Positions 1 to 64,000 of a stretch of 64,000 nucleotides of DNA are shown piece after piece. The notes under the pieces were generated by a model. That model worked only from the letters and a program-made list of their open reading frames with translations, was not told the origin of the DNA and ran no database searches. The stretch comes from an uncultured Nitrospirota bacterium (GTDB lineage: Bacteria > CG2-30-53-67). Position 1 is the first letter of the stretch. Each line of letters begins with the position of its first letter. The translations under genes were made by a program, and so were the position numbers. The DNA lies in the NCBI GenBank assembly GCA_947259355.1, contig CAMYMF010000002.1:1-64000 (forward strand). The letters are read 5' to 3'.

Positions 1-319
1 CGATGTTGGTTGGAAAAACACCGTAGGCTTCACATATTTCAGCCCATCGTTCACCGAACTTCCCGCCTCGCACGCACAGGGCGCGATCCCCGGGGGAGAG
101 AAAATTGCTCACCGACGCGTCCATGCCGCCCGTGCCGGACGCGGTCAAAATCATGACGGTGCTCTTCGTTTGAAAGAGCCATTTGAGTCCGTCCAGCGCC
201 TCCTTCATGATGGCAGCAAATTCCGGAGAACGGTGATGAATGATCGGCTCCGACATGGCCGACAAAACCTCGGGAGGCACGGGGGTCGGTCCGGGGGCCA
301 GCAGGTATCTTTTCTTCAT
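1..319 (-). CDS. Class-V aminotransferase (serine/alanine-glyoxylate type), partial
   Basis: N-terminal 106 residues of a PLP-dependent class-V aminotransferase; the C-terminal part lies beyond the left edge. It starts MKKRYLLAPGPTPVPPEVL, the usual opening of the serine-pyruvate/alanine-glyoxylate group, followed by HHRSPEF and then the glycine-rich SGTGGMDASVSN that binds the cofactor phosphate. The catalytic lysine is outside the window. The ATG is preceded by AAGGAAAG. Members of this group transfer amino groups between serine or alanine and glyoxylate or pyruvate, and often sit beside serA. The exact substrate cannot be told from this fragment. It lies 212 bp downstream of the lytic transglycosylase on the same strand. 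Confidence 0.85.
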   Translation of the reverse strand, partial: MKKRYLLAPGPTPVPPEVLSAMSEPIIHHRSPEFAAIMKEALDGLKWLFQTKSTVMILTASGTGGMDASVSNFLSPGDRALCVRGGKFGERWAEICEAYGVFPTNI

Positions 320-531
320 GACGCCATCTTTCCTTACAGAGAAACTGATTCGGGAGATCGTACGGAAGTCGAGCGGCTCAAGCCCATTTTCGCCTGAAAT
401 GTGAACGCAAAACTTTTGACTATCACAGCGGTTAATTAGATGTCAAGGCAAAAACGAGAGGCCAACGCTGCAGGTAATCCACAAGAGACGCCTGGGTACC
501 CCAAAGACACAGGTTCCTCGGAAGACTTCAC

Positions 532-1185
532 TCAGGGGACGGGTGACGTGGTGAAGAGGATCTTGCCGTCCGGTTGGACAACGCGGTATATCTTTCGGGT
601 TTTTCTGGCGGCCTTCTTGAAGTCTTCGTAGTACTGCAACACCCGATCAACGTATTTCCGGGTGGCCGGGATAGGAGGAATGTCGCCGTAAGCCGCGACC
701 CGGTTTTCGCCGGCGTGATAGGCGGCTACGGCCAATCGTGTGTCGTCAAAGCGCTCGTGGAGTAGCTTCAGGTACCGCACGCCCCCATCAATGTTCTGAA
801 TCGGATCAAAGCAGTCTTCCACCCCCATTCTCTCGGCGGTTTTAGGCATCAATTGCATAAGTCCCAGGGCGCCGGCTTCGGATACTGCGTAGGGATCAAA
901 GTCCGATTCGGCCATAATGACCGCGCGGATGAGCTCTTCTTCCACACCGTATCGCTTGGAAGCGTCGGCAATTTCTCTTGTATACCGGATCAAGCTCCAG
1001 GAGTAATCGCGACGGGGGCGCGTCTCGGACCGGTAATAGGAGATTAGCCTCATGCCCTCCCTGTCCATGGGGGAATGGCTGATATGGACAGAGCCCTGCG
1101 CGTCTGAGTAGACATAAAGCTCTCCCCTCACTGTCCCGAATGTGACAGCTGTCAAGAGACATGTAAGGATGAAGCGGATCAACAT
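532..1185 (-). CDS. Soluble lytic murein transglycosylase (SLT domain)
   Basis: 217-residue secreted peptidoglycan lyase. Residues 1-21 form a signal peptide (RFILTCLLTAVTFGTVRG). The SLT fold covers about residues 70-195: catalytic Glu93 in MAESDFDPYAVS, then GALGLMQLMP and AAYHAGENRV, where the usual Asn of the YNAG motif is His. Such enzymes cleave the MurNAc-GlcNAc bond in the periplasm with formation of 1,6-anhydroMurNAc. A short DUF4124-like strand motif appears near the N-terminus (ELYVYSDAQGSVHISHSP) and again at the very C-terminus (KIYRVVQPDGKILFTTSP), so the catalytic domain is bracketed by two similar segments. Family assignment is firm; the physiological role is not known. Confidence 0.9.
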   Translation of the reverse strand: MLIRFILTCLLTAVTFGTVRGELYVYSDAQGSVHISHSPMDREGMRLISYYRSETRPRRDYSWSLIRYTREIADASKRYGVEEELIRAVIMAESDFDPYAVSEAGALGLMQLMPKTAERMGVEDCFDPIQNIDGGVRYLKLLHERFDDTRLAVAAYHAGENRVAAYGDIPPIPATRKYVDRVLQYYEDFKKAARKTRKIYRVVQPDGKILFTTSPVP

Positions 1186-1232
1186 CTATTCAGCCCTGCC
1201 GGATTCGAGGCGTACACCGCTCGATCAGTACC

Positions 1233-1261
1233 AACCTATCATATGCGAGGGGGTGGGTCAA
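1233..1261 (-). promoter_or_regulatory. Candidate sigma-70 promoter for the lytic transglycosylase
   Basis: Read on the minus strand: TTGACC (1261-1256), 17-base spacer, TAGGTT (1238-1233), about 45 bases upstream of the start codon. Prediction from consensus only. Confidence 0.45.
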
Positions 1262-1356
1262 CATTTCCCGGGGTGAAGGCCCACCGGTCCAGCGCCTCCG
1301 CTGTGAACCCCTGTTAAACACACGAATGTCTTGTCAAAAAACCACAAGATGCGTTG

Positions 1357-1384
1357 TTGACAGAAATTCGGGCCTCATTGTAAC
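1357..1384 (+). promoter_or_regulatory. Candidate sigma-70 promoter for the HEAT-repeat gene
   Basis: TTGACA at 1357-1362, 16-base spacer, TGTAAC at 1379-1384. The -35 is perfect and the -10 is weak. If used, transcription starts near 1391, leaving a leader of about 310 bases before the ATG at 1700. Confidence 0.45.
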
Positions 1385-1699
1385 ATGAAATGAAAGGTGG
1401 ATACCGATCGCCTGCTACAGAACTGCATGATTTTTCCGAGGAATCTTTGGCCATGCCGCTCTGATCTCTCTCCGATGCCCTTGCAAAGGAGGGATCGCCA
1501 GGGGGACTCGCGACTTTTGCGAACCCGATTGGGGGCGTCATGGGACAGGTGGCGGCGTCAGTGGGCTCTTCGGTCCCTCGCTCGGTGGGACGCATTGCTG
1601 AGTTTTGCCTGGTTTCGACCTCGGTTCGGTTTACGGCATCCGTGCATGGACGCATGCCGGGTTTTCTGTGATTGCGACGAAGGGAACATAGGGGTGAAG

Positions 1700-4600
1700 A
1701 TGCGATCTCTCGTACTGATTGTGTGCTCCATTTTCCTGGCGACATCTCTCGCCCACGGGCTTCTATTGTCCGCAACACTCTCATACGAGTATGGCAGTGT
1801 GCCCGCCCACGGGCACGCGGATTTGCAGGCCGCGGATCGTGCAGGGCCTGCCCCGCCAATAAAACTCACATTGGACGAGCTTTATCGGCCGTCCGAGACG
1901 GCGACGACGGCCGAGCCCAGCCTGCAACCAGCCGAGCCGGCGCCGCAACCGCAAGTAACGCCGTCTGAAGAGGGTGTTGCGCATCTCAGCGACATCACCG
2001 AGCGCCTGCAGTATTTTCTGCAGGCATATCCAATACTCTACCCTTTGGGGCTGCTGGCGCTTCTCGTGGTGCTCCTTGTCATCACCGGTGGCTTGCTGTC
2101 GTTCACCATCCGTCGTTCCTTGAAGCGAATTCCCTGGGACGGGGTCCGGGATGATCCTGGGGTTCAGGCGTGGCCCAAGGCCGGATTCATCAGGAAATTT
2201 CGACTCAACGGTTATCTGGCGGACCTTCACAGGTTCGCGTCGATTATCGAATCCAAAGAGAATCAGGGTGTCACTCGCAACCGAAACAAGACGTATCACC
2301 GCCTCTGCGCGAAATATCGCGATGAGCTCAAGAAGGTCAGCACCGTGGATGAAGTGAAGTTCATCATGGGTGCCCTGACCGTGGTGGGCAATATCAATGT
2401 CGTCACGCCGGTGCTTGAATGCCGGGAGAGGTTTCGCGAAAACAGCGAAGTGAACGAATGGACCGCACGGGTGCTGCTGAGCATTCGGGATGCTAAAATT
2501 CTCCGTTCTTTTCTCCCCTACATCCCCGATGCAGACCCTGTGCTCCAGGATACCCTGCGGCGTGTCTGCCGTTCCTTTGGGGATCTAGGCCTGAACATTT
2601 TGGTGAAAGAGCTCTATCGGTTGGAGAATGCCGAACCGAACATCAAGTTCGGGCTCCTACACCTTCTGGGAGAACTCGGCGGCGAGAAGATTGTTCCGGT
2701 CATCGAGAAATTCCTATTTCAGGGGAGTGAACAGGATTGCATGGTGGCCGCAGAAGCCATCGCACAGACCGGATCTCAAGCGGCCGTACGGCCGCTGATT
2801 GAGGGACTGTGCCAGAGCCCCTCCTCCCGGGTGCGGGCCCGAATCGCCGAGTGCCTGCGTCAGGTTCCGGCCGATCCGGCTGTGGCAGAGTTGACCAAGA
2901 TCGTGAAAATCAACCCCACCTATTATTTCAGAATTCGAGCCATCGAAGCTCTGGCGGTACTCAATCCCGACCCATGTCCGATGCTTCACACTGCGCTCTG
3001 GGACGAGCACCCGAAGGTCCAGGCAGCCGCAGCGCAAGCCCTGGTGAAAGTGGGGGCCGTGGAAGAGCGACTGGAGCCCTATCTGCACGCATTCGATGAG
3101 GAGACGGGAAAATTCCTGACCCAAGTGGGAAAGGCAGGCGGTGTCACCCCGTTTCTGAGCCACCTGAAGACGGCCGATCCGAAATCTCTCAAGCGGGTGG
3201 TGCGACTCCTGGCGAGGATCGGAAACACGGAGGTCGTTCCGCAACTGATGGAACTCCTGGAGAGCACGGAAGATTGGACGGTTCAATCGCGTCTCATTCC
3301 GGCGTTGGCGGAGCTGAAAGCGACGGAGGCGATTCCCCTGATTCTGTGTCACTTGAAGAGTCCGCACCATTGGGTGCGCAAAACATCGATCGATGCCATG
3401 GGGAAGCTGTTGACAACCGATTCAAGCCAGTTTGCCAAGAGCCTGCCGCTGTTGCACGAAGCCCTGGACGATGAGAACCCTTGGACGCGGGCCAGTGCCG
3501 TGCGGGTGCTCACCTATCTGCAGGACAAGACCTGCATCCCGAAGCTCATCGAGCTTCTTGACGATTCCCAGACAAGGGTCCGCCATGAGAGCATCCAGGC
3601 ACTCAAAGAGTTCTATGCGGTGCAGGCGGAGGGCCGGCTGCTTGAGATGCTGGATGATCCGCGACAGAAGGTACGGTCCATGGCTGCATCAGCCCTGGGG
3701 CAATTCCGGAGTCACCGGGCGCTGGCGAAGTTCCTGGAGCGGTTCGAGAAGGCCGGACCCATGTTCCGCCTGGCCATGGTGGAAGCGGTTTACCGAATCG
3801 AGCCGACCGAATTGCCCGCCTTGATCCCCTATTTGAAGCGTGCAAACAGGCGAAACCTGAAAGTGGTGCTCGGGCTCAAGGACATGGTTGCCTGCGAGCC
3901 GAAACGGATACTCATTCCCCTGGCCAAGAAGGCGGACACGGAGATCCGATGCGAAGCGATTCGAGGCTTGGCGAACCAGGAAGGTCCCGAAATTGAAGAA
4001 CTCCTGAAGACCTTTGTGCGGGATAGCGATGCGGCCGTTCGGGGCTCGGCAGTCGACGCAATTGCCCTGAGTGAAAACGGCGCCATGTCGGAATTGCTCA
4101 GTGAACTCCGGGATGACCCTGAGGAGGCGGTCCGCATGCGGGTTATTCTAGCCCTCGGGTTGATCAAGAATCCCGACACTCTCACGTATCTGCGGAATTC
4201 GCTTTACTATGAACAGGAGCCGCGCGTTCGGGCCTATGCCTTGCTCGCGCTGTTTCACTACGCCGAGCCCCGGTTCCTGGAATACTTTCTGGAGCAGTTC
4301 CGAGATCGCGAGGTTCGGGGTATTCTGAAAAAGCTTATCACCGACCGTTCGGATCCCGTCTGCGCGCTGCTCATCGACCGTATTCCCCAGGGACGGCAGG
4401 ATGAACTCGACATCCTCAGGAATCACACGATGAAGAGCCTTGATGAGCATCTCGCAGAGCAGATTTCCGGCTCCCGCAACAAGGAGGATAAATTCAAGGC
4501 GATCATGATCGCGGAATTTCTGCGGCGGGAAGATTTGAAAACGGTTCTGCAAGATGCAGCCATCGAAGATCCCCTCCCGGAGATCCGGGCGAGGGCCCTG

Positions 4601-4765
4601 CGGGCCTTCTCCGAGATTGCCGATGTTTCCGAAGAGCGTGCGCTGATCCAGCAGGCCCTGCTGGACCCCTCCCTCGAAGTGCAAACCATTGCCTCCCGTC
4701 TCTTGATCCACCTGAAGGAGGAGGCGGAGCAAAAAATCCCCACTCACGAAGAGTCGTCCGGTTGA
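1700..4765 (+). CDS. Large membrane-anchored HEAT-repeat protein
   Basis: 1021 residues. I chose the ATG at 1700 because it follows an AGGGGTG ribosome site and opens directly with a hydrophobic signal or anchor helix (RSLVLIVCSIFLATSLAHG). A longer open frame from 1397 adds 101 residues that look non-coding. After a Pro/Ala-rich extracytoplasmic stretch there is a strong transmembrane helix at about residues 108-132 (ILYPLGLLALLVVLLVITGG). From about residue 200 to the C-terminus the protein is a long array of HEAT/PBS-lyase-type helical repeats, seen as repeated patterns such as VRxRIAECLRQVP, AAAAQALVKVG and VRGSAVDAIALSE. Such solenoids act as protein-binding scaffolds. No enzymatic motif is visible and the partner is unknown. 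The 3' end overlaps a small convergent gene by 22 bases. Confidence 0.85.
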   Translation: MRSLVLIVCSIFLATSLAHGLLLSATLSYEYGSVPAHGHADLQAADRAGPAPPIKLTLDELYRPSETATTAEPSLQPAEPAPQPQVTPSEEGVAHLSDITERLQYFLQAYPILYPLGLLALLVVLLVITGGLLSFTIRRSLKRIPWDGVRDDPGVQAWPKAGFIRKFRLNGYLADLHRFASIIESKENQGVTRNRNKTYHRLCAKYRDELKKVSTVDEVKFIMGALTVVGNINVVTPVLECRERFRENSEVNEWTARVLLSIRDAKILRSFLPYIPDADPVLQDTLRRVCRSFGDLGLNILVKELYRLENAEPNIKFGLLHLLGELGGEKIVPVIEKFLFQGSEQDCMVAAEAIAQTGSQAAVRPLIEGLCQSPSSRVRARIAECLRQVPADPAVAELTKIVKINPTYYFRIRAIEALAVLNPDPCPMLHTALWDEHPKVQAAAAQALVKVGAVEERLEPYLHAFDEETGKFLTQVGKAGGVTPFLSHLKTADPKSLKRVVRLLARIGNTEVVPQLMELLESTEDWTVQSRLIPALAELKATEAIPLILCHLKSPHHWVRKTSIDAMGKLLTTDSSQFAKSLPLLHEALDDENPWTRASAVRVLTYLQDKTCIPKLIELLDDSQTRVRHESIQALKEFYAVQAEGRLLEMLDDPRQKVRSMAASALGQFRSHRALAKFLERFEKAGPMFRLAMVEAVYRIEPTELPALIPYLKRANRRNLKVVLGLKDMVACEPKRILIPLAKKADTEIRCEAIRGLANQEGPEIEELLKTFVRDSDAAVRGSAVDAIALSENGAMSELLSELRDDPEEAVRMRVILALGLIKNPDTLTYLRNSLYYEQEPRVRAYALLALFHYAEPRFLEYFLEQFRDREVRGILKKLITDRSDPVCALLIDRIPQGRQDELDILRNHTMKSLDEHLAEQISGSRNKEDKFKAIMIAEFLRREDLKTVLQDAAIEDPLPEIRARALRAFSEIADVSEERALIQQALLDPSLEVQTIASRLLIHLKEEAEQKIPTHEESSG

Positions 4766-4887
4766 CGCAGCCTTCGCAGCAGTTTGCGTATCAGAATAAT
4801 GGCAATGCCTCCAAAAACGATCACCCGCGCCACGGTTCTCAGGGTCACTCCGAAGATCTCCATGTCCAGCACTTCCTGCAAACCCAT
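4744..4887 (-). CDS. Small single-span membrane protein (47 aa)
   Basis: A 47-residue open frame opening MGLQEVLDMEIFGVTLRTVA. Its second half is a hydrophobic span (VIVFGGIAIILI) followed by a basic cap (RKLLRRLRQ). The start codon has AAAGGA about six bases upstream. It follows the 96-residue lipoprotein gene on the same strand after a 47-base gap, so the two may be co-transcribed. The stop lies inside the convergent 3' end of the HEAT-repeat gene. Size, ribosome site and positive-inside pattern support a real gene. No family is recognised. Confidence 0.55.
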   Translation of the reverse strand: MGLQEVLDMEIFGVTLRTVARVIVFGGIAIILIRKLLRRLRQPDDSS

Positions 4888-4934
4888 GGTGGATCCTTTC
4901 TGCGCCCGTGAGCCATCCCAGGGCCGGTGGTCGC

Positions 4935-5225
4935 TTACTCGTTGCGCTTGGAAATCGATTGAATCTCAAAGACGGCGCCCCACATGTGAAAGCTGGCGCG
5001 ATCTTTCAGGACCCGACCGCTGAAGCGGACCTCGAGGGCATCCTGCTGAAAGGCGGGGTCCAGATTGACGGGGTCGTAGCGTCGGCCGTCGGGCGTCACG
5101 ATCCCGTAAAAGCCTCCCTCCACCGGGATGTATTTTATCGTTCCCTCGCCCCGGATGAGTTCACTGTTTACCGAACATGCCGCCAGGCAGGCCAAAATGG
5201 TGCCAGTCACCAACAAGGATTTCAT
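4935..5225 (-). CDS. Small predicted lipoprotein
   Basis: 96 residues with a lipoprotein signal: MKSLLVTGTILACLAAC ends at a lipobox (LAAC) with Cys17 as the probable lipidated residue. The mature part (about 80 residues) is rich in beta-type strands and Gly, with GFYGIVTPDGRRYDPVNL and LEVRFSGRVL, suggesting a small OB-like or beta-barrel fold of the kind seen in uncharacterised envelope lipoproteins. No catalytic residues are evident. It lies 72 bases downstream of the ABC importer ATPase on the same strand, so it may be the last part of that unit, but its link to sugar import is not shown by sequence. Confidence 0.75.
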   Translation of the reverse strand: MKSLLVTGTILACLAACSVNSELIRGEGTIKYIPVEGGFYGIVTPDGRRYDPVNLDPAFQQDALEVRFSGRVLKDRASFHMWGAVFEIQSISKRNE

Positions 5226-5297
5226 GTGTGCCTTTCTCCTCTCTTCGCAACGGACGCAGCGGGTGTTGCGCGCGTGCCGCCCATGGGTGATGTGGAC

Positions 5298-6341
5298 CTA
5301 CCCGACCCTTCTCCCACTCGTTTTATGGAAAAAATGCCAGCGGTCCGGAAGAATTCTGAAAAAACCTGGACGGCCAGGCGTGAGGGGGTCTCCGGGTACG
5401 GCCCGCCCTTTTAGCTTCATGCCCCGCCACAAACCGTCCACCCAGGTGTTGTTTCCTGTCGGTTCAATCAGCAGAACTTGTGCCGACAGGGTGCCGGTCT
5501 CTTCTTGGCTCAGCACATCCACATCAGCCGGACGTATGCCTACCACCAGGTTCCCCTCATCTTGCAGGCCCAGCACAGACGGGGAGACAGGGAGATGGGG
5601 CAGCAGAGATCCGTCGATGACATTCATGGGAGGACTGCCGACGAATTCGGCCACGAAGAGCGTGGCGGGTTGCCCATAGATTTCTTCGGGAGGACCGCAC
5701 TGTTCGACCCGCCCCCTGTTCAGGACAGCGATCCGATCGGACAGCGCCATGGCCTCCTCCTGGTCGTGGGTGACATAGACCGTGGTGGCCGGGAAGCGTT
5801 GGTGGAGTTCTTTGAGTTCCGCCCGCATTTCGACGCGAAGCCGGGCGTCCAGGTTCGACAAAGGCTCATCCATCAGAAAGACCCGGGGACGTCGAATCAG
5901 AGCTCGGCCCAAGGCCACGCGTTGACGTTGTCCTCCCGAAAGCTCCCGGGGAAACCTCTTGAGTAGCGGTTCCAATCCAAGAACGGCCGCCACGCCATGC
6001 ACTTTCCCGCGGATTTCTTCCGGGGCCTCCTTTTTCACCTTCAGCGGAAAGGCCAGATTGTCGTACACGCGCATGTGCGGATAGAGGGCATAGCTCTGAA
6101 AGACCATGGCCACGTCCCGATCACCCGGCGGGAGGGCATTGACGTTCTCCCCATTGAAGAAGACGGCGCCGCTGGTGACCGCCTCCAGCCCGGCCAGCAG
6201 GTTCAAAATGGTCGATTTGCCGCAGCCGCTGGGTCCCACAAAGGTGAAGAATTCCTTGTCTTTGATGGTCAGGTTCAATTCCCGCAAGACTTCTACGTCT
6301 TTGAACGATTTGTGTACGTCTTGCAAGCCAATCTCCGCCAT
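5298..6341 (-). CDS. Sugar ABC importer ATPase (MalK/UgpC/TrehV type)
   Basis: 347-residue cytoplasmic ATPase that powers the importer encoded just upstream. Walker A is GPSGCGKST, the Q-loop is VFQSYALYPHM, the signature is LSGGQRQR, Walker B is VFLMDEPLSNLD and the switch histidine is in YVTHDQEEAM. After about residue 240 comes a C-terminal TOBE/regulatory region (VVGIRPADVDVL), placing it in the MalK/UgpC family of carbohydrate importers. The ATG is 6 bases after the stop of the second permease. Length is typical. Substrate is not determined by this subunit. Confidence 0.92.
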   Translation of the reverse strand: MAEIGLQDVHKSFKDVEVLRELNLTIKDKEFFTFVGPSGCGKSTILNLLAGLEAVTSGAVFFNGENVNALPPGDRDVAMVFQSYALYPHMRVYDNLAFPLKVKKEAPEEIRGKVHGVAAVLGLEPLLKRFPRELSGGQRQRVALGRALIRRPRVFLMDEPLSNLDARLRVEMRAELKELHQRFPATTVYVTHDQEEAMALSDRIAVLNRGRVEQCGPPEEIYGQPATLFVAEFVGSPPMNVIDGSLLPHLPVSPSVLGLQDEGNLVVGIRPADVDVLSQEETGTLSAQVLLIEPTGNNTWVDGLWRGMKLKGRAVPGDPLTPGRPGFFRILPDRWHFFHKTSGRRVG

Positions 6342-6347
6342 GAGGCA

Positions 6348-7160
6348 CTACCCCTTCACGGCACCGGCCGTGAGTCCTTCAATGATCCGCCGTTGGAAAA
6401 TAAAGACGAGCCCCAGCAGGGGCAACGTGACTACCACCGAAGCCGCAGCGATCTCTCCCCAGGGAACTTCGTGAAGACCAGGAAAGAGCGCGATGCCGAC
6501 CGGGATGGTTCGCGATGCCGCTGTGGCGGTGAACGTCAATGCAAACAGAAACTCGTTCCATGAATAAATGAAGACCAGAATCGCCGTTGCAACCAGGCCC
6601 GGCACGGCCAAGGGGAGCATGACCATGCGAAACGACTGAAAGGCTGTGCACCCATCGATGCGCGCCGCAGCGTAGAGTTCGCGGGGAATGCTTCGAAAAA
6701 AATGAGTCAGCACCCAGATCGTCAGGGGCAGCGCGAAGCTGGTGTATGTGAGGATCAGGGCGAGCAGCGTGTCCCGCACAGCCAGTGTCCGGATGATCAT
6801 ATAGAGAGGACTAACCGTTGCGATGGGGGGAAACATGGACCCGCAAAGCACCAGTGCCAAAATCAGGCCCTTTCGCTTGATAGGCAGCCGGGCCAATGCA
6901 AAGGCTGCCAGGGATCCCACCGCCAAGGAGAGCACGGTGCACGCAACGGCCACCACGAAGCTGTTTGCGATGATTCTCAGAAAGGGATGTCCCGCAAAGA
7001 TGGCGGCGAAATGATTCAACGTCGGGCGCGACGGCAACAGGGGCGGCAGCGTCGTCAGTTCCGCTGTCGGTTTGAAAGCAGTGATGAGCTGCCACACCAA
7101 AGGTCCTAGGCAGAAGAGTGTCAGCAGCAGAAGGCCTGCGAAGAAGCCGAACCGTTTCAC
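6348..7160 (-). CDS. Sugar ABC importer permease (MalG/SugB type)
   Basis: 270-residue inner-membrane permease. The start is a GTG at 7160 (VKRFGFFAGLLLLTLFCLGP), whose bases overlap the stop of the preceding permease (GTGA, 4-base overlap). A longer frame reaching 7685 is only an open reading frame opposite to good coding sequence and is not used. Six hydrophobic spans are visible, and the cytoplasmic EAA loop that docks the ATPase appears as RELYAAARIDGCTAFQSF. It belongs to the carbohydrate-uptake family with the MalG-like half of the channel. Translational coupling to the upstream gene is likely. Confidence 0.88.
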   Translation of the reverse strand: MKRFGFFAGLLLLTLFCLGPLVWQLITAFKPTAELTTLPPLLPSRPTLNHFAAIFAGHPFLRIIANSFVVAVACTVLSLAVGSLAAFALARLPIKRKGLILALVLCGSMFPPIATVSPLYMIIRTLAVRDTLLALILTYTSFALPLTIWVLTHFFRSIPRELYAAARIDGCTAFQSFRMVMLPLAVPGLVATAILVFIYSWNEFLFALTFTATAASRTIPVGIALFPGLHEVPWGEIAAASVVVTLPLLGLVFIFQRRIIEGLTAGAVKG

Positions 7161-8020
7161 GTCGTCACCCCCCGGAGTTGTCGGACGTAGAGTAGGCTGG
7201 TCAATCCTACGAAAAGAAAGACGGTGACGGCAATGGCCGAGCCGTAGCCGAACTGAAGGGTCTGAAAGAGCACCTTGTAGGCATAGATGGACAGCGTTTC
7301 CGTGGTGTTGGCCGGCCCCCCTCCGGTGAGCACATAGACTGCGTCGAAAACGCGAAAGGCATCGAGGGTGCGAAAGATCAGCACCACCAGAATGACTGGC
7401 TTCAGCAGCGGCAGGGTGATCGTTCGAAAGACCATCCAGGGCGAAGCACCGTCGATGCGTGCAGCCTGATAGAGCTCCCCCGGGATTGTCTGCAGACCGG
7501 CCATGAGCAGCAGCGCCACGAAGGGGGTGGTTTTCCAGACGTCCATAAGAATCGCAGCGTGAAGCGCCAGCGCCGGGGCGCCGAGCCAATTGATACGCAA
7601 CCCGAGCAGATAGTTCAGGAGCCCAAAATCGGGGTTGTAAAGCCATTCCCACATCTTGGCCGAGACCACGGTAGGGACGGCCCACGGGATCAGAAGCACC
7701 GTTCGCATCAACCCCTTTGCCCGAAAGGCGCGATGCAGCAAAACGGCCACCCCCAGTCCAAGGAGCAGCTCCGCGCTCACCGAGACCGTCGTGAAGTAAA
7801 GGGTGTTGCCGAAGGCGTTCCAGAACCGAGCGTCCTGCATTAGATAAGCGAAATTGTCGAGGCCCACGAAGCGGGATATATCAAATATGAGCAGCCGGCG
7901 GTGCAGACTGAGCCAGAGCACCGAAATCCCGGGATAGAGCAGCACAGAGCCCAGAATCAGGAACGCGGGCGCCAGAAACAGGAAATGGGTTGTGCGCTCA
8001 TGGGATTGAGACCGACTCAT
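7157..8020 (-). CDS. Sugar ABC importer permease (MalF/SugA type)
   Basis: 287-residue inner-membrane permease, MalF-like but in the short form without the large periplasmic insert. The first helix is at about residues 13-33 (FLFLAPAFLILGSVLLYPG). The EAA loop is PGELYQAARIDGASPWMVF, with the conserved Gly. It forms the heteromeric channel with the downstream permease. It lies 17 bases downstream of the substrate-binding protein gene, and its 3' end overlaps the next permease start. All four subunits of one importer are thus in a single minus-strand unit. Confidence 0.9.
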   Translation of the reverse strand: MSRSQSHERTTHFLFLAPAFLILGSVLLYPGISVLWLSLHRRLLIFDISRFVGLDNFAYLMQDARFWNAFGNTLYFTTVSVSAELLLGLGVAVLLHRAFRAKGLMRTVLLIPWAVPTVVSAKMWEWLYNPDFGLLNYLLGLRINWLGAPALALHAAILMDVWKTTPFVALLLMAGLQTIPGELYQAARIDGASPWMVFRTITLPLLKPVILVVLIFRTLDAFRVFDAVYVLTGGGPANTTETLSIYAYKVLFQTLQFGYGSAIAVTVFLFVGLTSLLYVRQLRGVTT

Positions 8021-8037
8021 GGGCGTCTCCGGGGACC

Positions 8038-9351
8038 TCAGCCACTCTCTTCGATTTTCAGGATGAACTCCATCTGCTTCTGGGCGGCGCGAAGGGCTTC
8101 TCCCGGGTCCTTGATGCCGGCCAGCACTGCAGAGAACTCGGGCTGGAGCACCTGGGAGAGCATCATGTAATAGGGCGTCACCGGCCGGGGGCGGGCTCGC
8201 TCAAAGACCCCGTACAGCTCTGCCATGAACGGCTGCGCCGCCAACAGGTCTTCGTCGCGATACAGGGCTTTTCGCGTCGGTTTGTAACCGATCGTCAGCG
8301 AGAGAAGTTTTTGCGTCTCATAGGACGTCATGTAGACAATGAAACGCTCGGCCTCCCTGGGGTGTCGGCTGAAGCGGTTGACGCCCAGTTGCCAGCCCCC
8401 GAGGGTGGAGGCCGAGCGATGACCGGGCGCCGCTGGCAGGGGCGAAAGGCCCACTTTGTCTTTGACAGCCGAACCGTCGCGCTGAAACAGGTTCCAGGCA
8501 TAGGGCCAGTTGCGCATGAAGACGGCACCTCCTTTGCCGAAAATATGTCGCGTCGGCTCCTCCGTTGCGGTGGTCACAAAGGCCGGTGTGACGCGGTAGG
8601 TGTCAATGAGATCCTTCATGAAGGAGAGCGCGCGGCGGTTCTCCGCGCTGTCGATGACGACTCGGTTTCCCTGCAGCACATCACCGCCGTGGCTCCAGAG
8701 GTATTCCAGGACATCACAGATCAGTCCTTCGTACTGTTTGCCCTGCCAGAGGAACCCGTAGAGCTCAGGCTCCGAGCTGATGATGACCGATGCGCTGTGG
8801 ACCAGATCATGCCAGTGCTTCGGCGGGCCGAAGCCGTATTGCTCGAGCAGGTCCTTTCGATAATAGAGAACGCCGGCGTCGATGTACCACGGAATCGCGT
8901 AAACCCTCCCCGTATGGGTGACAGCCTCCAGGGGGGCGGCAAAGAACGCTTCCCGGCTCTGCGCTGGCAGCAGGTGCGTGAGGTCCTTCAGCCAGCCCGC
9001 CCGCGCAAACTCGGGCACCCAGATGACATCCAGGGCGAATACATCGAAATCATTGGTTTGGCCCTCCAGGTTGATCACGTAAAACTGGTGCTGTTCGTCG
9101 GTGGCCGCAGGCAGGACTTCCTCCCGAATACGGATGCCTGGATTCTCCCTTTCAAATTGTAAGATCACCTCCCGAAAAGGCCCGGGATCGCCGGCGATCT
9201 TGCCGTGTTTAAAAACCAGCGTCGTGGTCTTGTCGCCCGGCACGTCTCGTGTGCAGGCCTGCGGGCCGAGCAGGCAGGCAGCAATGCACAGTGCCAGAAC
9301 TTGGACTAAATCCCGTCTCATTTGTGAGCAGAGAGGTTGCACCGGAATCAT
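8038..9351 (-). CDS. Sugar ABC importer substrate-binding lipoprotein
   Basis: 437-residue extracellular solute-binding protein, family 1 (MalE/LpqY-like). A signal with lipobox (LALCIAACLLGPQAC) predicts lipid anchoring. The ATG at 9351 has GGAG upstream; an internal Met at residue 11 is a less supported alternative. The body shows family features: ILQFERENPGIRI near the start, FDVFALDVIWVPEFARAGWL, a hinge region with YAIPWYIDAGVLYYRKDLLE and GGWQLGVNRFSRHPREA. The order binding protein, permease, permease, ATPase resembles trehalose/maltose-type LpqY-SugABC importers, but no glycosidase gene is present to fix the substrate. Confidence 0.9.
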   Translation of the reverse strand: MIPVQPLCSQMRRDLVQVLALCIAACLLGPQACTRDVPGDKTTTLVFKHGKIAGDPGPFREVILQFERENPGIRIREEVLPAATDEQHQFYVINLEGQTNDFDVFALDVIWVPEFARAGWLKDLTHLLPAQSREAFFAAPLEAVTHTGRVYAIPWYIDAGVLYYRKDLLEQYGFGPPKHWHDLVHSASVIISSEPELYGFLWQGKQYEGLICDVLEYLWSHGGDVLQGNRVVIDSAENRRALSFMKDLIDTYRVTPAFVTTATEEPTRHIFGKGGAVFMRNWPYAWNLFQRDGSAVKDKVGLSPLPAAPGHRSASTLGGWQLGVNRFSRHPREAERFIVYMTSYETQKLLSLTIGYKPTRKALYRDEDLLAAQPFMAELYGVFERARPRPVTPYYMMLSQVLQPEFSAVLAGIKDPGEALRAAQKQMEFILKIEESG

Positions 9352-9530
9352 CAGCTCCAGTTTTTCACGGTTAGGATGGGCCTGCCGTAACCATAACGCA
9401 AGGGGTGCCGAGATTCAAGCGCCCCCTCCAGCGAAATTCCGCGTCCCTGGAAAGGCCCTCGACGAGCACCCGTGACGGATGCTGAAAGAGGTGCTGGTCC
9501 GGCCCGATTCGGGCTCACATAATTTTTGTC

Positions 9531-9560
9531 TTGCATTTTTCTACGGATGAATTGTATAGT
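9531..9560 (+). promoter_or_regulatory. Candidate sigma-70 promoter for rpmE
   Basis: TTGCAT at 9531-9536, 18-base spacer, TATAGT at 9555-9560, in an AT-rich pocket about 29 bases upstream of the rpmE start. The leader would be only about 20 bases. Confidence 0.5.
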
Positions 9561-9588
9561 TTTGCTTTTGAATGATAAGGACCAGGCC

Positions 9589-9789
9589 ATGAAGAAAGAC
9601 ATCCATCCAAAGTATGAAGCCTCGACAATCACCTGCACGTGCGGGCATGTTATCGAAACCCGGTCGACCCGGAAGGATCTGAAGATTGAGATCTGTTCCA
9701 ACTGTCACCCCTTCTACACGGGCCAGCAGAAGCTCGTGGACACCGAAGGGCGGGTGGAGAAGTTCAAGAAGAAGTATAAACTTCAATAG
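9589..9789 (+). CDS. rpmE: Ribosomal protein bL31, zinc-binding form
   Basis: 66 residues opening [16 protein letters not shown], the family signature. Four cysteines (16, 18, 36, 39) in CTCG and [10 protein letters not shown] form the zinc site of the C+ type of bL31, which sits at the central protuberance of the 50S subunit. The ATG at 9589 follows AAGGA. Upstream codons in the same frame are open but are not conserved in the family. It is placed before prfA and prmC, as in many Proteobacteria. Confidence 0.96.
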
Positions 9790-10054
9790 AGTGCCTGTCT
9801 GTCCTCCCTCGGGCCGTTTCCATGTTCACCGTCATTCTGTTGATCGCGCCGGAGCCCGGATTCTCCAATGATGCACCCGGGAGCTCGCGGGGGAAGGCAG
9901 CGGTCTCCCTGTTGCCATGGCATGTCCCGTCTCTTCTTCTTTTCTCTGAATTGTGATATACAGGGTTGATGGGGATGATGGGGCTGTCGGTTTTCCCCCG
10001 GCGTCGGCCGACGTACCCGACGGCCGGGCAATCCGCTGCAGGGTGTGAGGCGTC

Positions 10055-11125
10055 ATGCTAGAAAAACTCAAAGAGATCGAAGAGAAGTTTGAAAAGATCA
10101 CCGTTGAGATGAGCGATCCCAAAGTGATCGCGGACCAGAAAGGCTTTCGACAACTCGCCCGGGAACACGCGCGGTTGTCTGAGATCATTGAGCCTTATCG
10201 GGAATATCAAAAATTGACAGAGAGCCTGACCTCGGCGGAGACGATCTATGACGAATCGGCGGACGACCCTGAGATGCGGCAAATGGCGGAGCTGGAGATG
10301 GATGAGCTCCGGGAAAAGCAGTCGGCACTGCAAGAGCGGTTAAAACTGCTGCTTGTCCCCCGAGACCCCAACGACGAGAAGAACATCCTGCTGGAGATCC
10401 GTGCGGGCACTGGCGGGGAGGAGGCGGCCCTCTTCGCCGCGGATCTCTTCCGCATGTACAGTCGCTACGCAGAGAACCGCAAATGGCGTGTGGAAGTGAT
10501 GAACAGCCATCCCACCGGGGTTGGGGGATTCAAGGAGATCGTTGCCCTCATCGAAGGAGACGGAGCTTACAGCCGGCTGAAATACGAAAGCGGTGTGCAC
10601 CGGGTGCAGCGGATTCCGGTGACCGAGTCCGGTGGGCGGATTCATACCTCGGCCGTTACCGTGGCCGTGCTTCCGGAAGCAGAAGACGTGGAGCTGGAAA
10701 TCAACCCGAACGATCTCAAAATCGATGTATTCCGCTCATCGGGACCCGGCGGGCAGAGTGTGAACACCACCGATTCCGCGGTGCGGATTACACACAACCC
10801 CACGGGGTTGGTCGTGATCTGTCAGGATGAGAAGTCTCAACTGAAGAACAAGACCAAGGCCATGAAGGTCCTCCGGGCCAGGCTTCTCGACCAAGCCCGT
10901 CGGGAGCAGGAGGAAGCCATCGCGAAGAATCGGAAGTCCCAGGTAGGTAGCGGGGACCGCAGTGAACGGATCCGCACCTACAACTTCCCTCAAAACCGGG
11001 TGACGGACCATCGCATCGGTCTCACGCTGCACCGCCTCGAGACTATCCTAGAGGGAGATCTGGACGAGACGGTGGACGCGCTGACCACTACCATGCAGGC
11101 GGAGGCGCTGCAGGATTATGAGTAA
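10055..11125 (+). CDS. prfA: Peptide chain release factor 1
   Basis: 356 residues, full family length. The stop-codon recognition loop reads PVT (in [13 protein letters not shown], about residue 187), the PxT form of RF1 that reads UAA/UAG, rather than the SPF of RF2. The catalytic GGQ is at about residue 231 ([17 protein letters not shown]). The N-terminal part is a long coiled coil. The 3' end overlaps the start of prmC, whose product methylates the GGQ glutamine, by 8 bases, so the two are translationally coupled. Confidence 0.97.
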
Positions 11126-12005
11126 GGATGCGACCTTGCGGGAAATAGCGGGCCGGGTGCAGCCCGCTGCACACTGGTTGCGCTGGGGGACGGCACGACT
11201 CGCCACGGCGGGTGTTCCCCATCCAAGCGTCGATGCCGAAATGCTCCTGGCCGCTGTCCTGGGGCTGGATCGGACCGGTCTCTATCTGCGCCAGGACCCG
11301 CTCGAGCCGAAGGACCAGGCCTCCTTTCGGAAGTACATTGCGCGGCGGCGAAGGCGGGAACCACTCCAGTACATTCTAGGAGAGGCCCCGTTCTACGGTC
11401 GACTCTTCCGGGTCAACGGGGATGTCCTCATTCCCCGCCCGGAGACAGAATTGCTCGTCGAGGAAGTGCTGAAGCGGCATCCAGGGGCCGGGCGGATCGT
11501 CGATGTCGGCACGGGAGGCGGTTGTATTGCCGTGACCTTGGCCAGCGAATGCCCCGGGGCGCAGGTGGTGGCGGTGGATCGGAGCCAGCGGGCTTTGCAG
11601 ACAGCGCACGCCAACGGCAGTCGCCACGGCGTGGCCGAACGGATCCATTGGGTCTGCGCCGACCTGCTGGCGGCGCTGCGTGACGGTTATCGGGCGGACC
11701 TGATCGTGGCAAATCTTCCCTACGTGGCGAGCGGCGAACTTCCTGCCCTGCAGCCGGAGGTCGGCGCCTATGAGCCATGGGAGGCGCTCGACGGCGGATC
11801 TGACGGTCTCTCGCTCATTGCCGCACTGTGTGCTGCGGCACCGCGAATGCTGGTACGCGGGGGGCTTCTGGCCCTGGAAATCGGGGATCAACAGGCGTCA
11901 GCAGTGCGGGCAATGGCCCGGCGGAGCGGCCTCTACGACAGCGTGGATGTGATCCGGGACCTGGCCGGCAAGGATCGCATGGTCTTTCTCAACAGCCTTC
12001 GATAA
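11118..12005 (+). CDS. prmC: Release factor glutamine N5-methyltransferase
   Basis: 295 residues. The N-terminal helical substrate-recognition domain ([18 protein letters not shown]) leads to [10 protein letters not shown] and [15 protein letters not shown], both typical of PrmC. The SAM site is [15 protein letters not shown]. The active-site tetrad, NPPY in most members, reads N199-L200-P201-Y202 here. The Asn and the second Pro that orient the target glutamine are kept. The enzyme methylates the GGQ glutamine of RF1/RF2. It follows prfA with an 8-base overlap. Confidence 0.93.
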
Positions 12006-12015
12006 AGCCGACGGT

Positions 12016-12984
12016 ATGCTTTCAGCCATCAAAGGGATACTGGACGCGCCGAACCAGTGGACCCCCTTCGCCGCTGCGGGGACGACACTTTTCTTTTCAA
12101 CTTTTCTCTTGCTGCAGGTTTCGCCGACACTGATTCTCCTGTCGCTAATACCGATGCTCCTCTCCCCGGTGTTTGTGGTGATAACCACCTGGCGACACGG
12201 AAACCGCCTCGGTCTGTTTGCATCGCTCATGAGCGGCGTCTTGGTACTGCTTCTTTTCAACGTGCCGATCCTCGTTCTGTTTGCGGTGCAATTTGCTCTG
12301 GTGGGCATTCTGCTGGGGGAAGGGCTTCGCAAGAAAGCAGCGGCCCTCCCGCTGCTCTTTACCACGGCCTTTGCTTCGACGGCGCTGATTCTGTTGTTGG
12401 GGGCGGTGTATCTGTCGGGGGCCCCGGGCGGGCTTTCCGGAGCCTTTCAGGCGGGGGCCGAGGCTGCCCGGGCAGCCTTCGAGGCTCAGGCCAGGCAGTA
12501 CGGCCTCGATCCTGAGGAACTCATGCGTTACCAGCAGGCTGTATCGCGACTTATCCATTTCGTCAAAGTGGCACTTCCCGGACTCATCTTTTTCAATGCC
12601 TTCACCATTGTCTATCTGAATCTCGTTGTTTCGGTCCGTCTGTCATCCCCGCTGGGGCTGGACAGCTCGCACGTAGTCCCCCTTCGGGAGATGGCCGTGC
12701 CGGCGTCCTGGGTCTGGGGGTTGATCCTCTCGGGACTGTTCTATCTTCTCAAAGTGCCTTACCTCAGATGGGTGGGGCTCAACGCGGCCCTGGTCCTCCT
12801 GCTGGCCTACCTCCTGCAGGGGTATGCCATCCTCTCTTTCTACCTGCACCGGACCCGACTTCCCGGGCTGCTCAAGGGGCTCACCTATACCATTTTTCTC
12901 ATGCACCCACTGCTCATGATCCTTCTTTGCGCCCTGGGCCTTTTCGAAACGTGGATTCCCTTTCGCCGGCGCGCATCGGGCTGA
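12016..12984 (+). CDS. DUF2232 multi-span membrane protein (YybS-like)
   Basis: 322 residues with about eight hydrophobic spans (for example TLILLSLIPMLLSPVFVVIT, GVLVLLLFNVPILVLFAVQF and LFYLLKVPYLRWVGLNAALV). A soluble segment in the middle (AARAAFEAQARQYGLDPEEL MRYQQAV) precedes a conserved hydrophobic core. This layout fits the DUF2232/YybS family, whose function is unknown. The start is 10 bases after prmC, so it is probably co-transcribed. The 3' end faces priA with 23 bases between the stops. Confidence 0.82.
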   Translation: MLSAIKGILDAPNQWTPFAAAGTTLFFSTFLLLQVSPTLILLSLIPMLLSPVFVVITTWRHGNRLGLFASLMSGVLVLLLFNVPILVLFAVQFALVGILLGEGLRKKAAALPLLFTTAFASTALILLLGAVYLSGAPGGLSGAFQAGAEAARAAFEAQARQYGLDPEELMRYQQAVSRLIHFVKVALPGLIFFNAFTIVYLNLVVSVRLSSPLGLDSSHVVPLREMAVPASWVWGLILSGLFYLLKVPYLRWVGLNAALVLLLAYLLQGYAILSFYLHRTRLPGLLKGLTYTIFLMHPLLMILLCALGLFETWIPFRRRASG

Positions 12985-13007
12985 AGAGGCCAATCAGGGT
13001 GGGCCCC

Positions 13008-15461
13008 TCAGAGAAAATCGACGGGATCCACATCAACCGTCAAGTCGACGCCCGAAAAACCCCGCGTCCGTTCGAAGGCTGCCTGCCCTTCCCGGACAAT
13101 CCGATTCAACACACCGGCGTGCTTGCCTTTGACGAGAATCTGATACCGTTTCTTTCCCCGCAGCGTTGAGAGCGGTGCCCTTGCGGGTCCGAGAATCTCC
13201 ACATCGGTGCACGCCGCCCGCAGGTCCGCAAGTATCTGTGCAAGGCGCTCCGCCGCGGCCCCAGCTTTTTGCAGAGAATTGGAGGCCAGAATGAGATTGA
13301 CCAAGCGGCGGTAAGGAGGATAATGCATGGCCCGCCGAAGAGAAATCTCGGCTTGAAAGAAGCGATCGTAGTCGTGGCCGGTGGCGGCCTGGACCGAGTA
13401 GTGTTCCGGAGTGAAGCTCTGGAGAAAGACCCGGCCGCGCGAGTCTCCCCGTCCCGCGCGACCGGCGACCTGTGTCAACATCTGGAAGGTCCGCTCACCG
13501 CTGCGAAAATCGGGCAAGTGCAACGAGGCATCGGCATTTAACACACCCACGGTGGAGATGCCCGGCAGGTGATGTCCCTTCGTGACCATCTGGGTGCCGA
13601 CAAGTATGTCCCCGTCGCGCTGGCGAAAACGATCAAGAATCCGCTGGACAGAGCCCTTGCGGCGCGTGGTGTCGCGGTCGAGTCGCAGCAGGACAGATCC
13701 TTTAAAGGCACGGGCGAGCTCCGCCTCGATCCGTTCTGTCCCCATCCCCTGCAGCGCAAGTGCGGTCTGCCGGCATTCCGGACAGGACTCCCGAAGCGGC
13801 ACCGTGTGATCACAGTGATGGCAGGCGAGGACATTCTCTTTGAGGTGATAGGTCAGGCTGACGCTGCAATTCGGGCATTTGACCACGTAGCCGCAGGTGG
13901 TGCAGATCATGTAGGGGGCATAGCCGCGCCGGTTCAGGAAAAGCAGGATCTGCTCTTTGTGCGCAAGTCCCCGGTGAACGGCGAGGCTGAGCTGGTTCGA
14001 GAGGACAGCCGCGCCCCGCTCCGTTTTCATGTCGACCACGCAGACATCCGGCAGCGGGCGATCATCGATTCGTTTTGTCAGCTTCAAGAGACGGTATTTG
14101 CCGGTGCGAGCATTGAAAAAACTCTCCACCGACGGCGTGGCGCTGCCAAGGATGACGACAGCGCCACAGAGCCGGCCCCGGACAACGGCCAGGTCGCGGG
14201 CGTGGTACCGGGGAAATTCGCCCTGCTTGTAGGTGCTGTCGTGCTCCTCGTCTACAACGATGACGCCCAAGTTGCGCAGCGGCGCGAAGACAGCCGACCG
14301 GGCGCCAACGGCCACCCGAGCTTCGCCCCGTCGGAGCCGATGCCACTGGTCGTAGCGCTCGCCGTCGGACAAGCCGCTGTGCAGCACCGCCACCTGCGGA
14401 CCGAAGCGTGACCGGAGCAGGCGGACCAGCTGCGGTGTCAATCCGATCTCCGGGACAATCAACAGGGCATCGCGCCCCTGTCTGAGGGCTGCGGCAATGA
14501 CCCGGAGGTAGACCTCGGTCTTGCCGCTGCCGGTCACTCCGTAGAGTAGAAACGTTTCGAAGCGTTCGGCCTGGACTGCGGTGATGACAGAGGTTGCGGC
14601 ACCCTGTTGCTCCTCGGTCAGGGGCGGCGGCATTGCGGAGTCGGGGTTCAGAGTGTCCCCGGCGAAGGGGTCCCGCACGCTTTCGATCGTTTCCCTGGCA
14701 AGCAGACCCTTGGCCACCAGAGCCCGGAGTACTCCCGGGCTCACACCGGTCCTCTCTGCAATCATTGCGGCTGTCTGCCCAGCAGGATCGCCAAGGAAAT
14801 GCTGTATCACCGCAGCCTGGGCCGGGGCTTGCCGTTTGAGCCGCTCTAGGCGCTTTCGGTTCCAATCTGTCCCGTCTGGAACGCGGTAACGCGTTTCGCG
14901 GCGGGTGCGAATCGGGCCCCGGACGACCTCCTGGATTCGGAGCAGACCAGCCTTCGCGTATCGCTCGACGGCCGCCTTGATGTGTCTGTTGCTAAGTTTT
15001 CCCTGCAGCTGCCGGAGGCTGAGTTCTTGCGATCCTAGTTGCTGGCGAATCGCGTCGAACAGCGGGCCCGGTGCTCGGACCTGAGTGCCGGTGCGCGTGA
15101 GACTTATACGATAACTCCTGACGGTGTCGATGCCCGCGGGGAGGGCCGTGCGAATCAGGGTGCCCCAAGGGGCGACATAATATCGGCTGGCCCATTCGGT
15201 GAGTTTCAGCATGTCGGCAGACAGGATTGGCGTTGCGTCGATGATATCGAGAAGCGGTTTGAGCCGAGGATGATCACTCTCGTGGCGCCGGGCGACGAGA
15301 TAGGCCGTGACCCTTCGTCGGCCGAGCGGCACGGCCACCCGTACCCCCGGCACGGCGTCCCTGCGGATGGTTTCGGGGATGGTGTAGTGCAGGATCGTGG
15401 CAACCCCGTGCACGGCCACTTCTGCGATGGCGGCACTGTCCGGCCGTTCTTGTGTCGGCAT
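13008..15461 (-). CDS. priA: Primosomal replication restart helicase PriA
   Basis: 817-residue DEXH helicase that reloads DnaB at stalled forks. The N-terminal 3'-DNA-binding part is followed by a winged-helix segment. Walker A is GVTGSGKTEVYLR (about residue 306), Walker B is VVDEEHDSTYKQGEFPRYHARD, and motif III is ILGSATPS. Eight cysteines in four pairs (CTTC, CPNC, CHHC, CPEC, about residues 520-560) make the two zinc sites diagnostic of PriA. The C-terminal helicase motifs include LVGTQMVTKGHHLPG and QVAGRAGRG. Convergent with the DUF2232 gene. Confidence 0.95.
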   Translation of the reverse strand: MPTQERPDSAAIAEVAVHGVATILHYTIPETIRRDAVPGVRVAVPLGRRRVTAYLVARRHESDHPRLKPLLDIIDATPILSADMLKLTEWASRYYVAPWGTLIRTALPAGIDTVRSYRISLTRTGTQVRAPGPLFDAIRQQLGSQELSLRQLQGKLSNRHIKAAVERYAKAGLLRIQEVVRGPIRTRRETRYRVPDGTDWNRKRLERLKRQAPAQAAVIQHFLGDPAGQTAAMIAERTGVSPGVLRALVAKGLLARETIESVRDPFAGDTLNPDSAMPPPLTEEQQGAATSVITAVQAERFETFLLYGVTGSGKTEVYLRVIAAALRQGRDALLIVPEIGLTPQLVRLLRSRFGPQVAVLHSGLSDGERYDQWHRLRRGEARVAVGARSAVFAPLRNLGVIVVDEEHDSTYKQGEFPRYHARDLAVVRGRLCGAVVILGSATPSVESFFNARTGKYRLLKLTKRIDDRPLPDVCVVDMKTERGAAVLSNQLSLAVHRGLAHKEQILLFLNRRGYAPYMICTTCGYVVKCPNCSVSLTYHLKENVLACHHCDHTVPLRESCPECRQTALALQGMGTERIEAELARAFKGSVLLRLDRDTTRRKGSVQRILDRFRQRDGDILVGTQMVTKGHHLPGISTVGVLNADASLHLPDFRSGERTFQMLTQVAGRAGRGDSRGRVFLQSFTPEHYSVQAATGHDYDRFFQAEISLRRAMHYPPYRRLVNLILASNSLQKAGAAAERLAQILADLRAACTDVEILGPARAPLSTLRGKKRYQILVKGKHAGVLNRIVREGQAAFERTRGFSGVDLTVDVDPVDFL

Positions 15462-15792
15462 GGCGGAATTCTAACAGAGCGACCGTGAGAAAACAATCTT
15501 CTCGTTGCCCAGCTGGGATACTGCCAGGCCATCCGATGCCACGGGCCGCACCCGAGGGGAGACTTCGAGCGCACGCCTCGGTGCTGCGAGGCCGCCATGT
15601 CATGCCCGTCGAAGGCGTTGTTGTCTTTTTGTGAATTAAGGTAACGAATTGATTTTGCTTAGTTTCCAGCCGTGTGTCGCCCAGGGGTGTACGGATTTGA
15701 CGACAAGGGCGGCGAAAAACCGGCACGGCAAACAGACGACATGATGCCTGAAAGCTTTTATATATCAGCGGGTTAAGGAGGTTGTGGCTCAG
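15462..15792. other. Intergenic region upstream of the small membrane protein
   Basis: About 330 bases between priA (minus) and the sigma-54 promoter at 15793. I see no convincing gene or RNA. It is the place where priA's promoter and any activator sites for the sigma-54 promoter would lie, but I could not find a copy of the TGTCTCAGAA element that is present upstream of the next sigma-54 promoter. Confidence 0.4.
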
Positions 15793-15810
15793 TTGGCATG
15801 CAAGTTGCTT
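15793..15810 (+). promoter_or_regulatory. Sigma-54 promoter 1 (-24/-12)
   Basis: TTGGCATGCAAGTTGCTT contains the invariant GG (15795-15796) and GC (15807-15808) separated by exactly 10 bases, with TGGCA and TTGC context matching the sigma-54 consensus. The start point would be near 15820, about 85 bases before the ATG at 15906. It shares TTGGCAT and AAGTTGCT with the second site at 16510. Confidence 0.75.
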
Positions 15811-15832
15811 GAACAATAGGGCAGATAAGGCG

Positions 15833-15849
15833 ACAGCGCGAATCGCTGT
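15833..15849 (+). other. Small hairpin in the 5' UTR
   Basis: ACAGCG, five-base loop CGAAT, CGCTGT: a perfect 6-bp inverted repeat between the sigma-54 start point and the ribosome site of the small membrane protein. It could be an RNA stem or a protein site. Short enough to arise by chance. Confidence 0.3.
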
Positions 15850-15905
15850 TCAGAAAAGAAGAAACTTGAGTCCCACACCATTCCTTGCTGAAAGGAGGAG
15901 TCGCC

Positions 15906-16238
15906 ATGAAAGAGAAAAACGTTGAAGTCATCAAAACGAGTATGAAGGTCGGTGCCGTGCTGGGTGGTTTGGTCTTCCTCATTTTCGGGATCGTCCCTGG
16001 GTTCCATTTCGGCGGAGCCGGCACGGTCATGCTGCTGAGCAAACTGACCGGCGGTCCTCTCGAGTTTACCCTTTTTATCCGCACGGTGGTGGTGCTCGGA
16101 ATTCTGCTCGGGATCCTCTGCCTCGGAACACTGAGCATCGTCCTGGGCTCTGTTTTCGGTACGCTCGCCGGGGTGCTCGTCAATGCTCTGAGCTTACTGC
16201 GGGTCCATGAGGAGAAGGAGGAGATGGTTCGGCATTAG
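15906..16238 (+). CDS. Small three-span membrane protein of the respiratory island
   Basis: 110 residues. The ATG at 15906 follows a strong AAAGGAGG. Hydrophobic spans are visible at about residues 16-33 (VGAVLGGLVFLIFGIVPGFH), 60-77 and 78-98 (VVLGILLGILCLGTLSIVLG), ending in a charged tail (RVHEEKEEMVRH). No cofactor motif or known family is recognised. It has its own sigma-54 promoter upstream and a terminator downstream, so it is a single-gene unit. The nearly identical promoter of the following cytochrome operon suggests shared control and a role in assembling or adjusting that membrane complex (inference). Confidence 0.8.
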   Translation: MKEKNVEVIKTSMKVGAVLGGLVFLIFGIVPGFHFGGAGTVMLLSKLTGGPLEFTLFIRTVVVLGILLGILCLGTLSIVLGSVFGTLAGVLVNALSLLRVHEEKEEMVRH

Positions 16239-16283
16239 ATCTTCCCTTGGTTCTACGGAAGCGCTTCCCTTCAATTCGTCTCT

Positions 16284-16318
16284 ACGCCTCCGGCGAAACT
16301 GAGCCGGAGGCGTTCTTG
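16284..16318 (+). terminator. Rho-independent terminator
   Basis: Perfect 11-bp stem (16284-16294 with 16303-16313; CGCCTCCGGC and GCCGGAGGCG at its core), 8-base loop, then a short T-rich tail (TCTTG). It lies 46 bases after the stop of the small membrane protein and separates it from the cytochrome operon. Confidence 0.75.
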
Positions 16319-16326
16319 TAGCAAAA

Positions 16327-16448
16327 TGTCTCAGAAGACTAAATTTGTAACAAATATATTACAGCACGAAATATCAATGAGTTACAGGAACTAGAAGTGC
16401 ATCCCGCGTTTGCCGTGATACAAAAAGACGACACGCGATTCTGAGACA
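16327..16448 (+). promoter_or_regulatory. Candidate upstream activator sites (inverted TGTCTCAGAA pair)
   Basis: TGTCTCAGAA at 16327-16336 and its exact reverse complement TTCTGAGACA at 16439-16448. They lie about 180 and 70 bases upstream of the -24 element at 16512, the usual range for NtrC-type enhancer sites. The activator would be the regulator encoded at 18708. Inferred from position and repetition only. Confidence 0.4.
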
Positions 16449-16509
16449 GCCAGAGAGATGTAGAACAGGGAACCCAATAAAAACAGCATGTTACGGACAA
16501 ATTCAAAAT

Positions 16510-16526
16510 TTGGCATATAAGTTGCT
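16510..16526 (+). promoter_or_regulatory. Sigma-54 promoter 2 (-24/-12) of the cytochrome operon
   Basis: TTGGCATATAAGTTGCT with GG (16512-16513) and GC (16524-16525) exactly 10 bases apart. The start point would be near 16537, about 65 bases before the cytochrome ATG. The surrounding 250 bases are AT-rich compared with the neighbourhood. Confidence 0.78.
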
Positions 16527-16601
16527 ATTTCAGTTCGTTGAGGATTGCTTGTTAGGAAGTGGAACCGTGTTTCATTTAGAAGTAAGGAAAGGGGGAAACC
16601 C

Positions 16602-17588
16602 ATGGGCCGACGGTACCCATTATTGTCGTACCTGATTCTGCTGGTCGCATTCTTCTTCCCGAATCGTCTCCTGTTCGCAGACAACCTGTCTTGCCTCATC
16701 TGCCATGAGTCGCTCAAGGGAACTTACGTGACGGCCAAAGGTGTGGAAAGCCGCCTCCATGTCAACGGTGAGAAGTTTGCGGCCTCTGTCCACGGGGACC
16801 TGGAATGCACCAACTGCCATCTGGGCTACGAGGACAATCCGCACAGCTCCGTCGAGGAAAACGTAGACCCAGAACTCCTGGGCATTGCCAAGGCCATCGC
16901 GAAGAAAAGTCCCGTCGATCCGGTGGCTCAGGCGGCCTGTGCGCAGTGTCACCCGGACGTCTATGAGGACGTGAAACAGAGCGTCCACGGCGCGAACATC
17001 TTTGACAAGAAGGAGGTCGACGGGGCCCTCTGCCTGGACTGCCACGGTTCGCCCCACGAGATCATGCACGTTGCCGGCGCCGGACACGATGCGTCGGCAT
17101 CGCCAGTGGCCTATGGCCGTGTCGTGGAGACCTGCGGGCAATGCCATGAGAAGAAGAGTGTCTCGTTGAAGTACGGGTTCAGCACCAAGATCATTGAACG
17201 CTACAATGAGAGTTTTCATGGCAAGAAGTACCATCTTGGCGGGAGCAACCTGCCGGTGTGCACCACGTGTCACGGTGCGCACAACATACGTGCCCAGAAC
17301 GACCCCGAGGCCATGGTCTATGGGGTGAACAAGATCGAGCTTTGCGGTCAGTGCCACGCAGGTGCCAATGCCAAGTTTGTGGCCGCCATTACCCATAAGC
17401 CGATCGGCAAAGACAACCCGATCCCGTACTACGCGGAAAAGGGACTGATTTTGCTGACCTTCCTCGTGATTTCGGGTTGTGCCATTCACATCGTTCTGGA
17501 CATCTTCGCGCTGGTTCGTCAGACCGCACAGGTGAGAAAAAGGAGGAGAAATGAAGTCGCACGCAATGAGTCTTCCGTCGCAGGTTGA
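16602..17588 (+). CDS. Seven-heme membrane-anchored cytochrome c (CbcA-like)
   Basis: 328 residues. A signal peptide (LLSYLILLVAFFFPNRLLFA) exports the protein. Seven CxxCH heme sites follow: CLICH, CTNCH, CAQCH, CLDCH, CGQCH, CTTCH, CGQCH. Distal histidines recur in SVHGD, SVHGAN and SFHGKKYHLGG. A C-terminal helix (LILLTFLVISGCAIHIVLDIF) anchors it in the inner membrane with heme domains outside. The next gene, a b-type cytochrome, starts 38 bases before this one ends, so the two subunits are coupled. This c/b pair matches the layout of CbcA/CbcB of Geobacter sulfurreducens, which moves electrons from menaquinol to periplasmic cytochromes. Function here is inferred from that likeness. ATG chosen for its GGAAAGGGGG site and signal peptide. 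Confidence 0.88.
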   Translation: MGRRYPLLSYLILLVAFFFPNRLLFADNLSCLICHESLKGTYVTAKGVESRLHVNGEKFAASVHGDLECTNCHLGYEDNPHSSVEENVDPELLGIAKAIAKKSPVDPVAQAACAQCHPDVYEDVKQSVHGANIFDKKEVDGALCLDCHGSPHEIMHVAGAGHDASASPVAYGRVVETCGQCHEKKSVSLKYGFSTKIIERYNESFHGKKYHLGGSNLPVCTTCHGAHNIRAQNDPEAMVYGVNKIELCGQCHAGANAKFVAAITHKPIGKDNPIPYYAEKGLILLTFLVISGCAIHIVLDIFALVRQTAQVRKRRRNEVARNESSVAG

Positions 17589-18318
17589 TGCCCTACCGAG
17601 GGAAGTGCAACGCTTTGACATGCATTTTCGGATTCAGCATATCATCATGCTGACCACTTTTCTGCTCTTGTTCTTTACGGGGTGGGCGCTCAAGTTCTCA
17701 GAGGTGGAAACCTCCCAGGCGTGGATCCGCTTCTGGGGCGGTCCCAAGACGGCCGGTATCATCCACCGGGTGGCAGGGATTGTGATGCTGCTCGATGGGG
17801 TCTACCATGTTGCCTACCTGGTGTACCGTTTTGCCAAGGGGAAGCTCCGATTCGATCTGGTGCCGGTCTGGAAGGACGTGGTCGATTTCTACCAGAACGT
17901 CCTCTACTTTCTGGGGGCCTCCGAGGAAAAGCCCAAGTTTCGCAAGTTCAACTATCTGCAGAAGTTCGACTATTGGGCGGTCTTCTGGGGTGTCTTTGTC
18001 ATCGGAACGTCTGGTCTGGCGCTGGCCTTCCCGACCAAGGCCGCGCTGCTATTTCCCGCTTGGACGACGAACTGGATCTGGGAATTGATCTATATCATGC
18101 ACAGTGATGAGGCGCTGCTGGCCATCGTCTTCATCCTCTTCTGGCATTTCTATAACGAGCATCTCCGGCCGGAAGTTTTTCCGATGAGCTGGGTCTGGAT
18201 CACGGGAAAAATGTCGGTATCCGATCTCCGAGAGCACCATCCAGCGGAGTTCGAACGCCTCTTCCCGGAAGCTGCTGAGAAGGGAGCCGCCGGGGATGAG
18301 TCTGCCGGTTCCATGTGA
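17551..18318 (+). CDS. b-type cytochrome quinol oxidoreductase subunit (CbcB-like)
   Basis: 255 residues of the cytochrome b561/HydC/FdhI-like fold. Four main spans are seen: IIMLTTFLLLFFTGWALKFS, an IIHRVAGIVMLLDGVYHVAY helix with heme-ligand histidines, YWAVFWGVFVIGTSGLALAF, and ALLAIVFILFWHFYNEHLRP with another histidine pair. N-terminal RFDMHFRIQH also carries candidate heme ligands. The cytoplasmic tail ends DLREHHPAEFERLFPE, a segment repeated almost unchanged at the end of the fused protein at 20044. It probably oxidises menaquinol and passes electrons to the seven-heme partner encoded just upstream (38-base overlap). Confidence 0.87.
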   Translation: MKSHAMSLPSQVDALPREVQRFDMHFRIQHIIMLTTFLLLFFTGWALKFSEVETSQAWIRFWGGPKTAGIIHRVAGIVMLLDGVYHVAYLVYRFAKGKLRFDLVPVWKDVVDFYQNVLYFLGASEEKPKFRKFNYLQKFDYWAVFWGVFVIGTSGLALAFPTKAALLFPAWTTNWIWELIYIMHSDEALLAIVFILFWHFYNEHLRPEVFPMSWVWITGKMSVSDLREHHPAEFERLFPEAAEKGAAGDESAGSM

Positions 18319-18326
18319 GGTGCGCC

Positions 18327-18689
18327 ATGAGACTGAAGAACCTGCTGTCACTGCTTGTCGTGGGAATCCTGGCCGCCTGGGCCTGGCAGCATTCGGCCTA
18401 CTCCATTTGGAGTTTGCTCCCCCACGCTGCGGCACTCCAGGAAAAGCCCCGAGCCGCTGCCCAGGAGGTCCGTGCCAACTCGGTCAAGGATCTGCCCTGT
18501 TTCAAATGCCATATCTATGAACGCTACATCCAGGAGCCGTCGGAGGGGGTCTTTTCCCATGCCCTGCACGTGCGCTTTGACTACCACTGCAACCAGTGCC
18601 ACAGTTTCCATGGGCATCGTCAGATGGTAATCAGTACCACGCTGTGCACCCGTTGCCACGAGGCCGTTCCGGAAATAAAAAGCCGCTGA
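18327..18689 (+). CDS. Small triheme periplasmic cytochrome c
   Basis: 120 residues. N-terminal hydrophobic helix (NLLSLLVVGILAAWAW) serves as signal or anchor. Three CxxCH sites: CFKCH, CNQCH and CTRCH, with extra histidines in FSHALHVRFDYH and SFHGH, resembling class III (c7-type) cytochromes. The ATG at 18327 has GAGGTG upstream and follows the b-type subunit by 8 bases. A small soluble or tethered triheme protein is a reasonable periplasmic acceptor for the upstream c/b complex (inference). Confidence 0.82.
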   Translation: MRLKNLLSLLVVGILAAWAWQHSAYSIWSLLPHAAALQEKPRAAAQEVRANSVKDLPCFKCHIYERYIQEPSEGVFSHALHVRFDYHCNQCHSFHGHRQMVISTTLCTRCHEAVPEIKSR

Positions 18690-18707
18690 TGCAGAGGGAG
18701 GCCACGA

Positions 18708-20195
18708 ATGAATCCCAGAATCCTGGTGATCGACGATGAACAGCCGATGCGCGAGATGCTGCAGCGGCTTCTAGAGGACTCTCAGTATGAGGTTTCGTCG
18801 GCCCGTAACGGCGAGGAGGGGCTTGCGCTCTTTGATCAGGAGCCTTTCCATCTGGTGATCACCGATCTGAGCATGCCCGGTATGGATGGCATCGAGGTGT
18901 TGCGAACGCTGAAGGAGAGGGGCCCCCATGTGCCGGTCATTCTCGTGACGGCCTTCGCCACCATCGACACAGCCGTGGAAGCCATCAAGGCCGGTGCCTA
19001 CGATTACATCACCAAACCCTTCGAGCCAGACACCATCGAAATCACCATCAAGAATGCCTTGGCCCACAAACAGCTGGTCGATGAGAACCGTCAGCTGAAA
19101 CAACGACTCGACGATGTAGAAAAGAAATCCCATATCATCGGCGTTTCTCCCAAGATGGAAGAAGTGTTCCATCTGGTAGAGAAGGTGGCGCCCACGGATG
19201 CGACGGTGCTCATTGAGGGGGAAAGCGGAACCGGCAAGGAGCTCATTGCCCGCCGGCTGCACCAGCAAAGCACTCGAGCGGACGAGGCATTCATATCGAT
19301 CAATTGCGGCGCCCTTCCCGAGACGCTACTGGAAAGCGAGCTCTTCGGGTATGAGAAGGGTGCCTTCACGGGTGCAACAACCGCTAAGGAGGGGATCTTC
19401 AAAGCCGCCCATGGGGGGACGCTCTTTCTCGATGAGATCGGTGAGATGCCATTGGCCCTGCAAGTGAAGCTTCTGCGGGTGCTGCAGGACAAACACGTAC
19501 TCACCATCGGGGGACGCAAGAGCTTCCCGGTGAATGTGCGTATCCTCTCAGCCACGAATAAGAATCTGAAGGAAGAGGTGGCTGCAGGGCGGTTTCGCGA
19601 AGATCTCTATTATCGAATCAATGTGTTTACAATCCATCTGCCTCCCTTGCGGGACCGGGTCGAGGACATTCCCCATCTGCTCAACCATTTCATCAAGAAA
19701 TACAACAAGGAGTTCGACAAGAGTGTCGCAACCATTTCGCCGGAACTGATGCGATTCTTCAAGGACTACCACTGGCCCGGCAACATTCGCGAGTTGGAGA
19801 ACTATGTGGAACGGGCCATTCTTATGACGGAGGGAACGCACATGCAGCTCTCGGCTTTGCCGGATGATATTCAGCAGGTCTCCCCCGTTGGAGCCGGCAA
19901 GAGACGCGAGGCGTTTCTGACCTCAGCGGTGTTGTCTCGAGAGCCGCGCGAGAGGCTCGAATTCCCCGACCGAACTTCTACGAAAAGCTCAAGAAATACG
20001 GCATCACGCCGAGGCGGAAAGAAACCCATCACAGTGGAAGGTGATGTTTCTTCGACTGGCAGCGGTCTCTTGTTTGGCAGCAGTCCTACTGGGGCCATCC
20101 GCGGCCGCGGTGCAGGCCGCGGCAGAAAGCACGCCGCCCGTGGCCTGTCTGGGTTGCCACAGTGCCCTGCGGGGAAGGAACTACCTTCACCGTGA
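18708..20195 (+). CDS. NtrC-family sigma-54 response regulator, frameshifted C-terminus
   Basis: As read, 495 residues. Receiver domain residues 1-120 with phosphoacceptor Asp53 (ITDLSMPGMDG). The sigma-54 activation domain has Walker A GESGTGKE, the sigma-54 contact loop GAFTGA at about 218, and WPGNIRELENYVERAIL. The last 80 residues as read look unlike protein. In the +2 frame the same DNA encodes SRAAREARIPRPNFYEKL, a textbook Fis-type DNA-binding helix-turn-helix. That frame ends in a TGA at 20042-20044 that overlaps the ATG of the next gene. The intact protein therefore probably ended at 20044, and an indel lies near 19925-19945. The natural partner is the kinase at 21626, and the likely targets are the two sigma-54 promoters. 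It resembles BccR of Geobacter in context. Confidence 0.85.
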   Translation: MNPRILVIDDEQPMREMLQRLLEDSQYEVSSARNGEEGLALFDQEPFHLVITDLSMPGMDGIEVLRTLKERGPHVPVILVTAFATIDTAVEAIKAGAYDYITKPFEPDTIEITIKNALAHKQLVDENRQLKQRLDDVEKKSHIIGVSPKMEEVFHLVEKVAPTDATVLIEGESGTGKELIARRLHQQSTRADEAFISINCGALPETLLESELFGYEKGAFTGATTAKEGIFKAAHGGTLFLDEIGEMPLALQVKLLRVLQDKHVLTIGGRKSFPVNVRILSATNKNLKEEVAAGRFREDLYYRINVFTIHLPPLRDRVEDIPHLLNHFIKKYNKEFDKSVATISPELMRFFKDYHWPGNIRELENYVERAILMTEGTHMQLSALPDDIQQVSPVGAGKRREAFLTSAVLSREPRERLEFPDRTSTKSSRNTASRRGGKKPITVEGDVSSTGSGLLFGSSPTGAIRGRGAGRGRKHAARGLSGLPQCPAGKELPSP

Positions 20196-21714
20196 GCGCT
20201 ACGTCCGTTCACCCCACGGCGACCTTCCTTGTCTCGCCTGCCACAGCCCCGCTCGAATTGCGGGCATTGATGCCGTTCACCGCGACAGTGTGCCTGAGCA
20301 CCGTTTGCCCGAGGCGGCGCCCCCTCAAAATCTCAGCAATAAGAGCGCTTTTTCGGAGGCCCTGGTGGCCTGTGGCCGGTGCCATGCCGAGGCCTATGCC
20401 CGGGTTGCGGAGAGTGTCCATGGGCGCGCGGTTCTCCAGCAGGGGATTGGAGCGGCCGCCTTCTGTACGGACTGCCACACCCCCATTCATGGCCTCACCC
20501 CACGATCGGAGTCCTCCTCTTCGGTGGCACGGGCACAACTACTGGGAACGTGCAGCCGGTGCCACGCCGACCAAACGATCGCCTCCCGTTACAACCTAAA
20601 CATTTATGTGGTCCAGTCTTACAAGGCCCATTTTCACGGCAAAAAGTATGCGTTGGGCGGGCAGGAAACCCCGACATGCACCTTCTGCCACGGACACCAC
20701 GACATACGATCCGTCACGGACCCGCAGGCCCCCGTGGCCGGGGAACACAAAGTGGCGCTTTGTGCCCGCTGCCACCCCGGTGCCGATGCGGCTTTTGCCT
20801 CAGCTTTCACGCACACGCCATTGAGCGCCGAGGGGAATCGGGCGGCGTTCTTGGTGCGCCGGGTGCTCATCGTTCTCCTGGTTATCATCGTTTGCCTGCT
20901 GACGGTGCACATTCTGCTCGATCTTTATGCGGAAATGCGCGCACGATATCGCCCCCGGGCATCCACGACACGGCCGCCCGATATACCGTGGTCCCTTATC
21001 CAAAGCCTTCCCAGGCGCATCGAGCGGATGGATTTACACCTGCGCATCCAGCACGGGCTGATGATCGTGGCCGTGGTTTATCTGGCGGCATCCGGCATTG
21101 CCCTGAAGTTTCCCGAACTGCGGTTCTCCCAGGCCTGGATCAACCTGTGGGGAGGTGTGGAGAATGCGGGACATCTTCACCGTTTTGCGGCTCTCATCCT
21201 GATGATCGATGCGCTCTATCATCTGGGTTATCTGCTGGTATCTGGGCTACGTGGGCGAATGCATTTTTCCATGCTGCCTCGGAGCAGGGATGCCCAGCAA
21301 CTCCTCCAGAACATTCGCTACCTTTGTGGTCGCACAGATGTTCGGCCCTATTTCGGCAAATTCAATTATGTTCAGAAGCTCGATTACTGGCTGGTGGCTG
21401 TGGTGATTCTGGTCATGATCGCAACGGGCCTGATCTATTGGTTCCCCACAGTGGCGATCCGATTCCTGCCTGAGGCCGTGTTCCCGTGGATTTGGAGTGT
21501 CGTCTATGTGACACACAGCACGGAAGCCTTCCTGGTGCTGTTTGTCTCATTTGCGTGGCATTTCTACAACGTCCATTTAAAGAGTCGGGTGTTCCCTATG
21601 AGTTGGGTCTGGATCACTGGTTGGATCACCCTCGAGGATCTCCGGGAGGACTACCCTGCAGAGTTTGAGCGGCTCGTTGATCAGGAGCGCCGGAAGGCGT
21701 ATAGGGAAAGTTGA
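20044..21714 (+). CDS. Fused seven-heme cytochrome c / cytochrome b protein
   Basis: 556 residues. Signal peptide (LAAVSCLAAVLLGPSAAAV), then seven CxxCH sites: CLGCH, CLACH, CGRCH, CTDCH, CSRCH, CTFCH, CARCH. A transmembrane helix (LIVLLVIIVCLLTVHILLDL) leads straight into a b561-type domain: RMDLHLRIQHGLMIVAVVYL, HLHRFAALILMIDALYHLGY, LVAVVILVMIATGLIYWFPT and LVLFVSFAWHFYNVHLKSRV, ending DLREDYPAEFERLVDQ. It is a one-chain paralogue of the split pair at 16602/17551, with the same number of hemes and domain order. The one-chain layout recalls CbcL of Geobacter. The ATG at 20044 overlaps the restored stop of the regulator gene. The last 89 bases overlap the convergent kinase gene. Confidence 0.88.
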   Translation: MFLRLAAVSCLAAVLLGPSAAAVQAAAESTPPVACLGCHSALRGRNYLHRERYVRSPHGDLPCLACHSPARIAGIDAVHRDSVPEHRLPEAAPPQNLSNKSAFSEALVACGRCHAEAYARVAESVHGRAVLQQGIGAAAFCTDCHTPIHGLTPRSESSSSVARAQLLGTCSRCHADQTIASRYNLNIYVVQSYKAHFHGKKYALGGQETPTCTFCHGHHDIRSVTDPQAPVAGEHKVALCARCHPGADAAFASAFTHTPLSAEGNRAAFLVRRVLIVLLVIIVCLLTVHILLDLYAEMRARYRPRASTTRPPDIPWSLIQSLPRRIERMDLHLRIQHGLMIVAVVYLAASGIALKFPELRFSQAWINLWGGVENAGHLHRFAALILMIDALYHLGYLLVSGLRGRMHFSMLPRSRDAQQLLQNIRYLCGRTDVRPYFGKFNYVQKLDYWLVAVVILVMIATGLIYWFPTVAIRFLPEAVFPWIWSVVYVTHSTEAFLVLFVSFAWHFYNVHLKSRVFPMSWVWITGWITLEDLREDYPAEFERLVDQERRKAYRES

Positions 21715-23473
21715 TGGTGAATGTGGTCCCTTCACCGAGGGTGCTCGAAACCCGGATCTGGCCCCGGTGGTCGGAGACGATTCGCTGTGTGATACTCAGC
21801 CCCAGTCCCGTGCCTTTTTCCTCGGACTTGGTGGTGAAGAAGGGATCGAAAATCCTCGGAAGCAGCTCCGGCGGGATTCCGGTTCCTGTGTCGGCAATCT
21901 CCACGACCAGCATTTCCCCGTCGTCGGAACTCCTTGTTGAGACGGTGAGGCTCCCGCCGGAAGGCATGGCCTGGAACGAGTTGTTGAACAGGTTCACGAA
22001 GACCTGCTGCAGGCGGGAAGGGTTTCCAGTGATTTGCCGCACATTGGGACTGAGCCTTTTCACGACCCGGTAATTTCGCTCTTTTTTGAACTGATGCTCC
22101 ACCATGGCCAGGGAGTCTTCGATGACTCGATTGATGTCGAGCGTCTCGTGCTCCTGGACGGCGGGGCGTGAGTACATCAGCAGATTTCTGCTCAGGCGTT
22201 CGATGCGCCGGGCAGCCTCTGAAATCCTCTGAAGTTGTTCCCGCTCCTCACCCTGGGGTTCTCGGCGGAGCAGCATTCGTGTATATCCGACAATGATGGA
22301 GAGCGGATTTCCGACTTCGTGGGCGATGCCCGCAGCCATGCCGCCCAGGGACGCGAGCTTCTCTTGATGGATCAGTTGCTCGATCGTGAGGTCCAGCTCC
22401 TCCCTCTGTTTTTGAAGGGCCGCGACCATATTGTTCAGGGAGTCGGCCAGATCGGACAGTTCGTCCTCCGAGTCAATATGGATTCGCTGCGTCAGATCAC
22501 CGCGGACAACGCTGTCCGTCAACAGCGCCATCTCTTTGAGGGGCCGGCTCATGGCATTCACAATGAAAAAATTGATGAGTGTGAGAATAACCAGTATGAC
22601 CACGGAAATGGCAATGTAGTTGTTGATGACCTTGCGTTTTGTCTCGGCCAGATCGTTGGTGGACATGATCAAACCGAAGATGGCTTTGGGGGTCTGGCCT
22701 AAACGCAGGGGCGCATAGACGGCCTTGTACTCCTTGTCTGACAGGTACACCTTAGCAAGTACGTGTTCGCCGTGGACGAGCGTCTGCTGCAGCAGCTGGG
22801 GGGTGATCTTGGCTTCGACCTTTTCATGCCACTGGGGGTCGTGAAAAGTGGAGGCAACGACCCGGTCGTTCTGCAAGATGAAAAGGTCGTTCTTGACGAG
22901 TGCCTTGATCTCGTTGAGGTAGTCGTGATCGAGGCTGAAGCCGACCATAACGAAATCGGTCCTGCCATCCACCTCGTAGGGGGCCACTGCGTCGAAATCG
23001 AAGCGGGGTGTATTGTCGGTTGTCTTGAAGATGAGGTCGCTGTAAGACTCGCCGCGCAGGCCCCTCTTTACCAGCTCCCGCTGATCGCGATTGCCGCCGC
23101 TGAGGAATCGCTGCGGCTCGATATAGATTTTCACGCCCTCCTTGACCAGCAGATCCATATGGGAGATGTCCATGGACCGCTCCAGCACCGATTCGGCCTG
23201 CTTAGCGGATCTGCTGCGGAAGAAGGCCAGTAGGCTCCCGTATTGGACGGACTGCTTCTCCTTTTCACGGATCAACGCTTCGGCGGTCTCCCGGTAGGCC
23301 AGAACATCCCTGTCGGTCCGGGCCTCGATATTCTTGGACAATATCTGGAAAACAAGCAGGACCACCATCAGGATGGCCAGAAAGGAGAAAACGATGAAGG
23401 GAAAGAGGATCTTGCTCTGGATCGAGCGCCGTTCTATAAAGAAGTCGCGGCAGAAAGTGGAAACGCGTCCCAT
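21626..23473 (-). CDS. Membrane sensor histidine kinase (NtrB-like output)
   Basis: 615 residues. First helix about residues 21-43 (ILFPFIVFSFLAILMVVLLV), a periplasmic sensor region of about 240 residues, a second helix (IAISVVILVILTLINFFIVN), a HAMP linker (RPLKEMALLTDSVVRGDLTQ), then HisKA with phospho-His385 (AAGIAHEVGNPLSI) and a HATPase with DTGTGIP and EKGTGLGLSI. No receiver is attached. It is convergent with the cytochrome operon, and its final 30 residues are encoded opposite the end of the fused cytochrome gene. It is the nearest kinase to the NtrC-type regulator at 18708 and probably its partner. The signal sensed is unknown. Confidence 0.88.
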   Translation of the reverse strand: MGRVSTFCRDFFIERRSIQSKILFPFIVFSFLAILMVVLLVFQILSKNIEARTDRDVLAYRETAEALIREKEKQSVQYGSLLAFFRSRSAKQAESVLERSMDISHMDLLVKEGVKIYIEPQRFLSGGNRDQRELVKRGLRGESYSDLIFKTTDNTPRFDFDAVAPYEVDGRTDFVMVGFSLDHDYLNEIKALVKNDLFILQNDRVVASTFHDPQWHEKVEAKITPQLLQQTLVHGEHVLAKVYLSDKEYKAVYAPLRLGQTPKAIFGLIMSTNDLAETKRKVINNYIAISVVILVILTLINFFIVNAMSRPLKEMALLTDSVVRGDLTQRIHIDSEDELSDLADSLNNMVAALQKQREELDLTIEQLIHQEKLASLGGMAAGIAHEVGNPLSIIVGYTRMLLRREPQGEEREQLQRISEAARRIERLSRNLLMYSRPAVQEHETLDINRVIEDSLAMVEHQFKKERNYRVVKRLSPNVRQITGNPSRLQQVFVNLFNNSFQAMPSGGSLTVSTRSSDDGEMLVVEIADTGTGIPPELLPRIFDPFFTTKSEEKGTGLGLSITQRIVSDHRGQIRVSSTLGEGTTFTINFPYTPSGAPDQRAAQTLQGSPPGDPRG

Positions 23474-23648
23474 AAACCATCAGCGCTGAGATAAGGCAGA
23501 GCACCCATCGGGTATGCTGCGTGACAGGAATGTCCCCCCCGCGACCGGCTATCGGTCAAAAAATAGACGAATTACAGAGTGTTGTCAAGAACAACGATGG
23601 GGCCCGGCGCCGGCGCCGTGGGGCACCCGCCGACGGGGCGATAAATTA

Positions 23649-23677
23649 TTGGCAAGGACCGGAAGCTGTTATATAAT
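23649..23677 (+). promoter_or_regulatory. Sigma-70 promoter for the first DUF4388 gene
   Basis: TTGGCA at 23649-23654, 17-base spacer, perfect TATAAT at 23672-23677. The start point would be near 23684, about 70 bases before the ATG at 23753. Confidence 0.7.
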
Positions 23678-23752
23678 AAATCCATCGAATAAAAACCAAT
23701 GCTTTGAACCAATTTCTTCACCATTTTTCTGCACGCTTCAGTGAGGGTCCAC

Positions 23753-26425
23753 ATGGGTACTGCGTCCACGATGAAGATGACAGACGATGCCAGTCGGCTC
23801 TATGGAAATTTCGCCGACCAAACTTTCCCCGAACTTCTGGTGCACCTGCACGGGCTCGGCAAAACGGGGATTCTTTATACCGTCTCGGATCGGGTGAAAA
23901 AGAAGATCTATTTTCAGGATGGTATCCCCACTGGCGCACGCTCCAATATCAAATCGGAACTCATCGGTGAAATGCTTGTCGCCAAGGGGGTGATCTCTCG
24001 AGAGCATCAGCGTTTTGCACTGGAGGCCCATAAGAAGCGGAAAATCAGTTTTGGCGCGGTGCTGGTCCAAGAGGGCGTGATTTTCGCGGAGGAGCTTTTC
24101 GTGCAGGCGAGGCGCCAATTCCTTACGGTGCTGTTCAGCCTTTTTGGCATGCGCAAAGGAAATTACAAGTTTGAAGAGTGTGACCTGCCGTCCGATGGTT
24201 ATTACTACGACGTTGCCTTCTCCAACATGCTGGTTTTCGGTATGCGTCAGATCTCTAATCTGGATACCTTGGAAAACATGGTTGGGGATCGGTCCCAGAT
24301 TCCCACGCCGGGCGACCGGTTTCTCGATTACTCCAAGATCATGTTCACTGTGAAAGAACTCTCCGTGATCAACCAGGTGGATGGGTCGAAGAGCATTGAC
24401 GAAATCGTGCGAGCGTCCGATGTAGAACCACTCACGGTGTTCAAAACCCTGCTGATTTTAATGCATCATGATTTCATCGGTTTCAAACTCGATATGCCTG
24501 AGGACGAAGGCGAGGAAATTGTCGAGTTGGAAGAATCCACAAAACTTTCCTTGGGTTATCAGGAGTATTGTCCCAGCAACCCCACTGAGGAGCAGGCGGT
24601 GGCCGGCAGTGACTTCAAAATCTCTCCCGAAGGGATTCATCCGGCCGGCGAACCCTCGGCCGAGGCAGTAGGGTCACCAGAGGTCAAGCAGGATTTGGAG
24701 CAGGCGGTTTCCGAAGAGACAGTGGTTCCAGAGGCCACGCCCAACGAACCTCCGGAGGAGAGGGTGATCGATTTGGATGCCGAAAATCTCGATGAGGTTT
24801 TGTCCGCCTTTCACGACGGTGTGGAAATCGAGGCAACGGCCAGCGCCGATACGGATGCCCTCTCGCCGGGGAATACACAGGAAGGGGAAAGCCTCCCGGA
24901 GACAGGGACCCTGCCCCTGGAGGCCCGGTCGAACGAGAAGACGGAATCCGACGCGGGTCCCGTAACGAGCGCGTTCAGGGTGCAGCAGCCTGAACACGAG
25001 GATAAGACCGCCCCAGAAGGTTTCGCGGAAGAGCAGCCCCTGCCCCAGTTTGAGGAAGAAGATCTGGGCGACCGCTTCCTGGGGAACCCAGAGCAGGAGA
25101 GCACCACAAGCCCCGTTGGCGAAGACGACGGTGAACAGACCAGTGCCGTGGATCCCCAGGAGCCCCTGCCCCAGTTTGAGGAAGAAGATCTGGGCGACCG
25201 CTTCCTGGGGAACCCAGAGCAGGAGAGCACCACAAACCCCGTTGGCGAAGACGACGGTGAACAGACCAGTGCCGTGGATCCTCAGGAGCCCCAGATGGCA
25301 CCGCCGACGGGGTCCGCATCCGTCAAGGCGCCGCCCCCCCCTGCCTTAGAGGCTGAGGCCGAGACCGGGAGTGATCCCAACACAGGGTTGCCATGGGACG
25401 CGTCGCCGGCCGACCAGGGTGACAGCCCAGCTCCCCAGTGGACCGACGCTGCGGATGAAAGGCCGGTAGGACAGGACGCTGCCACGGCCACGGCGGACGC
25501 GGATGGGCCCTCTCCCTTTCTCGCTGATCCCGGTCCTGCAAGGTATGTCGATGAAGCCGAGGCGACAGAGCAAGCCGGCGCGGAGCCGTCCGTGATTGAT
25601 AGGGGCGCCGCCTCGGAGTCCGGGCCTCCCGCACAACGGAAACGCTCTCCCGCGTTCGCCCTGCTGCTGGTCCTGGTCGTTGGCGGGGGTATTTTCGCAT
25701 GGACACCCTGGCGCACGGATCTCCAGGACTGGGTGTTCACACGACTCGGCCAAAGTGGCAACGGCGCAGTGCAACCTGCGGCGAATCCAACGGTTGAGAT
25801 CCCTGTGGGCACGGACCTCCCGGTGGCTGACGGCCCTGTGTCCAATGAAAATGAAGCGGCCGTGGCGGTGTCGGCCAACACCGTGGAAACCGATGATGTT
25901 GGAGCGTCTGAGGCGTCTGGGATCGACGAGGGGGCGGCCACAACAGAAGACGCGCGCCGAGCGTCCGGGGCCTCGGAGGGAGCAACGGCTGCACAGCAAT
26001 TGCCGGAGGCCGGGGACGCCCAGGCAGGTGCCGATTTGGAGGGCGTACCGTCGGAGAATCCCGCACTGGCTGCCGCTGCAGCTCTCTACCCTGTGGAAGA
26101 CTGGTGGTCGCAAATGCAGGCATGGACGGCTCGGGTCAGAGAACTGCCGAGATCCAAGTTTACCATTCAGGTGCAGATCACTGAGAACATCGATTTCGTC
26201 TGGGAGGATCTAAAGCAGCTTCTGCCTGAGCACGATGCCATGGTGTTGCGCTACCGAATCAAGGACTGGGCGGCCTATACCCTCATTGTCGGTATTTACG
26301 ACAGCCGTGCCCAGGGGATGGAAGCCTTGCAGACGCTGCCGCCGGAGATCCTCCGTCTCGGGCCTCTGGTCAAAACGATGGCCACGATTCAGAAGGGCTT
26401 AGTGGAGCCTGTCGCAAACCCCTGA
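23753..26425 (+). CDS. DUF4388 protein with acidic linker, TM helix and SPOR-like C-terminus
   Basis: 890 residues. Start ATG at 23753 has GAGGG upstream; a GTG at 23741 and an ATG at 23771 are alternatives. Residues about 12-135 form a DUF4388 (PATAN-like) domain (LYGNFADQTFPELLVHLHGL; IYFQDGIPTGARSNI). Next comes a helical winged-helix-like segment (ELSVINQVDGSKSIDEIV). A 350-residue Glu/Pro/Ala-rich linker follows, containing two nearly identical 42-residue repeats. One helix (FALLLVLVVGGGIFAW, near residue 640) is followed by a second linker and a C-terminal 90-residue SPOR-like domain (FTIQVQITENIDFVWEDLKQ; YTLIVGIYDSRAQGMEAL). The same layout recurs in the protein at 32361. A cytoplasmic DUF4388 with a periplasmic peptidoglycan-binding end is inferred. 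No enzyme motif is seen. Confidence 0.82.
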   Translation: MGTASTMKMTDDASRLYGNFADQTFPELLVHLHGLGKTGILYTVSDRVKKKIYFQDGIPTGARSNIKSELIGEMLVAKGVISREHQRFALEAHKKRKISFGAVLVQEGVIFAEELFVQARRQFLTVLFSLFGMRKGNYKFEECDLPSDGYYYDVAFSNMLVFGMRQISNLDTLENMVGDRSQIPTPGDRFLDYSKIMFTVKELSVINQVDGSKSIDEIVRASDVEPLTVFKTLLILMHHDFIGFKLDMPEDEGEEIVELEESTKLSLGYQEYCPSNPTEEQAVAGSDFKISPEGIHPAGEPSAEAVGSPEVKQDLEQAVSEETVVPEATPNEPPEERVIDLDAENLDEVLSAFHDGVEIEATASADTDALSPGNTQEGESLPETGTLPLEARSNEKTESDAGPVTSAFRVQQPEHEDKTAPEGFAEEQPLPQFEEEDLGDRFLGNPEQESTTSPVGEDDGEQTSAVDPQEPLPQFEEEDLGDRFLGNPEQESTTNPVGEDDGEQTSAVDPQEPQMAPPTGSASVKAPPPPALEAEAETGSDPNTGLPWDASPADQGDSPAPQWTDAADERPVGQDAATATADADGPSPFLADPGPARYVDEAEATEQAGAEPSVIDRGAASESGPPAQRKRSPAFALLLVLVVGGGIFAWTPWRTDLQDWVFTRLGQSGNGAVQPAANPTVEIPVGTDLPVADGPVSNENEAAVAVSANTVETDDVGASEASGIDEGAATTEDARRASGASEGATAAQQLPEAGDAQAGADLEGVPSENPALAAAAALYPVEDWWSQMQAWTARVRELPRSKFTIQVQITENIDFVWEDLKQLLPEHDAMVLRYRIKDWAAYTLIVGIYDSRAQGMEALQTLPPEILRLGPLVKTMATIQKGLVEPVANP
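25036..25287 (+). repeat. Two tandem 126-bp direct repeats inside the DUF4388 gene
   Basis: Copy 1 is 25036-25161 and copy 2 is 25162-25287. They differ at only two visible positions (AGC/AAC in the middle, CCC/CCT near the end). Each encodes 42 residues starting PLPQFEEEDLGDRFLGNPEQ. The near identity at synonymous sites indicates a recent in-frame duplication. Confidence 0.92.
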
Positions 26426-26461
26426 AGGGCGGTGTCCCTTACGGCGGCCGGTTGTTTTTGG

Positions 26462-27088
26462 TCAGCCTTTGGCGCTGCCTCGCTCTTTCTGGAAAAGAAA
26501 TTCCCGGAAGCGGCTCTTGTGGTAATAAGATCTGACGATGTCGTAGGATGTGAAGAGCTTCATGATTTCCCGATTGGCGTAGTGGTGCGGGCGGGGGCGA
26601 AATTCAGATAGCGGCTCATGGAGCACCCAGAGATCGTCGGTGATTTTGTGCCGTAGCACCTGCTTCATCGTTGGACTGCTTTGGGCATCGAAAAGAGCCA
26701 GAATCATGCCGCCCGGCTTCAGCAGACGCAACAACCTCCGCACAAGCGTCGCTGCGTCCTCCGGTTCGATGAAGTCCAGAATGTCCCAGCAGAGTACCCC
26801 GTCAAAAGACGACGCCGGATATTGGAGGTAATCCCCGTCTGGCCGGAGCCCTCTTTTTGCCGGGACCTGATCCCGCAGGAAGTCTTCGACAAAAACCTTG
26901 AATCCATGCTTTCCAAAATATCCGATATTGGAGCCGAGTCCGGGACCCATATCGAGCAGAGTCGGTCGCTCCGAGCGTGAGGCCAGAGCAATGAGTGTCG
27001 GCAGGGTCCGCAGAGGTGTCTTGAGCCTGCGTTCGCCTTTGGACCCTTCGTGGCGATGCGTGGATTTTAGCAGCGGCGTCCAGATCAT
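26462..27088 (-). CDS. SAM-dependent class I methyltransferase
   Basis: 208 residues. The SAM-binding motif is LLDMGPGLGSNIGYFG, with the acidic end of strand 2 in VFVEDFL. Motif II is SFDGVLCWDILDFIEPEDA, and the post-motif LLRLLKPGGMILALFDAQ is typical of Methyltransf_11 enzymes. The C-terminal part (REIMKLFTSYDIVRSYYHKS) is family-like but gives no substrate. It lies between the DUF4388 gene (convergent, 36 bases apart) and bactofilin, on the same strand as bactofilin with a 67-base gap, so it may be co-transcribed with it. Confidence 0.82.
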   Translation of the reverse strand: MIWTPLLKSTHRHEGSKGERRLKTPLRTLPTLIALASRSERPTLLDMGPGLGSNIGYFGKHGFKVFVEDFLRDQVPAKRGLRPDGDYLQYPASSFDGVLCWDILDFIEPEDAATLVRRLLRLLKPGGMILALFDAQSSPTMKQVLRHKITDDLWVLHEPLSEFRPRPHHYANREIMKLFTSYDIVRSYYHKSRFREFLFQKERGSAKG

Positions 27089-27155
27089 ATTGGCATGCTA
27101 CGCTGTGATGAAGGGCCGTCTGAGAGAATTGCGGTTTTCGTGAGTTGCGTCGATA

Positions 27156-27674
27156 CTATCGGGCGCCAACTTTCTCGTTGACGGAACTGACGGAAACAGA
27201 AGGCTCCGCCTTTTTGTCGCCCTTGCTGTTCTTCTCGACCTTGCTCTTCTCTGAGGCAGTCTGTTTGGAGCTGCCATCCATTTCGACGCTTCCCTTGAAT
27301 CGGGCGCCGTCTTCGATGACGACCCGCGGAGCCGAGATATTGCCGTTCAACTTCCCCGACTTTGCCACCTCGACTTTGTCCTCGGCGTAAACGTTTCCGT
27401 TTACCTCACCCATGATGGTTATGTTCTTTGCAAAGAGTTCCGCCTCAATGCGGCCCTTGGTTCCGATGGTAAGATTGTGGTCTTTCAGATTGATGTTGCC
27501 TTCGACCTTGCCCTCGATGGTCATGTCTTCGTTGCCCGTCAATTCCCCCTTGATCAGGATCGATTGGCCGATGAAGACCGATTTCTTGGCGACACTGTTT
27601 GCCGATGATCCGGCAGCAGCACCCTGCGACTCTTGCTCGGCTTTTCTGAATGCGGAATCTTTTCTTTCAAACAT
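27156..27674 (-). CDS. Bactofilin (polymer-forming cytoskeletal protein)
   Basis: 172 residues. After a polar N-terminal tail the central part (about residues 30-140) is a right-handed beta-helix seen as repeating short hydrophobic strands: IGQSILIKGELTGNEDMTIE, GKVEGNINLKDHNLTIG, IEAELFAKNITIMGEVNGNV, VAKSGKLNGNISAPRVVIED. The C-terminus is Lys/Ser-rich and disordered. Bactofilins polymerise without nucleotide and organise local cell-wall synthesis or polar structures. AGGAG lies upstream of the ATG. The neighbouring proteins with DUF4388 and SPOR-like domains make a shared envelope role conceivable, but that is inference. Confidence 0.92.
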   Translation of the reverse strand: MFERKDSAFRKAEQESQGAAAGSSANSVAKKSVFIGQSILIKGELTGNEDMTIEGKVEGNINLKDHNLTIGTKGRIEAELFAKNITIMGEVNGNVYAEDKVEVAKSGKLNGNISAPRVVIEDGARFKGSVEMDGSSKQTASEKSKVEKNSKGDKKAEPSVSVSSVNEKVGAR

Positions 27675-27825
27675 TGAGGCGTCTCCTGAAAATAAATTTT
27701 AAGAAAGATAAGGATGAGATATGAGATTCTCGGGAGAGATCCCCGTCGACTAGTTCATTGTAACGTAAATGAGAGGCGGATGCAACAGATCTTTCCCAAT
27801 CTTCCACGGTGTTAGGTGATAATTA

Positions 27826-27854
27826 TTGTTCCGTCAGTCTGATTGGTTTATAAT
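27826..27854 (+). promoter_or_regulatory. Sigma-70 promoter for the receiver-GAF gene
   Basis: TTGTTC at 27826-27831, 17-base spacer, perfect TATAAT at 27849-27854. Transcription would start near 27861, leaving a leader of about 245-270 bases. The stretch 27675-28103 otherwise holds the upstream region of bactofilin and the structured element described next. Confidence 0.65.
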
Positions 27855-27856
27855 GA

Positions 27857-27941
27857 GATTAATTCAAGAAAGCCTACCCGATCCGAAAGGACTGGGCTGA
27901 AACGCCGGAGATGCCTCATCGGTCGACCGGCTGCCGAAATC
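27857..27941 (+). promoter_or_regulatory. Candidate structured leader RNA (weak resemblance to GEMM/c-di-GMP-I)
   Basis: Begins right at the predicted start point. A hairpin CCCGATCC/GGACTGGG (27877-27884 with 27889-27896, one mismatch and one wobble) is capped by a GAAA tetraloop. It is followed by an 11-base joint GCTGAAACGCC, a second stem GCCGG (27904-27908) with CCGGC (27927-27931) enclosing GATG-CCT-CATC, and the tail GGCTGCCGAAA. The order CC-stem-GAAA-stem-GG, a joint of the same length ending GCC, and a GCCGAAA-like 3' end parallels the c-di-GMP-I class, but several consensus bases (for example GCAAACC and ACGCAAAGCC) differ. A new or unrelated leader is equally possible. Confidence 0.3.
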
Positions 27942-28103
27942 AAACATGCTAAGAAAGCATTTCGCACATCTCCCGGAATGTTGGCTTTCTTGTTTGCGCC
28001 CCGGAGGCTTTTTCAGTTCTGAGGAGGCCATGCTTCACAGGGTGTTCCCTCTGGACCGCATAATGTTGTCACTCAAATCAGCGTTGATCCCCAAGGAATC
28101 GTC

Positions 28104-29201
28104 ATGACCGGCGGTGGGAGAAGATTTTCAATGGATCCGGCCCGCATCCTGATTGTTGATGATGATCCGAGCATCCGGAGAACGATCCGGGAGGCCCTGG
28201 GGCCACACCCATATCTTGTAGAGGAGGCGGGCGACGGCATCGAGGGGTTGATGAAGGTGATGGCTTTCCGGCCACATCTGGTGGTCCTGGACACGCTCAT
28301 GCCCAAGATGGATGGCATCAAGATGTGTGAGAACCTCCAGCGTGACCAGTCCACGGAGGACATTGCCATCATCATGCTGTCTTCTGAATCGGAGCAGGTC
28401 TGCAGCATGGAGTGTCTGCAGTCCGGTGCCAACGATTTCATTCTCAAACCCGTTGATCCGGGCGATCTGCTTGCCCGGATCGAGAGACAACTGGAGATGA
28501 AGGAGAAGCTCGACCGATTGGCATCGGAAAAGGAAGAGCTGACACTGATCCAGAGACTGGTCCGTGTTCTCTACGAAAAGAAGAGCATGCACGATCTGCT
28601 CTACACGCTGGTGATGCAGATCTCCGATGTGATCGACGTACAGCGTTGCTCTTTTGTGCGGGTGCGGGAAGACGGCAAAACCGGGGTGGTGGAGGCGTCC
28701 AGTGATGATGCAGCCATCCGCAACCTTGAAATCGACCTGGCCAAGTACCCTGAGATTGTCGAGATGCTCAAGACCAAGAAGATTCTCTTTCTCCAGGAGA
28801 TCGGCAAGTCCGACATCATGATCTCTGTGCAAGAGCACGTGGAAGAGATCAAATGTCAGTCCCTGGTTCTTATTCCTGTACTGGAGGAGAATCGCATTGC
28901 CGGCACGCTACTTCTTCGAACGGCGCGACGCAAGACGGCTTTTTCTGCCAAGGAAATCCGCTTTCTCGAGTCCATTACGGAGGCGGCGCGCTCGGCCATC
29001 CTCAACGTGCACGGTTGTGAAGGTCTGGAAGATCAGATCCTGGACGAGGCGTTAGACAATTCCGGTTTCTCAGAAAACTCCGCCTTCGATCATGCTCAGG
29101 TCATGGTGGATGAGTGCTTCCGATTGAAAGAGGAAATCTTGAGTCTCAAGGGTCTCCAGCAGGAGATGCGGGAGCGCCACCGTTCCACCTCCCTTCAGTA
29201 A
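28104..29201 (+). CDS. Response regulator with receiver and GAF domains
   Basis: 365 residues. The receiver spans about residues 12-130: acidic pair VDDDPS, phosphoacceptor Asp in VVLDTLMPKMDG, and Lys in FILKPVDPGDLLARI. A coiled segment (EMKEKLDRLASEKEELTLIQ) links to a GAF domain (about 150-310; DLLYTLVMQISDVIDVQRCS, CQSLVLIPVLEENRIAGTLL). The C-terminus is helical, with no DNA-binding or GGDEF motif. The ATG at 28104 has AAGGA upstream; a second ATG at 28131 just before the receiver also has a ribosome site. No kinase gene is adjacent, so the partner is unknown. It is expressed from a long structured leader. Confidence 0.87.
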   Translation: MTGGGRRFSMDPARILIVDDDPSIRRTIREALGPHPYLVEEAGDGIEGLMKVMAFRPHLVVLDTLMPKMDGIKMCENLQRDQSTEDIAIIMLSSESEQVCSMECLQSGANDFILKPVDPGDLLARIERQLEMKEKLDRLASEKEELTLIQRLVRVLYEKKSMHDLLYTLVMQISDVIDVQRCSFVRVREDGKTGVVEASSDDAAIRNLEIDLAKYPEIVEMLKTKKILFLQEIGKSDIMISVQEHVEEIKCQSLVLIPVLEENRIAGTLLLRTARRKTAFSAKEIRFLESITEAARSAILNVHGCEGLEDQILDEALDNSGFSENSAFDHAQVMVDECFRLKEEILSLKGLQQEMRERHRSTSLQ

Positions 29202-29258
29202 GCGAAACTCCCATCACGTGCTTCCTTTCGCGATCCGATCTACATCGGTACAAATCCC

Positions 29259-29287
29259 TTGACTCCTGGTGGCACGAATTATAATAT
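29259..29287 (+). promoter_or_regulatory. Sigma-70 promoter for nikR
   Basis: TTGACT at 29259-29264 with TAATAT at 29282-29287 (17-base spacer); an overlapping TATAAT at 29280-29285 would give a 15-base spacer. The -10 region lies inside the inverted repeat proposed as NikR operator. Confidence 0.6.
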
Positions 29288-29296
29288 CGTGGTACC
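29268..29296 (+). promoter_or_regulatory. Probable NikR operator over its own promoter
   Basis: Inverted repeat GGTGGCACGA (29268-29277), 9-base AT-rich spacer, TCGTGGTACC (29287-29296): 8 of 10 positions match across the arms. It covers the -10 box of the nikR promoter. NikR proteins bind long dyads of about 28 bases, as at E. coli nikABCDE. Binding here is inference. Confidence 0.55.
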
Positions 29297-29312
29297 AGTC
29301 AGGAGGTCTGAG

Positions 29313-29732
29313 ATGTCAACGTTGATCCGATTCGGCGTCTCCATGGAGGCCGAACTCCTCCAGCGCTTTGACGCGCTCATCGAAGGCAAGGGTTACGACA
29401 GCCGTTCGGAGGCGATACGCGATCTGATACGAGATCATCTCGTGCAGGAGGCGTGGCGGGTCGGTGTTGAGGAAACCGTGGGCACGATAACCTTGGTCTA
29501 CGACCACCACACGCGGGAACTGGCGGATACGCTTACACAGTTGCAGCACCACCATTTCCATTCAATTGTTTCGAGCCTCCATGTGCATATGGATGCGCAC
29601 CACTGCCTGGAGGTTCTCGTGGTCAAGGGCCAGGCGCTTCAGATCAAGCAGGTGGCAGACCGGCTCATAGGCACCCGGGGGGTGAAGCACGGGAAGCTGA
29701 CGTTGACGACCCGCGGCAGGGATCTGGCCTAA
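29313..29732 (+). CDS. nikR: Nickel-responsive ribbon-helix-helix regulator NikR
   Basis: 139 residues. The N-terminal RHH DNA-binding domain opens STLIRFGVSMEAELLQRFD and contains SRSEAIRDLIRDHL. The C-terminal ACT-like metal domain holds the complete nickel set, H79, H90, H92 and C98 (HSIVSSLHVHMDAHHCLEV), with the same spacing as E. coli H76/H87/H89/C95. ATG at 29313 follows AGGAGG; a longer TTG-initiated frame would run into the promoter. An inverted repeat on its own promoter suggests autoregulation. The genes downstream encode a CbiMQO-type metal importer, the expected target pathway. Confidence 0.94.
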   Translation: MSTLIRFGVSMEAELLQRFDALIEGKGYDSRSEAIRDLIRDHLVQEAWRVGVEETVGTITLVYDHHTRELADTLTQLQHHHFHSIVSSLHVHMDAHHCLEVLVVKGQALQIKQVADRLIGTRGVKHGKLTLTTRGRDLA

Positions 29733-30001
29733 ATGGGAGATGGTATGGCGCAAACTTTTGCGAGCGTGGAGAGTACGTCACAGGGGGCATGGACAACAAA
29801 TTGTTCGCTTCCCAATATGGGGATGGGTCTGTAACCATGAAAAACTTTACGCCTCGGCGGTAGCGCCTCCAGGCCCTTAGGCGGTACTCACGACGATGAA
29901 AGATGCACATCCGTGCTCGCCGAGAGGTGTTGAGGGGACGCGTCGCTGCTTTGAGCGCCGCCACGCTATGTGACGTCCAATCTGCACAGGGGGTTGAGTC
30001 C

Positions 30002-30595
30002 ATGCATATTTCGGAGGGAGTGCTCAGTCCTCCGGTGCTGATAGGCGGCTGGGCGGCCACGGGTCTTGTGGGCTGGGCCGCGCTGCGCACGATTGAAGGA
30101 GCGGACCTGCCGAAAATCGCCGTCATGACCTCCGCGTTCTTTGTGGCCTCGCTAATTCACATTCCGCTGGGGCCCGCCAGCGTCCACCTGGTGCTCAATG
30201 GACTGGTCGGGGTGCTTCTGGCTGCGGGTGCGTTTCCGGCAATCTTACTCGGTGTCACCCTCCAGGCCATTCTATTTCAGCACGGCGGGGTGACTGTCAT
30301 CGGAGTGAATGCCCTGCTGATGGGGTTGCCGGCTCTGGCTGCGTCGGCCATGTTCCGGTTGTACAAGCGGATGCCCGTCCGGGGGGGGACAACCCTCTTC
30401 GGTTTTCTCGCGGGCGCAGCTGCCACCCTCCTTTCGGGCCTCCTCCTCGCGATCCTCCTTGCCACTGCAGGGGAGGCTTTCTGGGTGGTGGCGAAGCTTG
30501 GGCTGGCAGCCCATTTGCCGGTCATGGTGATCGAAGGGGCTGTCACAGCGGCGGCCGTCTCTTTTCTGGGCCGGGTCAAGCCGGAGTTGCTCTGA
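30002..30595 (+). CDS. cbiM: Ni/Co ECF importer substrate-specific component (CbiM/NikM)
   Basis: 197 residues. The start MHISEGVLSPP is the conserved metal-binding N-terminus of CbiM/NikM, so the ATG at 30002 is right and the open frame further upstream is not used. About six spans follow (VHLVLNGLVGVLLAAGAFPA, GVNALLMGLPALAASAMF, LFGFLAGAAATLLSGLLLAI), with His in the VHL helix and QHGG contributing. It binds Ni2+ or Co2+ in the membrane; NikR next door favours nickel. 269 bases separate it from nikR. That gap holds a GC-rich inverted arrangement near 29850-29930 and no gene I can support. No cobalamin riboswitch was recognised. Confidence 0.9.
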   Translation: MHISEGVLSPPVLIGGWAATGLVGWAALRTIEGADLPKIAVMTSAFFVASLIHIPLGPASVHLVLNGLVGVLLAAGAFPAILLGVTLQAILFQHGGVTVIGVNALLMGLPALAASAMFRLYKRMPVRGGTTLFGFLAGAAATLLSGLLLAILLATAGEAFWVVAKLGLAAHLPVMVIEGAVTAAAVSFLGRVKPELL

Positions 30596-30619
30596 GGGCT
30601 CACCGGGGAGCGAGATGCC

Positions 30620-31366
30620 GTGCAGGTCTTGAAAGACAAGGTGGGTCCGTCGGATTCGATCTTTCACCGGATGGACCCGAGAGCGAAGCTGGTGGGATTC
30701 ACCCTAGTTCTTGCAGCCATGGCATCGGTCCGCACGCTGCCTGCGGCCATGGCAGCCTTCGGGCTGGCGGGGTGTACGCTTCTTGGTGCCCGGATCCCTC
30801 TCATCATACCGGCGCGGCGCGCGGTGATGGTGGTGCTCTTCCTGAGTCCATTTTTTCTGATTTTGCCATGGACGCATCCCGGCGGTCCATTCATGGGGGT
30901 GCATCAGGCGGCGGTCATTTGCCTGAAAGGGCTTGCCATGGTCCTGACCATCTTTCCCATGTTCGCTACGGCCCCCTTTCACGTTTCCATCAAAGCCCTG
31001 GAACGTCTCAAGCTCTCCCCCCGTTTCGTGACACTGACTCTGCTGACCTACCGGTATCTCGCCTTGTACGCGGCTGAGCTCGAGACGGTGCGGGTCGCCC
31101 TTCGCGCGCGCGGCTTCAGACCCCGGCGCGACCGGCGAACCCTGCGGACACTGGGGTATGTCATCGGCTCGCTTCTCGTCCGCTCCTTTGATCAGACCGA
31201 GCGTCTCTACCAGTCGATGCGAAATCGCGGCTACGCCGGGCATTTCGGAACGCTCTACATGTTCCGGCCTCTTTCCCGTCACGATTGGAGCAAAGCCTTC
31301 TTTCTGACTGTGGCGTCTCTGCTGCTTCTCGTTTTAGACCGATGGGTTGTTGGGAGGAGCGGATGA
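30620..31366 (+). CDS. cbiQ: ECF importer transmembrane coupling protein CbiQ
   Basis: 248 residues. The start is a GTG at 30620. Five or so spans (LVGFTLVLAAMASVRTLPAA, AVMVVLFLSPFFLILPW, AFFLTVASLLLLVLD) and two cytoplasmic coupling helices with the Ala/Asn-Arg-Gly signatures ALRARGF and MRNRGY, which dock the ATPase in EcfT proteins. It forms the importer with CbiM and CbiO. Its stop overlaps the cbiO start (ATGA). No cbiN or nikN gene is present between cbiM and cbiQ. Confidence 0.92.
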   Translation: MQVLKDKVGPSDSIFHRMDPRAKLVGFTLVLAAMASVRTLPAAMAAFGLAGCTLLGARIPLIIPARRAVMVVLFLSPFFLILPWTHPGGPFMGVHQAAVICLKGLAMVLTIFPMFATAPFHVSIKALERLKLSPRFVTLTLLTYRYLALYAAELETVRVALRARGFRPRRDRRTLRTLGYVIGSLLVRSFDQTERLYQSMRNRGYAGHFGTLYMFRPLSRHDWSKAFFLTVASLLLLVLDRWVVGRSG

Positions 31367-32265
31367 CGCCGATCATCGAGATCCGGGATCTTTCCTTCAC
31401 CTATGAAAGCGGTGTGAAGGCGCTTCGCAGAGTGAATCTGACCATTGACAAGGGGGAGACGGTTATCTTCATTGGGCCCAACGGCGCAGGCAAGAGCACC
31501 CTTCTTCTGATGATGCGCGGACTCTTGGGGAAGCTCGACGGACGCATCCGCATTTCAGGGCGGCCCCTGGACCACCCCGAACAGGTGGAAGCTCTGGCCG
31601 GCCGGATCGGTCTGGTGTTCCAGAATCCAGAGGACCAGCTCTTCTGTCCCACGGTTTTTGACGATGTGGCCTTCGGGCCGCTGAACATGGGGGTGGCGCC
31701 GGAGCGGGTCCGCGAGCGGGTTGCTGCGGCGCTCCGGGCCGTCGGTCTGGTCGGCTATGAGGATCGGGTTCCCCATCAGCTGAGCGGTGGTGAGAAGCGG
31801 CGCGTCAGCCTGGCCACCGTCTACGCCATGGAGCCCGACATCTTGCTGCTCGATGAGCCCACGAGCCATCTCGATCCTCATGCCCGACAGGAAGTCATCG
31901 CGCTGATCCAGCAGTTTCCCGGCACCCGGGTGATTGCCACCCACGATTTCGAGCTAATCCTCAAAGTTGCAGAGCGGGTCGTCCTGTTTCACAAAGGTCA
32001 GATTGAGGCCGACGGGTGCCCCATCGAAGTGCTGACCGATGAACCCTTGCTCAAAGCGAATGGTCTGGAGATGCCGCTGGTTGTCCGCTACCTCATGGCC
32101 CTACATTCCGGAGAGGAGGCGTCTCTTCACGAGCACGAGCACGAGCATATATACCATTACCACACGCACGAAGGCAAGAAGGCCCAGCGATCTCTCCGTC
32201 ACTCCCATATTCACAGTCACGACCACGATGTTGACCATACCCATGGCCATGGGAGGCAATCCTGA
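31363..32265 (+). CDS. cbiO: ECF importer ATPase CbiO with histidine-rich tail
   Basis: 300 residues. Cytoplasmic ATPase: Walker A GPNGAGKST, Q-loop VFQNPEDQLF, signature LSGGEKRRVSLA, Walker B DILLLDEPTSHLD, switch His in ATHDFEL. The domain is complete by about residue 250. The last 50 residues are an unusual metal-binding-type tail with about 15 histidines (HEHEHEHIYHYHTH and SHIHSHDHDVDHTHGHG). Such a tail could buffer or hand off Ni2+, or sense cytoplasmic nickel; this is inference. ATG at 31363 follows GGGAGGAG and overlaps the cbiQ stop by 4 bases. Confidence 0.93.
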   Translation: MTPIIEIRDLSFTYESGVKALRRVNLTIDKGETVIFIGPNGAGKSTLLLMMRGLLGKLDGRIRISGRPLDHPEQVEALAGRIGLVFQNPEDQLFCPTVFDDVAFGPLNMGVAPERVRERVAAALRAVGLVGYEDRVPHQLSGGEKRRVSLATVYAMEPDILLLDEPTSHLDPHARQEVIALIQQFPGTRVIATHDFELILKVAERVVLFHKGQIEADGCPIEVLTDEPLLKANGLEMPLVVRYLMALHSGEEASLHEHEHEHIYHYHTHEGKKAQRSLRHSHIHSHDHDVDHTHGHGRQS

Positions 32266-32285
32266 CTCGTTTTTGTTTTGTTTTC

Positions 32286-32314
32286 TTGATTTTTGCACAC
32301 GCATGCGCTATAGT
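32286..32314 (+). promoter_or_regulatory. Sigma-70 promoter for the second DUF4388 gene
   Basis: TTGATT at 32286-32291, 17-base spacer, TATAGT at 32309-32314, start point near 32321, about 40 bases before the ATG. Confidence 0.6.
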
Positions 32315-32360
32315 AACCTAACCTTTTAAAAATAATACGGAATATCACCGTGGAGTCGTC

Positions 32361-35102
32361 ATGGCCGAAGGGGGTCTTTTGACGGGTAATTTTGCTGACA
32401 AGCCCTTTCCTCTACTCTTGGTGGAGATCAAGGACGCATCGACGAGTGGTGTGCTCATCGCCCAGAAGGGCGAGATCGTCAAGCGGGTCTTCTTCCGGAG
32501 CGGGGAGCCGGTTGTTTGTCGTTCCAACGTGAAAAAGGAACTGCTGGGTGAGATCCTCTGCCGGCGGGGCGTTCTGTCCCGAGCGCAACTGGATGAGGCC
32601 ATCCTGGAGTCTAAAAAAGAATCGCTCGATAACTTCGGGCAGATTCTTGTGCGCAAGGGGTTCGTCTCCCCACAGGAGCTCTATGCGAAATCAAAGTACC
32701 AGTTCATATCGATTCTCTTCAGCCTTTTTGCCTGGGAGGAGGGAAGCTACTCCTTCGAAGAGAAGGACGTGGAGAGCGCCATACCGACGACCCTGCCCCG
32801 TTTTCATCTGCAATTCACGAAGCTCATCTCCGAGGGGATTCGCCTGCTGAAGAAAGAGGATTTATTGGACCGCCTTCTGGGAGATCCGGGCCAGGTGGTT
32901 CAGCGATCCCTTCTGGAGATCCCATCGGAGGATTTGAGTTTCAAGGGTCAGGAGCAGGCCCTGCTCGAGGCCATGGGCAGCGGCAAGAGCATCGAGGCCC
33001 TTGCCGCTTCAGGGGTTCTGGATCCCTTCGCGACGAAGAAGATTGTCTACGCCCTCTCGTGTCTCGGAACGGTGGTCCTGCAGCCTGCGGCCACCGCCGT
33101 CGACGATGCTCCGGTTGCGGCCGTGCTGGCTGACATTGCGAGCGAAGAGACCTTGCCCCCCTTGGAGGAGTCTTCTCTCTCCTCTATGATCTCCGAGATG
33201 CAAGTCGACGAATCCGATGCGGGGGTACCGGCGGAGATGCCGGTCACCGACGAGGCGCTCGAAGAGCTGTCGGTCTCGCAGATCGCCGACGAAGGGCTCG
33301 ATGTGGATGAGTTGTTCACGCCTTCGGAGGAAACGTCGGGGGCTGCGTCGGAATTTGATGATGCCACCGAGAAGATAGACGCGGCCGTGGCGCAGGCTGG
33401 TGAGACGCTGGCCGAGGAGTCCGTGCCGTCAGCAGAGGAGGTTGCCCCGGAGAGCCTTTCGGATGCATCTGCCGAAGCGGCCGCAACAACGGGCGACGAG
33501 GCAATGGAAGAGACTTTTTCACCGGCGGCCATCGACGAAGCACTGATTTCTGAGGCGGCGGGAGAGGCACCGGGGGCTCCTTCGGCGGAATCGCTCGGGC
33601 GAGAACCTGCTCCCGATGAAACTGGCGTGCCTGCCGCAATGGACGATGACCTTGCATCGCTGGAAGCCGTGCGCGCCAGCACAGCACCTGAACCGTCGGA
33701 GGAGCAGGAGCCGGAGCCCCTTCCGACGGAGGAGGTTGCCACGGCAGCCAAGGCGGTGGAGCAAGAGCCCGAAGAAGTTGAGGCGAAACGTGAGGAGGAG
33801 CCGCCCTTCACGCTGAAGTACCGGCGCAGCCATCGCCCTGCGCGCAAAGGGCTTCCGCTGCTCATCGGCGCGCTGCTCGGCGGGATCGCGCTGCTGTCGG
33901 GCGGGATCGCCTATTATTATTCTCAGCGAAGCGATGGAGCCGCGACAAAAACGCCCGGGGCGTCCGAGCAGGCCCAAACTCTGGTGCCAACGGGTGAAAC
34001 CAAGACGGCGGCTCAGATTATTGAGGAACTCGCCGCCGAAGGAGTTGGGAAAGAGCAGGTCCCGGGAATGGAGACCTCGAAAACGGGCGAGCCCGATCAG
34101 CCGACCGCCCCCGGCTCAGAGGGGACCATCGTCTCCGGACCGGGAATCAAGATCGTGGTGGGTTCCGAAGAGGCATCCCAACGGGGCACCGCTTCCGAAA
34201 CCGCAGGCCCGCCCGCTGCACCGAGCGGTTCCGAGGCCGGTGCGGCTGCTGAATCGGCCAAGGCCGATGCCGAAACGGAGGCACCCGTTGCAGCGGCCAC
34301 CGACACCGCACCGACGAAACCGGAGCCTTCGGAGGAGAGCACGGCCGAAACCGTGGCGGTCGCGAAAGCGGTACCGTCAGAGGGTTCGAAACCACCCACT
34401 GGAGCAGCGGTGACAGTTCCAAAGGAAGCCGCATCGGAAGCGGTGACGGCCGAGCCGGCGCCTGCGGCGCCACCGGGAGAGGAAAAGAGCCCCCCCGCTG
34501 TGCCGGCCGAGGCGCCCGAACAGAAGACGGTGACCGCCAAAGTCGAAGCCCCAGCCGAGCCCGCGCCTGCGGCGCCACCAGGAGAGGAAAAGAGGCCCCC
34601 CGCTGTGCCGGCCGAGGCGCCCGAGCAGAAAGCGGTGACCGCCAAAGTCGAAGCCCCGGCGGTGCCCCCCACATCTGCGAAACCAGCCGAAACGGTGGCG
34701 AAGAGCGTCGCCTTGCCGGTAAAGCCCTTGCAGGACTGGGGCACCTATTACGACAAAGGTCTGGCAAGCTTCAAGGACGGAAACCTCAAGACAGCCTTTG
34801 CCACGTGGGCCGACGTCATTCGCGCAGCCCCGCGGGAGGCCTTTTCGATACAGATTGAGCTGACCTCGTATCTGAGCTACGCGTCCAAGGATCTCGAAGC
34901 GGCCCTGCCCAATGAGAAGGTCTTCATTGTTCTGACCGCTTTGAATGACAAGCCGGTCTACAAGGTGCTCTGCGGCATCTATCCGGACGAAGAAACCGCC
35001 GAAAAGGCTCTGGCGGGGCTCTCTCCCTATCTCAAGGCCCAGAAACCGCTTGTGGTTTCCCTGGTCCGGTTGAAAGAAAAGCTCGCCAAATACCAGCGAT
35101 AG
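32361..35102 (+). CDS. DUF4388 protein with acidic linker, TM helix and SPOR-like C-terminus (paralogue)
   Basis: 913 residues with the same architecture as the protein at 23753. DUF4388 is at residues about 5-140 (LTGNFADKPFPLLLVEIKDA; RSGEPVVCRSNVKKELLGEI; FISILFSLFAWEEGSYSFEE). A helical segment and a 280-residue acidic linker precede one transmembrane helix (LPLLIGALLGGIALLSGGIA, near residue 505). A 290-residue Ala/Pro/Glu-rich stretch containing two 35-residue repeats leads to a C-terminal SPOR-like domain (FSIQIELTSYLSYASKDLEA; YKVLCGIYPDEETAEKAL) next to a short TPR-like helix pair (YYDKGLASFKDGNLKTAF). The shared NFAD, RSNxKxEL and GEIL/GEML motifs show that the two are paralogues. 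Function unknown. Confidence 0.82.
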   Translation: MAEGGLLTGNFADKPFPLLLVEIKDASTSGVLIAQKGEIVKRVFFRSGEPVVCRSNVKKELLGEILCRRGVLSRAQLDEAILESKKESLDNFGQILVRKGFVSPQELYAKSKYQFISILFSLFAWEEGSYSFEEKDVESAIPTTLPRFHLQFTKLISEGIRLLKKEDLLDRLLGDPGQVVQRSLLEIPSEDLSFKGQEQALLEAMGSGKSIEALAASGVLDPFATKKIVYALSCLGTVVLQPAATAVDDAPVAAVLADIASEETLPPLEESSLSSMISEMQVDESDAGVPAEMPVTDEALEELSVSQIADEGLDVDELFTPSEETSGAASEFDDATEKIDAAVAQAGETLAEESVPSAEEVAPESLSDASAEAAATTGDEAMEETFSPAAIDEALISEAAGEAPGAPSAESLGREPAPDETGVPAAMDDDLASLEAVRASTAPEPSEEQEPEPLPTEEVATAAKAVEQEPEEVEAKREEEPPFTLKYRRSHRPARKGLPLLIGALLGGIALLSGGIAYYYSQRSDGAATKTPGASEQAQTLVPTGETKTAAQIIEELAAEGVGKEQVPGMETSKTGEPDQPTAPGSEGTIVSGPGIKIVVGSEEASQRGTASETAGPPAAPSGSEAGAAAESAKADAETEAPVAAATDTAPTKPEPSEESTAETVAVAKAVPSEGSKPPTGAAVTVPKEAASEAVTAEPAPAAPPGEEKSPPAVPAEAPEQKTVTAKVEAPAEPAPAAPPGEEKRPPAVPAEAPEQKAVTAKVEAPAVPPTSAKPAETVAKSVALPVKPLQDWGTYYDKGLASFKDGNLKTAFATWADVIRAAPREAFSIQIELTSYLSYASKDLEAALPNEKVFIVLTALNDKPVYKVLCGIYPDEETAEKALAGLSPYLKAQKPLVVSLVRLKEKLAKYQR
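34452..34661 (+). repeat. Two tandem 105-bp direct repeats inside the second DUF4388 gene
   Basis: Copy 1 is 34452-34556 and copy 2 is 34557-34661. Each encodes 35 residues beginning EPAPAAPPGEEK, with S/R and T/A replacements between copies. In-frame duplication within a low-complexity linker. Confidence 0.88.
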
Positions 35103-35198
35103 CCCCGTGCATTCAGAACTTTCAGGTTGTACCCTCCGCTCCCGTTGTGGTATACATCGCGTTCCGGTCTGCACTGCCGTGTCGTCAAGGGAGCTTTT

Positions 35199-35483
35199 AT
35201 GAAGATAACCGGAAAAGAGGTCGCATACGTCGCGCACCTCGCGCGACTGGCCCTGTCCGATGAAGAAATCGAGCAGTTCACCGGCCAGCTCGACGCCATT
35301 CTGGCCTATGTGGATAAACTCAACGAACTGGACACCGAGGATGTCGAGCCGACCGCGCATGTCATTCCCATGGGCAATGTCGTCCGGGAAGACGCTGTGG
35401 ACACGGGGCTTCCCATCGAGGAGGTGCTGGCCAATGCGCCGGGCACGCAGGACCGGTTTTTCCGGGTTCCCCGGATCATCTGA
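35199..35483 (+). CDS. gatC: Asp/Glu-tRNA amidotransferase subunit C
   Basis: 94 residues opening [20 protein letters not shown], with [20 protein letters not shown] and the C-terminal [17 protein letters not shown] that wraps around GatA. GatC stabilises the GatA-GatB heterodimer, which converts Glu-tRNA(Gln) and Asp-tRNA(Asn) to the amidated forms. ATG at 35199 has AAGGGAG upstream; earlier codons in frame are not conserved. First gene of gatC-panD-gatA-gatB. Confidence 0.95.
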
Positions 35484-35501
35484 CACACAGGGAGTCCATT
35501 T

Positions 35502-35855
35502 ATGTTTCGCAAGATTCTGAAGTCCAAGATTCACCGCGCGACGGTGACAGACGCCAACCTTGAGTACGAGGGCAGTGTCACCATTGACGCGAGCCTCATG
35601 GAGGCAGCGGGGATGATCCCCTTTGAGTGCCTTCGCATCGCCAACCTGCGCAACGGCGAGCGCTTTGAAACCTATGCGATCCCGGGTGAACCGGGCAGCG
35701 GCGTGATCTGTATCAACGGGGCCGCCGCGCACAAGGCGGGTGTTGGGGATCTCATTATCATTTTTCAGTATGTCTACGTGGATGCGCAGGAACGCCAGAA
35801 GCATCAACCCACCCTGATCTATGTGGACGGGTCCAACCGGATCGTTCAGAAGTAA
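35502..35855 (+). CDS. panD: Aspartate 1-decarboxylase (pyruvoyl enzyme)
   Basis: 117 residues. Makes beta-alanine from L-aspartate for pantothenate and CoA. The proenzyme self-cleavage site Gly24-Ser25 (in EYEGSVTID) is intact, so Ser25 can become the pyruvoyl cofactor. Lys9 and His11 (KSKIHRATVT) and the later NGAAAHKAGVGDLIII are conserved. It sits between gatC and gatA, 18 and 48 bases from them, so pantothenate and tRNA-amidation genes are in one operon. Confidence 0.96.
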   Translation: MFRKILKSKIHRATVTDANLEYEGSVTIDASLMEAAGMIPFECLRIANLRNGERFETYAIPGEPGSGVICINGAAAHKAGVGDLIIIFQYVYVDAQERQKHQPTLIYVDGSNRIVQK

Positions 35856-35903
35856 CCTCCCCCGAGAACGGACAGAGCGGGTGCGGCCCATTGAAAGGGA
35901 CTC

Positions 35904-37352
35904 ATGGACCTCTTCCGATGGACAATTCAAGAGGCTTCGGCGGCGTTTCGCGAAGGGCGTTGCATCCCGGCCGAGCTCATGGCCTCCGTCAACAGCCGCA
36001 TTGAGGCCGTAGAGGATAAGATCCACGCCTACGTCAGCGTGGCCGGTGACGCCGCAGTGCAGCAGGCGGCCTCCCTGAGTGCTGGCAACGAGGCATCGCC
36101 CCTGTGGGGTGTTCCCATTGCCCTCAAGGACAACCTCGCTACGCGGGGGATGCGCACCACCTGCTCCTCGAAAATCCTGGAGAGTTTTTGTCCCCCCTAC
36201 GACGCCACAGTGGTCTCCCGACTTCGGGGCGCGGGAGCGTTGTTCTCCGGCAAAACGAATCTCGATGAGTTTGCCATGGGCTCCTCCACGGAGACTTCCT
36301 ACAAGGGGACGACACGAAACCCGTGGGACTTGACCCGCATTCCCGGTGGTTCCAGCGGTGGCTCCGCCGCGGCGGTGGCCGCCGATGCCTGTGTGGCGGC
36401 GCTTGGATCGGACACGGGAGGATCGATCCGCCAGCCTGCGGCACACTGTGGGATCGTCGGGCTTAAACCGACCTACGGGCGCGTCTCCCGGTTTGGTCTG
36501 GTTGCTTTTGCCTCTTCCCTGGAGCAGATCGGTCCGCTGACCAAAGATGTTACCGATGCGGCCATTCTCCTGAAGGCCATTGCAGGGCACGATCACCGGG
36601 ATTCCACGTCCGTCAACGTACCGGTGCCCGATTATCCATCCCTGCTCAACGGCGACGTTCAGGACATGCGGATCGGTGTGCCGCAGGAATATCTCCAGGT
36701 GGGGGTTCAGCGGGAAGTCCGGGAGGCTATCCGAAACGCTCTGGATCTGTTGGGCGCGGCCGGGGCATCGATTCGGGAGATTTCACTGCCCCACACCGAT
36801 TACGCAGTCAGCACGTACTACATTTTGGCCACGGCGGAAGCCTCCTCCAACCTGGCCCGCTATGACGGTGTCAAGTATGGATACCGGGCCGAGCCGGTGG
36901 AGGATCTCCTCGATATGTACCGTCGGAGCCGGGCCGAGGGCTTCGGCCCGGAGGTCAAGCGCCGGATCATGCTCGGCACCTATGCCCTCTCGTCGGGATA
37001 CTATGACGCCTATTACCGGAAGGCCCAGCAGGTGAGAACCCTCATCATGCGGGATTTCGAGGCTGCCTTCGACGTTTGTGACGTGCTGCTGGCACCCACG
37101 TGCCCCACGACAGCCTTTCGGATTGGGGAAAAGGTGAACGATCCGCTGCAGATGTACCTGTCGGACATCTACACCATTTCCGTGAATCTCGCGGGCATCC
37201 CGGGGATTTCCATCCCCTGTGGCTTTGATGGCCAGGGTCTGCCCATCGGGCTTCAGATCCTGGGGAAGCACTTTGACGAAGCGACGGTGCTGAATGCGGC
37301 CTACGCCTACGAGCAACGGACCGACTGGCACGGGCAGCGGCCGGCCCTTTAG
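35904..37352 (+). CDS. gatA: Asp/Glu-tRNA amidotransferase subunit A
   Basis: 482 residues, full length. Amidase-signature enzyme that releases ammonia from glutamine for GatB. The catalytic Lys is in [11 protein letters not shown] (about residue 75), the cis-Ser in [14 protein letters not shown] and the nucleophilic Ser in [12 protein letters not shown]. The C-terminal [20 protein letters not shown] is typical. Follows panD after 48 bases and precedes gatB by 11. Confidence 0.96.
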
Positions 37353-37363
37353 GGAAGAGACAG

Positions 37364-38791
37364 ATGGCCTACGAAACGATCATTGGCCTGGAAGTGCACG
37401 CCCAGCTGAAAACCCGTGCAAAGATCTTCTGCAGCTGCAGCACAGAATTCGGCGGGCCGCCCAACGGACACACCTGTCCCGTTTGTCTGGGCATGCCCGG
37501 TGTCCTACCCGTGCTGAATCGGGAGGTGGTAAACTTCGTCCTGAAGACCGGCTTGGCGCTACACTGCCGCATCAATCCGTTCTCCCGTTTTGCCCGGAAG
37601 AACTACTTCTATCCTGATCTGCCCAAAGGGTATCAGATCTCCCAGTATGAACACCCCCTGTGCGAAGCGGGATTCCTGCACATCGATCTGGACGGAGAGC
37701 AAAAGCGTATCGGCATTACACGGATCCATATGGAAGAAGATGCCGGGAAGAACATACACGGAGAAGGGAGTGAGCCGTTCAGTTATGTCGATCTCAACCG
37801 CACCGGTGTGCCGCTGATGGAGATCGTCAGTGAGCCGGACATGCGAAGCCCCCGGGAAGCCGCGGCCTATATGCGAAAGCTCCGCACCATTGTCCGCTAT
37901 CTCGATGTTTGCGACGGCAACATGGAGCAGGGTTCCCTGCGCTGCGATGCCAATGTCTCCCTGCGCCGCGTCGGCGAGTCGGCCTTCGGGGTCCGGACGG
38001 AACTCAAGAACATGAACTCCTTCAAGCATGTGGAAAAGGCCCTGGATTACGAGGTCCGCCGTCAAGCCAGGATTCTGGACGAGGGCGGATCCACTGTCCA
38101 GGAGACCCGCCTTTGGGATGCCGAACGGGGGGTGACCGTCTCCATGCGGGGCAAAGAGGAAGCGCATGATTACCGCTATTTCCCGGACCCCGACCTGGTG
38201 CCGTTGCACGTGGATGCGGCCTGGATCGACGAAATACGAGCGACGCTTCCGGAACTCCCCGATGAGAAGATGGCGCGCTTCATGACAGCCTACGGTCTGC
38301 CCCGTTACGATGCCGAGGTGTTGACCGTCTCCCGGGAGCTGAGTGATTACTTTGAGGCGTGTAACAGCGTCGCACAAGCCCCCAAGGTTGTGTCCAATTG
38401 GATCATGGGGGATCTGCTCCGGGAGTGCAAGGGCGAGGATGAGGCCCTGGCCCAATGTCCCGTGAACCCCGACATGCTGGCCCGCATGATCCAGATGATC
38501 GAGCAGGGCACCATCAGCGGCAAGATCGCCAAGACAGTCTTTGGGGAAATGGTCAAGACGGGCAAGACGCCGGAGGTCATCGTCAAGGAAAAAAACCTGG
38601 TGCAGGTGACCGATGAAGGCACCATCGCCGAACTGGTCGATCGCGTCATCGCGGACCATCCCGAGCAGGTGGTGCAGTATCGAGACGGCAAAGAAAAGGT
38701 GTTCGGCTTCCTGGTGGGGCAGGTCATGAAAGCGTCCCGGGGAAAGGCCAATCCTGCCGTCGTCAACAAGCTCCTCAAAGAGAGGCTCTGA
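37364..38791 (+). CDS. gatB: Asp/Glu-tRNA amidotransferase subunit B
   Basis: 475 residues. Activates the misacylated tRNA with ATP and amidates it. The N-terminal [20 protein letters not shown] and [15 protein letters not shown] contain the zinc cysteines. Family core motifs [22 protein letters not shown] and [17 protein letters not shown] are all present. The C-terminal tail domain ending [20 protein letters not shown] is the tRNA-elbow-binding YqeY-like part. Confidence 0.96.
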
Positions 38792-38894
38792 GGGTGTTAC
38801 AGAGGTCCCCGGCCGGTCCTCTTCCCTTGGGTCCGAGACCCCCGGAACGCACGACTGCCCATGCGGCGGCCGTGCGCTGGACGGCGCGGGAGAC

Positions 38895-39875
38895 GTGAAT
38901 TACCTTACGCTTACCATCTGTTTCATTTTACTTTTCGCACGGCCGCCGTCACTTGTTTCTGCAGGCGAACCGTCAGGCGTGCTGGCGACGGCGCATTTCC
39001 GAATATTCTTTTCCGACAAAGACCGGCGTTTGGCCGAGGCCCTTGCCGCAGAGGTCGAGGCCATCTACGACGACGTGGTGGGTGATATCGGCGTGGCGCC
39101 CCGGGCGGGAACGGATGTCTACCTTGAGTCTACCCATGAAGCGTTTCAGCAGCGGCAACCGCAGCAGGACAAGGTGCCGGAGTGGGCGGTGGGGCTGGCT
39201 TACCCCGCGCAGAATCTGATCGTCCTGAAGGCGCCAGCGGCAGCCCTTTATGGAAGGGTGGATCCCTTTCGGACTTTCCGCCATGAACTGGCACATTTGA
39301 CGCTGCATCAGGCACTGGACGGCGTGCCCGTCCCGCGTTGGTTGGACGAGGGGCTCGCCATGTACGAAGCGCGCGAATGGACCCTGCGCACCACCGCCGT
39401 CCTGTCGACCCTCACCCTGAAGAAGGCCTTCATTCCCCTGGCCACTCTCACAAACGAATTTCCCGTCTCCTTCGGGGAGGCCGAGGCGGCGTACGCGCTG
39501 AGCTTCTCCATGGTGGCGTATCTTCTGAACCGCCAGGGCCGGGAGCGTTTCCACGCATTCATCCGAGAGGTGCAGGCGGGGCGTACGCTCAGTCAGAGTA
39601 GTCAGGCGGCCTTCGGCTTGAGCTTCTATGATCTGGAAGAGCGTTGGCACCGGTATCTCAGAATCCGCTATACCTGGGTTCCGGTGGTCACCTCCTCTGC
39701 AGCTCTCTGGTTTGCTGCGTCGCTACTTTTTTTGTGGGTTTACGTTCGCAAGCAACGTGCTGCGCGTCGGAAGGTGGCTGAATGGGTGCTCGAAGAGATG
39801 TGGCAAGGGGATGATCCAGGGCAAGGGCGTCGCCCCAAGTTTCTTCCCGATGTTCCGGAGGAGGACCGGCACTGA
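38895..39875 (+). CDS. Membrane-anchored zinc metallopeptidase (peptidase MA-like)
   Basis: 326 residues. Starts at GTG with GGGAG close upstream. Signal helix (LTICFILLFARPPSLVSAG) exports it. The zinc motif is HExxH in FRHELAHLTLHQA (about residue 132), followed 20 residues on by PRWLDEGLAMYEAREW, the downstream Glu ligand, as in the peptidase MA/gluzincin-type family. A C-terminal helix (VVTSSAALWFAASLLFLWVY) anchors it, with a basic cytoplasmic tail. Substrates are unknown. It is 103 bases after gatB and faces pcrA, the stops being 3 bases apart. Confidence 0.85.
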   Translation: MNYLTLTICFILLFARPPSLVSAGEPSGVLATAHFRIFFSDKDRRLAEALAAEVEAIYDDVVGDIGVAPRAGTDVYLESTHEAFQQRQPQQDKVPEWAVGLAYPAQNLIVLKAPAAALYGRVDPFRTFRHELAHLTLHQALDGVPVPRWLDEGLAMYEAREWTLRTTAVLSTLTLKKAFIPLATLTNEFPVSFGEAEAAYALSFSMVAYLLNRQGRERFHAFIREVQAGRTLSQSSQAAFGLSFYDLEERWHRYLRIRYTWVPVVTSSAALWFAASLLFLWVYVRKQRAARRKVAEWVLEEMWQGDDPGQGRRPKFLPDVPEEDRH

Positions 39876-39878
39876 CGG

Positions 39879-42035
39879 TTAGAGGCGTTGAAGTCCGGCC
39901 AGCTCAGCGATGAGCTTCTTGGAGAGGCCGCGCTCGAATCGTACCGTTACCTTGGCACCCTTCTCTGAAGGGACGGACGCCACGATGCGCCCCGTGCCCC
40001 ACAGCGGATGGCGGACATGGCTTCCCACGGGAAACGTCGTGGCCGCCCTCGGGGAGGGATCGAAGTCCGGGCTTCCAGGGCTCATGGTGCTCTGCCGGAG
40101 GCGCCGCGGCGCCACCCGGTCCATCAGTTCGGCGGGAATCTCCCGGATGAACCGCGAGGGGATGGACGCCCGATAAGAGCCCTGCATGCGCCGCGACGCG
40201 GCCGAGGAGAGGATGAGCTTCTCCTTCGCCCGGGTGAGCCCCACGTAACAGAGGCGCCGCTCTTCTTCGAGCCCCGACGGGGCGCGCAGGCTGATGGCGT
40301 GGGGGAAGATCCCCTCCTCCATGCCGGTGACAAAGACCACGGGAAACTCCAGGCCCTTTGCACTGTGCAGCGTCATCAGGGTGAGCGCGCCTTCCGTGCT
40401 GTCCGCCTGATCGGCATCTGTGATGAGGGCTACACTCGTCAGGAAAGCTTCCAGAGTGGCCTCCTCCGAAGTCTCTTCAAACTCCCTGAGCGCAGAGTAG
40501 AGCTCCTGTACGTTCTCGAGTCTGCCCGCGTCGGTGGGGTCCGGGGACGCCTGCAAAGCCTTGGAGTAGGCAATCCTTTTATCGAGCTCGGCCAAAAGCT
40601 CTGAGGGTGGCAGCGCCGCGTGCATGCCCCCCAGTTCCCCCATGAGCTCGAGAAAGCGAGCGATCTCCCTGCGAGGCCGTTTCGTGATCCGATCGCTCCG
40701 GACGATCTGCTCGAGCGCTTCCAGGAAGGTTACACTTTCCTCGCCCGCAAAGGCGGTGACACGGCCCAAGGTGGTCGCCCCGATGCCCCGGGCCGGGACA
40801 TTGATGATACGCAGCAGATTTACCGAATCCCTCGGGTTGACCACCACCCGCAGGTAGGCCAGCAAATCACGGATCTCCTTGCGGTCGTAAAAGCGCAGGC
40901 CACCGAGCACGCGGAAGGGGAGGTTGTAGTTGCGCATGGCTTCTTCCAGGGCCCGGGACTGCGCGTTGGTCCGGTAGAAGACGGCCATTTCGGAAAGCCG
41001 TCCGCCAGCGTCCCGCAATGCGAGCGCGCGGCGGCAGACGAATTCGGCCTCCCCCGTTTCGTTGTCGGCTTCGTAGTACTCGATGGGCTCGCCGTCTCCA
41101 TTGTCCGTCCAGAGCCGCTTGGGCTCCCGTTCCACATTCTGCTGCACCACGTGCCATGCGGCGCTCAGGATAGTCTGGGTAGAGCGGTAGTTCTGCTCCA
41201 GGTGTACGACTTTTAGCCCCGGATAGTCTTCGCGGAAGGAGAGGATGTTGCCGATATCGGCCCCGCGCCAGCTGTAGATCCCCTGGTCGTCGTCTCCGAC
41301 CACGCAGATGTTCTGATGGTTCCGTGCGAGCAGCTGGATCAGCCGGTACTGAGCATGGTTGGTGTCCTGATACTCGTCGATGAGAATATGCGCGAACTGC
41401 CTCCCGTAGCACTCTCCCACATCCTCTTCGGTCTCGAGAAGGCGGACGGTGAGGCAGAGCAGGTCGTCGAAATCGACCCCGTTGTTCTCCCGCAGGCGCT
41501 GCTGATAGTGCCCATAGAGCTCCGCCGTTTTGGCCTCCGCGCCGAAGGGCCGGGCCGCTTCGCGGTAGGCCTCCGGAGCGATGAGGGCGTTCTTGGCGCG
41601 GCTGATGCGCGAGAGCACGGCATCCGGTGAGCAGAGTTTTTCACTGATATTGAGTTCTTTGAGGCAGCTTCGGATCAGGCGCTTCTGGTCGCCAGTGTCG
41701 TAGATGACGTAGTTGGAGCCGTATCCCAGCCGTGCGATGTGACGCCGCAGGATCCGGGCACAGGCCGCGTGGAAGGTCATGATCCACAGCGATCGGCAGT
41801 CCCGCCGCAGGAGCTGCTCCACACGCGCCCGCATCTCCCGGGCGGCCTTGTTGGTGAAGGTGACCGCAAGGATCTGCGTGGGATGGACTCCTCTGTCTCG
41901 GATCAGATGCGCAATGCGGTGCGTGATGACTCGGGTCTTGCCGCTGCCGGCGCCGGCCAGTATGAGCAGCGGGCCTTCCCCGTGGAGGACTGCGTCCTGT
42001 TGGGGGGCGTTTAGGTTTTCCGTGAGTGGATTCAC
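39879..42035 (-). CDS. pcrA: UvrD/PcrA-type 3'-5' DNA helicase
   Basis: 718 residues, superfamily 1A. Q-motif LNAPQQDAVLHGEGPLLILA, Walker A AGAGSGKTRVITHRI, motif Ia VTFTNKAAREMRARV, motif II LIDEYQDTNHAQ, motif III VVGDDDQGIYSWRGAD, motif IV EQNYRST, motif V TLMTLHSAKGLEFPVVFV and motif VI EEERRLCYVGLTRAKE. The C-terminus has a PcrA-type Tudor-like tail (VRHPLWGTGRIVASVPSEKG). Roles in nucleotide-excision repair and replication restart are family knowledge. Starts 1 base after the ClC gene stop. Confidence 0.94.
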   Translation of the reverse strand: MNPLTENLNAPQQDAVLHGEGPLLILAGAGSGKTRVITHRIAHLIRDRGVHPTQILAVTFTNKAAREMRARVEQLLRRDCRSLWIMTFHAACARILRRHIARLGYGSNYVIYDTGDQKRLIRSCLKELNISEKLCSPDAVLSRISRAKNALIAPEAYREAARPFGAEAKTAELYGHYQQRLRENNGVDFDDLLCLTVRLLETEEDVGECYGRQFAHILIDEYQDTNHAQYRLIQLLARNHQNICVVGDDDQGIYSWRGADIGNILSFREDYPGLKVVHLEQNYRSTQTILSAAWHVVQQNVEREPKRLWTDNGDGEPIEYYEADNETGEAEFVCRRALALRDAGGRLSEMAVFYRTNAQSRALEEAMRNYNLPFRVLGGLRFYDRKEIRDLLAYLRVVVNPRDSVNLLRIINVPARGIGATTLGRVTAFAGEESVTFLEALEQIVRSDRITKRPRREIARFLELMGELGGMHAALPPSELLAELDKRIAYSKALQASPDPTDAGRLENVQELYSALREFEETSEEATLEAFLTSVALITDADQADSTEGALTLMTLHSAKGLEFPVVFVTGMEEGIFPHAISLRAPSGLEEERRLCYVGLTRAKEKLILSSAASRRMQGSYRASIPSRFIREIPAELMDRVAPRRLRQSTMSPGSPDFDPSPRAATTFPVGSHVRHPLWGTGRIVASVPSEKGAKVTVRFERGLSKKLIAELAGLQRL

Positions 42036-42036
42036 A

Positions 42037-43830
42037 TCAGCCTCCGGGGCGCATCTTACGTTTGAGAATGGCCTGGTTGTACGCGGTCACCACATCGCGC
42101 CGGCTGATCATGCCGAGCAGCTTCTGTGGATCGGTCGGATCGACGACGGGAAAGACTTCGATATCCTTGAACCCAAACTGGGCCATGACCGTATCGAGGT
42201 TGTCGTCGGGAGTGACGGTCATGACGTTCGTGTAGGCCAGGTCCCGGGCCACGATGAACTTCTTCAAGTCCTCCTCAAAGAGCGACTCCTTGAGATCCTG
42301 AAAGGAGAGAATGCCCACCAGTCTCCCGTCGCCGTCCACCACGGGAAAATAAAGGATCGTGCTCTTGGTGGCGACCTCCAGAATTACATCAAAGGGCATG
42401 TGTTCGGGAATCTTGGTCACTTCCCGGCTCATGACGTCCCGGACCTGAATGGAGCGCAGGACGCTGACCTCCCGTCCCGCATGCAGGTTGATCCCGTCCC
42501 GCGTCAGTGTCTCGGTGTCGATGGAATCGTGTTTGAGGGCGCGAGCAATCAACGTCCCCACCACACTCGCAAACATGATCGGCAGGATGATGCGATAGTC
42601 CCGGGTCATCTCAAAGAGGAGAAAGATGGCCGTCAGGGGCGCGTGGGTGACGGAGGCCAGAAACGCGCCCATGCCGACCAGGGCATAGGCGCCGGTGGGC
42701 GCCGTGAGCGCCGGATAGAAATGGTTCACGATCCCGCCGAAGCCGCCGCCGATCATGACACCGATGTATAGAGAGGGGCCAAACATCCCGCCGGCCCCGC
42801 CCGACCCGAGGGTGAGGCAAGTCACCAGCATTTTCAGAAAGACCAGCAGAATCATGAGGCCGTAGAAGAGCTCACCCCGGAGCGCGGCATTAATCGATTC
42901 ATAGCCGTGCCCCATTATCTGGGGGTAGAAGATGCCGATTATCCCTACCAGCAGCGCCCCCAGCACCGGCTTCAGGAGGGGGTGAAAGCGAAGCCGCCCG
43001 AAGAAGTCCGCCGTGGTATAGTACATGACAATATAAATCACAGCGGAAACGCCGATCTGAATGCCCATGGCAACATAGAAAAGCAGCTCCCAGTGACTGT
43101 GCAGAGAGTAGTTCCAGCTCTGGAAGATGGGGTTCTCGCCAAAATACCACCGCGAGATCACCGTGGCCACGCCCGAGGAAATGACAATGGGACTGAAGGT
43201 GGCCAGGGTAAAGTCCCCCAGCAGAACGATTTCCAGGGCAAAGAGGACACCCGCAATGGGGGCATTGAAGGTCGCTGCAATACCACCGGCGGTGCCGCAG
43301 GCTATGAGCACCTTCATCCGATTGCCCGACACGCGAAAGAGCTGACCCGTATTGGAGCCGATGGCCCCGCCGATCTGTGCGATGGGGCCCTCCAAGCCCG
43401 CGGAGCCCCCGCTGCCGATCGTGAGGGCTGGACCGATGATTTTCAGTAGCACCGTTCGGGCGCGGATGATGCCGCCCTTGATATTGACTTCTTCCAGAAA
43501 TCTGGGGAAGCCGTAGCCACCCACCTCGCCGGGAAAGAGTAACGAGAAGGGAATGAGCAGCAAGGCGCCGGCGACCGGAATCAGCGGGACCAGAACTAGG
43601 GTCCAATTGCCTTCGGCGATTCCAAGCAGATAATGGCCCCGCACGAAAATAAACTCGTGCACAGCTTCTACCGTTCTTCGCAGGAGCACATACGCGCCGG
43701 CACTCATCAGGCCGACGGCGGTGGCCGTTGTCACCAGAAAGGTCTGGTCGGAGATACGGAAGGCCTTGAGCTTTTCGTTGATGGTCCTCTGGATTCGCGA
43801 AAACAGAGAGCCCTGAACGGCGTCGGACAA
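42037..43830 (-). CDS. ClC-type chloride channel/antiporter with CBS pair
   Basis: 597 residues. About 12 membrane helices. Selectivity regions: GSGGSAGLEGPIAQIGG carries the gating Glu of the GxEGP motif, and GSGGAGGMFGPSLYIGVMIG matches the second anion-binding loop. The Glu of GxEGP is needed for gating in both channel and exchanger members, so transport mode is not decided. The C-terminal 150 residues contain two CBS domains (VRDVMSREVTKIPEHMPFDV; YTNVMTVTPDDNLDTVMAQF), probably adenine-nucleotide sensors. Same strand as pcrA and almost abutting it. Confidence 0.92.
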   Translation of the reverse strand: MSDAVQGSLFSRIQRTINEKLKAFRISDQTFLVTTATAVGLMSAGAYVLLRRTVEAVHEFIFVRGHYLLGIAEGNWTLVLVPLIPVAGALLLIPFSLLFPGEVGGYGFPRFLEEVNIKGGIIRARTVLLKIIGPALTIGSGGSAGLEGPIAQIGGAIGSNTGQLFRVSGNRMKVLIACGTAGGIAATFNAPIAGVLFALEIVLLGDFTLATFSPIVISSGVATVISRWYFGENPIFQSWNYSLHSHWELLFYVAMGIQIGVSAVIYIVMYYTTADFFGRLRFHPLLKPVLGALLVGIIGIFYPQIMGHGYESINAALRGELFYGLMILLVFLKMLVTCLTLGSGGAGGMFGPSLYIGVMIGGGFGGIVNHFYPALTAPTGAYALVGMGAFLASVTHAPLTAIFLLFEMTRDYRIILPIMFASVVGTLIARALKHDSIDTETLTRDGINLHAGREVSVLRSIQVRDVMSREVTKIPEHMPFDVILEVATKSTILYFPVVDGDGRLVGILSFQDLKESLFEEDLKKFIVARDLAYTNVMTVTPDDNLDTVMAQFGFKDIEVFPVVDPTDPQKLLGMISRRDVVTAYNQAILKRKMRPGG

Positions 43831-44287
43831 GAGGTCCCTTCTCTCATCAGTTGGGTGGATGTCAAAAAGCGTTGGCTACCATATCTCAAAAGAGCGATCA
43901 TTTCAACCGGGGACTGGGCCTCATCCCCGGCGGACCTGCTTGACTTTTTCTGGCAAGCTGGCCAATATTGAATAAGTCAAGCGGTGTACCGTCAATTCAG
44001 TGGGGCAAATAAGTGCCAAGTGTGCGGGACAGCGGGGCTGGATTTCCTGGGGAGCGAGAACAACGCTAAAGAGGAGTGGCAAATCTTAGTCGATCTTCGG
44101 AACAGGGTTTGGCTTTGCAGTTGCAATCATGGGCCTCAACCCTTGGCAGCGTATGAAGGGATGCTTTGCCGTGACCAAACGCCGGCTGCACAGGGCGATT
44201 GGCTTCATCGACGCCTTCAGCTGCCTGCGCAACCCCCTGAGACGGCTCATGAGTAGTCGCGCGGTCATAATATTCTATTCCTGATCG

Positions 44288-44332
44288 ATTTTGGCCAAAA
44301 TAAGGCCTAGAAAGGCTTTTTTTGGCCAAAAT
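44288..44332. repeat. Long imperfect hairpin with TTTTGGCCAAAA ends
   Basis: The arms at 44288-44308 and 44313-44332 are reverse complements except for one mismatch and one bulge. Each arm contains the palindrome TTTTGGCCAAAA, and the tip is GGCCT-AGAA-AGGC followed by seven T. The structure could be a bidirectional terminator or a small repetitive hairpin element. Confidence 0.7.
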
Positions 44333-44353
44333 GTTATTCTTATATGATTTATC

Positions 44354-44381
44354 TTGACAATATTCATTTTTCAGGTATATT
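44354..44381 (+). promoter_or_regulatory. Sigma-70 promoter for the ExeA-type ATPase gene
   Basis: Perfect TTGACA at 44354-44359 and TATATT at 44376-44381 (16-base spacer); TATTAC two bases later would give 18. Start point near 44388, leader about 120 bases. Confidence 0.65.
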
Positions 44382-44508
44382 ACCAATGTGAGAAACCCGA
44401 AGCGGAAGCTCTCGGGTACTGGCTGAATCGCTGATCATTGGCATCCGTGAACTTTTCCGGGAGTTTGACGTTCTCATCCCGGGGGGCAGGAGTGGGAGAC
44501 CCGGTACG

Positions 44509-45438
44509 ATGTACGAGAAATACTTCGGATTCAACGAAAAACCGTTTCGGCTGGTTCCGGAGCCCCGTTTTTTCTACATGAGCCGTCCGCACCGTGCTGC
44601 CCTCTGTCATTTGCAGTACGGACTGGAAGATCGAAACGGTATTGTGGCCATCACCGGCGAGGTCGGTTCGGGCAAGACATTGCTGCTTCGTATTCTCATG
44701 GATTCCGTGCCGCGGACCTTCGTGGTGGCCCGTGTATTCAACACCAACCTCGACCCCAAGGAATTGCTCCAGCAGATCCTCCATGAATTCGGCATCGAGG
44801 CGGAAGGGGCGTCCAAGCCGAAGATGCTGGCCCTGCTGAACGACTTTCTCATCCGCTGCTACGGCCGGCGGCAGGAGGTCGTCCTGATTATCGACGAAGC
44901 TCAGAATCTGGGCATCGAGACCCTGGAAGAGGTTCGGATGCTCTCCAACCTGGAGACCAAGACGGACAAATTGATCCAGATCTTTCTCGTGGGCCAGCCC
45001 CAGCTTCGGGATAAACTGCGCCGGCCCGAACTGGAGCAGCTGCGCCAGCGAATTACCGTTCACTACCATCTCCCTGCCATGAACGAGGAAGACACCTTCA
45101 GCTATGTCCACCACCGTCTTGCCGTCGGAACTGGCGATTCCGTGAAGATTTTCACCGAGGAGGGCCTGAGGAGAATTCACGCGTACTCCGGCGGCATCCC
45201 CCGGCTGATCAATCTAGCCGCCGATGGCGCCCTGCGTTTTGCCTTTGCCGAGGACAAGAAGATTATCGACAGCAGAATCGTTGATGAAGTGATCCGGGAA
45301 CTGGGGGACGTCGGCACGCTTGCGGAGGCTCCGCCACCCCGGCGCGATCCGGCATCGGCGCCGCCCAAGGGCCAAGTCGCCGAAGCCGGTGGTGAATGCC
45401 GGATCCTCGAGCTCAAACCTCGGAAGCCGGGCCAGTGA
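44509..45438 (+). CDS. AAA ATPase of the ExeA/GspA (XrtA-associated) type
   Basis: 309 residues. Opens MYEKYFGFNEKPFRLVPEPR FFYMS, the signature start of ExeA-like ATPases. Walker A is GEVGSGKTLLLR (residue about 51), Walker B VVLIIDEAQNLG, sensor 1 IFLVGQPQLRDKL, and RQRITVHYHLPAM follows. C-terminal YSGGIPRLINLAADGALRFA completes the AAA module; the last 50 residues are Pro/Ala-rich. Relatives help place secretins through peptidoglycan or act in exopolysaccharide systems with XrtA exosortase. No ExeB, secretin or exosortase gene is nearby, so the role here is open. Confidence 0.88.
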   Translation: MYEKYFGFNEKPFRLVPEPRFFYMSRPHRAALCHLQYGLEDRNGIVAITGEVGSGKTLLLRILMDSVPRTFVVARVFNTNLDPKELLQQILHEFGIEAEGASKPKMLALLNDFLIRCYGRRQEVVLIIDEAQNLGIETLEEVRMLSNLETKTDKLIQIFLVGQPQLRDKLRRPELEQLRQRITVHYHLPAMNEEDTFSYVHHRLAVGTGDSVKIFTEEGLRRIHAYSGGIPRLINLAADGALRFAFAEDKKIIDSRIVDEVIRELGDVGTLAEAPPPRRDPASAPPKGQVAEAGGECRILELKPRKPGQ

Positions 45439-45526
45439 CCTGTCCTGCCACCCAGGGTTCACGCCTTTCCTGCCGCACTGCATCCGAAACATCGTGAGAA
45501 CAACCGCAGCCGATGTTGGTCGAGCC

Positions 45527-45556
45527 TTGACGTTCCTGCATCGTGAGTGCTATCCT
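45527..45556 (+). promoter_or_regulatory. Candidate sigma-70 promoter for cstA
   Basis: TTGACG at 45527-45532, 18-base spacer, TATCCT at 45551-45556, about 66 bases before the ATG at 45622. Confidence 0.5.
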
Positions 45557-45621
45557 GCCGCTCCGATGCAGGCAAGGGTTTACCTGGGGCAAATGTTTTC
45601 GCGAAGCATCTGGACGACAAC

Positions 45622-47343
45622 ATGAATTCATTGTTTCTGGCAGGCGGCGCGGCGCTGCTCTATCTCATCGCGTACCACACGTACGGCAAACATTTGGGAC
45701 GACGGATCTTCAGGCTGGACCGCAACGCGCGCTGCCCGAGCCGGGCCCTGGAAGACAACAAGGACTTCGTGGCGACGCGCAAGCCGATCCTCTTCGGACA
45801 CCATTTCACCTCCATCGCCGGGACGGGACCCATCGTCGGCCCTGCCGTTGCCATCATCTGGGGGTGGATCCCCGCGATGGTCTGGATACTGGTCGGGTCC
45901 ATTCTCATGGGGGCCGTGCACGACCTGGGGGCGCTGGTGGTCTCTCTGCGCAACCAGGGGCGGAGCATTGGGGACATCGCCGCGGACCTGGTGAACAAGC
46001 GGGTGCGGACCCTTTTTCTACTGATCATCTTCTTCGGGCTCTGGATCGTGGTGGCCATCTTCGGGGTCGTCATCGCTGTGGTTTTCGATATGTACCCGCA
46101 GGCCGTGCTACCGGTCTGGCTCGAAATCCCCATAGCCCTCTGGCTGGGACATCGCATTTACCGCCGGGGCGCGGCCCATCTGCCGGCGAGTCTTGTGGCG
46201 GTCGGGCTCATGTATGCCACCGTCGTTCTCGGCGCCTACGTTCCCATCAAAATGCCCTCTCTCTGGGGCCTATCGCCCGTCGCCCTCTGGACCCTCGTGC
46301 TGCTGGCCTATGCTTACATCGCCTCGGTGTTGCCCGTGCAGATCCTGCTGCAGCCACGGGATTACATCAATTCGCACCAGCTTTTCATCGCGCTGGGGCT
46401 CCTCGCGGTGGGGGTGGCTGTGGCCCAACCGGTCATGGTCGCGCCCTCTGTGAACCTTGCGCCAGCGGGGGCGCCGCCCATTTGGCCCATGCTCTTCGTG
46501 GTCGTCGCCTGCGGGGCCATCTCCGGATTCCACGCGCTCGTGGCCTCGGGCACCTCCTCCAAGCAGTGCGACGTCGAAACGAGTGCCCTGGCCATCGGGT
46601 ATGGCGGCATGCTGCTCGAAGGGATGCTGGCAACCTTCGTGGTGATCGCGTGCGGTGCAGGGATCGCGCTGGGCCTCACGAAAGGAGGGACCACGTTTAC
46701 CGGCGCCGCCGCCTTCAGCGAGCATTATGCGCACTGGGGGGCGGCTTCAGGTCTCGGCTCCAAGATCGGTGCCTTCGTCACTGGTGCGGCCAACATGATC
46801 GGAGCCATCGGGCTTCCGAAGAACATTGTCGTGACCATCATGGGCGTCTTCGTCGTTTCCTTTGCCGCCACGACACTCGACACGGCCACTCGGCTGCAGC
46901 GCTACGTCGTGTCGGAACTGGCATCGGCCTGGAAACTGCCGACGCTGTCTCAGAAGCACCCCGCCACCACCGTGGCGGTCGGCACGGCACTGCTGCTCGC
47001 TTTTTCAAACGGTTCCGGAAAAGGGGCTTTGATGCTCTGGCCGTTGTTCGGGGCAGTCAACCAGTTGTTGGCCGGTCTGGCGCTGCTGGTGGTCACGGTT
47101 TATCTCGCCCGCCGAGGGGTTGTGTTCTATTACACGCTGGTGCCCATGGTTTTCATGCTCTCCATGACATCCTGGGCCATGGTGTTGAACCTTGGCACCT
47201 TCTTTGGCCGCGGGGAATGGCTGCTCACGGGTATCGGCTCAGCCGTGCTGCTGCTGGAGCTTTGGATGGTCATCGAAGGGTTGGTCATTTTGACGCAGGT
47301 CAACGGAAAGCGGCTGAGCCCCGTGGTCGAACCGGCCGAGTAA
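45622..47343 (+). CDS. cstA: CstA-family carbon starvation / pyruvate or peptide transporter
   Basis: 573 residues with about 15 spans. CstA signatures: TRKPILFGHHFTSIAGTGPI VGPA near residue 55, VHDLGALVVSLRNQGRSIG, HALVASGTSSKQ and FAATTLDTATRLQRYVV. E. coli CstA imports pyruvate and peptides during carbon limitation. This protein is shorter than E. coli CstA (about 700) but in the range of the short bacterial form. ATG at 45622 chosen because the upstream in-frame residues are hydrophilic and unlike the family. Confidence 0.9.
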   Translation: MNSLFLAGGAALLYLIAYHTYGKHLGRRIFRLDRNARCPSRALEDNKDFVATRKPILFGHHFTSIAGTGPIVGPAVAIIWGWIPAMVWILVGSILMGAVHDLGALVVSLRNQGRSIGDIAADLVNKRVRTLFLLIIFFGLWIVVAIFGVVIAVVFDMYPQAVLPVWLEIPIALWLGHRIYRRGAAHLPASLVAVGLMYATVVLGAYVPIKMPSLWGLSPVALWTLVLLAYAYIASVLPVQILLQPRDYINSHQLFIALGLLAVGVAVAQPVMVAPSVNLAPAGAPPIWPMLFVVVACGAISGFHALVASGTSSKQCDVETSALAIGYGGMLLEGMLATFVVIACGAGIALGLTKGGTTFTGAAAFSEHYAHWGAASGLGSKIGAFVTGAANMIGAIGLPKNIVVTIMGVFVVSFAATTLDTATRLQRYVVSELASAWKLPTLSQKHPATTVAVGTALLLAFSNGSGKGALMLWPLFGAVNQLLAGLALLVVTVYLARRGVVFYYTLVPMVFMLSMTSWAMVLNLGTFFGRGEWLLTGIGSAVLLLELWMVIEGLVILTQVNGKRLSPVVEPAE

Positions 47344-47365
47344 ACAAAGCACGGTCCTTCTGCAA

Positions 47366-47394
47366 TTGCCTTTCCGCTCCATCTCTGCTATACG
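47366..47394 (+). promoter_or_regulatory. Candidate sigma-70 promoter for pgm
   Basis: TTGCCT at 47366-47371, 17-base spacer, TATACG at 47389-47394, about 30 bases before the pgm ATG. Confidence 0.5.
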
Positions 47395-47423
47395 AATGAA
47401 AGGAGTCTTCCTGGAGAGCCACC

Positions 47424-49076
47424 ATGCCCCTCCATGAACTTGCCGGGAAACCGGCGCCCCGCTCGCTGCTGATCAACGTGCCGCGGCTCGTCTCGGCCTA
47501 CTACACACTCAGGCCGGACATGGCCGACGGCGCCCAGCGGGTGAGCTTTGGCACCTCGGGCCATCGGGGCTCCTCCTTGAAAGCCAGTTTCAACGAGGCA
47601 CATATCCTGGCGATTACGCAGGCCATCTGCGAAGACCGTCAGACCCGTTCGATCTCGGGGCCTCTCTTTCTAGCCATGGACACCCATGCTCTTTCAGAGC
47701 CCGCTCTGGTCACGGCGTTGGAAGTACTCGCAGCCAACGGTGTTGAGGTTCGTCTCCAGCAGGGGATGGGCTATACGCCCACACCGGTCCTCTCACATGC
47801 CATTCTGACGCACAACCGGGGGCGCGAGACCGGACTGGCCGACGGCGTGGTGATCACCCCATCGCACAATCCGCCCTCCGACGGCGGGTTCAAATACAAT
47901 CCACCCGAGGGAGGACCGGCCGACACCGACACGACGGCGCGCATCGAAAAACGAGCGAACGCCATTCTACAAGGGGGGCTCCGGGACGTCCGGCGGATGC
48001 CCTACGGAGCGGCTCGCGGGGCTGCCACGACCCGGGAGTATGATTATGTGACCCCCTTCGTCGAAGATCTCCAAAATGTCATCGATATGGAGGCCATTGC
48101 CGGCGCCGGCCTCACGATTGGCGCGGATCCCATGGGAGGCTCGGGCGTGGCGTTCTGGGATCCCATTGCCGATCGGTACGGCCTCTCCATTGAGGTGGTC
48201 AACCGCGCCGTGGACCCCACCTTTTCCTTCATGACGATCGACAAGGACGGCAAGATCCGCATGGACTGCTCTTCATCCTATGCCATGGCGGGGCTCATCG
48301 GGCTGAAGGAGCGGTTCGACATTGCCTTCGGCAACGACACCGATTTTGACCGGCACGGCATCGTGACACGGCAGGCCGGGCTGCTCAACCCCAACCATTA
48401 CCTCTCGGTGGCCGTCTGGTACCTGTTTCAGAATCGGCCGGGTTGGCGACGGGACGCGGCGGTAGGCAAAACCCTGGTCTCCAGTTCCATGATCGACCGC
48501 GTGGCGGCGCACCTCGGCCGAAAACTCTCGGAGGTGCCCGTCGGCTTCAAATGGTTTGTGCCCGGTCTTCTCGAGGGCTCCTGCGGATTCGCGGGGGAGG
48601 AGAGCGCTGGGGCCTCGTTTCTGCGTAAAGACGGCACCGTCTGGACCACCGACAAGGATGGGATTATCATGGATCTGCTGGCCGCGGAGATCACGGCAAA
48701 GACCGGCCGGGACCCGGGGGCGCTCTACGGGGAGTTGACAGAGCAGTTTGGCAGTCCCGTGTATGAACGCCTCGATGCTCCGGCGACCCCTGTGCAGAAG
48801 GCGGCCCTGGCGAAGCTTTCGGCCGAGGCCATTGCTGCGAAGGAACTGGCCGGGTATCCCATCGTGGCTAAGCTGACCCACGCGCCGGGAAATAATGCCC
48901 CCATCGGCGGCCTCAAAGTCGTCACCGAACAGGGCTGGTTCGCGGCCCGTCCCTCGGGCACGGAAGAGATCTACAAGATCTACGCCGAGAGCTTTCAGGG
49001 CGGGGACCATCTGCGACGCGTTCAGGAAGAGGCCCAGGCGATCGTGCAAGCCACATTTGAAAGCCTGGGGGTTTAG
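47424..49076 (+). CDS. pgm: Phosphoglucomutase, alpha-D-glucose-specific
   Basis: 550 residues, full length. Interconverts glucose-1-phosphate and glucose-6-phosphate. Opens with [20 protein letters not shown]. The phosphoserine loop is [19 protein letters not shown] (catalytic Ser). The metal loop is [12 protein letters not shown], the sugar loop [12 protein letters not shown], and the phosphate loop [16 protein letters not shown]. This is the bacterial Pgm type seen in E. coli rather than a phosphomannomutase-type enzyme. Supplies glucose-1-phosphate for glycogen and polysaccharides. Confidence 0.95.
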
Positions 49077-49148
49077 CCCGACGATCTTTCGTTCTATGAG
49101 GCCGGCCCCGGGGGCGGGGCGGTCCCCCATTTGGCAGAGAGGCCTTAT

Positions 49149-50522
49149 ATGGACGTACTGCTGCTCTCCCGTCTCCAGTTCTCCCTGACCATCATGTTTC
49201 ACTATATCTTTCCCACCCTGACCATCGGGCTGTCGGTGGTCCTGGTCTTTCTCGAATGGCGCTGGCTCCGGAGTCGGGATCCCATCTATTTAAGCGCTGT
49301 CAAGTTCTGGGCCAAGCTCTTCGGGCTGGGTTTCGCCATGGGAGTGGTCACCGGAATTGTCATGGAGTTTCAATTCGGCACGAACTGGGCCGTCTATTCG
49401 CGCTTCGTGGGCGATGTCTTCGGGTCCGCGCTGGCCGCGGAAGGGATTTTTGCCTTCTTCCTGGAATCGGGGTTTCTGGCGGTCATGCTCTTCGGCTGGG
49501 ACCGGGTCTCCCCTGGCTTTCATTTCTTCTCGACCTGTATGGTCGCCCTGGGGAGCATCTTCTCCTCCGTCTGGATCGTCGTTGCCAACTCGTGGCAGCA
49601 GACGCCGGCCGGATTCCACCTGGTGGAGCGGACGCTCCACGGCGTGGTGCGGCAACGGGCCGAAATCGTTGATTTCTGGGCCATGGTTTTCAACCCCTCC
49701 TCCGCTGACCGTCTGGTTCATGTCCTGCTCGGCTGTTTTCTGGTGGGGGCATTCTTTGTCATGAGCGTTTCCGCCTGGTATCTGCTTCAGGGAAAGCACC
49801 GAGAGTTTGCCCGGCGCTCCTTTGCCGACGCACTTCTCCTGGCGACGCTCCTCTCACTAGCGCAGCTGGCGTCGGGCCACTCCAATGCCGACATGGTGGC
49901 TGTCCATCAGCCGGCTCAGCTGGCCGCCCTGGAAGGGCACTTTGAAACGGGCAACGGCGGCGCGCCCCTCTACCTCTTCGGCTGGCCCGACGAGGAGGAG
50001 AAGCGGGTCCGCTGGGGCGTGGCCGTACCCGGCCTGCTCAGCTTCCTGCTCCACGGAGACTTGAACAAGCCGGTGCCGGGGCTCGACGAGCTGGCCCCCC
50101 GTTACGGGAGCCCGCCGGTCTGGGTGACCTTTCAGGCCTACCACGGTATGGTCGGCATCGGGATGCTCTTCATCGCCAGCACCCTCTATGCCAGCTGGTG
50201 CCGCTGGCGGGGGACGCTGTTTCAGAAACGCTGGCTCCTCTGGTTCTTCGTTTTCGCCGTCGGTCTTGCCTTCGCCGCCAACGAACTGGGTTGGGCCGCG
50301 GCCGAGATCGGGCGGCAGCCGTGGCTGGTTTATCCGGTGGCCGGGGAGGGGGGGGAACTGGTCGGAGGGCTGCGAACAGCGGACGGGATTTCCGAGTCGG
50401 TTCGCGCGGGCCAGGTCCTCGGGTCGATCGTGGTCTTCGGTTTGATCTATGCCCTTCTCTTTGCCCTGTGGAACTTCGTGTTTCACCGGAAGATTCAGCA
50501 CGGGCCCGAGCCATGGAGATAA
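49149..50522 (+). CDS. cydA: Cytochrome bd oxidase subunit I
   Basis: 457 residues. ATG at 49149 begins [20 protein letters not shown], the N-terminus with the heme-ligand histidine. The conserved GRQPWLVYP is present. The quinol-binding loop is short, as in the cyanide-insensitive (CioA) group. In the quinol site the usual Lys (E. coli K252) is Gln257 ([13 protein letters not shown]), whereas the following Glu (E262, matching E257) is kept. With CydB it oxidises quinol and reduces O2 to water. Next gene starts 4 bases after the stop. Confidence 0.94.
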
Positions 50523-50526
50523 ATGG

Positions 50527-51543
50527 ATGGACCTGAATATCCTCTGGTTCTGCCTGCTCGGCACGCTTCTGGCGGGATATGCCGTTCTGGACGGGTTCGA
50601 CCTGGGTGTGGGCATGCTCCATTTCCAGGCCAAGAACGATGCCGAACGACGGGTGTTCATGAATGCCATCGGTCCAATCTGGGACGGCAACGAGGTCTGG
50701 CTCGTGGCGTTCGGCGGCGCGATCTTTGCGGCTTTTCCAGACGCCTATGCCACTATCTTTTCAGGGTTCTACGAACTGTTCATGCTGGTGCTCCTTGCAC
50801 TGATCTGCCGCGCCGTGTCGCTGGAGTTCCGCAGCAAGGTGGCCTCTCGGAGGTGGCGGCATACCTGGGACATGGTCTTTTTCGGTTCAAGTCTAGGCGC
50901 CGCATTTTTCTACGGCACAGGGGTGGGCAATGCCATGTTCGGTATCCCGCTGGATGCACGGGGGGTGCACACAGGGAATGTGCTGAGCCTGCTCAACCCC
51001 TATGCGATGATGGTTGGGCTCCTGAGCACATCCATCTTCAGCCTGCACGGCGGCGCCTTTCTATACCTGAAGACCGAAGGCGATCTGCAGGCGCGCGTAC
51101 ACGCTGGCATGAAATGGACTTATCTCTGCTTTCTGCTCAGCTTCCTCATCACCACAGCACTAACCTTTGCTGTGCTGCCGCAGGCAACGGCCAATTTCGG
51201 GCGGTTCCCCTGGGCCTGGGGTGTGGTGGGGCTGATGCTGCTGGCAATCGCTGCGCTGCCACTGGCTGTGCGGCGGCATCGAGGCTTGATCGCCTTTGCC
51301 TGCACCAGTGTGATCGTGCTGGCGCTGGTCTTTCTCTTCGGGATCGCGCTTTATCCCAATCTGGTCACGTCGACGCCGAATCCGGAATACAGTCTGACCC
51401 TCGTCAACGCTGCCTCCAGCCAGAAAACGCTCGGGATTCTGACCATCGTGGCCGTCATGGGGTTGCCGTTTGTCTTTCTCTATACCGTGATCGTCTATCG
51501 GGTTTTTCGCGGGAAAGTTCGGGTCGACAAGATGGGATACTAG
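50527..51543 (+). CDS. cydB: Cytochrome bd oxidase subunit II
   Basis: 338 residues, eight spans. Opens MDLNILWFCLLGTLLAGYAV LDGFDLG, the CydB signature, then IGPIWDGNEVWLVAFGGAIF AAFP. ATG at 50527 fits the family N-terminus; upstream in-frame residues belong to the cydA region. A small CydX subunit is not recognisable downstream. Completes the CydAB oxidase. Confidence 0.94.
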   Translation: MDLNILWFCLLGTLLAGYAVLDGFDLGVGMLHFQAKNDAERRVFMNAIGPIWDGNEVWLVAFGGAIFAAFPDAYATIFSGFYELFMLVLLALICRAVSLEFRSKVASRRWRHTWDMVFFGSSLGAAFFYGTGVGNAMFGIPLDARGVHTGNVLSLLNPYAMMVGLLSTSIFSLHGGAFLYLKTEGDLQARVHAGMKWTYLCFLLSFLITTALTFAVLPQATANFGRFPWAWGVVGLMLLAIAALPLAVRRHRGLIAFACTSVIVLALVFLFGIALYPNLVTSTPNPEYSLTLVNAASSQKTLGILTIVAVMGLPFVFLYTVIVYRVFRGKVRVDKMGY

Positions 51544-51635
51544 ACGAGATTGTTCGCGGCTCTCGCAGTGGCGCTTCTCGAGAGATTCAATTCGGCTTGG
51601 TTGCTGACGGGGGGAGAGTGAGAGGAGAGATTTCA

Positions 51636-52064
51636 ATGAAAAAGAGTTTGAAGCCTGGTATCGAGTACACCTTTCGATTCCGGGTGTCCGAGACCAAGAC
51701 GGTACCGGCACTTTATCCCGAATCGCCCGAGTTCCAGGAGATGCCCAAGGTCTTGGCCACTGGATTCCTGGTTGGCCTCCTGGAGTGGACCTGCATTCAG
51801 GCCGTCAATCCCCATCTCAATTGGCCACAGGAGCAGACCGTTGGCATTGGTATTGAGGTGGACCATACCGCTGCCACACCGCCCGGCTTGGAGGTGAGGG
51901 TGCGGGTGAAGCTCACTGAAGTCGATGGCCGGCGGCTGCGTTTCGAGGTTGAGGCCCATGACGGTATCGATCGGATCAGCCAGGGGAGCCATGAGCGTTA
52001 TGTCATTGATGCCGTCCGCTTTGCTGTAAAGGTGCAGCAGAAAACCCAATCGAAGAACCTCTGA
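51636..52064 (+). CDS. FlK-like hotdog thioesterase
   Basis: 142 residues. ATG at 51636 with AGAGGAGAG upstream. Hotdog-fold protein resembling fluoroacetyl-CoA thioesterase FlK: ALYPESPEFQEMPKVLATGF, catalytic-type Thr and Glu in ATGFLVGLLEWTC, then VDHTAATPPGLEVRVRVKLT EV with the conserved His, and DRISQGSHERYVID. FlK itself uses Thr42, Glu50 and His76. Non-fluorinated acyl-CoA is a more likely substrate in most bacteria. It lies 92 bases after cydB, possibly in the same transcript. Confidence 0.82.
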   Translation: MKKSLKPGIEYTFRFRVSETKTVPALYPESPEFQEMPKVLATGFLVGLLEWTCIQAVNPHLNWPQEQTVGIGIEVDHTAATPPGLEVRVRVKLTEVDGRRLRFEVEAHDGIDRISQGSHERYVIDAVRFAVKVQQKTQSKNL

Positions 52065-52201
52065 CGAGGAAGCGTTGTAGGTGTAGCGATCGACAGGGCT
52101 CATTTAGGAGACGAATCAACGGCTTTGCTGCCGTTCTGAGAGGCGCACGTGTCCCGTGCAGGTTCCGGGGTCTTTGCTTGAATCGTCACAGAAGATTCTG
52201 A

Positions 52202-52618
52202 TCAGTAAGGCTCGAAGTTGGAGACGAGCACGAGAAAAACAGCCAGGACCAGAATCAGGGTCAGAACGTAATGCCAGCCCATGGTCTGCTGGTGAGGGTC
52301 GCATTTGGGGAGCCGAATGTTGAAATCCCGAGGGTCGAGGGTTCCCTCTTTGGATCGGGAAAGCACGATGCGGGTCAGACGCCGCACCCAGTGGGGTACG
52401 ACGTTGTCAAACATATAACGCGTAAAAATAGGCTCCAGCGACGGGGTCGAGATCTCCCGACCGTACCAGTCGGCGTAGGCCACCTGAAAGAAGCGAAATT
52501 CCGAGACCTGGAGCAGACCAGCCGAGATGGCCACATAATCGATATCTGTCAGGGGTGGATTCCGCTCCTGTTCGAGGCGACGCAAAAATTGCCGGATGGC
52601 GTCCGTGAAAAACTTCAT
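52202..52618 (-). CDS. Small C-terminally anchored protein
   Basis: 138 residues. Soluble N-terminal 110 residues (MKFFTDAIRQFLRRLEQERN; FFQVAYADWYGREI) and one C-terminal transmembrane helix (YVLTLILVLAVFLVLVSNF) with almost no tail, a tail-anchor layout. No family recognised. It has a good sigma-70 promoter upstream and stands alone on the minus strand. Confidence 0.75.
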   Translation of the reverse strand: MKFFTDAIRQFLRRLEQERNPPLTDIDYVAISAGLLQVSEFRFFQVAYADWYGREISTPSLEPIFTRYMFDNVVPHWVRRLTRIVLSRSKEGTLDPRDFNIRLPKCDPHQQTMGWHYVLTLILVLAVFLVLVSNFEPY

Positions 52619-52668
52619 GACCGTCTTCTGAGTCCTGCAAATGATCTGACGGGGTACCTCTCTCTGTT

Positions 52669-52697
52669 AAAATATTTCACATTGCTTCATTGGTCAA
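52669..52697 (-). promoter_or_regulatory. Sigma-70 promoter for the tail-anchored protein gene
   Basis: On the minus strand: TTGACC (52697-52692), 17-base spacer, TATTTT (52674-52669), about 50 bases upstream of the ATG. Confidence 0.6.
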
Positions 52698-52755
52698 GCC
52701 CACCGACATTTTTTATGCGATCGTTGCAGAGTTTTTAGTTTGGGGGGCTCACCGA

Positions 52756-52784
52756 TTGCATCTCCGGCATCTGCCCGGTATCTT
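52756..52784 (+). promoter_or_regulatory. Candidate sigma-70 promoter for the nitroreductase operon
   Basis: TTGCAT at 52756-52761, 17-base spacer, TATCTT at 52779-52784. The leader to the GTG at 52933 would be about 140 bases. Confidence 0.45.
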
Positions 52785-52932
52785 AATTGACGAACCTGGA
52801 GCCCGCCGTCGGTGGAAAGAAGCGAGCATGTGGCTGCGCCTGCGGGGCCGGCGAGCGTTTTATACCCTTACGTGCTGGGCGAAAACCGACTGCGGCACAG
52901 GGCGCAGGCTCCCTGAGAAGGAGGAAGAGTGC

Positions 52933-53553
52933 GTGCAGAAAGAAGCGAAGACGCAATTCCCCATTGAAATGTCGCTGGGCCAACGCTGGAGCCCGCGCGC
53001 TTTTTCGGATCGCTCTGTGGAGCCGGAGAAACTTCTCTCCCTGTTCGAGGCCGCCCGCTGGGCGCCCTCGTGCTTCAATGAGCAGCCCTGGAGCTTTCTG
53101 GTGGTCACAAAGGAGGATGCCGCCGCATACGAACGTCTGCTCCATTGCCTGGTGGCGGCCAATCGGCGATGGGCTGTGGCCGCGCCAGTCTTGATGCTCA
53201 GTGTCACCCAGCTGCACTTCGCCCGCAACAACAAGCCCAACCGCTACGCCTTTCACGATGTCGGTCTGGCTGTGGGCACCCTTCTCGTGCAAGCCAGCGC
53301 TATGGGGCTCTATCTGCATCAGATGGCAGGATTTGATCGGGAGCGGGCGCGGACGGTCTTTGAAATCCCCGAGACCCATGACCCGGTGGCTGCCATGGCT
53401 CTGGGGTATCTTGGAGATCCTGAGCAGTTGCCGGAGGATCTTCGCCAACGGGAGCTGGAGCCTCGCAAGCGCAAGGCGCTCTCCGCATTCGTTTACGGGG
53501 GGGGCTGGGAACAACCGTCAAGAATTCCGCGCATTCCCCCAGGACTGGTATGA
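52933..53553 (+). CDS. Nitroreductase-family flavoprotein
   Basis: 206 residues. GTG start at 52933 with AGGAGGA about 8 bases upstream. FMN-binding features: LGQRWSPRAFSDRSVEPE, then FEAARWAPSCFNEQPWSFLV, YAFHDVGLAVGTLLVQASAM GL and ALGYLGDPEQLPEDL. It is a short single-domain NAD(P)H-type enzyme of the nitroreductase superfamily; substrate unknown. The stop overlaps the next start (ATGA), so it is coupled to the SGNH hydrolase. Confidence 0.88.
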   Translation: MQKEAKTQFPIEMSLGQRWSPRAFSDRSVEPEKLLSLFEAARWAPSCFNEQPWSFLVVTKEDAAAYERLLHCLVAANRRWAVAAPVLMLSVTQLHFARNNKPNRYAFHDVGLAVGTLLVQASAMGLYLHQMAGFDRERARTVFEIPETHDPVAAMALGYLGDPEQLPEDLRQRELEPRKRKALSAFVYGGGWEQPSRIPRIPPGLV

Positions 53554-54128
53554 GTCGTCTTCCGAGAATTCTCTTGCTGGGCGACTCCATCCGGAAAAGC
53601 TATGAGCCCCACGTGCGGCGGCTCCTGACACAGCGGGCGGAGGTGGTCGGTCCGGAGGAGAACGGTCAGTACAGCCTTTACACCCTGCAGGGGCTCGATG
53701 CCTGGATTCGAGAATTGGGCCGCCCCGATATCGTTCACTGGAACAACGGGATCCACGATGCGGGCCACAACCCGGAGCGGGATCCCGTGCAGTTTCCGCT
53801 GGACGTCTATCGGGCAAATCTCCAGGCCATTCTGGATGTTTTGCTAACGTTGACCCCTCACGTCGTCTGGGCTGCGACGACACCCGTGCACCCCGCCAGC
53901 CCTTTCCGCAGGGACCAGTGGTCCTGGCGCAACAGCGAAATCGAAATCTATAATCAGGCCGCCTCGGAGCTGATGGCTGCAAGGGGCATCGCCGTGAACG
54001 ATCTGCACCGGCTCGTGCTCGACCACGTCGATGCGTATCTCGCGGACGATCAACTCCACCTCAGCCCGGCGGGGGAGTATGCCTGCGCACAGGCGGTGGT
54101 GAATGCTGTTGGCCAGTATCTCTCCTAG
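53550..54128 (+). CDS. SGNH/GDSL hydrolase
   Basis: 192 residues, cytoplasmic (no signal). Block I with nucleophile: RILLLGDSIRKSYEP. Block III: HWNNGIHDAG with the oxyanion Asn. Block V: DDQLHLSPAGEYAC with the catalytic Asp and His. Glycine of block II is less clear. It is an esterase-type fold of unknown substrate. Coupled to the nitroreductase gene through a 4-base overlap. Confidence 0.85.
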   Translation: MSRLPRILLLGDSIRKSYEPHVRRLLTQRAEVVGPEENGQYSLYTLQGLDAWIRELGRPDIVHWNNGIHDAGHNPERDPVQFPLDVYRANLQAILDVLLTLTPHVVWAATTPVHPASPFRRDQWSWRNSEIEIYNQAASELMAARGIAVNDLHRLVLDHVDAYLADDQLHLSPAGEYACAQAVVNAVGQYLS

Positions 54129-54162
54129 CCCCGTGGTGGTCACCCGCGCAGGCGGGGTGCGA

Positions 54163-54191
54163 TTGACCGAGGGTGCCCGGCCCGATAGGAT
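54163..54191 (+). promoter_or_regulatory. Candidate sigma-70 promoter for the frameshifted hydrolase
   Basis: TTGACC at 54163-54168, 17-base spacer, TAGGAT at 54186-54191, about 48 bases upstream of the ATG at 54240. Confidence 0.45.
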
Positions 54192-54239
54192 CTGACTTCA
54201 CAGAGCCCTTCGGTAATAAGCGTTTTCAAGGATTAACCG

Positions 54240-55058
54240 ATGAAACTGTTTTTCAGGACGTTGACGGTGGGGCTCGGTGCGTGCCTTCTCGCCTCGACTG
54301 TGGTGTCGGGCGCTGCGGCATGGGAGCTACAGTGGTACGGCCATTCGGCCTTGGGAATCGTAACGCCCGGGAAGAAGATCATCCTCATGGATCCTTGCAT
54401 CACCGGCAACCCCAAGCCCCCCGGCGCTGAAAGAGTTGGCCAAACTCGGCAAAGTAGACCTCATTCTCGTGACCCACGGGCATGGAGATCACATCGGTGA
54501 TACGGCGGAGATTGCCGCCAGGACGGACGCGAAGGTCGGTCTGAACGCGGATATGGGACACACCGTGGCGATTTTCTCGGTATTGTACCAGCGCAGCCGC
54601 TGATCCGCTTCAACAAGAGCGGCCCCATCCAGCCGCTGGAAGGGATTACGGTCACCATGGTGCATGCTGAACACAGCTCGGAGGTGGTTCACAGGGACCC
54701 CAGGTCGGGTGAGAAACGGATCTACCCGGGCGGCGAGCCTGCGGGTTACATCATCGAGCTGGAAAATGGATACACGCCCTACCATGCCGGTGACACGGGG
54801 GTCTTCGGGGACATGAAGTTTATCGTTGAGTACTACCGGCCGGACCTGGCGCTGCTGCCCATCGACGGCTACTTTACCATGGACCCCGCCCACGCGGCCT
54901 ATGCCGTGAAGGCCCTCCTCAAGGCGAAGCGTGTCGTGCCCATGCATTACCGAACTTTTCCGCCATTGCGGGGGACGCCGAAAGCCCTGCAGGAGGCGCT
55001 GGGGAGATTCCCTGTGGAGCTCATCGGCATGGTGCCGTGGGAGACGCGAATATTCTAG
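54240..55058 (+). pseudogene. UPF0173/UlaG-like metal-dependent hydrolase, two compensating frameshifts
   Basis: The intact product would be about 272 residues. Frame 1 gives a signal peptide (LTVGLGACLLASTVVSGAAA) and [20 protein letters not shown], then is thrown out at a run of six C (54417-54422). The second frame gives [30 protein letters not shown], with the metallo-beta-lactamase HxHxDH motif. Near 54571-54575 (GATTTTC) the frame returns to the first, which then encodes FNKSGPIQPLEGITVTMVHA EHSS and VVPMHYRTFPPL to the stop at 55058. Both indels fall at short homopolymers and cancel out, so a sequencing error is quite possible and the gene may be intact. Function unknown. Confidence 0.82.
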
Positions 55059-55177
55059 TACCCCAGGGGCAAGGCCCGGCGCGGCGTGCGTTCCCAGTCC
55101 GGACTTCGTCAGTTCGTACCGGGCGATACGCGCGGCTGTCAATAACGGAATCCTTACAAGAACCCTGTGTTGCCCGC

Positions 55178-55206
55178 TTGACGCTATTGCTAAATGGTGG
55201 TAGTTC
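55178..55206 (+). promoter_or_regulatory. Candidate sigma-70 promoter for the hybrid kinase
   Basis: TTGACG at 55178-55183, 17-base spacer, TAGTTC at 55201-55206, about 137 bases upstream of the ATG at 55343. The -10 is weak. Confidence 0.35.
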
Positions 55207-55342
55207 TTGTCATATGAAATGCGCCCGGTGGATGAGTAGAATCGGCGGCAACTGTCTGAGAACCTATCCACACTTGCCTTAGTTGGGTCTCATTGACGCC
55301 CGGACAATGGGGGGCCGGATGGATACGCACTAAGGGTCACCC

Positions 55343-58300
55343 ATGGGCCTCCAACCAGAAGAACTCTCTTCGCTTTATGCCATCAGCCGTGAAGTGACGG
55401 CCAGTCTCGATCTGAACGAGGTCATCTCCAGCGCCTTCCGAGAATTAGACACCGCCGTCTCACCGGACCTGATGCTTCTTTACTTGTGTGAAGGGGATCG
55501 TATCAAGTTGGAGGCGGCATGGCCCGCCCAAGAGGAATACGGGGAGGTGGGTGTCGAATCGAAGCGACTCGGCCAATGCCTCTGTGGGCTTGCGGCCGAG
55601 GGAAAGAACGTCTATTCGAAAGATCTGCATGCGGACCCCGCCTGCACCCTACACGACTGCAAGCAGGCCGGTATACACTCCCTGGCAGCGCTCCCGCTGT
55701 TCGGCCGGGACGGGGTTCTGGGGGTTTTTGCTCTGCTCTCCCTTGTTGAAAGAGATTTCAGAGAAAGGTCGTCTTTTCTAGAGGCGATGGCTGCACAGAT
55801 TGCCAATTCCCTTCAGAATGCGCTCCTGCACCGAAAGGTTCAAGAATATGCGCAGGTACAGGAAGCGCTGGTGGCCAAGCTGCGGGAAGCGCAGGCAACG
55901 ATTCGCAAGGGGGAAGCCCACTACCGCAAGCTACTCGATACCATGCATGACGGGGTCGCTGCCGCCGATGCCGATGGCCTGCTGACCTATGCCAACAATC
56001 GGTTTCTGGAACTGTTCGGTCTGGAAGAACATGAATTGATGGGCCGGAGGTTTTCGGACCTCCTGGACGAGCCGAATCGCAACCGGTGGCTCGAACAGCA
56101 GGCTGCGAGAAAACGGGGGATCTCCTCGACCTACGAGTTGGAGATTCCAAGGCGGGATGGAACCCGGATGTTCTGCGTGGCATCTGGCGCGCCGCTGACG
56201 GACGAGATGGGCCGCTTCGCCGGATCCCTCGGAATACTGACCGACATCACCGAACGCAAACGGGCCGAGGAGAGTCTTCAGAAGCAGCATCGGACGCTGC
56301 AGCTGCTGGCGGAATATAACGATCTGATCTCCGGGCTCACGGTAGACGCTGTCGTCGATGGGACCCTGCGGTTTTTGGGCGATCGCCTGGGGTTTCATGA
56401 GACATCCATCGCCCTGCTGAACGAACGTCGCGATGCTTTCCATCTTGCGGCGTCCACCCATTCGGAAGCAGTGGGGATTACCAGCGGGTTCCCCTTGCCG
56501 TTGCATGCCGCCGTTCTCTCAGAAGTTATCCAGCAGACACAGCCCCGATATCGGCCCGACATCGCCTCCGAGAGGCCGCGCTATGAAATAGACGCACATT
56601 TGCTGCAAGCGGGACAGCAAAGTGATTTTCTGGTCCCTCTCTGGGCGGAAAATCAATGCCTCGGGACACTCAACATTTCAAGGCCCGCGATCGACGCCTT
56701 CCCGGAAGCCGATCGCCGGCTCATTGCGCTGCTGGCACCGCGCCTGGCGCAGGCGCTGCACAACGCGCAGCTCTTCGACTCCCTGGAGGTCAGTGAGCAT
56801 AAATATCGGGGCCTCGTCGAAAACACGCCCGATATCATCTATTCCTTTTCGAATAAGCGGGGCGGGCTCTATTATTCTCCCCGAGTGGTATCCGTTCTAG
56901 GATATTCCCTTGCCGAGTTATCCGAGGATCCTTTCCTATGGCATGACGCCATTCACCCTGACGATCTGGCCAAAGTGGACGGTGTGATTGATGAAATGAA
57001 GGAGCAGGATGGCTTTGAAATGGAATACCGCATCCGGGATGCCCAAGGGAAGTGGCACTGGTTCAGGGACCGCTCGGTCCGTTTTGATATGGTGGATGAT
57101 GAGATCATTGTCCACGGGCTGGCCGCCGACATCACTGAACAGCGGGAGCTTGAAAACCAGTTACGTCAGGCCCAAAAGATGGAAGCGGTGGGACAGTTGG
57201 CCGGCGGCATCGCCCATGACTTTAACAACATGCTGACAGCCGTCATGGGGTACGCCAGCATCATGCAGATGTCCATGAATCCGACCGATCCGTTACGGGC
57301 TCACCTGGACAACATTCTCGGAGCAGCCCGGAGAGCATCCAAACTCACCCAGAGTCTCCTGGCCTTCAGCAGAAAGCAGGTGGTTGACAAGCAGCCGGTG
57401 GATCTTAACGAGGTTGTCCGAGATGTCGAGAAGATTCTGGTGCCGGTGATCGGCGAGGACATCCAGACGAAAATAGACCTCGCGGCTGGTCCATTGAGCA
57501 TTCATGCCGACTGCATCCAGCTGGAACAGATCCTCATCAACCTGGCCAACAACGCACGGGATGCCATGGTATCCGGCGGTGTTCTCTCCATTGAAACGAA
57601 AGCGGCGGTCCAGAGCGAGGCAGGCATGGGGGGCGAGGGATTTGGCACAGTTGGTGACTATGCGTTGCTCTGCGTTTCAGATACGGGGGCCGGGATGGAT
57701 AACCAGACGCTTCAGAGAATCTTCGAGCCTTTCTTCACGACCAAGCAAGTCGGCCGGGGCACCGGCCTTGGCCTTTCCATGGTTTATGGCATGGTGGAGC
57801 AACACGGCGGATCGATCCGTGTCGTGAGCCAACCAGGCCAGGGGACCACCGTCAACATCTTTTTCCCGCGGATCATGACCGAGACGGAAACGGAGACACC
57901 AAGGCCTGAGGCGGAAGCCTTGCCAAAATGCGGACGGGAGACCATTCTCTTGGCGGAGGATGACGGAACGATTCGAAAGCTCTTTCATCGGATTCTGACG
58001 GATGCCGGTTATACGGTGATTGCGGCGGAAAACGGCCAGGATGGTCTTGAAAAGTTTCTGGAAAATGAAGACCGGATCGAATTTCTGATCACCGATGTCA
58101 TCATGCCGAAGAAGACCGGCCGAGAGCTGTTCGATGCCATCCGGGCGAGAAAGCCTGTCATGAAGGCTCTCTTTATCAGTGGTTATGCCGAAGACAGATT
58201 CCGGGAGAGAGACCTCCCTGAGGCGGGGACCCACTTCGTTTATAAACCGCTTCTGCCCCTCGATCTGCTGCGGATGGTGCGACGGATTCTGGATGAATGA
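55343..58300 (+). CDS. Hybrid sensor histidine kinase (GAF-PAS-GAF-PAS-HisKA-HATPase-REC)
   Basis: 985 residues without membrane spans. GAF about 15-165 ([20 protein letters not shown]; several Cys in GQCLCGL and [10 protein letters not shown]), PAS about 190-310 ([20 protein letters not shown]) ending [10 protein letters not shown], second GAF about 315-480, second PAS about 490-605 ([15 protein letters not shown]) ending DITEQRELE. HisKA phospho-His625 ([20 protein letters not shown]), HATPase with DTGAGMD and [21 protein letters not shown]-terminal receiver with Asp918 ([12 protein letters not shown]). The cysteines of GAF1 could bind a metal or react with redox signals, but that is not shown. 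No response-regulator gene is adjacent. Confidence 0.9.
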
Positions 58301-58451
58301 ACCCGCGCCGGCGGTGCGGCGTGTTTCCATTGCGCACGTTTCGGATCCTCTCGAAAGGCTACGCGGACCAGGTTGTCGGCCCCAAGGGTACCCTCCTCTG
58401 GCCCGGGGCAGTCCCTCGCGCCCGAGAGCAGTGTGGGGATGGGGCTGTCCA

Positions 58452-64000
<5,549 letters not shown>

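Follow-up and report, generated by a model that had tools for sequence, protein, structure and literature searches.

Introduction

Small membrane proteins that are controlled by sigma-54 together with an upstream activating sequence (UAS) and IHF are known from the Psp system (pspG, pspABC). For the Geobacter cytochrome complex CbcBA, induction is reportedly assisted by BccR, which is said to be an RpoN-type regulator. CbcBA belongs to the Cbc5 system (cbcEDCBA) and combines a heptaheme c-type cytochrome with a PF01292 cytochrome b (GSU0594/GSU0593) (PMC7726332), and its induction takes place in the absence of readily reduced acceptors (PMC12307469). No paper naming GSU0595 or GSU0598 was found in a literature search.

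The cluster described here shares features with each of these systems. It lies in a window of 64,000 nucleotides, the whole stretch of DNA that was analyzed, from an uncultured Nitrospirota bacterium, and all features are given on the forward strand unless stated otherwise. Domain search, supported by relatives for the first protein, identifies a heptaheme c-type cytochrome with a C-terminal membrane anchor (16602–17588) and a b561-type cytochrome b (PF01292; 17551–18318). These are followed by a small c-type cytochrome (18315–18689; ORF translation and domain search) with three CXXCH motifs by eye and by a CbcL-like fusion of a seven-heme c domain with a b561 domain (20041–21714; domain search and alignment). 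The composition of a heptaheme c, a PF01292 b subunit and further c-type cytochromes is that of CbcBA, whereas the small-protein unit and the extra seven-heme c-b fusion are additions of this cluster. The fusion resembles CbcL in joining a c domain to a b561 domain, and it is ~25–28% identical over most of its length to fused proteins of a Geobacter-like family; however, it contains seven CXXCH motifs versus the nine c hemes of CbcL, and it belongs to a sigma-54 cluster in which c and b subunits also occur as a split pair. In presumed Geobacteraceae, which were recognized by one marker only, the closest relatives of the window's heptaheme c are nine-heme CbcL-like c-b fusions and not a separate heptaheme protein. 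By analogy, the cluster may work like Geobacter CbcBA/CbcL (PMC7726332, PMC12307469, PMC10989804), but we assign it to neither because heme count and split arrangement differ, although its cytochromes are closer in sequence to CbcL-type fusions than to any separate CbcA that was found.

In its regulatory parts, namely −24/−12 promoters, palindromic UAS, an IHF-like site and a receiver-AAA-Fis regulator, the cluster resembles the NtrC-family sigma-54 regulons, and it differs from them by its own enhancer type, TGT-N12-ACA, and by a small-protein family as first target. As in the Psp system, a small membrane protein is under predicted sigma-54 control with UAS and an IHF-like site, but no sequence relation to the window's small protein was found in Pfam, NCBIfam and PDB at the usual cut-offs.

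Two Sigma-54 Promoters

The initial annotation had described two nearly matching sigma-54 promoters, and their coordinates proved right: GG-N10-GC is present in TTGGCATGCAAGTTGCT (15793) and in TTGGCATATAAGTTGCT (16510), one site per intergenic gap. Both promoters, P1 (TTGGCATGCAAGTTGCTT; 15793–15810) and P2 (TTGGCATATAAGTTGCT; 16510–16526), were obtained by pattern match and have TGGCAC/TTGC-like elements. Five genomes of the same family keep GG-N10-GC at both positions, although the spacers drift. A single match to the RpoN domain PF04552 was found per genome in six genomes.

Chance similarity of the two hexamer pairs, with other promoters being used, is a highly improbable explanation. Sites matching the sigma-54 consensus in at least 10 of 12 positions are not rare over 64 kb (four versus 5.1 expected from shuffles), and the TTGGCATNNAAGTTGCT-type pattern is in no excess in the genome at three mismatches (62 matches versus 67 for the reversed control), as a chance origin would have it. 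Yet two such sites within these two gaps are unlikely, with 0.028 expected from dinucleotide shuffles (P(≥2) = 0.0005), both positions are conserved in the five genomes together with enhancer and IHF-like sites, and a promoter scan found no sigma-70-like site in the region.

The shared core TTGGCATN4AAGTTGCT, which had been read as the sign of co-regulation, did not hold up in this role. Its form equals the sigma-54 consensus of the genome and its spacer bases are not conserved; since the bases between −24 and −12 differ among relatives, the near identity of P1 and P2 is not what selection keeps. A scan of the 64-kb window and of the 3.1 Mb genome returned P1 and P2 as the only exact matches to TTGGCATNNAAGTTGCT, and the next-nearest matches (one to two mismatches) lie, without the enhancer pair, 5′ of unrelated genes, including those for a YeeE-like transporter and for PEP-CTERM-like proteins. 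Because of these near matches and the missing excess at three mismatches, the core by itself does not define a regulon, and we rejected it as a regulon signature. Promoters of the form TTGGCAT-N5-TTGCT precede genes for PEP-CTERM-like and other secreted-looking proteins elsewhere in this genome (L005, L007, L008; contigs C10, C19 and C52 of G000), and this form is therefore the general sigma-54 consensus of the genome. By one near core match in the same genome (C19:72830), a UAS-like site was seen at −153 (10.6 bits).

The first predicted transcript contains a single ORF, as had been stated, which encodes a small membrane protein of 110 amino acids (15906–16238). The proposed terminator between the units is partly borne out: the hairpin at 16284–16313 is stable by folding (−25 kcal/mol, z −4.0), and the gap between the small gene and the heptaheme c gene holds hairpins with T-runs in relatives too, but the T-tail of the window's hairpin is weak and it was not listed by a terminator scanner. 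Four further family genomes (L031, L032, L034, L037) carry a site 5′ of the small gene and another 5′ of the heptaheme c gene. The gene order in these loci is small protein, heptaheme c, b561, small c, response regulator, c-b fusion and opposed kinase, L037 (genome G004) lying on a short contig on which the order is visible in part only.

Paired Enhancers and IHF-Like Sites

Upstream of P1, the proximal UAS TGTACGGATTTGACGACA (15688–15705; −106) is a TGT-N12-ACA palindrome conserved in P1 regions, and an enhancer-like distal site, TGTTGTCTTTTTGTGAAT (15619–15636; −175), is the second-best match of a profile built from other genera. P2 has a distal UAS, TGTAACAAATATATTACA (16346–16363; −165), supported by TGT-N12-ACA and by the profile, and a proximal UAS with one mismatch, TGATACAAAAAGACGACA (16416–16433; −95), which was found by the profile and occupies the same place at P2 of L031, L032 and L037. 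Searching for WATCAR-N4-TTR revealed IHF-like sites at −31 of P1 (TATCAGCGGGTTA; 15763–15775) and, with one mismatch, at −30 of P2 (AAACAGCATGTTA; 16481–16493), and thus a palindromic enhancer and a putative DNA-bending site accompany each promoter.

This arrangement recurs in relatives. Eleven upstream regions contain 14 TGT-N12-ACA palindromes compared with 0.7 ± 0.85 in shuffles, and other spacings give 0–4. The palindrome starts 103–106 bp ahead of the −24 element in all six P1 regions, and the distal P1 site lies at −170 to −176 in five of the six. With leave-one-genus-out profiles, no P1 or P2 lacks the proximal site, and most also have the distal site ~70 bp further upstream, which was not found at P2 of L034 and P1 of L033. 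The IHF-like site (0–1 mismatch) is located at −30/−31 in 6/6 P1 regions and in 2/5 P2 regions, the window's P2 among them. The common architecture at P1 and P2 is an argument for one regulator. Sigma-54 dependence and co-regulation of both units have strong support from this enhancer/IHF architecture and from phylogenetic footprinting of both promoters, not from the near-identical core.

Across six family genomes, the combined promoter-plus-UAS pattern has 12 matches versus 0 in the control, mostly at the cytochrome cluster or at a small-protein paralogue; G003, which is 99% complete, is without the pattern, without the cytochrome and without the small protein. The description as a two-unit regulon fits the window's genome as judged by strict patterns; in a sister species, a further copy of the small protein and perhaps an oxidase gene are under similar control. 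The copy (L033:9825–10318; G001:C120) is encoded away from cytochromes and has a UAS at −103, a perfect IHF-like site and a sigma-54 promoter. At L053/L056 (G001:C146:21012–21119), genes which by eye encode a FAD-linked oxidase and an Fe-S protein follow a sigma-54 promoter with a strong UAS match (15.6 bits) at −93, making them a possible extra regulon member.

The Cluster-Encoded Regulator

The probable activator is an NtrC-type response regulator (18708–20195; domain matches) with a receiver domain, a sigma-54 AAA+ domain and the GAFTGA motif. In the window its Fis-type helix-turn-helix (HTH) is disrupted: compared with L031, 58 bp of the DNA-binding domain are missing at the junction 19923/19924, after which the frame is lost. 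The deletion may be an artifact of assembly, or it may be genuine, in which case the regulon of this strain would be weakened. A sensor histidine kinase with a HAMP domain and a weak sCache match (21626–23473; domain search) is encoded on the reverse strand.

The deletion, together with the ~25 sigma-54 activator domains carried by the genome, would suit the explanation that P1 and P2 are true sigma-54 promoters whose activator is encoded elsewhere, the cluster regulator being irrelevant or defunct. We consider this unlikely, since the HTH of the cluster regulator is intact in relatives and since the enhancer type covaries with its recognition helix across phyla. In a second phylum (that of G267), the clusters most like the window's, L245 and L240, have 49–53% identity in the heptaheme c and 66–70% in the b subunit. 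Both carry TGT-N12-ACA at −91 (20.8 and 14.0 bits, respectively), and the L245 regulator has a recognition helix of the same type as that of the window cluster, PRPNFYEKLKKY; the L240 contig stops before any regulator comes into view. Where the regulator of a second-phylum cluster ends in GIDLATLYRKFKKYGI or similar, the enhancer is TTTGCA-N4-TGCAAA instead. Sites of this kind occur at small-protein promoters of this phylum at −57 to −60 and −77 to −90 in 28 of 32 loci (0.42 expected). Between the small gene and the heptaheme c gene of L245 and L240, only a hairpin and no second promoter was recognized, so that the small gene appears to lead a single operon comprising both units.

Control of P1 and P2 by the cluster-encoded response regulator through paired enhancers and IHF, with co-regulation of the small protein and cytochrome units, is therefore very probable as judged from the conserved sites; the promoters and the co-regulation of both units are well supported.

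A Family of Small Membrane Proteins

The small protein had been described as having three membrane spans. Membership in the class of small membrane proteins stands, but the span count is uncertain and the AlphaFold2 model (pLDDT 75) consists of two long helices (residues 3–48 and 52–109). The protein belongs to no known family: nothing above the curated cut-off was found in Pfam and NCBIfam, profile search against PDB gave no match at usual cut-offs, and a PDB fold search with the model returned nothing useful. Profile matches to Romo1 (E 0.0025, two members) and the glycine zipper (E 0.09) were dismissed as weak and at chance level.

A strong heptaheme-c match (E < 1e-100) is found in 8 of 386 sampled genomes, and the small protein adjoins it in all eight, while G182 has the small protein without such a match; this co-occurrence test is not fully independent because the heptaheme-c profile was built in part from clusters found via the small protein. 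In the second phylum, the small protein is present in 69 of 296 genomes, usually in tandem, and ~ten of 40 loci lie beside a heptaheme-c/b operon, the rest elsewhere. An upstream sigma-54 promoter (at least 9/12) was found at 35 of 42 second-phylum loci versus 1.7 expected, mostly at a distance of 50–60 bp from the start codon. Sigma-54 control thus characterizes the small-protein family and is not confined to the cytochrome cluster. Across the second phylum (L228–L267, L097), tandem pairs combine a sigma-54 promoter with TTTGCA-N4-TGCAAA enhancers, and many of these pairs have no cytochrome gene nearby.

How closely the protein is tied to the cytochrome complex, as the initial annotation had proposed, has to be weighed against a second explanation, in which it is a general membrane protein, serving for example envelope stress or membrane organization, that responds to the same sigma-54 signal and has no cytochrome partner. 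This is a serious possibility to which we give somewhat less than even weight. Many tandem pairs lack cytochrome neighbors, 26 of 30 such loci carry a sigma-54 promoter and mostly the same TTTGCA-N4-TGCAAA enhancer as the cytochrome-linked pairs, and two tandem pairs (L237, L243) are near genes whose products look ZraP/Spy-like by eye; against it, several lineages encode the small protein next to the heptaheme-c/b561 pair, with the small genes often opening the operon, and a strong heptaheme-c match never occurred without it among the 386 genomes sampled. The tie stands as synteny, co-occurrence and co-regulation; a physical interaction with the cytochrome complex has partial support, and most of the sampled second-phylum pairs are away from cytochromes. 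A functional partnership with the cytochrome complex is plausible.

The family as a whole is probably an undescribed group of small membrane proteins, rich in glycine and built of two helices, which are mostly encoded in tandem, occur in several phyla and nearly always have their own sigma-54 promoter, along with a short leader and tandem enhancers at fixed positions. The use of one enhancer type for cytochrome-linked and stand-alone pairs in one phylum would suggest a sigma-54 program dedicated to respiration or to the membrane.

Proposed Mechanism and Perspective

We propose that the adjacent histidine kinase presumably phosphorylates the response regulator, whose dimers would bind the paired TGT-N12-ACA sites upstream of each promoter, mostly ~70 bp apart, with IHF bending the DNA between enhancer and promoter. 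The signal, which we infer by analogy, might be low-potential acceptors or a quinone pool in a strongly reduced state. On sensor firing, transcription from P1 would yield the small membrane protein and transcription from P2 the heptaheme-c/b561 quinol:cytochrome oxidoreductase with the CbcL-like fusion downstream. The small protein would most likely aid the quinol-oxidizing machinery or its membrane.

For a quinol-oxidizing multiheme cytochrome in an uncultured lineage, this analysis names a probable regulator, the DNA that it would bind and the genes that it would control. The pairing of helix and enhancer, PRPNFYEKLKKY with TGT-N12-ACA and IDLATLYRKFKKYG with TTTGCA-N4-TGCAAA, can be tested directly in vitro. 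Moreover, the analysis exposes an unannotated family of small proteins, whose promoter type is constant enough to act as an annotation marker.

Follow-up and report, generated by a model that had tools for sequence, protein, structure and literature searches.

Riboswitches of the c-di-GMP-I (GEMM) class, Rfam family RF01051, are the closest described relatives of the element analysed here, together with the c-di-GMP-I-GGC family (RF03167), which belongs to the same Rfam clan, and the 3′,3′-cGAMP riboswitch (GEMM-Ib). In the numbering that we assume, positions 20, 47 and 92 of the aptamer are presumably its c-di-GMP contacts. Hypr enzymes carry a serine at the GGDEF position that we read below. 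According to one report (PMC6456294), the base at position 20 of a Geobacter aptamer determines the ligand, cGAMP for A and c-di-GMP for G, and the solved aptamer of the cGAMP riboswitch has a C15–G40 closing pair, according to another (PMC6274999), from which our position numbering is also partly taken.

We compared these systems with a locus in a 64,000-nucleotide stretch of contig CAMYMF010000002.1 (hereafter the window), which comes from an uncultured Nitrospirota bacterium with a MAG of 3.1 Mb and 89.7% completeness. The original prediction described a tetraloop-capped fold between a sigma-70 promoter and the gene of a receiver–GAF regulator, and suggested that it may be a divergent riboswitch or an undescribed leader. 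From sequence comparison, the best explanation on balance is that the element at 27862–27938 (77 nt, + strand) is an orthologous, highly diverged c-di-GMP-I-type aptamer that would switch the expression of the receiver–GAF protein. Taken part by part, homology to GEMM-I is very probable, continued function of the window aptamer is slightly favoured, and the ligand, if the aptamer functions, is probably c-di-GMP. The novelty would lie in the diverged variant; the c-di-GMP-I class itself is known.

The sigma-70 promoter that was proposed directly before the fold can be read in the sequence. A perfect −10 hexamer (TATAAT, 27849–27854, +) follows the −35 hexamer TTGTTC (27826–27831, +) with a spacer of 17 bp. 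The pattern TTGTYM-17-TATAMT, which was drawn up after inspection of the ortholog sequences, occurs once upstream of each of the six orthologs, with TATAAT or TATACT as the −10 in all six. A promoter scan of the leader returned no sites under a rule of at least 4/6 per hexamer; the window −35 has 3/6.

Taken alone, the element is invisible to Rfam. Searched up to E = 10, the leader (27780–28130) gave no GEMM match and only a 17-nt chance miRNA match, and the element fell short both of the 35 bits of RF01051 and of the 59 bits of RF03167. The whole window had no match to any family at the gathering score, and the element is not among the ten RF03167 matches at E ≤ 1 from its own genome (150 of 498 candidates scored). 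Its fold is about as stable as those of shuffled sequences (z −0.75; 43 of 200 shuffles equally stable), as is that of the whole leader (z −1.08). The support for the element, which would be discarded if judged singly, is therefore comparative rather than thermodynamic.

This comparative support begins with orthologous leaders. Within a phylum sample of eight genomes including the source, each of the family's five other genomes contributed its best regulator match as the ortholog; the match in genome G005 contains one in-frame stop, and at E ≤ 1e-10 nothing in the two genomes of the other family matched the C-terminal part of the regulator. The orthologs belong to three genera: g1, with the window copy (leader locus L009) and G001 (L010); g2, with G004 and G002 (L011 and L012); and g3, with G005 (L013) and G003 (L014). 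In a cmscan of the six loci, both g3 leaders, that is, two of the five other orthologs, had accepted RF01051 aptamers directly behind the promoter (L013, 2764–2688, 38.4 bits; L014, 2766–2690, 36.0 bits; cut-off, 35). No RF01051 match at E ≤ 1 was found at the leader site in L009 or L010, and in the g2 leaders the −10 is followed after 27 and 26 nt by an ATG, which leaves no room for an aptamer. The leader is thus over the cut-off in g3 (2/2), diverged in g1 (2/2) and without an aptamer in g2 (2/2). In a gene tree of the GAF region, which carries a long-branch warning, g1 and g3 group together with support of 90/90; gain in g1 plus g3 and loss in g2 are both compatible with this tree. A search for more g1 sequences returned three loci among 50 matched stretches, those of G001, G002 and G005, and no independent one. 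As a separate observation, the g2 promoters, which have no aptamer, carry palindromes across the −35 and spacer (L011, 1431–1450, TTTGTTTGTCCACAAACAAA; L012, 526–539, TTGTCAGCTGACAA), and a repressor site there may substitute for the riboswitch.

Covariance models specific to the phylum recover the element itself. The source genome has at least eight RF01051 matches at E ≤ 0.001, seven of them over the cut-off (150 of 224 candidates scored), and the seven further phylum genomes have 34 at E ≤ 1, of which 25, in six of the seven, are over the cut-off. Model R1 was built from 25 of these 42 GEMM aptamers, and R2 from 22 of the 42 with the two orthologous g3 leaders left out; both were searched against positions 10000–50000 of the window (40 kb). 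R1 gave the element 23.6 bits and the next match 17.9. With R2 it ranked first at 24.1 bits (E 2e-5, R2 E-values being rough), ahead of matches at 19.0 and 17.4 bits; the same-genus copy (L069) scored 22.2 bits, L061 39.8 and L062 40.5, and 23 loci from genomes of other phyla (76,502 bases in all) gave a background of at most 9.8 bits. We took these further R1/R2 matches in the window, at 45187–45253 (−) and 10146–10203 (−), as chance: they lie antisense in genes, for an AAA ATPase and a peptide chain release factor with PCRF and RF-1 domains, respectively, and align without the first hairpin. For a single match the R2 margin is modest, as apparent chance reaches 19 bits, but it becomes strong with two orthologous matches at the same place. 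The proposal of a divergent c-di-GMP-I (GEMM)-like riboswitch thus gains support both from the two orthologous leaders over the cut-off and from a model that excludes them. A further model from the four leaders of g1 and g3 (R3), searched in the eight genomes, returned the same four at 79.2–88.6 bits, followed by ordinary GEMMs (L001, 39.8; L056, 39.0); because R3 contains the g3 leaders, this link to ordinary GEMMs is not independent.

In the R1 and R2 alignments, the parts of the element (all on the + strand) fall into place with the hairpins in GEMM order. The J1/2 strand AGAAAG (27867–27872) ends in G27872, the G20 equivalent in the register of both models. The closing pair C27873–G27899 (27873–27899) is equivalent to 21–46 but flipped, the pair after it, C27874·U27898, is mismatched, and A27900 is the A47 equivalent. 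Between these strands lies the first hairpin, CCCGAUCC-GAAA-GGACUGGG (27877–27896), which is present in the fold; its GNRA loop (27885–27888) reads GAAA in the window, L013 and L014 and GAGA in L010, and CC-GNRA-GGAC.GGGC is common to the four leaders. The second hairpin, P3 (27902–27932), includes the pair A27902–U27932, an outer stem of GCCGG (27904–27908) with CCGGC (27927–27931) that is also found in the fold, and an inner GAU/GUC pairing (27910–27912 with 27922–27924); pair counts over the four leaders support both stems, and the hairpin 27904–27931 ends in GGCUGCCGAA. The 3′ tail GCCGAA (27933–27938) contains C27934, the C92 equivalent, and TGCCGAA is identical in all four leaders and common among GEMMs of the phylum. 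The equivalents of G20, A47 and C92 are thus all present in this register. If 8 nt are counted from the AAA equivalent to the GNRA loop, as in L013, an alternative register results, in which position 20 is A27871.

The window element resembles c-di-GMP-I (RF01051) in the order of its elements, the GNRA-capped first hairpin, the A-rich J1/2, an AAA junction and the TGCCGAA tail, as well as in its site at the 5′ end of a signalling gene and its two orthologs over the cut-off. It differs in a score below the reporting level, a GC/GC closing step that has become CC/UG, an AAA that has become UAC, an extra C before P3 and, by eye, a P3 without a tetraloop-receptor-like motif. Of the two pairs in the closing step, GC/GC in the RF01051 consensus, one is possible in the window and both are mismatched in L010. 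We do not file the element as a member of RF01051 because its score and closing step fail. These alignments show remodelling of both the closing step and P3 in the window element.

Conservation is concentrated in the first half of the aptamer. Identity between the window and L010 is 30/33 over 27870–27902, 61/76 over the whole aptamer and 19/26 over 27903–27929; the rates for comparison are 101/156 (later leader) and 95/138 (fourfold sites). Fisher tests against the later leader gave 0.003 for the first half, 0.022 for the whole aptamer and 0.51 for 27903–27929. These rates indicate that the first half is constrained and that the second half, in its sequence, is not. Over the four leaders, 91.1% of cells were paired in the tested structure (three first-hairpin and 11 P3 pairs) versus 3.6–46.4% in slid versions, the structure having been drawn from the same four sequences, which favours it. 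Three pairs changed on both sides, a number that 119 of 500 shuffles reach, and the covariation score, from four sequences only, was equalled by 30 of 500. Folded alone, the L010 aptamer did not produce the P3 of the model. Among the outcomes that would speak against it, the original prediction had named a score at background level combined with a lack of conservation: the score is indeed at background in Rfam up to E = 10, whereas the element is conserved relative to its orthologs, with limited covariation support.

Such a mixed pattern might also be left by a riboswitch in decay, the most serious of the alternatives, although an unlikely one. The g1 aptamer would have lost ligand binding, its conservation would be residual or due to constraints on the promoter and early transcript, and the promoter alone would set expression, as in g2. 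Decay would account for the many core changes, for the mismatched closing pairs (both in L010, one in the window), for a second half that evolves at the background rate and for g2 orthologs that have no aptamer, but it sits poorly with a first half conserved at 30/33 against 101/156 in the later leader, with the G20, A47 and C92 equivalents (in the favoured register) and the GNRA loop retained in both g1 copies, and with some compensating P3 changes relative to g3.

If the aptamer is functional, c-di-GMP is probably its ligand. RF03167 has matches over its cut-off in the phylum (for example, L002 at 60.1 bits), whereas the window element has none and its 47 equivalent is A instead of G. The 20 GGDEF matches of the source genome represent 19 domains, one domain having been matched in two pieces; where Hypr enzymes have serine, 15 show the canonical GD, one GN and one GQ, and two cannot be read because they are too degenerate. 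The readable domains of this MAG (89.7% complete) include none with serine. Position 20 is G in the favoured register, another difference from the 3′,3′-cGAMP riboswitch, which the element resembles in its closing pair, C–G in the window as in C15–G40 (PMC6274999). That the element is a GEMM variant with a switched ligand, such as 3′,3′-cGAMP, read through the register A27871-G27872-C27873 (A20), seems to us improbable: the alignment leaves the register unfixed and the 8-nt count as in L013 gives A20, but both phylum models chose G20. The deciding role of position 20 in the Geobacter aptamer (PMC6456294) and the GEMMs of the same genome in which A20 can be read by eye (L005 and L006, for example) would fit a switch; the lack of a Hypr-position serine among readable GGDEF domains counts against it, although absence from an 89.7% complete MAG is no proof. 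With one leader in three states on the same promoter (accepted in g3, with a remodelled core in g1, absent in g2), g1 could have rebuilt the closing step and changed its ligand, a scenario that we consider doubtful.

Chance resemblance or an unrelated leader structure is very improbable, because, for all that the Rfam score and fold energy are at background and R2 finds chance matches of up to 19.0 bits in the same window, the element has the place and promoter of accepted riboswitches in its orthologs and R2 matches the two g1 copies with scores that no background match in 76.5 kb attains.

Returning to the reading as a diverged c-di-GMP-I-type aptamer, we examined the leader between it and the regulator, a receiver–GAF protein of 356 aa from its probable start (28131–29201, +; Pfam PF00072 and PF01590). 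The start had been placed at the ATG at 28104. In L010, the equivalent ATG is followed by an in-frame TAG, and ATGGATCCGGCC (window 28131) is kept behind a conserved Shine–Dalgarno, GGTGGGAG; the Shine–Dalgarno of the window is GGGAGA (28116–28121, +). The start codon is therefore probably 28131 rather than 28104, and the leader behind the fold, put at more than 160 nt, would lengthen to about 190 nt.

This leader contains a candidate anti-aptamer strand, GGCTTTCTTG (27983–27992, +), a perfect 10-bp complement of CAAGAAAGCC at 27865–27874 (J1/2 and closing strand). A stem of 10 bp between aptamer and remaining leader is reached by 4 of 300 shuffles; the longest perfect stems elsewhere are 7 bp in L010 (197/300 shuffles as long), where the 10-bp stem is not kept, 8 bp in L013 (39/300) and 6 bp in L014 (279/300). 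In the minimum-energy fold of the full leader, 27865–27874 pairs with 27983–27992 and the P3 5′ strand with 27967–27976, and the aptamer is broken. No intrinsic terminator was found in the window leader, and forcing the aptamer in folding caused no clear change in Shine–Dalgarno pairing. Duplex energies, a poor test that permits long bulged duplexes, were matched for aptamer and remaining leader by fractions of 0.684 (window), 0.08 (L010), 0.266 (L013) and 0.378 (L014) of 500 shuffles, and for the Shine–Dalgarno region and leader by 0.322 (window), 0.456 (L013) and 0.386 (L014); the corresponding L010 value of 0.082 is void, as that stretch entered the coding part.

The switch could work as follows. 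At the 5′ end of the regulator transcript, the element would fold into an aptamer of three helices, with a cyclic dinucleotide, most likely c-di-GMP, bound at their junction. This binding would lock J1/2 into the aptamer and free 27983–27992 (and 27967–27976); without ligand, these two stretches would pair with J1/2 and the P3 5′ strand. The change may alter elongation or translation of the receiver–GAF protein and so couple the level of the regulator to the c-di-GMP pool made by the GGDEF proteins of the genome.

The context of the regulator is cyclic-dinucleotide signalling. Next to the aligned part, each of its two nearest paralogs in the genome, on C41 (37% over residues 11–309) and on C25 (33%), shows a GGDEF match in a frame of equal length; the C41 frame, read through, contains both parts. 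A cyclic-dinucleotide sensor before a receiver–GAF protein with such paralogs would, if functional, form a feedback link. Riboswitch catalogues judge sites singly, and this site came to light only by way of orthologous leaders and a model specific to the lineage. The natural series of accepted, remodelled and absent aptamers on one promoter offers a test of how an aptamer changes its ligand or dies. Behind the regulator, the window (29259–32265) encodes a repressor of the NikR type and a cobalt/nickel transporter of the CbiM type; in the translations, a transporter membrane protein can also be recognized by eye, as can an ATPase whose tail is rich in histidine.

Several other GEMMs of the phylum are unusual in their own right. 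One subgroup has a very short first hairpin, such as CCC-UUCG-GGGG in L068 (L008, 1501–1576; L049, 1501–1572; L066, 1501–1569; L068, 1501–1569), which is an unlikely candidate for docking in the manner of the usual GNRA arm; the best Rfam match of these aptamers is c-di-GMP-I-GGC at 27.4–38.9 bits, below the cut-off of 59. Tandem aptamers about 200 nt apart occur in L006 (1296–1379 and 1501–1579) and similarly in L007, L050, L055, L058 and L065. At most tandem loci one copy begins CTTTGCTCAGAGCAAACC, with A at position 20 by eye, and the 5′ flank TTTGCTC complements its own GAGCAAA. The closing pair is C–G, not G–C, in L002, L003, L060 and L064 (GCT...CGGAAAG; GCC...CAGAAAG in L003), and L002 scores 60.1 bits with RF03167, over the cut-off, although its 47 equivalent is A and not G. 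The L005 GEMM (1501–1581), with A20 by eye and 51.1 bits to c-di-GMP-I-UAU, below the cut-off of that family, precedes a gene (L110, 217–1881) for a protein with receiver, GAF-like and HD-GYP-like domains, the last two assigned by eye.
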